Assembly (NCBI GenBank): GCA_016870395.1
Contig: VGBT01000026.1
Coordinates: 1 to 35,466 of the forward strand
Length of the DNA stretch: 35,466 nucleotides
DNA from: Actinomycetota bacterium
Lineage (GTDB): Bacteria; Actinomycetota; Acidimicrobiia; IMCC26256; JAENVU01
Reading direction: 5' to 3'
Below are positions 1 to 35,466 of the stretch, piece after piece (position 1 is the stretch's first letter; each line of letters starts with the position of its first letter). Both the position numbers and the translations under genes were made by a program. The notes under the pieces are model-generated. The model had not been told where the DNA came from. It saw only the letters and a list, made by a program, of their open reading frames with translations, and made no database searches.

Positions 1-1
1 G

Positions 2-139
2 CTCTGCGACGTCGCCGACCGCTCGTACGAGGAGATCGCCGCCACGCTCGGGGTGCCGGTCGGTACGGTGCGGTCCCGTCTCCACCGGGGTCGACGCATG
101 TTGCGGGCGGCACTTGTCGCCAGAGGGGTGGTCGTGTGA
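2..139 (+). CDS. ECF RNA polymerase sigma factor, C-terminal end (5' partial)
   Basis: Only the last 45 codons are in the window. They encode a sigma region 4 helix-turn-helix: [20 protein letters not shown] followed by HRGRRMLR, the part that contacts the -35 element. ECF sigma factors of group SigE/RpoE end this way. The stop overlaps the next start by four bases (GTGA), so sigma and anti-sigma are translationally coupled. The RseB-like gene and htrA that follow suggest an envelope-stress sigma. The subgroup cannot be set from this fragment. Confidence 0.88.
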
Positions 140-579
140 TCGAGCCGGGCGACGACATGCTCTCGGCGTATGCCGACGGCGAGTGCTCCGATGCCGAGCG
201 CGAGGCTGTGGACGCGCGCCTGGCCGACGACGCGACCTGGCGAACCGAGCTCGCCGAGGTGGAGGAAGCACGCACGCTGCTCCGTGCGCTGCCAATCCGG
301 GAGGCGCCACCGGGTTTCTGGGACACGCTGCTCGATCCGAACGCGGGGCCGAGCGCACCCGTCGCACAGGCGCACCGGCGTGGGGCGCGCGCGTTGCGCT
401 GGGTGACTGGTGGCGCCGCGGCCGCGGTGATCGCCGCGGTCCTCCTCCTCCCACACGACTCGCCCGGCGCGCCGTTGGTCGCGCGCGAGTTCGACCAGCA
501 CCATGCGATCGAGTCCGTTCGCAGCGAGCCGATCGTCGAGCTGGCCACGGTGGGAGCACCCCTGCGAGCCCACCGATGA
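136..579 (+). CDS. Anti-sigma factor, single-pass membrane protein
   Basis: The protein has 147 residues. Residues 1-55 form an acidic helical N-terminal part with the DxxLSAYxDGE pattern common to anti-sigma factors of the zf-HC2/RseA type. A membrane helix follows at about 90-107 and a short exported tail ends the protein. The usual His-x3-Cys-x2-Cys zinc motif is absent; one Cys sits in the GECSDAE segment. The GTG start overlaps the sigma stop, as in typical sigma/anti-sigma pairs. It should hold the upstream sigma at the membrane until released by stress. Family placement rests on context and N-terminal pattern. Confidence 0.8.
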
Positions 580-619
580 CCAACTGCTCGGGGCGACCGA
601 CCCATCGGCGGCGGCGCGG

Positions 620-1657
620 ATGAGTCGAGACGCGCGTCGGCCGGTACGCGGCGCGATGTTGCTGTTCGTGCTGGGCCTCGGCGCGCTCGTGGCCGGCCTG
701 GGTGCTCCGACGGGCCGGGCCTCGGGCTCAGACGCGGAACAGGCGCGGTCCCTGCTCGAACGCGCGCGTTCTGCCGCCCTGCGCTACGACTTCGACGCCG
801 TCATCGTGATGACCTGGCAGGACGGCGCGAGGTCGAGGACCCGACGCGTCGAGGCCAGCGCCCGAGCCGGCGTGCTCCGTCTCGGTGACGGCGAGGTGCT
901 CGGCGACGCCGACCAGCGGGTGGTCGGCAGCGACGACGGCTGGCACGTGCTCTGGGAGGGGAAGGTCGCGCACGGCGGCGTCGACCCGGCACGCAAGTAC
1001 CTGCTTCGCGTTCGGGAGGACGTCGACTGGGACGGCCGCGCCGCGACCCGTGTGATCGCCGTGCGCCGCGGGCACGGGAATCCGGTCCGCGAGCGCCTCA
1101 CGTTCGACGACGAGACCGGATTGCTCCTGCGGCGGGTGCAGTTCGACGACGACGAGGAGGTCTGGCGCGACATGCAGGTGATGCTCGCGTCGGTTCCCGT
1201 CGCGAGCACGACGCCGCACTCGACCGACCTGCCGGGCCGCGAGCCTCGCGGTCACGCGGTGCTGTCCGTCGCCGACGTCGGCGTCGACGCGCCGCGCCGC
1301 TTGGGCGACGGCTTCGAGCTCACGGGGGCCTATCGGCGCGGCAGCGACGGCATGCAGTGGTACTACAGCGACGGCCTCCACGGGATCTCGGTGTTCGAGC
1401 GCGACGGCGATCTCGCGTGGGACGAGCTCCCCGAAGGCGGCCGCGACGTCGCGATGGCCGGTACAGACGCGCACCTCTATACGAACGCCGCGGGCACCGG
1501 TGTCGTCTGGGCTTCCGACGGCCGGGTCTATACGCTGGTCAGCGAGATCCCATCGCTCGAGGTGGCGGGCGTGATCGCGGATCTCGCGGACGGGGACGAG
1601 CCGGGGATGCTGGAGGAGGTCACGCGGTTCGTAACCGCTCCGTTCAGCTGGAGCTAG
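620..1657 (+). CDS. RseB/MucB-like exported sigma-regulatory protein
   Basis: This 345-residue protein starts with an Arg-rich n-region and a hydrophobic segment (about residues 12-30), so it is exported or anchored. The body alternates short beta strands, with a FDDETGLLLRR segment followed by VQFDDDEEVWRDM, the kind of sequence seen in the LolA-like N-domain of MucB/RseB proteins. RseB proteins bind the anti-sigma outside the membrane and block its proteolysis. ATG 620 was chosen because it directly precedes the signal sequence; the frame is open further upstream, overlapping the anti-sigma gene. It converges on whiB with a 4-bp overlap of the 3' ends. A general outer-surface lipid-binding role is the main alternative. 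Confidence 0.68.
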   Translation: MSRDARRPVRGAMLLFVLGLGALVAGLGAPTGRASGSDAEQARSLLERARSAALRYDFDAVIVMTWQDGARSRTRRVEASARAGVLRLGDGEVLGDADQRVVGSDDGWHVLWEGKVAHGGVDPARKYLLRVREDVDWDGRAATRVIAVRRGHGNPVRERLTFDDETGLLLRRVQFDDDEEVWRDMQVMLASVPVASTTPHSTDLPGREPRGHAVLSVADVGVDAPRRLGDGFELTGAYRRGSDGMQWYYSDGLHGISVFERDGDLAWDELPEGGRDVAMAGTDAHLYTNAAGTGVVWASDGRVYTLVSEIPSLEVAGVIADLADGDEPGMLEEVTRFVTAPFSWS

Positions 1658-1926
1658 CCACTCACCGTGCCGACGCGACGGCTGCGCAAGATGCGGCGTC
1701 GCTCGCGCTCGGAGGCACCGCCCCACACTCCATGCTCGATGCGGTAGCGCAGCGCGTACTCGAGGCAGTCGACCTGCACCGGGCAGGTGGCGCAGACCTT
1801 GCGGGCCTGCTCGACGCCGACGCCGTCGGACGGGAAGAAGAACGACGGGTCCCGGTCACGACACAGGCCGTCGAGCATCCAGGTGTGTTCGGCGTCGTAC
1901 TCTGGGAGCGGGTAGTCGTCCATCAT
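1654..1926 (-). CDS. WhiB-family Fe-S transcriptional regulator
   Basis: The 90-residue protein has the full WhiB signature: Cys22, then Cys45-x2-Cys48-x5-Cys54 to hold a [4Fe-4S] cluster, and the GVWGG turn at 66-70 followed by a basic ERERRRILRSRR tail for DNA. WhiB proteins act with the principal sigma factor and sense redox or nitric oxide. The subgroup (WhiB1, WhiB2 or other) cannot be fixed. Two in-frame ATGs occur at the start; the first was used. A GGAAC-N17-CGTT element ends eight bases before the ATG, so the transcript would be leaderless and probably controlled by an ECF sigma. Confidence 0.95.
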   Translation of the reverse strand: MMDDYPLPEYDAEHTWMLDGLCRDRDPSFFFPSDGVGVEQARKVCATCPVQVDCLEYALRYRIEHGVWGGASERERRRILRSRRVGTVSG

Positions 1927-1934
1927 GGTGATTC

Positions 1935-1960
1935 AACGGTCCAGCCTGCTCGATGGTTCC
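1935..1960 (-). promoter_or_regulatory. Candidate ECF sigma promoter of whiB
   Basis: Read on the minus strand, GGAAC (1960-1956) and CGTT (1938-1935) are separated by 17 bases. This matches SigE-type ECF promoters (-35 GGAAC, -10 CGTT, 16-17 base spacer). The ATG lies eight bases after CGTT, fitting a leaderless start. Confidence 0.6.
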
Positions 1961-1990
1961 TGTGCGGCATGGCTCGTGGGTCACACTTCC

Positions 1991-2009
1991 CTCAGGGCTG
2001 TCTCAGGTG
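1991..2009 (+). promoter_or_regulatory. Direct repeat, possible OmpR/MprA-type operator
   Basis: Two 8-bp subunits, CTCAGGGC (1991-1998) and CTCAGGTG (2002-2009), are repeated in the same orientation with an 11-bp period and a three-base spacer. OmpR-family regulators bind such repeats, and mycobacterial MprA boxes are described as two loosely conserved 8-bp direct repeats. The position just upstream of the htrA -35 fits an activator. No MprA gene is in the window. Confidence 0.35.
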
Positions 2010-2014
2010 CCCGT

Positions 2015-2040
2015 GGAACGCTGGAAGCGGAGGATTCGTT
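2015..2040 (+). promoter_or_regulatory. Candidate ECF sigma promoter before or inside the htrA start
   Basis: GGAAC (2015-2019) and CGTT (2037-2040) are separated by 17 bases, exactly like the divergent whiB element. A start site about seven bases after CGTT would fall just past the ATG at 2043. If this promoter is used, translation probably begins at GTG 2142 instead. Confidence 0.5.
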
Positions 2041-2042
2041 CA

Positions 2043-3476
2043 ATGACGACTGACCTGCCGGAGGAGGCGCAGGTGCCCCAGGTCGACGACATCGTAGGCG
2101 CCGGGCACCGGAGCCGACCATTTCACGAAGCAGAGGGTCCCGTGAGCGACGCTCCCACCGTCATCGAGCCCAAGATCGAGCCCGCCGGCATCGACGCGGC
2201 ATCAGTAGCGGCCACCGATACGGCGCCGGCCGAGCGCCTCGAGGTCGTTCTCGACGGACCGCCGCCCTGGCCCGCGTCGACGCCCGACGGCGGGCGGGGT
2301 GTGCCGCCGGCGCCGAGTGACCGGGCTCCTTCGGGCTCGCGGCCCGGTGCATGGAAGCTGGTGTTCGTGAGCGCGCTGGTCGGCGCGCTGGTGGGTGGGG
2401 CCACGGCGAGTGGGGTGTTCCTCGCCACGAACGACGACGAACCGGGGAGCCGCACGGCACCGGGGAGCGCCACGGTGGTCGGACGTCCGTCCGATGCCGA
2501 CTCGGGCCCGCCGCGCAACACGTCGGTGATCGGCGAGCCGCAGGACATCCGGGGGATCCTTGCCAAGGTCGAGCCGGCCGTGGTCGCGGTCCGTACGGGC
2601 GCGGCGACGAGCGACGCGACAGCGGCCGACGGCGCCGATGGAGGCGCGGGCACGGGGTTTGTGATCTCGTCCGACGGTGTGATCGTGACGAACAACCACG
2701 TCATCGAGGGATCCGGCGGTCAGATCGAGGTCGCGTTCGGCGACGGCACCAGCCTCGACGCCGAGGTGCTCGGCGGGTCCGCCGACAACGACCTCGCGGT
2801 GCTGAAGGTCGACGGGAAGAACCTCCCGGTCGCGCAGCTCGGCAGCTCCGATTCCCTTGCCGTCGGTGACGAGGTCGTCGCGATCGGCAACGCGCTCGCG
2901 CTCGACGGCGGGCTCAGCGTCACTCGCGGGATCATCTCGGCGAAGGGACGCACGGTGCCGGAGGCCGAGACGGGGGCGACGCTCTTCAACGTCTTGCAGA
3001 CCGACGCGGCGATCAACCAAGGCAACTCGGGTGGCCCGTTGGTGAACTCGGCCGGCGAGGTGGTGGGGATCAACACCGCGCTTGCCGGTGGGAGCCAGAA
3101 CGTCGGGTTCGCTATCAGCATCGACTCCGCGAAGCAGGTGATCGACGACCTCCGTCAGGGCAAGGAGGTGCGCATCGCGTTCCTGGGCGTCGAGTCCCGG
3201 GAGGTCACGCCGGCGCTGGCCCGCGAGCTCGATCTCCTCACGAAGCGGGGTGCGCTGATCCGGAGGACCACCGAGGACTCGGGAGCCGAGGCGGCCGGGC
3301 TCGAGGCGAACGACGTGATCGTGGCGATCGACGGGCGGGAGGTCGCCCGTCCTGACGACGTCGCGGCGTCGATCCGGCGCTACCAGCCCGGGGACCAGAT
3401 CGAGGTCACGGTCGAGCGAGCCGGCGAGCAGAAGACCTTCACGGTGAAGCTGGGAGTGCGGCCTGACGACCGGTGA
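2043..3476 (+). CDS. htrA: HtrA/DegP-type serine protease with PDZ domain
   Basis: The 477-residue protein has a Pro-rich cytoplasmic N-terminus, a membrane helix at about 105-127, a trypsin-like domain with His219 (TNNHV), Asp250 (DNDLAVLKV) and Ser329 (GNSGGPLV), and a C-terminal PDZ domain (about 378-470). It should degrade or refold misfolded exported proteins. Placement after the sigma/anti-sigma/RseB-like set recalls mucABD and the mycobacterial sigE-rseA-htrA locus. ATG 2043 has a GGAGGA ribosome site nine bases upstream. GTG 2142, after AGAGGG, is an alternative that fits the ECF promoter better. The catalytic domain is intact, unlike the paralogue at 26240-27433. Confidence 0.95.
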   Translation: MTTDLPEEAQVPQVDDIVGAGHRSRPFHEAEGPVSDAPTVIEPKIEPAGIDAASVAATDTAPAERLEVVLDGPPPWPASTPDGGRGVPPAPSDRAPSGSRPGAWKLVFVSALVGALVGGATASGVFLATNDDEPGSRTAPGSATVVGRPSDADSGPPRNTSVIGEPQDIRGILAKVEPAVVAVRTGAATSDATAADGADGGAGTGFVISSDGVIVTNNHVIEGSGGQIEVAFGDGTSLDAEVLGGSADNDLAVLKVDGKNLPVAQLGSSDSLAVGDEVVAIGNALALDGGLSVTRGIISAKGRTVPEAETGATLFNVLQTDAAINQGNSGGPLVNSAGEVVGINTALAGGSQNVGFAISIDSAKQVIDDLRQGKEVRIAFLGVESREVTPALARELDLLTKRGALIRRTTEDSGAEAAGLEANDVIVAIDGREVARPDDVAASIRRYQPGDQIEVTVERAGEQKTFTVKLGVRPDDR

Positions 3477-3543
3477 GGCCGGGTGAGCGCCGGCTGACGC
3501 GGGGCGCGGCACGCGCCGATGCGGGGCTCGGGGTCGGGCGCAG

Positions 3544-3549
3544 TACGCT
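3544..3549 (+). promoter_or_regulatory. -10-like hexamer TACGCT
   Basis: TACGCT lies 34 bases before the ATG of the 91-residue gene at 3584, leaving room for a short leader containing the GGGGGAG ribosome site. No convincing -35 is visible. Confidence 0.35.
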
Positions 3550-3583
3550 GCGTTCGGCCCTGAACCGTCTTGGGGGAGTGTTG

Positions 3584-3859
3584 ATGGCCGTCCAACCCGA
3601 AGAGCTCGAGCAGCTGCCGCCGGTGGGCCACGTGCGCGTGGTCTACCTCGGTCCTGTGTCTCCCCACTGGGAGGTGCAGGGGGTTTTCGGCGATCGGCAG
3701 CTCATCGACGAGTTCCGTGAGCGGGCGATGGCGCGCCTGCAGCTGCTGCCGCCGCACGACCCACAGTTCCGCCGCAACCGGGAGCGAGTGGTGCGCGACG
3801 CGGAGCGCGAGAACCTCATCCTCGAGTGGGACCTCGGCCACGACGAGGAAGAGGCGTAG
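3584..3859 (+). CDS. Hypothetical protein, 91 residues
   Basis: I do not recognise a family. The ATG at 3584 follows a strong GGGGGAG ribosome site (3572-3578). The protein has no signal or membrane segment. It has a hydrophobic strand-like stretch (VRVVYLGPV), then a charged helical half rich in Arg and Glu (FRERAMARLQ, NRERVVRDAERE), and an acidic C-terminus. It looks like a small soluble alpha/beta protein. It converges on phoU with an eight-base gap. Codon use matches its neighbours, so it is probably a real gene. Confidence 0.7.
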   Translation: MAVQPEELEQLPPVGHVRVVYLGPVSPHWEVQGVFGDRQLIDEFRERAMARLQLLPPHDPQFRRNRERVVRDAERENLILEWDLGHDEEEA

Positions 3860-3867
3860 GCGTCGCC

Positions 3868-4542
3868 CTACTCCTCGGCGCCGGGGTGGGTGCCGGTGAC
3901 CATCCACTGGACGCGCTCGGCGATCGTCACCGCGTGGTCGGCGATCCGCTCGTAGTGCCGGGCCACCAGCGCGACCTGCACGGCCTGGAGGACGGTGCCC
4001 TCGTCCGACGCCCCCCAGGCCAGGATGTGGCGGAACAGGCTCTTGGTGAGCTCGTCCATCGAGTCGTCCATGTCCTGGAGGGCGGCGGCCCAGTTCGGGT
4101 CGGAGTCGGCGAAGGCGTCGATGGCGAGGCGGGTCTGGTTCGAGGCCTGGATGCCCATGCGGTCGATGATCCCGCGCACCTTCGGGTCGAGCTCATGGGG
4201 GTAGATGCGTCTCGTCGTCTTCGCGACGTTCACCATCAGGTCGGCATCGCGTTCGAGCTCGTGGTTGATCCGCATCATGGTGATCACGGCGCGCAGGTCG
4301 GCCGCGACCGGTGACTGCGTAGCGAGCACGAGGAGCAACCGGTCCTCGACGTGGTGGTAGAGCTCGTCGATCTTGTCGTCGCCCTCCACCACCGCCTCGG
4401 CCACGGCGAGGTCGCCGTCGAGGAAGGCCTGGGTGCCGCCGGCGATTGCCTCGGTGCTCAGCGCGGCCAGCCGGATGATGTCGTTGCGGATCTCGCCCAG
4501 CTCGTCCTCGAGTGGGCGACGGGCGGCAGGTACTGCTTCCAT
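3868..4542 (-). CDS. phoU: Phosphate-signalling regulator PhoU
   Basis: This 224-residue all-helical protein has the two PhoU repeats. Each carries the metal-binding motif: INHELERDADLMVN in the first half and ARHYERIADHAVTIAE in the second. PhoU links the Pst transporter to the histidine kinase and silences the Pho response when phosphate is plentiful. The ATG at 4542 has a GAGGAG ribosome site six bases upstream; the frame stays open for another 47 codons without further PhoU similarity. It is divergent from pstS, and 11-bp GTTCAC repeats lie upstream on its own strand. Confidence 0.96.
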   Translation of the reverse strand: MEAVPAARRPLEDELGEIRNDIIRLAALSTEAIAGGTQAFLDGDLAVAEAVVEGDDKIDELYHHVEDRLLLVLATQSPVAADLRAVITMMRINHELERDADLMVNVAKTTRRIYPHELDPKVRGIIDRMGIQASNQTRLAIDAFADSDPNWAAALQDMDDSMDELTKSLFRHILAWGASDEGTVLQAVQVALVARHYERIADHAVTIAERVQWMVTGTHPGAEE

Positions 4543-4610
4543 GGGCTCCTCGGGTGAGGTCGGGTTCCCATCATGTTCGCGCCGCCGGCGGTGCCGGCGT
4601 GGCCCGGCAG

Positions 4611-4638
4611 GTGGCGCACAGGTGAACGAGCAGTGAAC
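4611..4638 (-). promoter_or_regulatory. PHO box-like direct repeats facing phoU
   Basis: On the minus strand GTTCAC occurs at 4638-4633 and 4627-4622, exactly 11 bp apart. A weaker third unit (CGCCAC, 4616-4611) keeps the same phase. The unit matches the GTTCACC repeats bound by actinobacterial PhoP/RegX3. A -10-like CATGAT lies further on at 4576-4571 of that strand. Confidence 0.65.
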
Positions 4639-4691
4639 AGGTTCGGCAGATCCCCGCGCGCCTCTGCCTGGAAGCGCAATCATCGGCCGGC

Positions 4692-4708
4692 GTTCACCTC
4701 TGGTTCAT
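4692..4708 (+). promoter_or_regulatory. PHO box-like direct repeats facing pstS
   Basis: GTTCAC (4692-4697, continuing as GTTCACC) and GTTCAT (4703-4708) are direct repeats with an 11-bp period, 75 bp before the pstS start. This is the arrangement bound by PhoP/RegX3-type regulators, and such a regulator is the last gene of this cluster. Confidence 0.7.
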
Positions 4709-4782
4709 CACGTGGATTCCGACCGTCAAGGCAGCAGCCGTACCGTGACCCGGGTCATCGAGCCCGCTAGGAGGTCACCAGG

Positions 4783-5775
4783 ATGATGTGCACTCGTACG
4801 TTGCGTCGCACGGCAGCGGCAGCCGTGCTGCTGGTGCTCGTCGCAGCGGCATGCAGCGAGGACAAGAGCGTCTCGGGCAACGGGGACGGAGGTGGGTCGA
4901 AGCTCTCGGGCTCGATCAGCGTCGACGGGTCGTCGACGGTCGCTGCGCTCACCTCGGCCGCAGCCGAGCTGTTCCAACAGGACAATCCCGACGTCCAGAT
5001 CACGGTCGGCACGTCGGGCACCGGCGGCGGGTTCAAGAAGTTCTGCGCCGGCGAGACCGACATGGCCGACGCGTCCCGTCCGATCAAGGACGACGACGAG
5101 GGCGAGGCACCCGCCTGCGAGGCGAACGGGATCGAGTACGAGGAGATCGAGGTCGCGAACGACGGCATCGCGCTCGTCACCAACAAGGAGAACACCTGGG
5201 CCGAGTGCCTGACCGTCGAGCAGCTCAACAAGATCTGGGCGCCCGACTCGACCGTCTCCAACTGGAACCAGGTCGACCCGTCGTTCCCCGACCAGAAGCT
5301 CACGCTCTTCGGCGCGGGTACGTCGTCGGGCACTTTCGACTTCTTCACCGACCAAATCAACGGCGAAGAGGGTGCGAGCCGGTCCGACTACAACGCGACC
5401 GAGGACGACAACGTCACGGTGCAGGGCGTCGAGGGTGACAAGGGCGCGCTGGGCTACTTCGGCCTCTCGTACTACGAGAAGAACCAGGACAAGCTCAACG
5501 TGGTCGAGGTCGACGACGGCGAGGGGTGCGTGAAGCCGTCGACCGACACGGTCCAGGACGGCAGCTACGCACCGCTCTCCCGCCCGCTGTTCATCTACCC
5601 GAGCAGCGCGCTCGTGGTCCGCCCCGAGGGCGTCGGCTTCGTGACGTTCTACATCGAGAACTCCGACGAGATCGCCAAGAAGTCCCTGTTCGTGCCGCTG
5701 ACGGCGGAGCAGCGCCAGACCTCGCTCGACGAAGTCCGCGCGCTGGCCGGCGCGGGCACCACGTCCTCGACGTAG
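4783..5775 (+). CDS. pstS: Phosphate-binding lipoprotein PstS
   Basis: The 330-residue protein starts with an Arg-containing signal peptide ending at a lipobox-like AAAC, so Cys24 is the likely lipidated residue. The mature part has PstS phosphate-loop segments: SGSISVDGSSTVAAL near the N-terminus, GTSGTGGGFKKFCAGE, and GAGTSSGTFDFF. It captures phosphate outside the membrane and passes it to PstCA. A strong AGGAGG ribosome site precedes two adjacent ATGs. PHO-box repeats lie upstream, so phosphate limitation should induce it. A perfect stem-loop follows the gene. Confidence 0.96.
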   Translation: MMCTRTLRRTAAAAVLLVLVAAACSEDKSVSGNGDGGGSKLSGSISVDGSSTVAALTSAAAELFQQDNPDVQITVGTSGTGGGFKKFCAGETDMADASRPIKDDDEGEAPACEANGIEYEEIEVANDGIALVTNKENTWAECLTVEQLNKIWAPDSTVSNWNQVDPSFPDQKLTLFGAGTSSGTFDFFTDQINGEEGASRSDYNATEDDNVTVQGVEGDKGALGYFGLSYYEKNQDKLNVVEVDDGEGCVKPSTDTVQDGSYAPLSRPLFIYPSSALVVRPEGVGFVTFYIENSDEIAKKSLFVPLTAEQRQTSLDEVRALAGAGTTSST

Positions 5776-5782
5776 GGCTGCG

Positions 5783-6742
5783 TTGATCACCGGCTCATCG
5801 ACCGCACTGCAGATCCCCGGGTCGCTCACGAGCGACCCGGGGATCCTGCGCGGGCGGCCGCGTCACGGTGAGCGTGTGGTGATCGGGATCCTCTTCCTCT
5901 GCGCGGCGCTTTCGGTGGTGGTCACTATCGGCATCGTCCTGTCGCTGATCCCGCCGACGGTGGAGTTCTTCCAGGAGGTCGACCTCGGCGAGTTCCTCAC
6001 GGGTACCGAGTGGGCCCCGCTGTTCACGCCGCCGAAGTTCGGCGTCCTTCCGATCGTCGCCGGCACGCTGGTCGTCACCGTGTGCGCGATCGCGATTGCA
6101 CTGCCGTTCGGGCTCGGGACCGCGGTGTTCCTCAGCGAGTACGCCCGGCCCCGCATCCGCAAGTGGCTCAAGCCCATGATCGAGGTGCTCGCCGGGATCC
6201 CCACCGTCGTGTACGGGTACTTCGCCCTGAAGTTCGTGAGCCCCTACGTGCAGGACCTGTGGCCGATCGGCGACCCGCCCGGCGTGTTCAACGCGCTCTC
6301 GGCCGGGCTGGTGATGGGCATCATGATCCTCCCAATGGTCGCGTCGCTCTCCGAGGACGCGTTGGCCGCGGTGCCCGCAGGGCTGCGCGAGGGCGCATAC
6401 GCGCTCGGGAGCTCGAAGTTCGAGGTGGCCAGCCGGGTCAGTGTTCCTGCGGCGCTCTCGGGGATCGTCGCGGCGTTCGTGCTTGCCGTGTCCCGCGCGG
6501 TGGGAGAGACGATGATCGTGCTCATCGCCGCGGGGGGCACCCCCAACCTCACCTGGAACCCCGGTGAGGCCATGCAGACGATGACCGCGTTCATCGCCGC
6601 GGCCGGTACGGGCGACCTGTCGCAAGGCAGCACCGGCTACCAGACGATCTTCGCGGTCGGGTCGCTCCTCTTTGTCGTGACGTTTTTCATGAACGTGTTC
6701 AGCAACCGGGTCGTGCGCCGCTTCCGGGAGGTGTACGAGTGA
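5783..6742 (+). CDS. pstC: Phosphate ABC transporter permease PstC
   Basis: The protein has about 319 residues with six predicted membrane helices and the ABC permease loop LPMVASLSEDALAAVPAGLREGAYALG. It forms the phosphate channel with PstA. The start is uncertain: TTG 5783 (seven bases after pstS) keeps the RHGERVV segment that normally precedes the first helix, whereas GTG 5876 would remove it. A 15-bp perfect hairpin lies over codons 10-21 if TTG is used. The 3' end overlaps pstA by four bases (GTGA). Confidence 0.94.
   Translation: MITGSSTALQIPGSLTSDPGILRGRPRHGERVVIGILFLCAALSVVVTIGIVLSLIPPTVEFFQEVDLGEFLTGTEWAPLFTPPKFGVLPIVAGTLVVTVCAIAIALPFGLGTAVFLSEYARPRIRKWLKPMIEVLAGIPTVVYGYFALKFVSPYVQDLWPIGDPPGVFNALSAGLVMGIMILPMVASLSEDALAAVPAGLREGAYALGSSKFEVASRVSVPAALSGIVAAFVLAVSRAVGETMIVLIAAGGTPNLTWNPGEAMQTMTAFIAAAGTGDLSQGSTGYQTIFAVGSLLFVVTFFMNVFSNRVVRRFREVYE
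5812..5845 (+). other. Perfect 15-bp stem-loop at the pstS-pstC junction
   Basis: GATCCCCGGGTCGCT (5812-5826) pairs perfectly with 5831-5845 around a CACG loop. No T-run follows, so a classic intrinsic terminator is unlikely. Such a structure could stabilise the pstS messenger or limit pstC expression, giving excess binding protein over permease. Confidence 0.75.
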
Positions 6743-7638
6743 GCCTGCTCGAGGCTGACGCCGCTGCCGTCACCCCGCTGCCGCGCCAGTCCACCGGCAA
6801 GCGGCTGGCCGACCGCGCGTTCTGGGTGGTGCTCTTCGTGAGCTTCGGCGTCGCGGTCGTCGGACTGGTGGCGCTGCTCTGGTACGTGTTCGACACGGGT
6901 TGGCCGGCCTTCGGTGGCCGCCTCTGGCGCAGGTTCCCGTCGCTCGATCCCGAGATCGCCGGCGCGCGCTCGGCGGTGTTCGGCACGATCTGGGTGCTCG
7001 GCATCACCGCGGCGCTCGCGGTGCCGATCGGCATCGGCGCCGCCGTGTACCTCGAGGAGTTCGCGTCGCACGACCGCTGGTACACGCGCTGGATCGCGCT
7101 CAACATCCAGAACCTCGCCGGGGTGCCGTCGATCGTCTACGGCATCCTCGGGCTCGCGTTCATCGCCCGCGGACCCCTCGGCCTCGGGCCGACCGTGTTG
7201 ACCGGAGGGATGATCCTGGCGCTGCTCGTCCTGCCCATCGTCATCATCGCCTCGCGCGAAGCCATCCGAGCGGTGCCACCCTCGATCCGCGACGGCTCGC
7301 TCGCGTTGGGCGCGACCCGGCTCCAGACGGTGCGGCGCCAGTTGCTCCCGGCCGCCATCCCCGGGATCGCGACCGGCGTGATCCTGGCCCTGTCACGGGC
7401 CATCGGCGAGGCGGCGCCGCTGATCATGATCGGCGCCTTCACCTACGTGCCGTTCAACCCGACCAGACTGGACAGCAAGTTCACGGTCCTGCCGATCCAG
7501 ATCTTCGACTGGATCGGCCGGCCCCAAGAGGGCTTCACCCAGCTGGCGGCCGCCGCGTGCATCCTCCTGCTGATCATCCTGCTCTTCATGAACGCCCTGG
7601 CGATCTGGCTGCGCAACCGGTACCAACAAAGATGGTGA
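6739..7638 (+). CDS. pstA: Phosphate ABC transporter permease PstA
   Basis: The 299-residue protein has six predicted membrane helices, the first at about 30-52. It carries the permease loop with the [20 protein letters not shown] consensus, and [10 protein letters not shown] in the region typical of PstA. It pairs with PstC in the membrane. The GTG start overlaps the pstC stop by four bases and the 3' end overlaps the pstB start, so the three genes are translationally coupled. Confidence 0.95.
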
Positions 7639-8534
7639 GCATGGAGTCCCCCGACCTGGGCCACGGCGACCCTGTCCGTTCGGCACCGCCCGCGGACATC
7701 GTGTTGACTCGCGAGATGCAGGCGGAGTCCGTTCCGGGGGCGCCGGAGCCCGACACGCGCCAGGTCGTGTTCGACATCCGCGGGCTCGATGTCCACTACG
7801 GACCGGTGCTCGCGGTCGCCGAAGTGGACCTCGCGGTGGCCGCGAGGGAGATCACCGCGCTGATCGGGCCGTCGGGCTGCGGCAAGAGCACCTTTCTGCG
7901 TTGCCTCAACCGCATGAACGACCTCATCCCGGGTGCGCGGGTGAGCGGGTCGGTGCTGTACCACGGGCTCGAGCTCTACGGGCCCCAGATCGATCCCGTC
8001 GAGGTGCGCCGCCGGATCGGCATGGTGTTCCAGAAGCCGAACCCGTTCCCCAAGTCGATCTACGACAACGTCGCGTTCGGACCGCGGGTCAACGGTCAGC
8101 GCAGGGGTCTCGACGACCTGGTCGAGCACGCGCTCGCGCGTGCCGCGCTGTGGGACGAGGTGAAGGACAAGCTCAAGAAGAGCGCGCTCGCGCTCTCCGG
8201 CGGCCAGCAGCAGCGACTCTGCATCGCCCGTGCGCTCGCGGTCGAACCCGACGTGGTGCTGATGGACGAGCCGTGCTCCGCGCTCGACCCGATCGCGAGT
8301 TCGCGCATCGAGGACCTGATGGTAGAGCTCAAGCGCGACTACACGATCGTCATCGTCACCCACAACATGCAGCAGGCCGCCCGCGTGTCGGACCGCACCG
8401 CCTTCTTCACGGCCGAGATCCGCGAGAGCGGCGCGCGGGTCGGCGTACTGGTGGAGTACGACCAGACCGAGACGATCTTCACGTCTCCGTCCGATCCGCG
8501 CACGGAGGGGTACATCACCGGACGGTTCGGATGA
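7632..8534 (+). CDS. pstB: Phosphate ABC transporter ATPase PstB
   Basis: The 300-residue ATPase has Walker A GPSGCGKS (79-86), a Q-loop in FQKPNPFP, signature LSGGQQQR, Walker B VVLMDEP, and the H-loop VTHNMQQA. The segments [13 protein letters not shown] and [18 protein letters not shown] are diagnostic of PstB. About 42 residues precede the usual family start, so ATG 7632 (overlapping pstA), GTG 7635 and ATG 7641 are all possible. It powers phosphate import. The stop overlaps the next ATG by four bases. Confidence 0.96.
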
Positions 8535-9628
8535 GCAGCACCCGGCGCGCGCCGGTCGATCGTCACAAGGCGAGCGCCGAGCAGCTCGCCGCACAGTGCG
8601 ATCAGCTCGCCCAGGCGTTGGAGGCAGTGCCCGATGCGGTCGTGATCGTCGACCTCGAGGGCAACGAGGTGTTGCGCAACGGACCGGCGCAGCGCTTCGC
8701 GGACGGGCGCCATGGCGCCGCGCTTGTTGCGGATGCCATCCGCACGCTGCTCGAAGACGCGCGTCGCGGGCTCACCGGCGAGCGGGAGCTCCAGCTCTTC
8801 GGCCCGCCTCGGGAAGTCCTGCACCTGCGCGCGCAGCCGCTGGTAGCGCACGGGATGATCAACGGTGGTGTCGTGTTCGCGCGCGACGTCACCGAGGCGC
8901 GGCGCACCGAGAGCGTGCGGCGTGACTTCGTCGCCAACGTGAGCCACGAGCTCAAGACGCCGATCGGCGCGCTCGCGCTGCTCGCCGAGACGATGGCGGC
9001 GGGTGGCGACGAGGTGATGCTGCGCCAGATGGCCGAGCGGATGGCCCGGGAGGCCGAGCGGCTCGGACGCATCGTCGACGACTTGCTCGACCTCAGCCAC
9101 ATCGAGGCCCAGGAAGCGCCGACGCGCGAGCCCGTGCCGGTCGCGGTGCTCACGAGCGAGGCGATCGAGCGGGTCCGTCCGGCGGCAGCCGCGGCGGAGA
9201 TCCCGCTGGAGACGACCGAGATCGAGGGTGAGCTCGTGGTCGACTGTGATCGCACGCAAGTCGTGAGCGCGCTTACGAACCTGCTCGACAACGCGATCAA
9301 GTACTCGGAGCAGGGTCGGCCGGTCGAGGTCGGCGCGTACGCCGCGTCGGATCTCGCCACGATCGAGGTGCGCGACCACGGCATCGGGATCCCGTCACGC
9401 GATCTGGAGCGGATCTTCGAACGGTTCTACCGGGTCGATCGGGCCCGCAGCCGCGCCACCGGTGGCACCGGTCTGGGCCTTTCCATCGTGCGACACGTGG
9501 CGCAGGCCCATGGGGGCGACGTGATGGTGGAGTCCCGTGAGGGCGAGGGATCGGTGTTCAGGCTGCGGCTGCCGGGGGCCAACGCCCGTGGCCGACCGCT
9601 CGCTGCGTCGCCCGAGGAAGCAACCTGA
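8531..9628 (+). CDS. Soluble PAS-containing sensor histidine kinase, SenX3/PhoR-like
   Basis: The 365-residue protein has a short helical N-terminus, a PAS-like domain (about 28-122, [20 protein letters not shown]), a HisKA domain with phospho-acceptor His139 (NVSHELKTP), and an HATPase domain (N-box [11 protein letters not shown]1 DHGIGIP, G2 GGTGLGLSI). SenX3 and PhoR normally have N-terminal membrane helices, but none is visible here. The ATG overlaps the pstB stop (ATGA), so no longer N-terminus is likely. It probably phosphorylates the regulator encoded next in response to Pst/PhoU state. Confidence 0.93.
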
Positions 9629-10344
9629 TGGCCGACTTACCGCTCGTGCTCGTCGTCGACGACGAGCAGTCGTACCGTGATGCGCTCTCGGTCGCGCTGC
9701 AACGCGAGGGCTTCCTCGTCGAGACCGCGGCAGATGGCGTCGAGGCGCTCGAGCGGTTCAACGCCACGCGCCCCGCGCTTGTGCTGCTCGACCTCATGCT
9801 GCCCAAGATCTCCGGCGTCGACGTGTGCCGCCAGATCCGCGCGCAGTCTCGGGTGCCCATCATCATGGTGACCGCGCGCAACACCGAGATCGACGCCGTC
9901 GTCGGCCTCGAGGTGGGCGCCGACGACTACGTGTCGAAGCCGTTCCGTCTCCGTGAGCTGATCGCCCGGGTGCGCGCCGCGCTTCGTCGAGTCCCGGCGG
10001 GGGAGGAGCTCACGGGGACCCACCAGGAGGTCATCGAGATCGGCGACGTGCGCCTCGATTCCGGGCGCCACGAGGTTGCCGTGCGCGGCGAGCTCGTGGC
10101 GCTGCCGTTGAAGGAGTTCGAGCTGCTCGAGCTCCTGCTGGCCAACGCGGGACGGGTCCTGACCCGTGACGTGCTCATCGACCGGATCTGGGGACCCAAC
10201 TACTTCGGCGACACCAAGACGCTCGACGTGCACGTCAAGCGGCTGCGGGCGAAGGTCGAGGACGATCCGACCCACCCAACACGGATCGTCACCGTGCGGG
10301 GTGTCGGCTACCGCTTCGAGAAGCCCCGAGTCCCCGCGCAGTAG
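9628..10344 (+). CDS. OmpR-family response regulator, RegX3/PhoP-like
   Basis: The 238-residue protein has a receiver domain with acidic Asp11/Asp12, phospho-acceptor Asp55 (LLDLMLP), Thr82 and Lys104 (SKPF), followed by a winged-helix DNA-binding domain (LPLKEFELLELLLANAGRVLTRDVL, ending GVGYRFE). RegX3/PhoP proteins bind 11-bp GTTCAC repeats, which occur on both sides of the phoU-pstS gap, so autoregulation of the cluster is likely. The ATG shares one base with the kinase stop. A hairpin follows. Confidence 0.95.
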   Translation: MADLPLVLVVDDEQSYRDALSVALQREGFLVETAADGVEALERFNATRPALVLLDLMLPKISGVDVCRQIRAQSRVPIIMVTARNTEIDAVVGLEVGADDYVSKPFRLRELIARVRAALRRVPAGEELTGTHQEVIEIGDVRLDSGRHEVAVRGELVALPLKEFELLELLLANAGRVLTRDVLIDRIWGPNYFGDTKTLDVHVKRLRAKVEDDPTHPTRIVTVRGVGYRFEKPRVPAQ

Positions 10345-10360
10345 CAACCGCCAGGCCTTT

Positions 10361-10399
10361 GGCGTCACAGCACCGCGATTATCGCGGTCTGCTGACGCC
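10361..10399. terminator. Bidirectional hairpin between regX3-like gene and the ahpE-linked gene
   Basis: GGCGTCA (10361-10367) pairs with TGACGCC (10393-10399), GCA with TGC, and CCGCGA (10373-10378) with TCGCGG (10382-10387) around a TTA loop. There are two 2-base bulges. It sits between two convergent genes. No long T-run follows, as is usual for GC-rich actinobacterial terminators. Confidence 0.7.
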
Positions 10400-10419
10400 G
10401 AAACCCCGAGGTGGGTCGG

Positions 10420-10668
10420 TCAGTGGCGGCCGCGGCGGGTCCGGGCCGACGGGAGCAGGTCGTCGTCGAACGCCGCGAGCTCGTCGACGTGATCTTCTAC
10501 GGGCGCGGTGGTGGGAATCGCGGCCGGCTCGGGCGCGACGTTCAGCGCCGCGAGGTGCGAGCCCCGATCGAGCACACCGATCGGCTCCGCCGCGCGGGGA
10601 GCGGGGGTCGTCGTCGGCGGTGCCTCGCCGTCCGGCCGCTCGTCGCCCAGCAGGTCCGAGAACTTCAT
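10420..10668 (-). CDS. Hypothetical protein coupled to the peroxiredoxin, 82 residues
   Basis: I do not recognise a family. The ATG overlaps the peroxiredoxin stop (ATGA), a sign of translational coupling. The protein opens with MKFSDLLGD, has a Pro/Ala/Thr-rich middle (about 17-55), an acidic stretch (VEDHVDELAAFDDDLL) and a basic tail (SARTRRGRH). No membrane segment or Cys is present. It looks partly disordered, with short amphipathic ends that could bind a partner. Confidence 0.6.
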   Translation of the reverse strand: MKFSDLLGDERPDGEAPPTTTPAPRAAEPIGVLDRGSHLAALNVAPEPAAIPTTAPVEDHVDELAAFDDDLLPSARTRRGRH

Positions 10669-11129
10669 GACACCTCGGCGAGCGCTGCCTCGTACTCGGC
10701 GCGGGCCCGTGGGGTCGAGAGGTTCGCCGACGCGAACGCCGCGACCACCGTACCGTCCTTGTCGATCACGAAGCTCCCGCGGTTCGCGCAGCCGAGCTGC
10801 TCGTTGAAGACGCCATAGGCCTTGGCCACGGCGCCGTGCGGCCAGAAGTCGGAGAGCACCGGGAACGTGAACCCCTGTTGCTCCGCCCAGATGCCTTGGG
10901 CATGACGGGTGTCGCAGGAGATCGCGAGCACGGCGGCCCCGGCGTCCTCGAAGGTCGACGGGTCGTCGCGGATCTCGCAGAGCTCTCCCTGGCACAAGCC
11001 GGAGAACGTGAACGGGTAGAAGACCAACACTACCGGCTGCTTGCCGCGGTAGTCCTCGAGGCTCACGTCGTTGCCTGCTTGGTCCTTGAGGGTGAAATCG
11101 GGTGCGGGTTGCCCCGGCTCGACGGCCAT
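10665..11129 (-). CDS. ahpE: AhpE-type peroxiredoxin
   Basis: The 154-residue thioredoxin-fold peroxidase has the peroxidatic motif PFTFSGLC with Cys46, a nearby Cys51, and the segment LSDFWPHGAVAKAYGVFNEQ, which closely resembles mycobacterial AhpE. AhpE reduces peroxides and peroxynitrite in the cytosol. Extra cysteines at 51, 72 and in LGCANRG may resolve the sulfenic acid, whereas mycobacterial AhpE is a 1-Cys enzyme. The ATG at 11129 has a GAGGAGA site eight to nine bases upstream, and a -10-like TACACT lies at 11174-11169. Confidence 0.92.
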   Translation of the reverse strand: MAVEPGQPAPDFTLKDQAGNDVSLEDYRGKQPVVLVFYPFTFSGLCQGELCEIRDDPSTFEDAGAAVLAISCDTRHAQGIWAEQQGFTFPVLSDFWPHGAVAKAYGVFNEQLGCANRGSFVIDKDGTVVAAFASANLSTPRARAEYEAALAEVS

Positions 11130-11168
11130 CTCGGTCGGTCTCCTCGCGCTGCGGTGGCGGACCGGCGC

Positions 11169-11174
11169 AGTGTA
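11169..11174 (-). promoter_or_regulatory. -10 hexamer TACACT of ahpE
   Basis: On the minus strand TACACT lies 39 bases before the ahpE ATG, in the gap after surE. It leaves a leader of about 33 bases containing the GAGGAGA site. Confidence 0.45.
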
Positions 11175-11188
11175 GAGGTCGGATCGGG

Positions 11189-11980
11189 TCAGGTCCCCGG
11201 GCCGCGTGGTGCTTTCCGGAGCCTGTTCTCGACCACTTCCGCCGCTCCCTTGAGGGGCGCTGCCACGATGCCGAGCAGCGGCGTCACCGTGGCCCAGCCC
11301 GCCTCGACCAGTGCCGCGTCGCTCTCGGGATGCGGCTCGTGGTCCGCCCCCTGGAACTCGATGCGCACGTCTCCCTCGCGGACGTCGGCCGAGGCCACCC
11401 AGAACTCGCCGTACGGCGCGAGGTGGGCCTGGCGCACGCCCCGCACCTCGGCCAGCGGCAGGTTCGGCACGTTGAGGTTGCACACGCGAGGGCTGTCGGC
11501 CGGTTCGGCGGCCCAGGCGAGCGCGGGAACCGCGAGCTGGGCGGCGGTCTGCCAGTGGTACTCCTCGGTGCTCCACTTCATGCTGACCGCCAGCGCCGGC
11601 ACGCCGAGCCCGGCAGCGGTGAGCGCGGCCCCGACGGTGCCGGAGTGCAGCACGAGGTGCCCGGTGTTCGCGCCGGGGTTGATGCCCGACGCCACCGCGT
11701 CCGGACGGCCCCCGAACGCACCCAGGCAGGCGAGGTACACGGCGGTCGCCGGTGGCCGCTCGAGCGCGAGCACCCGGATGTCCGGGAGCTCGTCCCAGTG
11801 CCGCTGCGCGACGGGGATCGGCTCGGAGCGGTGGAGCGGGCCGATCGCGGCGCCGGCGCCGCTCAGGTCGGACGCGGGGGCCACGACGAACACCTCGTGG
11901 CCGGCGTCGTGGAGCGCGGCGGCCAACGCCTGGATCCCGGGTGACTCGACGCCGTCGTCGTTGGTGACCAGCACGCGCAC
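11189..11980 (-). CDS. surE: 5'/3'-nucleotidase SurE
   Basis: The 263-residue protein begins with the SurE signature MRVLVTNDDG, where Asp8-Asp9 bind the metal, followed by VVAPASDLSGAGAA and SGINPGANTG with the family's metal and phosphate residues. SurE removes phosphate from nucleoside monophosphates and can shorten short polyphosphate, which fits the neighbouring ppk1 operon. The start is GTG, preceded at seven bases by TACCGT, so the messenger is probably leaderless. Confidence 0.95.
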   Translation of the reverse strand: MRVLVTNDDGVESPGIQALAAALHDAGHEVFVVAPASDLSGAGAAIGPLHRSEPIPVAQRHWDELPDIRVLALERPPATAVYLACLGAFGGRPDAVASGINPGANTGHLVLHSGTVGAALTAAGLGVPALAVSMKWSTEEYHWQTAAQLAVPALAWAAEPADSPRVCNLNVPNLPLAEVRGVRQAHLAPYGEFWVASADVREGDVRIEFQGADHEPHPESDAALVEAGWATVTPLLGIVAAPLKGAAEVVENRLRKAPRGPGT

Positions 11981-11987
11981 GGCGAGG

Positions 11988-11993
11988 ACGGTA
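11988..11993 (-). promoter_or_regulatory. -10 hexamer TACCGT, leaderless surE
   Basis: On the minus strand TACCGT is followed by seven bases and the GTG start of surE. No ribosome site fits between, so transcription probably begins at the start codon. Confidence 0.5.
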
Positions 11994-12048
11994 CCCGTAG
12001 CGGATCTACACCGGCTGACGCAGCGGTGGTCTGCCGTGGTCGGCTGGG

Positions 12049-12070
12049 GTCAGCCCGGCGTCAGCCCGGC
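12049..12070. repeat. Tandem 11-bp duplication across the SixA stop codon
   Basis: GTCAGCCCGGC occurs at 12049-12059 and again at 12060-12070. The second copy contains the stop codon of the SixA-type gene on the minus strand. It looks like a small slippage duplication. Confidence 0.8.
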
Positions 12071-12516
12071 GGCTCGAGGTAGCGGGCCTTCGTGACCTTG
12101 CCGTCTTCCACGCAGATCGCCCAGGTCGATGCCTTCTCGATCCGGTCGTCGTCGAGGGGGACGCCGCGTCGCTCGAGGGTCCACATCAGGTCGCCGATCA
12201 CGTCGCCGTGGCTGCACAGCACGATCGGCGCGCCCGCGTGCTCCACGCACGCGAGCGCGTGTGCCCAGCCCGCGCCCTCGGCGAGCCGCTCGTCCTCCTC
12301 GACGGCCAGGCCGAGCCCCTTGGCCAGCGGCTTCACCGTCTGGATGCAGCGGACGTACGGGCTCGTGGCGATCCGCTCGATCGGTTGGTGCTCGAGCAAC
12401 GCGACGATGGCCTTCGCCTGGGCGCGACCGTTGGCGGTGAGAGGCCGGTCGCGATCGTCGCCGTCCCAGCGGCTGCGGCTCTCCGCCTTCGCATGGCGGA
12501 CGACAAAGACTTCCAC
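12061..12516 (-). CDS. SixA-type histidine phosphatase
   Basis: The 151-residue protein starts with the phosphatase motif VVRHAKAES (Arg7-His8), has the second Arg in TSPYVRCIQT and the second His in VLCSHGDVIG, and matches the short SixA class. The gene lies 12 bases after a Nudix gene. In mycobacterial MutT1 a Nudix domain is fused to a histidine phosphatase domain in this same order and gene region (next to ppk1), so it may turn nucleoside diphosphates such as 8-oxo-GDP into monophosphates. The SixA phospho-His role is the alternative. Confidence 0.88.
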   Translation of the reverse strand: MEVFVVRHAKAESRSRWDGDDRDRPLTANGRAQAKAIVALLEHQPIERIATSPYVRCIQTVKPLAKGLGLAVEEDERLAEGAGWAHALACVEHAGAPIVLCSHGDVIGDLMWTLERRGVPLDDDRIEKASTWAICVEDGKVTKARYLEPPG

Positions 12517-12528
12517 GAGGGCTGGAGG

Positions 12529-12957
12529 CTAGATGCCGATGAGGGTCAGGACGAGATCGCGGTCGTGGTCGTAGGTGCACAGCTCGCGCGCGGTGGCGAG
12601 CGGGCACCAGCGGATCTCGTCGACCTCGTCGTTGGGAGCGAAGGACCCTATGCCGAGCACGGTCATCCGCCAGTAGCGTACGAGCTTCGGCCGACCCCTC
12701 CGGTCCAGGTAGCGCACCTCGCCGGCCGGAACCTCGATCGCCGCGTGAACGCCGGTTTCCTCTTCGACCTCCCGGAGTGCGCAGTCCTCGTCGGACTCGC
12801 CAGGGTCGCGCTTGCCCTTCGGCAGGCTCCAGTCGTCGTAGCGGGGGCGATGCACGAGCAGCACCTCCGTGTCGTCGGGCCCACGACGCCACACCAGTCC
12901 TCCAGCGGCGCGCAAGACTTCATGCGTCGCGGGCGGGTTGGCCGGTTCGGTGGTCAC
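12529..12957 (-). CDS. Nudix hydrolase, MutT1 N-domain-like
   Basis: The 142-residue protein has a perfect Nudix box from Gly48 to Val70 (G-x5-E54-x7-R62-E63-V-x-E66-E67-x-G69). The segment before it, RPRYDDWSLPKGK, is typical of MutT1 and diadenosine polyphosphate hydrolases. It should cleave oxidised nucleotides or Ap(n)A. The GTG start overlaps the CHAD gene stop (GTGA), so it belongs to the ppk1 operon. The following SixA gene supplies the domain that is fused in MutT1. Confidence 0.93.
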   Translation of the reverse strand: MTTEPANPPATHEVLRAAGGLVWRRGPDDTEVLLVHRPRYDDWSLPKGKRDPGESDEDCALREVEEETGVHAAIEVPAGEVRYLDRRGRPKLVRYWRMTVLGIGSFAPNDEVDEIRWCPLATARELCTYDHDRDLVLTLIGI

Positions 12958-14444
12958 AGCCAGCTGCGCAGGCGCTTGTGGTTCACCCGAGCCCACGCAT
13001 CGGGCCACACAGCGCGGGTGGCCCGCTCGTCGACGCGCACCATCCCGGCGACCATCCCGGCCACGAACGCCTCGGACCGGGTCTGAGCGGTCCTTGCCGC
13101 GTCTCGGAGCCACGCGATCGCGATCACGGCGTCCTGGTGGTCGCCGAGCACCGTCTGCAGCGCGGCCGCTGCCTTCGCGAGGTCGCGCGAGCGCTTGCCG
13201 AACGCCGGTGCGACCGCTTCGCTGGCGTAGCGCAGCCGCTTGGCACGAATCCGGATCGCGTGCAGCGCAGCGTCGGGCGGCTCGGCGCTCAGCGCCTCGA
13301 CGTCGCGGCGCAGGTGCTTCCACGGCGTGCGTACGAGCGCGGGGAGCACCGCGGTCGCCGGCGCGTCGGCCACGGGCAGCAGCGCAGGCTCGTTCGCCGC
13401 GGCGACCAGTCGATCGAGGAGTGCGGCGTATCGACCGGAGCGCAACGCGACGAGCAGCTCGATGCGCGCCGTCTGCCAGCGCGCGACGAGCCGCTCGAGG
13501 AGGTGCTCGAACGCGGTCCGCTCGGCGGCCGTGAGCGCCGCCGCCTTGACTCGTAGGAGCTCGAGCAGCACCTCCGTGTCCCGGACTTTGCCGAGCTCGG
13601 AGCCGAGCCAGGCGAGCTCGCATCGGAGCGCTTCGTCCCACTCGGGCTCGAGCAACAGACGGAACGTGCGCAGGTCGGATCGGAGGCGACGGGACGCGAC
13701 CCGGGCCTGGTGCACCATCTCAGGATCGTCACCGAGACGGGCGCCGGCGTCGTGAGCGAGCAGGTGCGCCACCGAGGTCGCGACGGCAGCGCGCACCACC
13801 TCGCGTGCACTCGAACCGGGCCCGAGGTCGGTGGGCACGACCACGTCGGGCGGCTGTGTGGCGCGCCAGCCGAGCGCGCGCACGATCTTCGGAGTGGGAT
13901 CGGGTTCGCCGGTGCCCGCCGCGCGCAGGCGGGAGACGAGCGCGTCGGCCACGGCGTCCGCCGTCCCGGCGGCGAGCTCCACCTCGACCTCCCGGAAGCG
14001 GGCGGTGATGTGGCCGTCGTGGAGCACGGTCACCTCGTCGTCGACGACCTCGGCCGCGTCCTTGCCTGTCGCGTCACGCAGCTCGACGCGCCGACGCCGG
14101 GTCTTGAGGCGCGCGACGGGGACGAGGCGCGAGGTGCGCACCCACGCACGCACCAGGTCGACGGCGAACGCGGGCGGGTCGCCGGCGTCGCCCGGCACCG
14201 TGAGCTCGGCGCGGCTCAGCAGCGGGCCGTCGCTCGTGGCCGGCAGCTTGACCGTCCAGCGGTCGGGATCGCGATGGCGGAGGCTCGCCCCCGAGCGGGC
14301 CAGGCGGAGGTCGGGGGTGTCCCAGTAGACCGCCGAGAGGTCGAGGATCTCGTCGGGCCGCGCGGCGAGCCCTTCCGCGACGCCGTGGAGCGGCGGCAGC
14401 CGGAAGCCCGGCAACGGGCGGAGCTTCACCTCACGTTCGGGCAT
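12954..14444 (-). CDS. CYTH-CHAD domain protein
   Basis: The 496-residue protein opens with the CYTH ExExK motif (EREVK, residues 3-7) and a basic/acidic beta-tunnel to about residue 195, which binds triphosphate and divalent metal. A helical CHAD domain follows (about 215-490) with His and Arg-rich helices: MVHQARVASRRLRSDLRTFR and HAIRIRAKRLRYASEAV. CHAD domains bind polyphosphate. Its ATG overlaps ppk1 by 14 bases, so it is made with the polyphosphate kinase. It may tether, sense or trim polyphosphate; the exact activity is unproven. Confidence 0.93.
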   Translation of the reverse strand: MPEREVKLRPLPGFRLPPLHGVAEGLAARPDEILDLSAVYWDTPDLRLARSGASLRHRDPDRWTVKLPATSDGPLLSRAELTVPGDAGDPPAFAVDLVRAWVRTSRLVPVARLKTRRRRVELRDATGKDAAEVVDDEVTVLHDGHITARFREVEVELAAGTADAVADALVSRLRAAGTGEPDPTPKIVRALGWRATQPPDVVVPTDLGPGSSAREVVRAAVATSVAHLLAHDAGARLGDDPEMVHQARVASRRLRSDLRTFRLLLEPEWDEALRCELAWLGSELGKVRDTEVLLELLRVKAAALTAAERTAFEHLLERLVARWQTARIELLVALRSGRYAALLDRLVAAANEPALLPVADAPATAVLPALVRTPWKHLRRDVEALSAEPPDAALHAIRIRAKRLRYASEAVAPAFGKRSRDLAKAAAALQTVLGDHQDAVIAIAWLRDAARTAQTRSEAFVAGMVAGMVRVDERATRAVWPDAWARVNHKRLRSWL

Positions 14445-16518
14445 CGGGCGCCCACGCCTCCCTGGCGCGAGCTTTGGCGAGCTCGGCCAGCCGCCGGTGG
14501 GTGTTGACGCTCCGGACGGTGGGAACCTGGCTCCACGAGCCGTCGGCGTGCAGGTCCCACGCGAGCGCGTCGTCGGCGAGGTTGATCGTGAGGATCTCGT
14601 CGAGGCGCGCGCGCAGCGCGGGCGCGGTGACCGGGGTGACGGCCTCGACCCTGCGGTCGAGGTTGCGAGGCATCAGGTCGGCGGAGCCGATGAGGTACTC
14701 GGCGCTCGCCGCGTCGGCCCCGAAGCGGTAGATGCGGCTGTGCTCGAGGAACTCGCCGATGAGCGATCTGACGCGGATGTTCTCGGAGAGGTCGGGAACG
14801 CCGGGACTCAGGCAGCAGATGCCGCGCACGATGAGGTCGATCGGAACCCCGGTCTTCGACGCCGCGTACAGCGCGTCGATCAGTGCAGGGTCAACGAGAC
14901 TGTTCATCTTCATGACGATCCGGCCGTCGGCGCCCTTGGCCGCTTCGCGCTCGATGCGCGCGAGGAGGCCGGGACGCAAGCTGACCGGCGCGACGAGCAG
15001 CTTCCGGTACCGGCCCTGACGCGAGTAGCCGGTGAGGTAGTTGAACAGCTCGGTGAGATCGGCTCCGAGCTCCGGATCCGTGGTCAGCAGACCGAGGTCC
15101 TCGTAGAGGTTCGCGGTGACCGGGTTGTAGTTGCCGGTGCCGATGTGGCAGTAGCGGCGGATGCCGTCGTGCTCCTGACGCACGACGAGGAGGATCTTGG
15201 TGTGCGTCTTGAGGCCGACGAGCCCGTACACGACGTGCACGCCGGCCTCTTCCAGCTCGCGGGCCCGCTCGACGTTGGCCTGCTCGTCGAAGCGGGCCTT
15301 CAACTCCACGAGCGCGACCACCTGCTTGCCCGCGTCCGCGGCGCGCACGAGCGAGGCGACGATCGGGCTCGCGGGCCCGGCGGTGCGATAGAGCGTCTGC
15401 TTGATGGCCAGCACGTCGGGATCGCGACTGGCCTGGTCGACGAACGCTTCGACGCTCGTCGCGAACGAGTCGTACGGGTGGTGCACGAGCACGTCGCCGG
15501 ACCGGAGCACCCGGAAGAGGTCGGCGGGCGGTTCGGTGCGCGCCAGGACGGCCTGGGTCTGGGGCACCCACGGCTCGCCCTTGAGCTCGGGTCGGTCGAG
15601 CGCGTACAGCGCCCAGAGGCCCGAGAGGTCGAGTGGCCCGTCGATCACGAACGCGTCCTGCTGTGAGAGCTCGAGTTCGCGGCAGAGCAGCTCGAGCACC
15701 TCGTCGGTGATGCTGGCTTCCACCTCGAGGCGCACCACGTGGCCCGAGCGCTTGCGCAGCGTGAGCACGCTTTCGATCGCCTCGAGCAGGTCCTCGTCTT
15801 CGTCCTCAAGCTCGAAGTCGGCGTCGCGCGTGACGCGGAAGGGGTGGTGGGCGAGCACCTCCATCCCGGGGAACAGCTCGTCGAGGTGCGCGGCGATCAC
15901 CTGCTCGAGCGGCACGAACCGCTCGCCATCGGGCATCACCACGAAGCGGGGGAGCAGCTGCGGCACCTTCACCCGGGCGAAGCGCTGTTCGCCGCTCTCG
16001 GGGTCGCGCACGACGACCGCGAGGTTGAGCGAGAGGTTGGAGATGTAGGGGAACGGATGCGCCGGGTCGACCGCGAGCGGGGTGAGCACGGGGAAGACCT
16101 GTGCGTCGAACACCTCGACGAGGTACTCGCGGTCGTCGTCGTCGAGCTCGTCCCAGCGCAAGAAGACGATGCCGACCTCCTCGAGCGCGGGCGCGATCTC
16201 CTTCGTGAAGACGGCGGCCTGGCGGCCGACCAGCTCCTCCATGCGGGCGCGGATCGCGCGCAGCTGGTCGAGCGGGTTCATGCCGTCAGGGGTGCGGCCG
16301 CGCGCGCCGACGGCAACCTGCTCCTGGAGCCCGGAGACCCGCACCTGGACGAACTCGTCGAGGTTCGTCGAGAAGATCGCGAGGAACTTGGCCCTCTCCA
16401 GCAGCGGGCGGTTCTGGTCCTCGCCGATCGCCAGCACGCGCGCGTTGAAGTCGAGCCACGAGAGTTCGCGGTTGAGAAGTCGCTTGCCCGGCGCGGCCGG
16501 GTCGTCCTGCCGATCCAC
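14431..16518 (-). CDS. ppk1: Polyphosphate kinase PPK1
   Basis: The protein has about 695 residues, the usual PPK1 length. It begins with the N-domain segment LLNRELSWLDFNARVL, has ERAKFLAIFSTNLDEFVQVR, a catalytic region with GLKTHTK (phospho-His candidate) and CHIGTGNYNPVTANLYEDLGL, and a late SADLMPRNLDRRVE motif. It makes polyphosphate from ATP. GTG 16518 was chosen because TACCAT lies six bases upstream, giving a leaderless start; an ATG close by is in another frame. It heads a four-gene operon with the CYTH-CHAD, Nudix and SixA-type genes. Confidence 0.97.
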   Translation of the reverse strand: MDRQDDPAAPGKRLLNRELSWLDFNARVLAIGEDQNRPLLERAKFLAIFSTNLDEFVQVRVSGLQEQVAVGARGRTPDGMNPLDQLRAIRARMEELVGRQAAVFTKEIAPALEEVGIVFLRWDELDDDDREYLVEVFDAQVFPVLTPLAVDPAHPFPYISNLSLNLAVVVRDPESGEQRFARVKVPQLLPRFVVMPDGERFVPLEQVIAAHLDELFPGMEVLAHHPFRVTRDADFELEDEDEDLLEAIESVLTLRKRSGHVVRLEVEASITDEVLELLCRELELSQQDAFVIDGPLDLSGLWALYALDRPELKGEPWVPQTQAVLARTEPPADLFRVLRSGDVLVHHPYDSFATSVEAFVDQASRDPDVLAIKQTLYRTAGPASPIVASLVRAADAGKQVVALVELKARFDEQANVERARELEEAGVHVVYGLVGLKTHTKILLVVRQEHDGIRRYCHIGTGNYNPVTANLYEDLGLLTTDPELGADLTELFNYLTGYSRQGRYRKLLVAPVSLRPGLLARIEREAAKGADGRIVMKMNSLVDPALIDALYAASKTGVPIDLIVRGICCLSPGVPDLSENIRVRSLIGEFLEHSRIYRFGADAASAEYLIGSADLMPRNLDRRVEAVTPVTAPALRARLDEILTINLADDALAWDLHADGSWSQVPTVRSVNTHRRLAELAKARAREAWAPDART

Positions 16519-16524
16519 CTGTGC

Positions 16525-16530
16525 ATGGTA
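16525..16530 (-). promoter_or_regulatory. -10 hexamer TACCAT, leaderless ppk1
   Basis: On the minus strand TACCAT is followed by six bases and the GTG start of ppk1. The same hexamer and spacing occur before moaE. Confidence 0.55.
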
Positions 16531-16648
16531 CCGGTGCTTTCCCGAACCTGGACAGGGGTTCGCGGGGCGAGGAGCCCTGGTTCGCGCGCCTGGTGGGTGG
16601 GCTCGGCGCAAGGGCGGCCGGTGCGTCCGGGCGCGAGGGGCGCCCCGG

Positions 16649-16654
16649 TAGCCT
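16649..16654 (+). promoter_or_regulatory. -10 hexamer TAGCCT before the MFS gene
   Basis: TAGCCT lies ten bases before the ATG at 16665. A start site would fall within about four bases of the ATG, giving a leaderless or near-leaderless messenger. Confidence 0.4.
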
Positions 16655-16664
16655 GGATCGGCGG

Positions 16665-17969
16665 ATGGTCAGCCGTGATCCGCGTACCTACACGTTGAAC
16701 CCGTTCGGTCGGCTCGCGGCCGCACACGCCTGCTCGGTCGTCGGAGACGCCTGCCTCACGGTGTCGCTCGCGGGGTCGATCTTTTTCACTCAGCAGGTCG
16801 GCGAGTCGCGGACCCAGGTGCTGCTGTACCTGCTGCTGACCGTCGCACCGTTCGCGGTCGTCGGCCCGGTGATCGGCCCGGCCCTCGACCGCAGCCGGGC
16901 GGGCCGGCGCACACTCATGGCAATCGGCTGCTTCGGCCGGGCCCTGGTGTGCTTCCTCATGGTCGGCCAGCTCGACAGTGTGCTGCTCTTCCCGCTTGCG
17001 TTCGTGGCGCTGGTGCTGGCCAAGGGCCACGCGGTCGCCAAGTCGGCGCTGGTACCAGCGGTCGTCGCCGACGAAGCGGTGCTTGTGGAGGCCAACTCGC
17101 GCCTGTCGCTGATCTCGGTGGTCGCGGCCGTCGTGGGCGGCCTTCCCGCCGCGGCGCTCGTCGCGATCCTGAACGCGCGCCCGTCGCTGCTGCTCGCGGC
17201 CGCGGTGTTCGTGGTGGGTGGCCTCCTGTCGTTCCGGATCCCGGCCGCCGCCAAACCGACCGCGGCCGAGACTTCGGAGGAGCGTTCCGAGCTCGCGGTG
17301 CCGAGCATCGTGTTCGCGGGCACCGCGATGGCGGTGCTGCGCGGCGGGGTCGGGTTCCTCACGTTCCTGCTCGCGTTCCTGCTCAAGCAGGCGGGCCAGC
17401 CGGCGTGGTTCTTCGGTCTGGTGCTCGTGGCGAGCGCGGTCGGCGGGTTCCTGGGGGTGATCGTCACTCCGTGGCTGCGCCGGCGGGTGAACGAGGAGAC
17501 GATCCTCGCGAGCTCCCTGATCGTGCCGGCAATCGTCGCCTTGTTCGCCGCGCGTGACGGGGGGCGGCTCGGCGCGATCTCGATCGCGTTCGTCGTGGCG
17601 GTGGGAGCGTCGGCCGGCCGGATCGCGTTCGACTCGCTCCTGCATCGCGACGGTCCCAAGCATCTGCACGGCCGCGCGTTCGCTCGCTTCGAGACCCGGT
17701 TCCAGCTCGCCTGGGTGGCCGGCGCCCTCGTGTCGGTGGCGCTGCTCGACGTGATCACGAAGCGCAGCGGGTTCTTCCTGCTCGCGCTCGTACTCGGCTT
17801 CGCGGGGCTCTCGTACGTGGGCGGCCTCCGGGCGCGCCACGAGTGGGGTCCGCAACGGCCGGTATCGCCGCCGTCTCCCGGGCCGGAGCCGTTGCCCCCG
17901 ACGCGTACGACCGAGCCGGTGCCGGACCCGCCGGATAATCGTGGGGCGGAGACCGGCCGCGATTGGTAG
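16665..17969 (+). CDS. Major facilitator superfamily transporter
   Basis: The 434-residue membrane protein has about ten to twelve hydrophobic helices and the loop GPALDRSRAGRRT after the second helix, matching the MFS motif A position. The C-terminal 45 residues are Pro-rich and cytoplasmic. The substrate cannot be told; the family relates to drug and macrolide exporters. The start ATG follows a near-leaderless promoter, divergent from ppk1. The 3' end is close to or overlaps the acetyltransferase gene, so the two may be co-transcribed. Confidence 0.88.
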   Translation: MVSRDPRTYTLNPFGRLAAAHACSVVGDACLTVSLAGSIFFTQQVGESRTQVLLYLLLTVAPFAVVGPVIGPALDRSRAGRRTLMAIGCFGRALVCFLMVGQLDSVLLFPLAFVALVLAKGHAVAKSALVPAVVADEAVLVEANSRLSLISVVAAVVGGLPAAALVAILNARPSLLLAAAVFVVGGLLSFRIPAAAKPTAAETSEERSELAVPSIVFAGTAMAVLRGGVGFLTFLLAFLLKQAGQPAWFFGLVLVASAVGGFLGVIVTPWLRRRVNEETILASSLIVPAIVALFAARDGGRLGAISIAFVVAVGASAGRIAFDSLLHRDGPKHLHGRAFARFETRFQLAWVAGALVSVALLDVITKRSGFFLLALVLGFAGLSYVGGLRARHEWGPQRPVSPPSPGPEPLPPTRTTEPVPDPPDNRGAETGRDW

Positions 17970-17979
17970 ACCATTCGCC

Positions 17980-19194
17980 GTGGACCTCCTCCTGCGCCCG
18001 ATCGTCTCCGACGAGGTCGACGCCTTCGTGCTCGCCGACGCGTACGGCTTCGGCGAGCGCCTCGACGACGTCGAGCGCCACGAGACGTGGATCACCGGCG
18101 AGCTCGATCGGACGGTGGCCGCGTTCGAGGGCGACGCGATCGTGGGCACCGGCCGCAACTACTCGCTCGAGGTGACGCTCCCCGGCGGAGCGATCCTGCC
18201 CGCGGCCGGGGTGAGCTGGATCTCGACGCGCCCAACGCATCGGCGGCGCGGGGTGCTGCGCGCGGTCATGACGTATTTGCTCGAGGACGCGGTCGCGCAT
18301 GGTGAGTCCGCGGCGATGCTCACCGCGTCGGAGGGCTCGATCTACGGGCGTTTCGGGTTCGGTCCCGCGACGACGGTGATGGGGGTGCGGCTCGAGTCAG
18401 CGGCGGTCGCGTTCCGTGATCCGCCGGCGCCCGGCCGGCTCCGGCTGGTGGAGCTCGAGGAGGCGTCCAAGCTCGCGCCCGAGCTGTTCGACCGCGTGCG
18501 CCGCGCGCGGGCGGGCGCCGTGTCGCGTCCCGACATCTGGTGGCCGGGGGAGTGGGCGCCGCGCGAACCGGGCCACCGATTCGACGTGGTGTACGAGGTC
18601 GACGGCCGGCTCGACGGATACGTCGTCTACCGGGTGCTCGGCGACTGGGGCGAGGGGTTCTCGGACAAGCACGTCGAGGTGCGCGACCTCGTGGCCGCGA
18701 CCCCCGAGGCGGAGCGCGCGCTGTGGCGGTACCTCTGCGAGATCGACCTGGTGCAGGAGGTGCGGGCCTTCGCGGTGCCGGTCGACACCGAGCTGGCCTG
18801 GCAGCTACACGACGCGCGCCAGGTCCGCACCACGTCGATGCGCGACTTCCTGTGGCTGCGCCCGCTCGACGTCGGCGCGCTGCTCTCGGCCCGGACCTAC
18901 GCCGAGTCGGGCGAGCTCGTGCTCGAGGTGCGCGACGAGATGCGTCCCGACGGTGCGGCCGCGGGCCGGTTCCTGCTCGAGGGTGGTCCCGACGGTGCGA
19001 CCTGCGCGCGCACCGACGCGCGCGCCGATCTCACGCTTGGGGTGGCGGACCTCGGCTCCATCTCGCTCGGCGCGCTCTCACCGGTGACGCTCGCGCGTGC
19101 AGGAAGGGTGGAGGAGCATGTTGAAGGCGCGGTCTCGCGCGCGCGGCGGATGCTTGCCACCGACCGCGCCCCGACGTGCTTCACCTGGTTCTGA
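17980..19194 (+). CDS. Eis-like GNAT N-acetyltransferase with SCP2-like C-domain
   Basis: The 404-residue protein has the Eis layout: an N-terminal GNAT domain with the acetyl-CoA loop PTHRRRGVLRAVM and the EGSIYGRFGFGPAT motif, a second degenerate GNAT domain, and a C-terminal sterol-carrier-like domain. It ends with CFTWF; in Eis the C-terminal Phe carboxylate serves in catalysis. Eis enzymes acetylate amines, including aminoglycosides and peptides; the natural substrate here is unknown. GTG 17980 fits the family length; an upstream GTG at 17941 would overlap the transporter gene. Confidence 0.92.
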   Translation: MDLLLRPIVSDEVDAFVLADAYGFGERLDDVERHETWITGELDRTVAAFEGDAIVGTGRNYSLEVTLPGGAILPAAGVSWISTRPTHRRRGVLRAVMTYLLEDAVAHGESAAMLTASEGSIYGRFGFGPATTVMGVRLESAAVAFRDPPAPGRLRLVELEEASKLAPELFDRVRRARAGAVSRPDIWWPGEWAPREPGHRFDVVYEVDGRLDGYVVYRVLGDWGEGFSDKHVEVRDLVAATPEAERALWRYLCEIDLVQEVRAFAVPVDTELAWQLHDARQVRTTSMRDFLWLRPLDVGALLSARTYAESGELVLEVRDEMRPDGAAAGRFLLEGGPDGATCARTDARADLTLGVADLGSISLGALSPVTLARAGRVEEHVEGAVSRARRMLATDRAPTCFTWF

Positions 19195-19204
19195 GGGCTT
19201 GACT

Positions 19205-19266
19205 TCTACCAGTGTTCAGACGGTCCTCGACAGAAACGACTACAGCTGTTGAGCCGACCTGGTAGA
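19205..19266. repeat. 8-bp inverted repeat in the gap after the Eis-like gene
   Basis: TCTACCAG (19205-19212) is the reverse complement of CTGGTAGA (19259-19266), with 46 bases between. The interval includes the palindrome ACAGCTGT. Composition drops towards AT from here to about 19950. No function is proposed. Confidence 0.45.
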
Positions 19267-19289
19267 GCATCTGAAGCTTGAGTTTGGCC

Positions 19290-19424
19290 ATGCGTGAGCC
19301 TCGGCCCGTCTCAACGGTCATCTGGACTGCAATCGGGTTGGCGATAGTCGCAGGGTTGGTCATCGTGTTCCTCTTGTTCTGGGCGATCGCTGCGATCGGC
19401 AATGGATCGTTCAAGTTGCCCTAG
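19290..19424 (+). CDS. Small membrane peptide, 44 residues
   Basis: The frame from ATG 19290 encodes a basic start (MREPRPVSTV), one strongly hydrophobic helix (about residues 11-36) and a short polar tail ending GNGSFKLP. It would be a single-pass membrane peptide. The ribosome site is weak. No family is recognised. It lies in a less GC-rich stretch with the lipoprotein gene downstream, so both may have arrived together. The evidence is the amino acid pattern only. Confidence 0.45.
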   Translation: MREPRPVSTVIWTAIGLAIVAGLVIVFLLFWAIAAIGNGSFKLP

Positions 19425-19485
19425 CTACCCCGTTAGCGAGCGAGCCGGGATGGTTGGTGGGCGACATTTCCAGCACTTCACTGTG

Positions 19486-19953
19486 ATGGCGAGAACCTCG
19501 GCAGTGCGCCTTCTCTTGAGCGCACTCGTCCTAACTGCGTGCAGCGCGAACGGCGGCAGTGCCGCACTGGCAAATAAGCCTCGGACGCTGACCTCGGATT
19601 CGCTGTACGGGGGGTTGCGCGCTGCCGAGGCTGCTGACCAGTGCACTCGCTTTCGCGATCGACGGGCTATTGGCGAATGGGTTACGTCCGAGCCCATGAT
19701 TGCCGGAGAGGTTGCTAAGGCACTTGTGTCGCACCCTGCGGATCGCCCGCCCTGGTCTGGAAGACCCGAAGGGCAGGAGGCAGCGAGATGCGGTTACCTT
19801 CCCCAAGACGCCGACAATGCCGACGATCTTGTCGACTGTGGGGACGGCATCCTGGTGCTCGAGCGAGGCTACGACGAGTACTTCGTGAGCCAGGACCTGT
19901 CTTGGACGGAGGTACCTTCCGATCTCCGCGAGCCGACTCCCGATTGCAGGTGA
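19486..19953 (+). CDS. Putative lipoprotein of unknown function
   Basis: The 155-residue protein starts MARTSAVRLLLSALVLTAC, a good lipoprotein signal with lipobox LTAC at Cys19. The mature part has no recognised domain and carries four more cysteines (in QCTR, RCGY, VDCG and PDCR), which could form two disulfides outside the membrane. Codon use is less GC-biased than in the neighbours. ATG 19486 was chosen for the signal sequence; the frame is open further upstream over the membrane peptide gene. Confidence 0.65.
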   Translation: MARTSAVRLLLSALVLTACSANGGSAALANKPRTLTSDSLYGGLRAAEAADQCTRFRDRRAIGEWVTSEPMIAGEVAKALVSHPADRPPWSGRPEGQEAARCGYLPQDADNADDLVDCGDGILVLERGYDEYFVSQDLSWTEVPSDLREPTPDCR

Positions 19954-20007
19954 AGCTGGTGACGGTGCCCCGCCCGCCTGGATGATCGCTCCTGCTCGCG
20001 GTCCGGG

Positions 20008-20013
20008 TACGCT
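20008..20013 (+). promoter_or_regulatory. -10-like hexamer TACGCT before the RCC1 gene
   Basis: TACGCT lies 56 bases before ATG 20070. The same hexamer precedes the gene at 3584. No clear -35 is visible. Confidence 0.3.
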
Positions 20014-20034
20014 TCCCCGGTTGGTCGCTGTGGT

Positions 20035-20060
20035 GACACGCTGTGGCGACACGCTGTGGG
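20035..20060 (+). repeat. Two tandem 13-bp units upstream of the RCC1 gene
   Basis: GACACGCTGTGG begins at 20035 and again at 20048, giving a 13-bp period. It lies in the leader before the RCC1 gene. Confidence 0.8.
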
Positions 20061-20069
20061 GGATCGGGC

Positions 20070-21794
20070 ATGGGTACCAGCGGGCGGAGCCTTCGGATCA
20101 CTGGGCTGATAGGGGTCGTCGTGCTCGCGGCAACCGGGCTTGGCGTGGTACCGGCCGCGGCGGCGACCGGCGAGGCGTACACCTGGGGCGGTAACTCGCT
20201 CGGCGAGCTCGGGATCGGCGGCGGTATCGGCCGGCTCACCCCCGGTCTCACCGCGGCGTTCGGCGACGTCGCCGACGTGGCGGGCGGCCGTGATCACGCC
20301 GTCGCGCTCCTGACCGACGGTCGCGTCTTCGCGTGGGGTGAGAACGGCAGTGGCCAGGTCGGCGACGGCACGGTCACGCAGCGCAACAGCCCGGTCGCGG
20401 TCACCACGCTCAGCGGGATCGGTGCGGTCTCGAGCGGCCACTACCACAGCTACGCAGTCACGACGACCGGCGCGCTCTACGGCTGGGGCCGCAATGCGAG
20501 CGGCACCGTCGGCGACGGCACCACGACCAACCGCAGCCGTCCGGTCGCGATTGCTGGCCTGCCGCCGATCGCGGCGGTCTCGGGTGGGCGCGACCACACG
20601 GTCGCGCGCACCGTCGACGGTCGCGTGTTCGCCTGGGGGCTCAACGCGTCTGGCGAGATCGGCGACGGGACCACGACGCGGCACAACAGCCCGGTCCAGG
20701 TCCTCGGGCTCGGCGGTGTCGTGGCGGTCGCGGCGGGCCGCAACTACAGCCTGGCACTCACATCGAGCGGCGCCGTCTACGCGTGGGGTGAGAACGGGCT
20801 GGGCGAGCTCGGGCAGGGCGACACCGCCGACCGCTCGTCGCCGACGCTCGTCGGGGCGCTCTCGGGGGTGACCGCGATCGGTGCGGGCGCGAACCACAGC
20901 CTCGCGGTCAACGGCGCGGGGGCGTGGGCCTGGGGCCGCAACGCCGACGGGGAGCTCGGCGACGGTACGTTCACCGCCCGGCGCGTCCCCACCAGGGTGC
21001 AGGGCCTGCCCACCGTCGTGGAGGTCCACGGCGGTCGCAACCACTCGCTCGCGCTCACCGCAACCGGCGACCTGTGGGCGTGGGGTCGCAACGAGGCCGG
21101 CCAGGTCGGCGACGGCACCACCATCGACCGTCGCGTCCCCGCGCGCGTCGCCGGGATCTCCGACGTGGTCGACGTCGGCGCCGGGCGCCAGTACAGCATC
21201 GCGCTGCGATCCGGAGACGACCCGCCGCCGCCACCCCCGAATCCGGCGCTCTTCTTGAGCGGCTTCGACACCGGCTTGACCGGCTGGAGCTCGCCGGTCG
21301 ACGTCTCGGTCGACACGACGCTTTTCCCACCCGGCAGCGCGGCCCCGAGCGCGCGGGTCAGCGTGAACGGGCAGGTGGGGTGGACCTACGCCCCGCTGGC
21401 TGCGACCACGTCCACCGCCTGCGCGTCGGCGCGGGTGCGCGTCGAGAGCATCGGCACCGCGGGCGTGGCCCTGCTCAAGCTGCGCAGCGCGACCGGCAGC
21501 GCGATCGGACGGCTGAGCGTCAACGGCTCGACCCGCCGCCTGCAGGTGCGCGCCGACGTGCCCGGTACCGTGTTCACGTCCACGCTCACGATGCAGCTCG
21601 GCACCTGGCACACCGTGCGGCTCTGCGGCACCGCGGGCGCCGCGGGCACCTGGCGAGCGGAGCTCGACGGCACGAGCTCGCCCACCTGGAACGCCAACAA
21701 CGGCTCCGCGCAGTTCGGCCGGGTGCAGATCGGCGACAACGAAGCGAAGACGATCACCGTCAACTACGACGACGTCCTGGTCACCGCCTCCTGA
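20070..21794 (+). CDS. Secreted RCC1-repeat protein with C-terminal jelly-roll-like domain
   Basis: The 574-residue protein has a signal peptide (about 1-33, ending VVPAAAA) and then seven RCC1-type repeats of about 50 residues to about residue 390, each with a GRDHAVAL- or GRNHSLAL-like strand and an AWGxNxxGQVGDGT turn. These make a beta-propeller. A Pro linker (PPPPPP) leads to about 175 residues with strand-rich pattern (LFLSGFDTGLTGWSS ... TWHTVRLC) like concanavalin-type binding domains. It is likely an extracellular binding protein. ATG 20070 was chosen for the signal peptide. No LPXTG-like anchor is seen. Confidence 0.88.
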   Translation: MGTSGRSLRITGLIGVVVLAATGLGVVPAAAATGEAYTWGGNSLGELGIGGGIGRLTPGLTAAFGDVADVAGGRDHAVALLTDGRVFAWGENGSGQVGDGTVTQRNSPVAVTTLSGIGAVSSGHYHSYAVTTTGALYGWGRNASGTVGDGTTTNRSRPVAIAGLPPIAAVSGGRDHTVARTVDGRVFAWGLNASGEIGDGTTTRHNSPVQVLGLGGVVAVAAGRNYSLALTSSGAVYAWGENGLGELGQGDTADRSSPTLVGALSGVTAIGAGANHSLAVNGAGAWAWGRNADGELGDGTFTARRVPTRVQGLPTVVEVHGGRNHSLALTATGDLWAWGRNEAGQVGDGTTIDRRVPARVAGISDVVDVGAGRQYSIALRSGDDPPPPPPNPALFLSGFDTGLTGWSSPVDVSVDTTLFPPGSAAPSARVSVNGQVGWTYAPLAATTSTACASARVRVESIGTAGVALLKLRSATGSAIGRLSVNGSTRRLQVRADVPGTVFTSTLTMQLGTWHTVRLCGTAGAAGTWRAELDGTSSPTWNANNGSAQFGRVQIGDNEAKTITVNYDDVLVTAS

Positions 21795-21812
21795 CCGACC
21801 TCTGACCGACCT
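21791..21812 (+). repeat. Tandem 11-bp duplication across the RCC1 stop codon
   Basis: CTGACCGACCT is present twice in tandem (21791-21801 and 21802-21812). The stop codon of the RCC1 gene lies in the first copy. Confidence 0.85.
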
Positions 21813-21849
21813 CTCCTGACCGGCCGCCCACCAGTCCCGGCCCACCTCC

Positions 21850-21973
21850 GGGTTCGTGCGCTGAGGAGCGCATACCGCTCCTCCTGCAACAATCCGGGCC
21901 GACGGTCGGGTTGGGTTCGTGCGTCGAGGAGCGGATAGCGCTCCTCCTGCAACAATCCGGGCCGACGGTCGGG
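21850..21973. repeat. Tandem 61-bp hairpin repeat with 63-bp period
   Basis: Copy 1 (21850-21910) and copy 2 (21913-21973) differ at only four positions. Each contains an 8-bp stem, GAGGAGCG with CGCTCCTC, around a five-base loop (CATAC or GATAG), then a constant linker and the palindrome CCGACGGTCGG. Two of the four differences lie in the loop, two just before the stem. The repeat sits between two convergent genes, so it may terminate both; it lacks T-runs. Confidence 0.9.
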
Positions 21974-21981
21974 GCCGGCCC

Positions 21982-22725
21982 TCAGCTCCAGCCGCTGCCG
22001 GCGCCCTTCACCATGCCGAACGGGCCCGAGGGCCAGCGGTAGCAGTCCATCATGAGCCGGTCGACCTCGTCGGCCGACGCGATGCCCTCGTTCACCACCT
22101 TCTGGGCCTCGGTCACCATCGCGAAGTACACGCGGTTCGCGACGAAGCCCCACGCCATCGCGGTGTCCTTCACCACCACCGCGTTCTTCCCGCAACGCTG
22201 CGCGACCGCGCGCACCGTCTGGACCGTCTCGTCGCTGGTGTCACGTGTGCGGATGATCTCCGCGAGCTTCATCACCGGTGCGGGCGACGCCCAGTGCCAG
22301 CCGATCACCTTCTCGGGCCGATCGGTGGCCGCGCCGATCGCCTGGATCGGGAACCCCGACGTGTTCGACGCGAGGATCGTGTGCGCCGGCGCAGCCCTGT
22401 CGAGGTCGCGGAACACGCGGATCTTCAGGTCGAGGCGCTCGGGCACGGCCTCCACGATCAAATCGGAGGACACCACCGCGTCGTAGTCGCCGGTGAACGT
22501 GAGCCGCGCCAGCGCGACGTCGGCCTCCTCACGGCTGAGCTTGCCCCGCTCGACCCCGCCGTCGAGCCCGAATCGCCCCGTGGTCGCGTGCTCGAGCCCC
22601 GCGTCGAGCGCGGCCTGCTCGATGTCGTAGCAGGTCACCTCGTAGCCGGCCGTCGCGCACACCTGGGCGATGCCGCCGCCCATCACACCTGCGCCGAGCA
22701 CGCCGATCCGGGCAACGTCGGTCAC
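21982..22725 (-). CDS. Short 3-hydroxyacyl-CoA dehydrogenase
   Basis: The 247-residue protein has the NAD motif GVLGAGVMGGGIA, the SNTSGFPI segment, the catalytic His in GWHWASPAPVMKLAE and the FVANRV segment. Enzymes of this family oxidise 3-hydroxyacyl-CoA. Typical members have about 280 residues; here the usual last 40-50 residues of the C-terminal domain are missing and the protein ends GPFGMVKGAGSGWS. The 63-bp repeats begin nine bases after the stop. It may be a natural short subfamily or a 3' truncation. The GTG start overlaps the zincin stop. Confidence 0.85.
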   Translation of the reverse strand: MTDVARIGVLGAGVMGGGIAQVCATAGYEVTCYDIEQAALDAGLEHATTGRFGLDGGVERGKLSREEADVALARLTFTGDYDAVVSSDLIVEAVPERLDLKIRVFRDLDRAAPAHTILASNTSGFPIQAIGAATDRPEKVIGWHWASPAPVMKLAEIIRTRDTSDETVQTVRAVAQRCGKNAVVVKDTAMAWGFVANRVYFAMVTEAQKVVNEGIASADEVDRLMMDCYRWPSGPFGMVKGAGSGWS

Positions 22726-24053
22726 TGAGCTGCTCCTTGGTCGTCCCCGAGCTCGGGGAGGTCGATGCGGGCGAGCCAGAGGCCGGGTGCGTCGAGCTCG
22801 TTGGGCGTCGGCAGCATCCGTGGCGACGCCCACAGCCGGTTCAGCCCTTCGATGCCGGCGCGCTCGATCACGCCGCGCGCGAACGCCTGGCCCTTCTCGT
22901 AGTGCTCACGATCGAGGTGAAGCCCGAGCAGTCCCTCCACGAACCGGCCGGCATCGCCGCGGTCGACGTGGTGGCGCTGCATCGCCTCGTGAATGCGGGA
23001 GAAGTCGGGCAGCAGGCGTTCGCCGAGCCGCTCGAGCACCACGTCGGAGTAGCCCTCGATCACCATCGTGAACCCCTGGAGGCGCGCCAGCACCCTGTCC
23101 TGGCGCTCGGAGTGCATCGCGCCGAGCAGCGCCTCGGGATGGGCCGCGACGCTCGACAGCGACGTGGGGTCGGTGGGGTCGATCGCGCCGAACTGCTCCT
23201 CGAGCAGGTGCGCGTCCATCTCGAACGCGCTCACGTACTCGACCGCGAGCGCCACGAGGTGTTCGCGGACCCACGGTACCGAGCGCTCGGTGGCGTGCAC
23301 CACCTCGTGCAACGCGACGTAGAAGCGCAAATCGCGCCGGTCGAGCGACCAGGCCTCCTCGAACGTCACGAGGTTCGGCGCGACGAACAGCAGCATGGGC
23401 GCGTCGTCGGTCGGCAGCGGCAAATCGTAGCGACCGAGCGCGTGCTGGGCGAGATGCCCCACCATCGACCCGGACTGCACGCCGAGCAGAAGCGGCGCGA
23501 GCATCGTGAGCATCCCGGCGAAAGGGTCGTCGCCGCCGGGCAGGCCGAACGCCGTGCCGAAACCCAGCTCCGACGGATGCCCGGGGACACCGGGCTCGTC
23601 GCCCTCGGGCATCTCGGGCTCCAGCGTGCCGCGCATCGCGACCGCGAGCGCCTCGAGCACGCGGCGCAGTGCGTCGAGATGGAGGTCGGCCCACTCGCGT
23701 CGGCCGACGACGCTCACAGTGAGACCGAGTGGGCTGTCGAAGCCGGTCTCGGCGGCCACGTGGCTCTCCGCGGCGCGGGCCAGCTCGGTGAGCTCCTCCA
23801 CGGCGCTGTCGGCCACCGGCGGCTCGTCGGTCTCGCCGTCGAGCGCGACAAGGCCCGCGACCTGGTGCGCGATCTCCCAGTTGACCGGACCGGGTGACGC
23901 GAGCCAGCGCATCACCTGGGCGAGATCGATCTGGCTGACGTCGAACCCAGGGATCTGCGGGAATCCGGGGATCTGTGGCGAGTAGAACCCCTCGGGCCGG
24001 TCGGGCTCGTTCGGCTCGCCGTCGGGCTTGCCGGTTTGAGGATCGTCCGTCAC
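22722..24053 (-). CDS. Zinc metallopeptidase-like protein, zincin_2/TIGR03624 type
   Basis: The 443-residue protein has a Pro-rich start, then a helical body with the zinc-binding motif ALHEVVHATE (HExxH), preceded by LVTFEEAWSLDRRDLRFYV and followed by a conserved acidic helix (FEMDAHLLEEQFG). This matches the actinobacterial putative hydrolase family often noted beside coenzyme F420 genes. No F420 gene is in the window. Substrate is unknown. TAGACT lies six bases before the GTG start, so the messenger is probably leaderless. Confidence 0.88.
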   Translation of the reverse strand: MTDDPQTGKPDGEPNEPDRPEGFYSPQIPGFPQIPGFDVSQIDLAQVMRWLASPGPVNWEIAHQVAGLVALDGETDEPPVADSAVEELTELARAAESHVAAETGFDSPLGLTVSVVGRREWADLHLDALRRVLEALAVAMRGTLEPEMPEGDEPGVPGHPSELGFGTAFGLPGGDDPFAGMLTMLAPLLLGVQSGSMVGHLAQHALGRYDLPLPTDDAPMLLFVAPNLVTFEEAWSLDRRDLRFYVALHEVVHATERSVPWVREHLVALAVEYVSAFEMDAHLLEEQFGAIDPTDPTSLSSVAAHPEALLGAMHSERQDRVLARLQGFTMVIEGYSDVVLERLGERLLPDFSRIHEAMQRHHVDRGDAGRFVEGLLGLHLDREHYEKGQAFARGVIERAGIEGLNRLWASPRMLPTPNELDAPGLWLARIDLPELGDDQGAAQ

Positions 24054-24059
24054 CCGGCC

Positions 24060-24065
24060 AGTCTA
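24060..24065 (-). promoter_or_regulatory. -10 hexamer TAGACT, leaderless zincin gene
   Basis: On the minus strand TAGACT is followed by six bases and GTG 24053. The short 21-bp gap to the divergent SDR gene must hold the core of both promoters. Confidence 0.5.
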
Positions 24066-24074
24066 GGGATCCCC

Positions 24075-25121
24075 ATGGCAGCTTCCGTCGTCGCGGTCAC
24101 CGGCATCTCAGGCTTCCTCGGGCAGCAGCTCGCCCCGAGGCTCGAGCCCGTGCCGGGGGTTACACGCATCGTCGGGCTCGACGTGCGTGAGTCGCCGCGG
24201 CGCACCGCGCACCTTGAGCACCACCGCGTCGACATCGCCGGTCATGACCTCCAGCCGTTGCTCGCAGGCGTCGACACGGTGGTGCACCTAGCGGCCGTCG
24301 TCGACCCGATCGCAGACGACGCGCTGATGGCGCGGGTCAACGTCCACGGCACGCGGCGGGTGCTCGACGCGGCCGCGGCGGTGGGCGCGCGCACGGTCAT
24401 CCGGGTGTCGACCGCGGCGGCCTACGGCGCCTGGCCGACCAACCCGGTGCCGCTCACCGAGGATGCGCCGCTCCGACCGAACCCCGGGTTCGGCCCGGCG
24501 GTGCAGGCGGCCGAGGTCGAGCGGATGCTCTACGAGTGGCAGCGAGAGCACCCCGACGTCACCGTCACCACACTCCGGGCGGCGCCCGTGCTCGGCGCCG
24601 GTGCCGCTCACCTCTGGGCCCGCCTGCTCACCGCACCCGGCCGGGTGCGGGTGCGGGGCGAGGCGCCGCCCGTGCAAGTCGTCCACGTCGACGACGTCGT
24701 CAGCGCGCTGCTGTGCGTGGTGCACGGCGAGCATCCCGGGGTGTTCAACGTCGCCGCGGAGGGCTGGCTCGGGCCCGATGCGGTCGCCGCGCTCGTGCCG
24801 CCGGCCACGATGCCGGCGCTGCCCTCCGAGGTACTGCGGCGCGCGCTCGCGCGCACGTGGGCCACGGGCGTCGGGGACATCCCGCTCGGCGTGGTGCCCT
24901 ATCTCGTGCACCCGTGGGTCGTAGCGTCCGACCGACTCGAGGCGCTCGGCTGGCGGCCCGCGTACAGCATCGAGGAGACGCTGATGGAGACGGTGGACGC
25001 CGCACCGACCAGCGCGATGCCGTCGTTGCGCACGATCGCGATCGTCGCCGGCGCCACCGCGGCCGGCATCGCCGCGGGGCTGACCCTCCGCTCGCTGCGT
25101 CGGAGGGCCATGCGGCGCTGA
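24075..25121 (+). CDS. NAD-dependent epimerase/dehydratase-like SDR with C-terminal membrane anchor
   Basis: The 348-residue protein has a Rossmann start (VAVTGISGFLGQQL, GxxGxxG), VHLAAVVDP and a VSTAAAYG segment, all typical of extended SDRs. The expected YxxxK active site after it is absent: the equivalent stretch reads FGPAVQAAEVE. A hydrophobic segment at about 311-335 (IAIVAGATAAGIAAGL) followed by RRRAMRR suggests a tail anchor in the membrane. The substrate is unknown, and the missing Tyr/Lys leaves activity in doubt. ATG 24075 matches the Rossmann start. Confidence 0.85.
   Translation: MAASVVAVTGISGFLGQQLAPRLEPVPGVTRIVGLDVRESPRRTAHLEHHRVDIAGHDLQPLLAGVDTVVHLAAVVDPIADDALMARVNVHGTRRVLDAAAAVGARTVIRVSTAAAYGAWPTNPVPLTEDAPLRPNPGFGPAVQAAEVERMLYEWQREHPDVTVTTLRAAPVLGAGAAHLWARLLTAPGRVRVRGEAPPVQVVHVDDVVSALLCVVHGEHPGVFNVAAEGWLGPDAVAALVPPATMPALPSEVLRRALARTWATGVGDIPLGVVPYLVHPWVVASDRLEALGWRPAYSIEETLMETVDAAPTSAMPSLRTIAIVAGATAAGIAAGLTLRSLRRRAMRR
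25084..25107 (+). terminator. Weak stem-loop at the 3' end of the SDR gene
   Basis: CCCTCCG (25084-25090) pairs with CGGAGGG (25101-25107) around a ten-base loop, inside the last codons of the SDR gene. No T-run follows. It may simply reflect the coding sequence. Confidence 0.25.
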
Positions 25122-25124
25122 CGG

Positions 25125-26213
25125 TCAGGAGGAGATGGGGGCGAGGTGCTGGTCGCGCCACTCGTCCCACTCGGGACTGAAGTAGCGGACACGCACCTTC
25201 TTGTACTCCTTTACCGACCACAACAACGCGTAGTCGGTGATCCCCGTCTCGTCACGGATGGCCTCGATCGTCTCCTGGCAGTCGCGCGCGGAGCGGCCGT
25301 GGACCATGGTGAACACCGTGTAGGGCCAGTCGTCGTAGGTGGGCCGTCGGTAGCAGTGCGACACGGCCGCGAACCCGGCCATCTGCGGTCCGATCTCGCT
25401 CAGCGCGTCCTCGGCGACCGCCCACACGCCCATCGCGTTCGCCTTGAAGCCTGCGGTGCGGTGGTTCATCACCGCCGCGAAGCGACGCATCAGCTTGCGC
25501 TCCTCGAGCGAGTGCAGCGTGTCGAGCAGCTCGCCCTCGGTGCAGCCGGCCTGCTCGGCGAGCGCGGTGAAGGGACGCTCTACGAGTGGGAGGTCGCCCT
25601 GGGCGACACGGATGACGGCCATGTCGCGTTCGGAGAGCGTCGGGGCCTCCATGTCGGGTGTGCGCTCGGGTCGCTCGTGCTCGAGCACCTCGGACTTGGC
25701 GTTCGCTTTGTTCTTGCCTGTCATGTCGAGCTTCACGCCGATCTTGAAGAGCTGGAGGGTGGGGAGCTTGCGGGTGACGAGCGCCCCCGAGGCGCGGTGC
25801 AGCACGTCGAGGTGCTCGTCGAAGTCCTCACCCGGCGGCACAGCCAGCGTGTACCAGAGGTTGTAGGCGTGGTTGCGCTTGTAGTTGTGGCTGACCCCGG
25901 GGTGACCGTTGATGACCTCGGCGGCCTGGTCGACCCGTTCGGGGTCGACCTTCGCGGCGACCAGCGCCGAGGAGTACCCGAGGGCTCGGGTGTCGAAGAT
26001 CGCAGAGAGCTGGCGCAGCACGCCGAGCTCCTTGAAGCGGCCCAACGACGCGCGCACCTCGGGCTCGGTGCTGCCGAGGCGCTCGGCGAGCTCGGAGAAC
26101 GGCTGGGCCTCGAGCGGGAAGTCCCACTGGATCGCGTTGAGGAGCTCGCGATCGGCGTCGGTCAGCTCGACGGCGGGCGGCTCGGTACCGGGGCTCGGGC
26201 GCATCGCCGTCAT
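25125..26213 (-). CDS. Fused siroheme decarboxylase (AhbA-AhbB/NirDL type)
   Basis: The 362-residue protein holds two copies of an Lrp/AsnC-like unit: residues about 17-170 and 190-350. Each has a winged-helix start (LLNAIQWDFPLEAQPFSELA; RVAQGDLPLVERPFTALA) and the heme-pathway signature (GVSHNYKRNHAYNLWYTLA; AVSHCYRRPTYDDWPYTVFT). AhbAB or NirDLGH proteins convert siroheme to didecarboxysiroheme for heme or heme d1. Partner genes such as ahbC/D or nirJ are not in the window. Two in-frame ATGs are possible at the start. A repressor role is a weaker alternative. Confidence 0.9.
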   Translation of the reverse strand: MTAMRPSPGTEPPAVELTDADRELLNAIQWDFPLEAQPFSELAERLGSTEPEVRASLGRFKELGVLRQLSAIFDTRALGYSSALVAAKVDPERVDQAAEVINGHPGVSHNYKRNHAYNLWYTLAVPPGEDFDEHLDVLHRASGALVTRKLPTLQLFKIGVKLDMTGKNKANAKSEVLEHERPERTPDMEAPTLSERDMAVIRVAQGDLPLVERPFTALAEQAGCTEGELLDTLHSLEERKLMRRFAAVMNHRTAGFKANAMGVWAVAEDALSEIGPQMAGFAAVSHCYRRPTYDDWPYTVFTMVHGRSARDCQETIEAIRDETGITDYALLWSVKEYKKVRVRYFSPEWDEWRDQHLAPISS

Positions 26214-26239
26214 TGTCTCACTCGGCGGCCGCGGTTGGG

Positions 26240-27433
26240 CTACCCGGCCGCGTCGAGCGGAACCGCCCCGGCCACCTGGGCCGGTTCGTCTGCGCCGGTC
26301 GAGGTGGCCGTGCCGAGCACGACGGCGATCCGCCGGGCCGTGCCGCCCCTCCGAACGCGCACCTCGACGGTCTCGCCCGGCAGGCGTCGGCGGATCACCA
26401 CGATCAGGTCTGCGGTGTCGCGTACCGGGCTTCCGGCTACGGCGACCACCACGTCGCCGGGCTCGATCCCGGCCGCGGCTGCACCGCTGTCGGACTCGAC
26501 GGCAGTCACGCGCGCCCCGCGGGGTGCGTCCTCGTCTTGCACATGGGCGCCCAGCGCGCCGTGCACGGCCCAGCCCTGTTGCGCGAGCTGCGTCGAAACG
26601 CCGCGCGCCACCGAGACCGGGATGGCGACGAGCGCGCCGTCGCCACCGGCCCTGCCGGCCAGGATCCCCACGACGTGCCCGCTGCGGTCGACGAGCGCAC
26701 CCCCGTGGGCACCCCCGGCCGCGGATGCGTTGGTGACGATCATCCCCGCCCGTTTGGTGCCGGTGCCGTCCTCGACCCAGCCGCCCAGTGAGGAGACGAC
26801 CCCCGTGCTCACCCAGGGCGTGCCCTCGCTGGCGCCGAGGGCGAGCACCCAGGCACCGACGTCCACGGGATTGCCGCTGGCCAGGCGCGCCGGCTCCAGC
26901 GGTGATCCCTCCACCTGCAGCAGCGCCAGACCCGCCAGCTCGTCGCGACCGACCACCGTCGCCGCATGGCTGGCGCCGTCGTCACCCGACACCGAGATCG
27001 TGCTGCTCCCGTCGACCGCCGCGGTCGTGGTGAGCACGAGGCCGTCGCGCAGCCCAACCCCCGACGAGCGGCGCGGGCCCATCGCGGTCGCCGCGACCAC
27101 GCCGCCCACGGTGGGGCTGGCTGTTGCGGCGAGCCGGGCTGCGGTCTCGGTCTCGGCGGTCCGGTCGCGTACCAGGTGGGTCGACTCACCGTCGCCCAGG
27201 ATCCCGGCGGCTCCGAGCATGAGCACCATGCCCAGTGCTCCGACCACGCCACCAGCTAGCGCGAGCGTGAGGTCGCGACCCCGGGAGGATCGGGCGGCCC
27301 GGGGGGCGGCGCGCGCGGTGGGGCGCGGGGCCCTCGAGCGGGCGAACATCTCGCTGGGGTGCACCCAGGGGCGGTCGAGGGGATGCGGCGGCGGCCCGCT
27401 CACGCCCTCGTCCCCAGGCTCGTCGTCGGGCAC
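26240..27433 (-). CDS. HtrA-like membrane pseudoprotease with PDZ domain
   Basis: The 397-residue protein has the HtrA layout: a Pro/Arg-rich cytoplasmic start, a membrane helix (about 55-79), a trypsin-like domain and a PDZ domain (about 295-375). Aligned by eye to the active HtrA at 2043-3476, all three catalytic residues are replaced: His by Ala138 (LTTTAAVDG), Asp by Gly168 (GLALLQV) and Ser by His243 (GGAHGGALV). It probably binds peptides or partners instead of cutting. The GTG start follows TACACT by seven bases. Confidence 0.88.
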   Translation of the reverse strand: MPDDEPGDEGVSGPPPHPLDRPWVHPSEMFARSRAPRPTARAAPRAARSSRGRDLTLALAGGVVGALGMVLMLGAAGILGDGESTHLVRDRTAETETAARLAATASPTVGGVVAATAMGPRRSSGVGLRDGLVLTTTAAVDGSSTISVSGDDGASHAATVVGRDELAGLALLQVEGSPLEPARLASGNPVDVGAWVLALGASEGTPWVSTGVVSSLGGWVEDGTGTKRAGMIVTNASAAGGAHGGALVDRSGHVVGILAGRAGGDGALVAIPVSVARGVSTQLAQQGWAVHGALGAHVQDEDAPRGARVTAVESDSGAAAAGIEPGDVVVAVAGSPVRDTADLIVVIRRRLPGETVEVRVRRGGTARRIAVVLGTATSTGADEPAQVAGAVPLDAAG

Positions 27434-27440
27434 CCGGCCG

Positions 27441-27446
27441 AGTGTA
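27441..27446 (-). promoter_or_regulatory. -10 hexamer TACACT, leaderless pseudo-HtrA
   Basis: On the minus strand TACACT is followed by seven bases and GTG 27433, leaving no room for a ribosome site. Confidence 0.5.
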
Positions 27447-27537
27447 CCGACGCCCCCTGGTGGATTGACCGCGCCCCTGGGCCCGTCGACGCAGTGGCGC
27501 GGGGTGACCGGACGGGACCACCGCCTCCGCCGCTCGG

Positions 27538-27543
27538 TACCAT
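27538..27543 (+). promoter_or_regulatory. -10 hexamer TACCAT, leaderless moaE
   Basis: TACCAT is followed by six bases and GTG 27550. The same hexamer and spacing occur before ppk1. Confidence 0.55.
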
Positions 27544-27549
27544 CGCGCC

Positions 27550-28026
27550 GTGCTCGCTCCCCCTGCCGGGCCCGATTGGGTCGCGTGCTCCGAGGATCCC
27601 CTGCCCGTCGACGCCGCGGTGGTCTGGGCGACCGAGCCCTCCGCCGGAGCCGTCGTGAGCTTCCTCGGTGTGGTGCGCGACCACGCGGAGGGACGCACCG
27701 ACGTCGTCGCGCTCACCTACGAGGCGTACCTGTCCGAAGCCGAGCGCGGCTTGCGCGGGATCCTCGAGGCGGCCCGCCGCCGGTGGCCGACGCTGTGTCG
27801 GTTGGCGATCCTGCACCGCACCGGCCGGCTCGAGCTCTCGGAGACCTCGGTGGCAGTCGTGGTGTCGGCCCCGCACCGGGCGGAGGCGTTCGACGCCGCC
27901 CGGTACTGCATCGACACGCTGAAGGAGGCGGTGCCGATCTGGAAGCAGGAGCACTGGGCCGACGGCTCCGGCTGGGGCCTGGGGGCGGTGCCGATCCGGC
28001 CCGTGTCCGCGGAACCGGGCGCCTGA
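27550..28026 (+). CDS. moaE: Molybdopterin synthase catalytic subunit MoaE
   Basis: The 158-residue protein has the MoaE signatures: VVSFLGVVRDHAEG, LTYEAYLSEAERGL, ILHRTGRLELSETSVAVVV and VPIWKQEHWADGSGW with the catalytic Lys. It inserts sulfur into precursor Z to make molybdopterin, using MoaD as sulfur donor; no moaD lies next to it. The GTG start is leaderless by position. The next small gene starts one base after its stop, so they share a messenger. Confidence 0.95.
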   Translation: MLAPPAGPDWVACSEDPLPVDAAVVWATEPSAGAVVSFLGVVRDHAEGRTDVVALTYEAYLSEAERGLRGILEAARRRWPTLCRLAILHRTGRLELSETSVAVVVSAPHRAEAFDAARYCIDTLKEAVPIWKQEHWADGSGWGLGAVPIRPVSAEPGA

Positions 28027-28027
28027 C

Positions 28028-28204
28028 GTGGCGTTCCTCGCGCTCGCGCTCGGGTTGATCGTCGTCGGGGTCGTGTTCGTCGTGCTGCGCAACCGGCGGC
28101 CGACGGGCATCGACGCCGGCATCGAGGACTTCGAGGCCCGCCGCCGGGCGCTCGCCTCCGACGAGGAGCAGCCGGAGCCCAGGGGCGGCCGCGGCCTTGG
28201 CTAG
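28028..28204 (+). CDS. Small membrane protein between moaE and mreB, 58 residues
   Basis: GTG 28028, one base after the moaE stop, opens a frame for a hydrophobic N-terminal helix (about 2-20, LALALGLIVVGVVFVVL), an Arg-rich stop (RNRRPTG), and an amphipathic charged helix (IEDFEARRRALASDEEQ). It ends inside the TTG start region of mreB with an 8-bp overlap. No family is recognised. The layout suggests a membrane-bound helper, possibly linked to MreB; this is inference from position and topology. Confidence 0.6.
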   Translation: MAFLALALGLIVVGVVFVVLRNRRPTGIDAGIEDFEARRRALASDEEQPEPRGGRGLG

Positions 28205-29204
28205 GGACCTGGCGATCGACCTCGGCACCGCCAACACGCTCGTCTACTCGCGCGGCCAGGGCATCATCCTCAACGAGCCGACGGTCATCGCGCTCAACAG
28301 CCGCACGCAGGACGTGCTGGCCATGGGCCACGAGGCCTGGCAGATGATCGGCCGCACCCCCGGCTACATCGTCGCGGTGCGCCCGCTGCGCGGTGGCGCG
28401 ATCACCGACTTCGAGATCACGCAGCGGATGATCCGGCTCCTGTTCCAGCGCGCCGGGGTGTCACGGCTCTACCGCGCGCGGGTGCTGATCTGCGTGCCCT
28501 CCGCGATCACCCACGTCGAGCAACGCGCGGTGCTCGAGGCCGCGCGCCGTGCCGGTGCGGCGGCGACCTACCTGATCGAGCAGCCGATGGCCGCGGCGAT
28601 CGGGGCCGGGCTGCCGATCCACGAGCCGATGGGCAACATGGTCGTCGACGTCGGCGGTGGAACCACCGAGGTCGCGGTGATCTCGCTGGGTGGCGTCGTC
28701 GCGCTGGAGGCGGTGCGCGTCGGCTCGTTCGACATCGATGCCGCGATCCAGGCGTACGTGAGGCGCGAATACGGCATCGCGATCGGCGAGCGCACCGCCG
28801 AGGAGATCAAGCTCGCGATCGGTTCCGCGTTCCCCACTCCCGACGAGTACAAGGCGGAGGTGCGGGGGCGCGACCTGATGAGCGGCCTGCCGAAGACGAT
28901 CATCCTCTCGCCCGAGGAGGTGCGGGAAGCGATCGAGGAGCAGGTGCGGGCCATCTGCGACGCGGTGATCGCCGCGTTGGCACAGACGCCGCCCGAGCTG
29001 TCCCAGGACCTGATCACCCGCGGCATCCACCTGGTCGGCGGCGGCGCGATGTTGCGCGGTCTCGACTTGCGGATCGCGAAGGAGACCGCGCTGCCGGTGT
29101 ACCTCGTGGAGGCCCCGCTCGAGTGCGTCGTGCTCGGCGCCGGCCGTTGTCTCGAGTCCTTCGACCGCCTGAAGGACATGTTCATGGGTCGCCCGCGGAC
29201 CTGA
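28197..29204 (+). CDS. mreB: Rod shape-determining protein MreB
   Basis: The 335-residue actin-like ATPase has the phosphate-1 loop AIDLGTANTLVY, the connect motif and the phosphate-2 loop VVDVGGGTTEVAVIS, the segment EIKLAIGSAFP, and the adenosine motif HLVGGGAMLRGLD. MreB filaments guide cell-wall synthesis. The start is TTG, overlapping the small membrane gene by eight bases. Unlike typical rod operons no mreC or mreD follows; the next gene is convergent. Many actinobacteria lack MreB, so its presence hints at a deep-branching group or a spore-wall role. Confidence 0.95.
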   Translation: MARDLAIDLGTANTLVYSRGQGIILNEPTVIALNSRTQDVLAMGHEAWQMIGRTPGYIVAVRPLRGGAITDFEITQRMIRLLFQRAGVSRLYRARVLICVPSAITHVEQRAVLEAARRAGAAATYLIEQPMAAAIGAGLPIHEPMGNMVVDVGGGTTEVAVISLGGVVALEAVRVGSFDIDAAIQAYVRREYGIAIGERTAEEIKLAIGSAFPTPDEYKAEVRGRDLMSGLPKTIILSPEEVREAIEEQVRAICDAVIAALAQTPPELSQDLITRGIHLVGGGAMLRGLDLRIAKETALPVYLVEAPLECVVLGAGRCLESFDRLKDMFMGRPRT

Positions 29205-29844
29205 GGTCCTCCGCGGCCTGACGGACCTGCCAGTCGGGGTCCGCGAGGGCCTCGGCCAGCGCTGCCTCCACCGCCGGACCCTCGAAGGGCGCGAGGGCGA
29301 GGACCGCCCGCCGCCTGATCGCGGGCCGGTCGCGGCAGGCGCTGAGGACGGCGTCGACGCCGGCCGGGTCGCCCAACGCCCCGAGCGCCGCGACGGCCGC
29401 CTCCCGTACCAGCGGGTCGCCGTGGGTCACCGTGGCGGTGGCCAGCGCGCGCACCACCTCGTTGGCACCGGGCGGTTCCCATGCGACCTCGCCGAGCGCC
29501 CATGCGGCCGCCTCCGCCACCAGGGGGTCGGGGTCGGTGAGGAGCTCGAGCAACGGTCCGGGGACGACATGGGGCACGCTCGGCGCGAGCTCGGCGGCGC
29601 GCCGGCGCACCGTCCGGTCGGGGTCGGCCGTCGTGCTGCGCCAGAGCTCGAGCGCATGCTCGGTGGTGTCGTCGACGGTCCTCGCGGCGGCGGTCGCGGC
29701 CCGAACGACGGCGCCGAGCGCCGCGGCGCGCACGCGCGGGTCGGGGTCGTCGTGCAGCGCGGCCCGGGCCTTGTGCCACAGGGCCGGGTCGGTCGCGTCG
29801 GCCACCGCGAAGCGGGCTGCTCGCGCTGTGTCGGACACCCTCAC
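29182..29844 (-). CDS. HEAT-repeat protein
   Basis: The 220-residue all-helical protein has at least four HEAT-like repeats of about 31-35 residues with the pattern DPDxxVRxxAxxALG, for example DDPDPRVRAAALGAVV, DPDPLVAEAAAWALGEV and GDPLVREAAVAALGAL. Such proteins act as binding scaffolds. No membrane segment is visible. The start is GTG, with a TAGGGT-like -10 some 23 bases upstream. Its 3' end overlaps mreB by 23 bases in convergent orientation. Confidence 0.88.
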   Translation of the reverse strand: MRVSDTARAARFAVADATDPALWHKARAALHDDPDPRVRAAALGAVVRAATAAARTVDDTTEHALELWRSTTADPDRTVRRRAAELAPSVPHVVPGPLLELLTDPDPLVAEAAAWALGEVAWEPPGANEVVRALATATVTHGDPLVREAAVAALGALGDPAGVDAVLSACRDRPAIRRRAVLALAPFEGPAVEAALAEALADPDWQVRQAAEDLRSAGDP

Positions 29845-29902
29845 CGTCCCCGAGTAGGTCGTTCGACCCTACAGGGCCCTCGCAGGCGCGCCGATCACCC
29901 TG

Positions 29903-30577
29903 GTGATGAGGGCCTCGTACCGCTGCCGCCGCCCGTTCTGGGTCTCCCTGCTCGCCACGATGGTGCTCCTCGCCGTGGCGTTCGTCGCGGTTCCGGTTCA
30001 GGCCGACGTGCCGACCAGCTCGCTTCGGCGGGGGCCGACGGCCAACCGGCTCGCGATGACTCCTGTGCCCACCGTCGACCCGGCGCTGGTCGCCGCGGTC
30101 ACACCGGTAGTCGATCCGGCGTGGCTGCCGACACCGGTACCCCTGCCGGACCCGTCGACGCGCGTGCCGCTCGTGGAGGTCGGTCGCATCCAGATCCCGC
30201 GCATCGGCGTCGACGACGTGGTGCGCGAGGGTGTGGAGCAGATGGTCATCGACGCCGGGCCCGCCCACTGGCCCGGCACCGCCGCGTTCGGGGGCTGGGG
30301 CAACGTCGTGCTCGCCGGCCATCGCAGCTCCTCGACGTCACCGTTCCTGCGCAACGGCGAGCTCACGCCGGGTGACCTGATCGTGCTCTCCGACCTCACC
30401 GGCTCCTACTCCTACCGGGTGACCGCGCTGGAGGTGGTCGACGCGACCGCGCTCTGGATCGTCGACCAGCACCCGGGTCGCACGCTGACCGTCTTCACGT
30501 GCCACCCGATCGGGTCGAGCGCGCAACGGCTGGTCGTGCGGGCAGAGCTCACGACCAGGCCTCGCACCGAGGCCTGA
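29903..30577 (+). CDS. Sortase, class E-like
   Basis: The 224-residue protein has an N-terminal membrane helix (about 13-33), a Pro-rich linker, and a sortase beta-barrel with catalytic His140 (VVLAGHRSS), Cys200 (LTVFTCHPIG) and Arg209 (SAQRLVV). Sortases join or trim exported proteins at the cell surface. No target with a clear sorting signal is in the window. GTG 29903 and ATG 29906 are both possible starts. It is divergent from the HEAT gene, and a hairpin overlaps its stop. Confidence 0.92.
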   Translation: MMRASYRCRRPFWVSLLATMVLLAVAFVAVPVQADVPTSSLRRGPTANRLAMTPVPTVDPALVAAVTPVVDPAWLPTPVPLPDPSTRVPLVEVGRIQIPRIGVDDVVREGVEQMVIDAGPAHWPGTAAFGGWGNVVLAGHRSSSTSPFLRNGELTPGDLIVLSDLTGSYSYRVTALEVVDATALWIVDQHPGRTLTVFTCHPIGSSAQRLVVRAELTTRPRTEA

Positions 30578-30617
30578 GGCTCGTTCGGCGACGGCGGTCG
30601 CTCGGTCGCCTCAGGCC
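30571..30617 (+). terminator. Nested hairpin overlapping the sortase stop
   Basis: GGCCTGAGGC (30571-30580) pairs perfectly with GCCTCAGGCC (30608-30617), and the loop holds a second stem, GCGAC with GTCGC (30588-30592, 30597-30601), around GGCG. No T-run follows. It probably ends the sortase messenger. A shorter hairpin, GCCCCG-TCG-CGGGGC, follows at 30700-30714. Confidence 0.6.
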
Positions 30618-30741
30618 GACGCTCAGGCTCGGGGCAACGACGGTCCCGGGCGCTCGGCACCACGTCTGACCGGCACCGGCTCGGGTTCCTCACCGGCGCG
30701 CCCCGTCGCGGGGCATCGCGTGGCAGGCTGGGGAACCCGTC

Positions 30742-31854
30742 ATGAGCATCCCAACCGCCCCTCCGGCGCCTCCTGCCGACTCCGCTCCGCCGATCCCGCC
30801 CCCGCCGACCCGGCGGCGCCGATGGTTGGCCGCGCTCACCGTCGCGTTCGTCGGCGCCCTGGTGGTCGTGATCGCGGGGACCCTGATCCGGGTGCCCTAC
30901 GTGATCTCCTCGCCCGGCGCCGCGACGCCGGTGCGAGACGTGGTGCGGATCGAGGGCACGAAGACGTACCGGCACCGAGGCGAGGTGCTGTTCCTCACGG
31001 TCTCGGTGTCGAGCAAGCGGCCCAACCTGTGGCGCTTCGTGTGGGCGAGCAACGACCCCGACGCCGAAGTCATCTCCGAGGACGACTATCTCCAGGGCCA
31101 GTCGCCGAAGAACGTGGAGCGCCAGAGCGTGGTCCAGATGGACGAGTCGCAGCTCCTCGCCAAGAAGGTCGCACTGGAGGAGCTCGGCTACCGCGTGACC
31201 GTGACCGGGGCCGGCGCGCGGGTCGTCCAGGTCATGCCGGACAGCCCTGCCGACGGCGTGCTGCGTCGCGGCGACGTGATCACCGCGATCGACGGGGTTC
31301 CCGTGCGCCTGCGCGAGCAGGTCGGCGAGATCGTGCGGGCGCAGCCCGTCGGCACGATCTTCTCGCTCACCCTGGTGCGCAAGGGCCAGACCGTGACGAC
31401 GGCGATCACCACCGAGGAGGCGACGAGCGGGGAGCTGCGCGGCAAGCCCCACGTCGGCATCTCCGCCGTCACCGAGGACCTCGACGTCGAGTTCCCCGTC
31501 GACGTGCAGATCGACCCGGGGCCCGTCTCGGGTCCGTCGGCAGGCCTTGCGTTCACGCTCACGATCATCGACGAGCTGTCGCCGGGCGATCTCACCGGTG
31601 GGAAGTCGGTGGCGGTCACCGGTACGATCGACGCGGAAGGCAACGTGGGCGAAGTCGGTGGGGTCCGTCAGAAGACCGCGGCCGCGAAGGACGCCGGCGC
31701 GACGCTGATGCTCGTCCCGCGCTCCGAGGTCGGGCTGGCCCTGCCGGCGGCGGGCGACATGGAGGTGGTCGGCGTACGGACGCTCGAGGACGTGCTGCGC
31801 GTGCTGCGGCGCCATGGCGGCGCGCCGGTGCGCGCGATTGCGCCCGCGGCCTGA
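30742..31854 (+). CDS. Membrane-anchored PDZ-Lon (S16) serine protease, YlbL-like
   Basis: The 370-residue protein has a Pro-rich start, one membrane helix (about 28-48), a PDZ domain (about 150-225) and a Lon-type protease domain with Ser266 (GPSAG) and Lys311 (VRQKTAAAKDAG), the S16 dyad. This is the YlbL/Rv3194c family. In mycobacteria the same family lies next to a UPF0182 gene; here one gene separates them. The ribosome site GGGGAA precedes ATG 30742. Confidence 0.93.
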   Translation: MSIPTAPPAPPADSAPPIPPPPTRRRRWLAALTVAFVGALVVVIAGTLIRVPYVISSPGAATPVRDVVRIEGTKTYRHRGEVLFLTVSVSSKRPNLWRFVWASNDPDAEVISEDDYLQGQSPKNVERQSVVQMDESQLLAKKVALEELGYRVTVTGAGARVVQVMPDSPADGVLRRGDVITAIDGVPVRLREQVGEIVRAQPVGTIFSLTLVRKGQTVTTAITTEEATSGELRGKPHVGISAVTEDLDVEFPVDVQIDPGPVSGPSAGLAFTLTIIDELSPGDLTGGKSVAVTGTIDAEGNVGEVGGVRQKTAAAKDAGATLMLVPRSEVGLALPAAGDMEVVGVRTLEDVLRVLRRHGGAPVRAIAPAA

Positions 31855-31897
31855 GCCGGCGGCGGCGCGCATCCCTCCGGCCGCCCGCTCGCGGAAA

Positions 31898-31903
31898 TAC
31901 GAT
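31898..31903 (+). promoter_or_regulatory. -10 hexamer TACGAT of the DivIVA-like gene
   Basis: TACGAT lies 30 bases before ATG 31934, leaving a short leader with a GGGAG ribosome site. Confidence 0.45.
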
Positions 31904-31933
31904 GGGCGGTCGTGACGACATCGGGAGCCTGCG

Positions 31934-33718
31934 ATGGCTGACGTGCAAAGGCGCGTGGTTTCGAGCGCGCCCCGGCTTTCGCCGGAGGAGATCGCCAATC
32001 GCGGTTTCGCGAGCGCGTTCCGCGGGATCTCGGAGACCGAGGTCCGCAACTTCCTGAAACGGGTCGCCGACGAGATGGCGGCCACCCGGAACCGTGAGGT
32101 CGAGCTCGCGGCGTTGGTCGACGACCTGCGCGCGCAGCTGCGCAGCCCGGCGCCGCTGACCGAGCAACAGCTGCTCGACTCGCTGGGTGAGGAGACTGCC
32201 CGCGTGCTGCGCTCGGCGCAGGAGGCCGCCGAGGAGATCCGTTCCCGCGCCGAGGAGCGCGCCGCCGTCCTCGTTCGCGAGGCGCAGGAGGAAGCGACGC
32301 GTCGCCGCGAGCAGAGCGAGGTTGCGTCCCGCGAGCGCCTCGAAGGCGCGGAGCAGGTCGCCACCGAGCGCACCGAGGCCGCGGAGGCCGCGGCCAAGCA
32401 GCTACGTGACGACGCCGAACGGGCCGCGGCCGAGCTTCGGGCCGCGGCCGAGCGGGAGGCGCACGCCATCCGCGAAGCCGCGTCCGCCGAGTCGGAAGCC
32501 GAGGTCGAGGCGGCGAAGGAGACGGGGCGCGGTCTGGTCAACGAGGCGCGTGCCGTGCGCGAGCGTGTGCTCGCCGACCTCGGGCGCCGCCGGAACCTGC
32601 TGCAGGTGCAAGTCGACGAGCTGCGCGCCGGCCGCGACCGGCTGCTCGACGGGTATCGGGTGGTGAAGCGCACGCTTACCGACGCCACCGAGGCGCTCGC
32701 CGGCGTCGAGGTTCGCGCGGCCGCCGAGCTCTCGGGTCCTGCGCCCGCGGTCGAGGTCCCGCCGGTCGAGGGCGAGCTCGAGACCCTTTCGGGTGAGCAG
32801 ACGCCCTCCGCGGAGGTGGTCGCCGTCGAGATCGACGCGGTCGCCGCGCTGGTCGGCGAGCCGGGGGAGGGCTCCGGGGCGGAGGTCGACGCCCTGTTCG
32901 CTCGGCTCAAGGCCGAGGCGAGTGAGCGCGAGGCGCCGGCTGCACCGGTCCAGCTCCCGGCACCGGGGGCGGAGGCGGGATCCGAAACCGCGGCGGGATC
33001 CGGGACGGCACCGGTGGAGATCGCCGACGCAGCCGGCGCGGCGACGGAGGCAGCACCGGAAGCCGAGCTCACCGGTGACGACTCGATCCGCGCGGAGCGC
33101 GCCGCGGTGCTCGACCCGCTCGGCCGGGAGCTCGCGCGCAAGGCCAAGCGAGCGCTCCAGGACGAGCAGAACGATTTGCTCGATCGCATCCGCAAGGTCA
33201 AGGGAGCTCCGAGGGCGCTCGACGTCCTGACCCCGCAGGAAGGCCGGCACCGGGCGTGGTGCGACGTGCTGCGCGCACCGCTCACGGCGGCGTACGCGGG
33301 TGGGTACGGACTTGGCGGTGGGGGCAAGACGCGCAAGCAGGTACCGGCACAGATGCTCGACGAGCTGGCCGACGACCTCGTCGCACGATTGCGCGACCGC
33401 CTGGTTGTCGCGATCGACGAAGCGGCCGACACCGACGACGTCACCCAGCGACTCGGTGCGCGCTACCGGGAGTTCAAGGGGCAGGACCTGGATCGGGCGC
33501 TCGGCGACGCGCTCGCCGCGGCATGGGCCAGGGGCACGTTCGACGTCAGCCCGGCCGGGACGAGCCTGCGATGGGTCCCGGAGGTGGAGGGTCGTTGTCC
33601 CGACTGCGACGACAACTCGCTCGAGCCGACCGTCCGGGGCGAGCCGTTCCCCACGGGGACGCCGCACCCGCCCGCGCATCCCGGGTGTCGTTGCCTGTTG
33701 GTGCCCGAGAAGGCCTGA
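31934..33718 (+). CDS. DivIVA-like coiled-coil protein with phage MuF-like C-terminus
   Basis: The 594-residue protein begins with a DivIVA-like segment (about 15-50, LSPEEIANRGFASAFRGISE), then a long Ala/Glu/Arg coiled coil (about 75-265), an acidic Pro/Ala-rich linker (about 270-385), and a helical C-domain. The last 40 residues hold CPDC (555/558), His582 and CRC (585/587) in the order CxxC...HPGCRC, as at the end of phage MuF/minor head proteins. Such a motif would bind zinc. The full combination is unknown to me. It may act at the cell pole or septum. No phage genes flank it. Confidence 0.8.
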   Translation: MADVQRRVVSSAPRLSPEEIANRGFASAFRGISETEVRNFLKRVADEMAATRNREVELAALVDDLRAQLRSPAPLTEQQLLDSLGEETARVLRSAQEAAEEIRSRAEERAAVLVREAQEEATRRREQSEVASRERLEGAEQVATERTEAAEAAAKQLRDDAERAAAELRAAAEREAHAIREAASAESEAEVEAAKETGRGLVNEARAVRERVLADLGRRRNLLQVQVDELRAGRDRLLDGYRVVKRTLTDATEALAGVEVRAAAELSGPAPAVEVPPVEGELETLSGEQTPSAEVVAVEIDAVAALVGEPGEGSGAEVDALFARLKAEASEREAPAAPVQLPAPGAEAGSETAAGSGTAPVEIADAAGAATEAAPEAELTGDDSIRAERAAVLDPLGRELARKAKRALQDEQNDLLDRIRKVKGAPRALDVLTPQEGRHRAWCDVLRAPLTAAYAGGYGLGGGGKTRKQVPAQMLDELADDLVARLRDRLVVAIDEAADTDDVTQRLGARYREFKGQDLDRALGDALAAAWARGTFDVSPAGTSLRWVPEVEGRCPDCDDNSLEPTVRGEPFPTGTPHPPAHPGCRCLLVPEKA

Positions 33719-33727
33719 CCCAAGGCC

Positions 33728-33759
33728 GATCCCGGCGCGGCGGGTCCCCCGCCGGGATC
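33728..33759. terminator. Hairpin between the DivIVA-like gene and the UPF0182 gene
   Basis: GATCCC (33728-33733) pairs with GGGATC (33754-33759), and inside it GGCGGG (33739-33744) pairs with CCCGCC (33748-33753) around TCC. It starts nine bases after the stop. No T-run follows. Confidence 0.6.
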
Positions 33760-33762
33760 ACG

Positions 33763-33768
33763 TAGGCT
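33763..33768 (+). promoter_or_regulatory. -10 hexamer TAGGCT, leaderless UPF0182 gene
   Basis: TAGGCT lies eight bases before ATG 33777 and just after the hairpin of the upstream gene. Confidence 0.5.
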
Positions 33769-33776
33769 CGCCGGCG

Positions 33777-35466
33777 ATGCGCGTCCCCCCTGTCGAGAAG
33801 CGGCCCAGACGCAGCCTGCGCGTCCGCGGGTGGATGATCGCACTGTTCGTGGTGCTCGTCGTGCTGTTCCTCAGCGCGCGGGGCCTGGCTGGGTTCTACA
33901 CGGACTACCTGTGGTTCGACGCGATCGGGTACGGCAAGACCTGGCGGGGGCTGCTGTGGGCCCGCTTCGCGCCTGCCGCCGTGTTCACCGCCGTGTTCTT
34001 CGCGCTGATGATGGCCAGCCTCACGATCGCCGACCGCCTCGCGCCGGGGACCCGTGCGCTCGGGCCCGAGGACGAGATGCTCGCCCGGTACCAGCAGTCG
34101 GTCGGCCCCTACAGCGGGCGGATCCGCATCGCGGTGTCGGCGTTCTTCGCCCTGGTCGCCGGGGGGAGCGTATCGGGCCAGTGGCAGGACTGGATCCTCT
34201 TCACGCACGCGCAGAGCTTCGGGATCGACGACCCGCAGTTCCACAAGGACGTGGGCTTCTACATCTTCCGACTCCCGTTCCTCACCTTCGTGTTCGACTG
34301 GCTGTTCGCCGCGCTGCTCATCGTGCTGATCGTGACCTCGGTCGCGCACTACCTCAACGGCGGTATCCGGTTGCAGGCCCCGTTCCAGCGGGTGACCCCG
34401 CAGGTGAAGGCGCACCTGTCGGTGATCCTGGCGCTGATGGCCTTGGTGAAGACGGCGCAGTACTACCTGGCGCGCTTCGAGCTCAACTTCTCGACACGTG
34501 GGGTGGTGGAGGGCGCCAGTAAGACCGATGTGGCCGCCGAGCTGCCGGCGCTCAACCTGCTGATGGTCATCTCCGTGGTCGCGGCTGGCCTGTTCGTGTG
34601 GAACATCTGGCGGCGCGGGTGGGTCCTGCCGGTCATCGCGGTCGGCCTGTGGGCCTTCGTGTCTCTGGTGATCGGCGCGGTCGTGCCCGCCGTCTACCAG
34701 CAGTTCTTCGTGAACCCGAACGAGCAGGCGAAGGAAAAGCCGTACATCGGTCGCAACATCGAGGCCACGCGGGCCGCGTTCGACCTTGACGAGGTGTCGG
34801 TGCAGGCGTTCCCGTACGCCGAGGATCTCACCGACGCCGACCTCGTGAGCAACGCGCAGACGCTCGAGAACGCACGACTGTGGGACCCCGACACCGCGGT
34901 CAGGGACTACACGCTCTTCCAGGGCCTCGTGACCTTCTACAAGTTCGCCGACGCGGACGTCGACCGCTACGTCATCGACGGCGAGCTGCGCCAGGTGCTG
35001 ATCGCGGCCCGCGAGCTGAACCAGGAGGACCTGCCGAGCCAGACGTGGGTGAATCGCCGCATCGTCTACACGCACGGCTACGGCGCGGTCGTGTCCCGCG
35101 CCAACTCCGCGGACACCGACGGGCAGCCGTCGTACCTGCTTCAGGACGTCCCGCCGGTCGGCGACATCCCGCTTGACCGGCCCGAGGTGTACTTCGGCGA
35201 GAAGCTCGACGGGTTCTCGCTGGTCGACGCGAAGCAGGACGAGTTCAACTACCGCAAGGGCGAGAAGGACGTCTTCACCCGGTACGAAGGATCGGGCGGC
35301 ATCGGCCTGTCGAGTTGGGTGCGCCGGGCCGCGTTCGCGTTGCGGTTCAACGACGTGAACCTGATGATCTCCGGGCAGATCACCTCCGACACCAAGATCA
35401 TGTACCTGCGCGGAATCGCGGAGCGCGTGAAGAAGGCCGCGCCGTTCCTGCGCATCGACGCCGATC
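33777..35466 (+). CDS. UPF0182 family membrane protein (3' partial)
   Basis: The open frame runs from ATG 33777 to the window end, 563 codons without a stop. The first 310 residues contain about seven membrane helices, starting with GWMIALFVVLVVLFL, and include YTDYLWFDAIGY, a UPF0182 hallmark. A large extracellular part follows, with KPYIGRNIEATRAAFDL, NAQTLENARLWD and the later GIAERVKKAAPFL. Family members have about 900-1000 residues, so roughly a third is missing. Function is unknown. The neighbouring PDZ-Lon protease matches the mycobacterial Rv3193c/Rv3194c pairing. Confidence 0.93.
   Translation, partial: MRVPPVEKRPRRSLRVRGWMIALFVVLVVLFLSARGLAGFYTDYLWFDAIGYGKTWRGLLWARFAPAAVFTAVFFALMMASLTIADRLAPGTRALGPEDEMLARYQQSVGPYSGRIRIAVSAFFALVAGGSVSGQWQDWILFTHAQSFGIDDPQFHKDVGFYIFRLPFLTFVFDWLFAALLIVLIVTSVAHYLNGGIRLQAPFQRVTPQVKAHLSVILALMALVKTAQYYLARFELNFSTRGVVEGASKTDVAAELPALNLLMVISVVAAGLFVWNIWRRGWVLPVIAVGLWAFVSLVIGAVVPAVYQQFFVNPNEQAKEKPYIGRNIEATRAAFDLDEVSVQAFPYAEDLTDADLVSNAQTLENARLWDPDTAVRDYTLFQGLVTFYKFADADVDRYVIDGELRQVLIAARELNQEDLPSQTWVNRRIVYTHGYGAVVSRANSADTDGQPSYLLQDVPPVGDIPLDRPEVYFGEKLDGFSLVDAKQDEFNYRKGEKDVFTRYEGSGGIGLSSWVRRAAFALRFNDVNLMISGQITSDTKIMYLRGIAERVKKAAPFLRIDAD

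Follow-up and report, generated by a model that had tools for sequence, protein, structure and literature searches.

Divergent SigE-type promoter elements between whiB and htrA and a predicted envelope-stress regulon in an order of Acidimicrobiia

The window, i.e., the whole stretch of 35,466 nucleotides analyzed here, represents the complete contig C26 of a draft genome of 2.98 Mb (G000). It starts with the end of a SigE-like ECF sigma factor gene on the plus strand (positions 1–138). The preliminary description had placed an ECF sigma gene beside the promoter elements; this gene is present, but the contig edge leaves only its C-terminal 45 codons, while its N-terminal part forms the end of contig C88. 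A TatA/E-like gene was seen beside the sigma gene on that contig. Next on the plus strand an RseA-like anti-sigma factor is encoded (136–579). One hydrophobic segment was recognized by eye in this protein, and the HxxxCxxC motif was absent from it and from 12 of the 13 homologues inspected. The third gene (620–1657, plus strand) is convergent with whiB, and the two overlap by 4 bp at their 3' ends. Using a profile of 9 homologues, its product was related to P. aeruginosa MucB (6in8, E-value of 1.2e-10) and to E. coli RseB (E-value of 0.011). At the Pfam cut-offs for MucB/RseB the window protein gave no match, and three homologues scored 12.8–15.0 bits, below the cut-off. For the predicted fold (mean pLDDT of 71) the 15 best Foldseek matches were all MucB/RseB, with E-values from 4e-12 to 7e-9 and query TM scores of only 0.37–0.47. 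We call the protein MucB/RseB-like.

The whiB-like gene (1654–1926, minus strand) encodes 90 amino acids and reached 82.5 bits against PF02467 at a cut-off of 23.6. The WhiB family is described in the accessible text of PMC6282962 as found in Actinobacteria only. Named relatives retrieved with the window WhiB were mostly Acidimicrobiia records. Two records titled “Bifidobacterium breve” (L070, CAMBEL010000010.1; L081, CAMDSG010000136.1) have an Acidimicrobiia-like whiB neighbourhood and look mislabelled. Divergent from whiB lies a gene for an HtrA-like protease (2142–3476, plus strand, with the preferred short start GTG 2142 and the alternatives GTG 2073 and ATG 2043). The interval between both genes carries one ECF-type promoter element on either strand and, on the plus strand, an 11-bp direct repeat CTCAG-N6-CTCAG (1991–2006), a probable response-regulator site. 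Scanning positions 1600–2200 yielded neither a sigma-70 promoter nor a terminator. According to the assignments of the neighbouring genes, the locus is a predicted sigma/anti-sigma/RseB-like/HtrA set with whiB inside.

Further downstream, a small conserved gene is located 3' of htrA (3473–3859; protein beginning MAVQPEELEQLPPVGHVRVVYLGP). In G011 and G042 no htrA was detected next to whiB, and a similar gene takes the position directly divergent from whiB there. In the window, phosphate genes follow (3868–9628), recognized by eye as phoU-, pst-, and phoR-like; repeats of the GTTCACC type precede the pstS-like gene.

The two elements and their conservation

The pattern GGAAC-N17-CGTT precedes whiB on the minus strand (1935–1960, reading GGAACCATCGAGCAGGCTGGACCGTT; -35 at 1960–1956, -10 at 1938–1935) and htrA on the plus strand (2015–2040, reading GGAACGCTGGAAGCGGAGGATTCGTT; -35 at 2015–2019, -10 at 2037–2040). 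Identical spacing at both genes, as first described, was thus verified. The elements had also been called facing; they are divergent, each directed away from the other. Both show the GGAAC -35 and CGTT -10 of the SigE-type consensus, a motif common to several actinobacterial ECF sigma factors. The window pattern is identical to the C. glutamicum sigma-H/sigma-E consensus GGAAC-N17-18-cGTT, as given in the accessible text of PMC10012870.

These were the only two matches in the window. In 400 dinucleotide shuffles of it a mean of 0.195 matches was obtained, and none of the shuffles contained a divergent pair within 150 bp. The proposed scan of the genome for the same element was carried out and gave 19 exact N17 matches versus 5 for a reversed control pattern. 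A simple ORF heuristic placed most of the 19 in predicted coding sequence, and the genome-wide pattern was rejected as evidence by itself. Since the bare pattern is not rare genome-wide, position and conservation carry the weight.

For conservation, WhiB was searched in 58 genomes of the order, and 52 whiB loci from 50 genomes were examined. Throughout, conservation counts ignore the relatedness among these genomes. The exact element was found on the whiB strand within 260 nt at 40 of the 52 loci, covering 13 of 16 families, and at 43 loci when N16–19 was allowed. Counting all spacer lengths from 8 to 27, 43 pairings fell at N17, 3 at N18, and 1 each at 9 and 12; accordingly, 46 of 48 had the N17 or N18 of a SigE-type promoter. 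The reversed control pattern had no match on the whiB strand of the 52 loci. The element was absent from G026, G040, G050, G052, both G053 loci, G054, and both G055 loci, with one mismatch each in G050 and G052. Before htrA an element was present in 26 of 40 loci with htrA across the order (22 at N17, 4 at N18). Could both matches in the window be functionless products of chance? A pattern of 9 bases that occurs 19 times in one genome, mostly in predicted coding sequence, would allow for it; position, spacing, and conservation over 13 families make it extremely improbable. Both are very probably genuine control elements of an envelope-stress circuit.

The whiB ATG follows 9 nt after the CGTT, and the transcript should therefore have a short leader or none. 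C. glutamicum, too, has transcription starts located 0–1 nt from the start codon, according to the accessible text of PMC10012870. Outside the order, in the same class, 2 of 20 whiB orthologues read had the element, while htrA was adjacent in 9 of 20. An extension of the same control to WhiB proteins outside the order was therefore mostly rejected. A palindromic site of the type GGAACG-N15-CGTTCC was observed in the whiB-htrA interval of L128, L131, L061, and L062, where an ECF promoter is readable on both strands.

The sigma factor and further genes with the element

The sigma orthologue of G001, a sister species of G000 in the same genus like G002, had SigE (PRK09647) as best NCBIfam family. 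We name it SigE-like only, because its 208 bits stay under the equivalog cut-off of 265. Among solved structures it scored 169 bits with SigE (9m9d), 111 with a SigH/SigE chimera (6jcy), and 99 with SigH (5zx2). A clear score gap separated the SigE-like orthologues from a paralogue with 45–49% identity, which is present in most genomes including G000 (C7:15720-16226). All 16 genomes with a readable start of the sigma gene had the same element before it, with a spacer of 17 in 6 and of 18 in 10 genomes. In 15 of the 16 the start codon follows the CGTT by 4–8 nt. Inspection by eye showed no Shine-Dalgarno sequence before the gene, and the sigma mRNA is therefore probably leaderless. Searching ten further loci for the sigma gene start gave no sigma match.

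A further target may be rseP, with an exact element in 24 of 30 loci or, leaving out 3 loci that could not be evaluated due to contig ends or incomplete matches, in 24 of 27. In L138, a locus without the exact element, one -35 base differs. In G000 the element (C6:91222-91247; L005:1501-1526) lies 67 nt before rseP within the 3' end of the upstream gene, which we take to be dxr from its sequence and position. Because of this location in coding sequence the codon usage was checked: the Val codon under the -10 was GTT in 24 of 24 loci, which had been chosen for the motif, versus 99 of 927 other Val codons of the same upstream ORFs. That distant species share a fixed GTT at this position points to a constraint in addition to that on the protein. 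Other matches may be due to chance, i.e., an exact element at G000:C31:244-269, with an erpA-like iron-sulfur gene 74 nt downstream, and the pattern upstream of an ORF on C23 taken by eye for nadA. The proteins of L001 and L008, with the pattern near their starts, matched no NCBIfam family.

Next, the distribution of the whiB element was compared with that of the sigma factor. All 35 genomes with the SigE orthologue and an examined whiB locus had the whiB element, versus 8 of 15 without the orthologue (Fisher p-value of 6e-5, kinship ignored). These eight are G004, G008, G013, G015, G018, G031, G037, and G048; the remaining seven lack both, and four of the seven belong to one genus. On these counts, and with 2 of 20 outside the order, the whiB element tracks the sigma factor and the order rather than whiB itself. 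Real ECF promoters might still be read mainly by another ECF sigma factor, e.g., the SigH/SigR-like paralogue, with the neighbouring sigma factor as one of several users. This is conceivable, as all SigE promoters found in C. glutamicum are also recognized by SigH, within the accessible text of PMC10012870, the paralogue is widespread, and eight genomes keep the whiB element with no SigE orthologue found. In the whiB neighbourhoods of G013, G015, and G018 no sigma operon was detected either, and another ECF sigma factor may therefore serve some genomes. As the general explanation we regard it as the less likely one, given the co-occurrence just described and the element before the sigma gene itself; moreover, some of the SigE absences may be gaps of draft genomes (G004, G048).

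The htrA side: translation start and direct repeat

The preliminary description had deduced a shorter HtrA start at GTG 2142 from a transcript that would start just after the ATG at 2043. This argument is not decisive on its own, because the sigma genes too start only 4–8 nt after their CGTT. ATG 2043 lies 3 nt past the CGTT with GGAGGA in front, so that part of the htrA element doubles as its ribosome-binding site, and the corresponding MTT/MTA reading recurs in G001–G003. GTG 2073 has a strong Shine-Dalgarno sequence, and no counterpart of it was seen. The proposed start itself fared better. In 14 of the 26 loci with an htrA element the htrA frame is closed between element and gene, and translation there must begin downstream. 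In 19 of the 26, translation could begin with [VM][SNT][DE] 33–124 nt after the CGTT, and 17 of these 19 starts have a Shine-Dalgarno-like sequence; the counterpart in the window is GTG 2142 (V-S-D). Hence GTG 2142, as the better conserved form, is favoured as the start on a predicted stress transcript, while ATG 2043, with its own GGAGGA and recurring reading, would be possible for a longer transcript.

Between the repeat CTCAG-N6-CTCAG and the htrA -35 lie 8 bp. The exact form of the repeat has two copies only in the 2.98 Mb genome. The relaxed form [CT]TCAG-N6-[CT]TCAG was found in 22 of 52 whiB intervals, and also in G001, whose interval is cut short. In 14 of 15 loci with both repeat and htrA element the gap to the GGAAC measured 7–10 bp; in G043 it was 40 bp. 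In G003 (C209, L200) the repeat is found 38 nt ahead of a gene for an OmpR-type response regulator, and a kinase-like reading frame comes next. Of 30 loci, 8 had two repeats at precisely this distance of 38 nt from the start of the OmpR-type regulator; one of these sites was exact, five had a single mismatch, and two had two mismatches. In G009 the repeat precedes another htrA gene. The interval between whiB and htrA in IMCC26256 (G021) contains genes for a related regulator and kinase but no CTCAG site. The site was not recognizable before the regulator copy of G000 itself and was not found at the regulators L215–L217 and L221–L234, and the link to a single regulator is therefore partial. In NCBIfam the regulator gave only sub-threshold matches to many regulators; presumably it resembles MprA. 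For C. glutamicum, the accessible text of PMC12113857 describes MprA binding at the htrA and sigE promoters, with a motif (TKTTAAGAAM) unlike CTCAG-N6-CTCAG, so that the two are not the same site. The position of the repeat next to the htrA -35 suggests that a response regulator acts here.

Within the genus the htrA element is not constant. It was exact and correctly spaced in the window genome and in G003–G006 of the same family, and it was missing from the sister species G001 and G002, which have no CGTT at the site. The CTCAG repeat is retained in both sister species, and so are a strong Shine-Dalgarno sequence and the MTT/MTA start. Consequently, only the whiB element might work in this genus, with the htrA element as a relic or accident over the ribosome-binding site of ATG 2043 and htrA driven from the response-regulator site. 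We consider this rather unlikely in view of the intact element in the window and G003–G006, its presence in 26 of 40 loci across the order, and the almost fixed distance between repeat and htrA -35. The initial proposal that whiB and htrA are direct targets of the local sigma factor is thus supported, as the elements are conserved, the sigma gene and rseP are preceded by the same pattern, the whiB element occurs together with the sigma factor, and the sequence is identical to the SigE consensus. The proposal is firm for whiB and weaker for htrA in this genus due to G001 and G002.

The predicted envelope-stress circuit

From sequence, conservation, gene families, and co-occurrence we infer promoter activity, sigma dependence, a proteolytic cascade, WhiB as an output, and regulator binding. 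Both elements are likely promoters for RNA polymerase with the neighbouring SigE-like ECF sigma factor, in an autoregulated envelope-stress regulon with WhiB as one of its outputs. At rest, the membrane-anchored anti-sigma factor would hold the sigma factor, and the MucB/RseB-like protein would guard the anti-sigma factor. Envelope stress would lead to cleavage of the anti-sigma factor, partly by RseP. The freed sigma factor would then transcribe its own operon, rseP, and htrA and, in the opposite direction, whiB, and WhiB would pass the envelope signal to other genes. A response regulator on the CTCAG direct repeat would probably provide a second input at htrA. For this order of Acidimicrobiia, whose members are mostly uncultured, sigE, rseP, htrA, and whiB are thereby predicted as the core of an envelope-stress regulon. 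It joins components familiar from Proteobacteria (RseP and a relative of MucB/RseB) with actinobacterial ones (a SigE-like sigma factor, WhiB). With one WhiB named as likely direct target, the upstream signal of WhiB proteins becomes testable here.

Several known systems resemble parts of this arrangement. The SigE regulons of M. tuberculosis and C. glutamicum share the promoter consensus, sigma and anti-sigma factor in one operon, and the relation to envelope stress. The M. tuberculosis gene order is sigE-rseA-htrA-tatB, whereas here the MucB/RseB-like gene and whiB lie between anti-sigma factor and htrA, and the rseP element is located inside the upstream gene. The proteobacterial orders are rpoE-rseA-rseB and algU-mucA-mucB-mucD. 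These systems likewise comprise a sigma factor, a membrane anti-sigma factor, an RseB/MucB-like protein, an HtrA-type protease, and RseP, which here is part of the predicted regulon; in contrast to them, the sigma factor is closest to actinobacterial SigE and whiB belongs to the regulon. C. glutamicum, too, has a response regulator (MprA) at the htrA and sigE promoters, with the differing motif (PMC12113857, accessible text). The sigma gene of the order has its own element, whereas sigE autoregulation is rare in corynebacteria according to the accessible text of PMC10012870. An ECF sigma factor that controls an adjoining convergent whiB has a precedent in the C. glutamicum sigH-rshA operon with the SigH-controlled whiB-family gene whcE (whiB1), as far as described in the accessible texts of PMC3917460 and PMC3489674. 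That sigma factor responds to heat and oxidative stress, in contrast to the SigE-like sigma factor here, where htrA is divergent from whiB and a MucB/RseB-like gene is included. A search of the open-licence literature found no sigE-whiB-htrA regulon of Acidimicrobiia. What sets the order apart from these systems is the combination of a SigE-like sigma factor, a MucB/RseB-like protein, and the element at the sigma gene, rseP, htrA, and whiB, kept across one order.

A more speculative and on the whole improbable extension would make WhiB a dedicated partner of the envelope sigma factor. SigE would produce it from an almost leaderless transcript, and the Fe-S form of WhiB would bind region 4 of a sigma factor (SigA or SigE) and so link envelope damage with redox state throughout the order. 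Some members, such as G056 and G057, would use a single palindromic GGAACG-N15-CGTTCC as a two-way ECF promoter for whiB and htrA.

As a separate observation, a second whiB (L132, 2687–2977 of G000:C88) lies upstream of the sigma gene and is kept there in relatives; its product is closest to the WhiB class, with 107 bits to 8dy7.

Follow-up and report, generated by a model that had tools for sequence, protein, structure and literature searches.

A DivIVA-type protein of Acidimicrobiia with a diverged C-terminal domain homologous to phage MuF head proteins

Introduction

Can a protein of the kind that organises the bacterial cell, such as the DivIVA-type scaffolds that as a rule mark poles or sites of division, carry a module derived from a phage head? 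The question is raised by a gene lying in a 35,466-nucleotide stretch of DNA from an actinobacterium of the class Acidimicrobiia (the window). A first-pass annotation made from the sequence alone had proposed that its product resembles DivIVA at the N-terminus and ends with a Cys/His motif of the type found in MuF minor head proteins, the family of phage Mu gpF and SPP1 gp7 (PF04233, TIGR01641). MuF domains are nearly always carried by phages: among the chromosomal MuF copies previously surveyed, 90% reside in prophages and 3% in prophage remnants (PMC5576092). The relevant passages of this survey do not mention DivIVA, and within the open-access literature, subscription papers being outside the scope of the search, we found no paper containing both DivIVA and MuF, nor DivIVA and Acidimicrobiia. 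Were a MuF-like domain to be fixed in a protein that organises the cell, throughout most of a bacterial class, it would illustrate clearly the conversion of a phage head module into cellular machinery.

Organisation of the fusion gene

The gene occupies positions 31934..33718 on the forward strand, starts with ATG and encodes 594 amino acids. Its frame is conserved at the protein level in 59 out of 61 related genomes, a few of which match in the DivIVA part only, and conservation gives no support to the long open reading frame found on the opposite strand of the same interval.

The DivIVA-like N-terminus was confirmed. Residues 15-134 (31976..32335, forward strand), which comprise the DivI1A motif and the start of the predicted coiled coil, match the Pfam family PF05103 with 48.7 bits for a cut-off of 28 (E 9.3e-13); the NCBIfam DivI1A_domain cut-off is also passed, and the PF05103 match was recovered at the same position in a search of the whole genome. 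They are followed by an Ala/Glu-rich predicted coiled coil and then a low-complexity Pro/Ala/Glu linker (residues 135-379; 32336..33070, forward strand), both recognised by sequence inspection only, without a coiled-coil program. The N-terminal domain is shared with DivIVA/Wag31 (PF05103) of Gram-positive bacteria, as is, judging from sequence inspection, the coiled-coil-like Ala/Glu-rich stretch after it. Unlike these proteins, the fusion has an additional folded MuF-like domain at its C-terminus and is encoded in a PDZ-Lon/UPF0182 locus as the second DivIVA gene of its genome, the other one being located elsewhere, on contig 62. Two homologues are encoded by very long open reading frames of 1476 and 1543 amino acids (L047 in genome G018 and L102 in G178, respectively) with expanded middles, and two others, L103 and L135 (families coded f88), have kept the MuF-like domain and lost a recognisable DivIVA start.

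The C-terminal conserved domain encompasses about 210 residues (380-594) and ends with CPDC...FPTG...PPAHPGCRC. It is composed of a helical core (residues 380-541; 33071..33556, forward strand), delimited with alignments and AlphaFold2 models, and of a Cys/His tail (W547...C555, C558...FPTG...H582, C585, C587; 33572..33715, forward strand), delimited with a tail-only profile alignment and column counts, in which the motif reads C555-x2-C558...F572-P-T-G...H582-x2-C585-x-C587. The phage-like ending proposed initially was upheld with a correction, as the conserved unit is this whole domain and not the last 40 residues.

Relationship of the C-terminal domain to phage MuF proteins

No single-sequence comparison produced a MuF match above a curated cut-off, in either Pfam or NCBIfam. 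The window protein obtains 12.1 bits with Phage_Mu_F, below the cut-off of 29.6, and only 6 of 35 family members match this model at E below 1 (best E 0.0067). Profile-profile comparison with hhalign aligned the domain to a set of 11 phage MuF sequences, phage Mu gpF among them, with a probability of 97.2% and E 4e-11 over domain residues 104-212, while none of 20 column-shuffled controls fell below E 0.095 and both the reversed control and the DivIVA control gave negative results. Homology established between profiles is the criterion by which MuF3 and MuF4 were added to the family (PMC5576092), and the domain meets it. A HMMER profile built from 102 domains also scores four of the phage MuF proteins, with 46.8 bits at best.

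The closest phage relatives are the portal/MuF and capsid-maturation-protease/MuF proteins of actinophages (phrog_2662, phrog_16493; Arthrobacter phages Laroye, Salgado and Edmundo gp17). Scanned individually, 33 of 35 relatives match phrog_2662, a family of portal proteins (best E 1.3e-13), and 25 of 35 match phrog_16493, a head maturation protease. The window protein aligns to positions 575-709 of the 717 of phrog_2662, which fits its C-terminal MuF part, and the match covers domain residues 95-214. Searched against viral contigs, the domain profile retrieved six of them, with E between 4e-7 and 4e-5. Three were examined closely, and in these the matched gene lies immediately 3' of a portal-like gene and encodes a protein terminating in CDVC...FPTG...PPAHPHCRC. 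A distant homologue compared by tblastn with Arthrobacter phages matched, with E 4e-4 and 33% identity along about 115 residues, genes annotated as capsid maturation protease; the gene matched in Edmundo (E 1e-3) is annotated as 'MuF-like minor capsid protein'. The window's own domain and that of another homologue (L121), in contrast, found no match in 50,697 phage records.

These actinophage proteins share with the fusion protein a succession of helices followed by W, CxxC, an FPTG-like loop, PPxH and a CxC tail, in addition to the predicted fold and the significant profile-profile match. Phage Mu gpF possesses only the PP...CRC part, without CxxC or HPxC, and the resemblance to its motif that was first suggested is therefore only partly upheld, the CxxC...HPxCRC form being that of actinophage-like MuF proteins. 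Unlike phage MuF genes, the fusion gene is chromosomal, vertically inherited and fused to DivIVA; it has no portal or terminase neighbour, scores below the Pfam cut-off and has lost the tail in some lineages.

The sequence evidence for this homology is mainly carried by the Cys/His tail, which alone matches phage MuF with a 96% hhalign probability (E 4.9e-9), and the helical core without it gives no significant match (E 0.0094, probability 4.4%). Structure prediction extends the comparison. AlphaFold2 run on 35 aligned domains gave a confident model (pLDDT 94.6, pTM 0.90) consisting of long helices, a strand and a loop-rich tail. With Foldseek, this model has 29 matches at E 0.001 or below among the viral models of BFVD, the best being a portal protein with E 6e-6 and a query TM of 0.72. 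The named matches comprise head morphogenesis, minor capsid, capsid protease and portal proteins, accompanied by two uncharacterised proteins and one phage protein with a zeta-toxin domain; a haloarchaeal phage is represented among the Foldseek matches. The PDB yielded no meaningful match by sequence or by fold, so that the comparison is one of model against model and the MuF-type fold of the whole domain remains a prediction. For a relative naturally devoid of the tail, the core was modelled at pLDDT 93.7, and some of the phage head and portal proteins matched by the whole domain are again among its top-ranking Foldseek matches, with a probability near 1 but an E of 0.11. This core-only match is suggestive at most, and it is the whole domain that supports the claim of homology.

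Profile-profile alignment together with the modelled structure shows that the C-terminal domain is a diverged homologue of phage MuF. Two outcomes had been named beforehand as able to refute this interpretation, the absence of any profile or structural similarity to MuF proteins and the absence of the motif from close homologues; neither occurred, since both similarities were found and the motif is present in these homologues. We classify the protein as one of the DivIVA kind with a diverged MuF-homologous domain, and not as a member of Phage_Mu_F as this family is curated in Pfam.

Conservation and loss of the Cys/His tail

The five motif positions are occupied by Cys, Cys, His, Cys and Cys in 87, 86, 86, 94 and 92 of 102 aligned homologous domains, respectively, a column conservation that excludes chance as the source of the motif. 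Variants nevertheless exist with CPDA, SPDC or no His, and the tail is entirely missing in seven homologues, which implies five or more changes when mapped on the core tree. These tail-less proteins (L089, L090, L091, L092, L093, L094 and L095, from genomes G062, G067, G068 twice, G085, G139 and G158) end just before the tail. Frameshifts were considered as an explanation and discarded, as the three frames past the stops contain no remnant of the tail, except for L042/L023 where it is present in another frame.

The tail is constrained in most lineages yet dispensable, and its loss in some of them argues against it being the functional core of the domain. Its likely contribution would be to stabilise the domain through a metal; metal binding is here an inference, and zinc is merely plausible.

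Distribution and vertical inheritance

Among 247 sampled Acidimicrobiia genomes, a search with the domain model detected the domain in 180, the figure being a lower bound because three apparent negatives carry it on inspection. It was also found in 17 genomes of the same phylum outside the class, distributed in six families, and the named relatives are mostly Acidimicrobiia or Actinomycetes. One homologue labelled as Acidobacteriota bacterium (L008) is nearly identical to another from an Actinomycetes bin (L007), and its contig was probably mis-binned.

On the tree of the helical core, the 46 family labels need 45 changes, which is the minimum possible. Shuffled labels required 78.8 changes on average and none of 200 shuffles was as low as 45. 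The domain tree thus follows the family labels, indicating vertical descent and not repeated delivery by phages. The fusion gene is a vertically inherited chromosomal gene and no prophage relic.

Genomic context

The gene is preceded by a gene for a protein with PDZ and Lon-type protease domains, identified with Pfam (30742..31854, forward strand), and followed by that of a UPF0182 membrane protein, truncated where the contig stops (33777..35466, forward strand). Among 85 loci, the former lies upstream in 69 and the latter adjoins the fusion gene in all 85. MreB and a HEAT-repeat gene are frequently found further upstream; in the window, the MreB/Mbl gene (PF06723, E 3.8e-132) is located at 28197..29204 on the forward strand. 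No phage gene was found among the window open reading frames that were scanned, and the neighbourhood given in the first-pass annotation, a Lon-type protease and UPF0182 without nearby phage genes, was confirmed to this extent.

Linkage to UPF0182 and PDZ-Lon is fixed. The whole set of three genes is present twice in G068 (L091, L092), suggesting that they act as a unit. In several domain-negative genomes PDZ-Lon directly precedes UPF0182, and the pair consequently exists without the fusion gene. In G152 (L176, L186), PDZ-Lon, a DivIVA gene without the MuF domain and UPF0182 follow each other in the same order. This arrangement was considered as a candidate for the pre-fusion ancestor and judged the less likely reading: in the UPF0182 tree, both G152 and G061, which belongs to a lineage with genomes of about 1 Mb, nest among MuF-bearing lineages, a position that points to later loss.

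A proposed role

The protein is very likely a DivIVA-type scaffold whose C-terminus is a domesticated and diverged MuF domain. In the scenario that we favour, the domain would originally come from the head or portal protein of a tailed phage. The N-terminal DivIVA domain would bind the membrane at poles or septa and the middle region would oligomerise, with the MuF-like domain serving as a docking module displayed by this membrane scaffold. Since their linkage is fixed, UPF0182 and PDZ-Lon membrane proteins would be the likeliest partners, concentrated in this way at growth or division sites; synteny is nevertheless only indirect evidence of interaction. Docking has a precedent in phage SPP1, in which the MuF protein gp7 binds the portal (PMC6316719, PMC5576092); gp7 is dispensable for assembly, and in its absence only about 25% of the virions are infectious (PMC6316719).

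Taken as a whole, a domesticated MuF domain on a DivIVA scaffold that docks its neighbours is the best available explanation, and we hold it with moderate confidence. The docking step itself is more tentative, being inferred without localisation, partner or metal data. Of the cell-pole protein with a phage capsid module first imagined, the MuF homology is supported, and polar localisation and zinc binding are still inferred. A bolder reading, which we offer as a conjecture only, would be that a major actinobacterial lineage domesticated a phage head-assembly domain at an early stage, placing it at the effector end of a DivIVA scaffold, and that the domain's ability to dock on a portal now serves to dock UPF0182 and PDZ-Lon, a conserved but uncharacterised membrane system, at poles or septa.

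UPF0182 is a widespread family without known function, for which the fusion protein offers a testable partner. Natural experiments are provided by the relatives devoid of the Cys/His tail, and by one that apparently lacks the whole domain with the DivIVA part still in place.

Alternative explanations

The main rival proposes that the MuF-like domain binds DNA, the protein thereby anchoring the chromosome to the membrane at poles or septa. In its favour, the title of a work cited in PMC5576092 and PMC6316719 describes SPP1 gp7 as a DNA-binding protein, actinobacterial DivIVA proteins interact with ParA/ParB according to published abstracts, and three basic residues of the core (K26, R41, R133) are near-invariant. 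However, gene linkage points to membrane proteins and not to chromosome segregation genes, and in the absence of DNA-binding data we regard this tether as unlikely compared with a scaffold docking its membrane neighbours.

Convergence is less tenable still. The Cys/His tail would then be a zinc-knuckle-like ending without descent from phage MuF, as could be argued from the weakness of the core alone and from a significance that derives mainly from the tail. Against this, the order and spacing of W, CxxC, FPTG, PPxH and CxC match those of actinophage MuF, the PHROG and hhalign matches reach into the preceding helices, and Foldseek pairs the whole domain with phage head proteins, some of which reappear among the top matches of the core. 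We therefore disfavour convergence as very unlikely and retain descent from phage MuF.

A third possibility, that the protein belongs to a domesticated phage-like particle, a gene-transfer agent or a toxin-delivery system, was rejected as very unlikely. MuF proteins do have roles both in heads and in toxins carried by phages (PMC5576092), and an HK97-type capsid domain is encoded on another contig of the same genome. But the portal family PF04860 occurs in only 1 of 41 relatives and not in the source genome, Phage_Mu_F has no match over the cut-off in that genome, where no other MuF was found, and the housekeeping context is conserved in the 85 loci. No toxin domain was found with Pfam, PHROGs or PADLOC, and the association of the motif with toxin delivery raised at the outset proved not relevant, neither a toxin domain nor a phage module being present. 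The MuF polymorphic toxins of temperate phages (PMC5576092) likewise employ the domain beyond a plain head role; they combine an N-terminal MuF with a C-terminal toxin within prophages, whereas the fusion described here has a C-terminal MuF, no toxin and no prophage.

Finally, tailed phages could have taken MuF from a cellular family that is old and widespread, but this is very unlikely because phages of many bacterial taxa carry MuF (PMC5576092), with a haloarchaeal phage among our matches, and the cellular domain was found only in actinobacterial lineages, which makes transfer from phage to cell the parsimonious and probable direction, although not one deduced from a rooted tree.

Additional observations

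The HK97-type major capsid domain mentioned above belongs to an 823-amino-acid open reading frame near a contig end (contig 44, L185:459-2930, reverse strand); no other structural phage family was matched among the only seven open reading frames scanned on this contig. In the window itself, positions 25125-26213 on the reverse strand encode what is apparently a fused NirD/NirL-like protein, with two ligand-binding domains of the AsnC-like kind and two HTH domains of the siroheme decarboxylase NirDL type.
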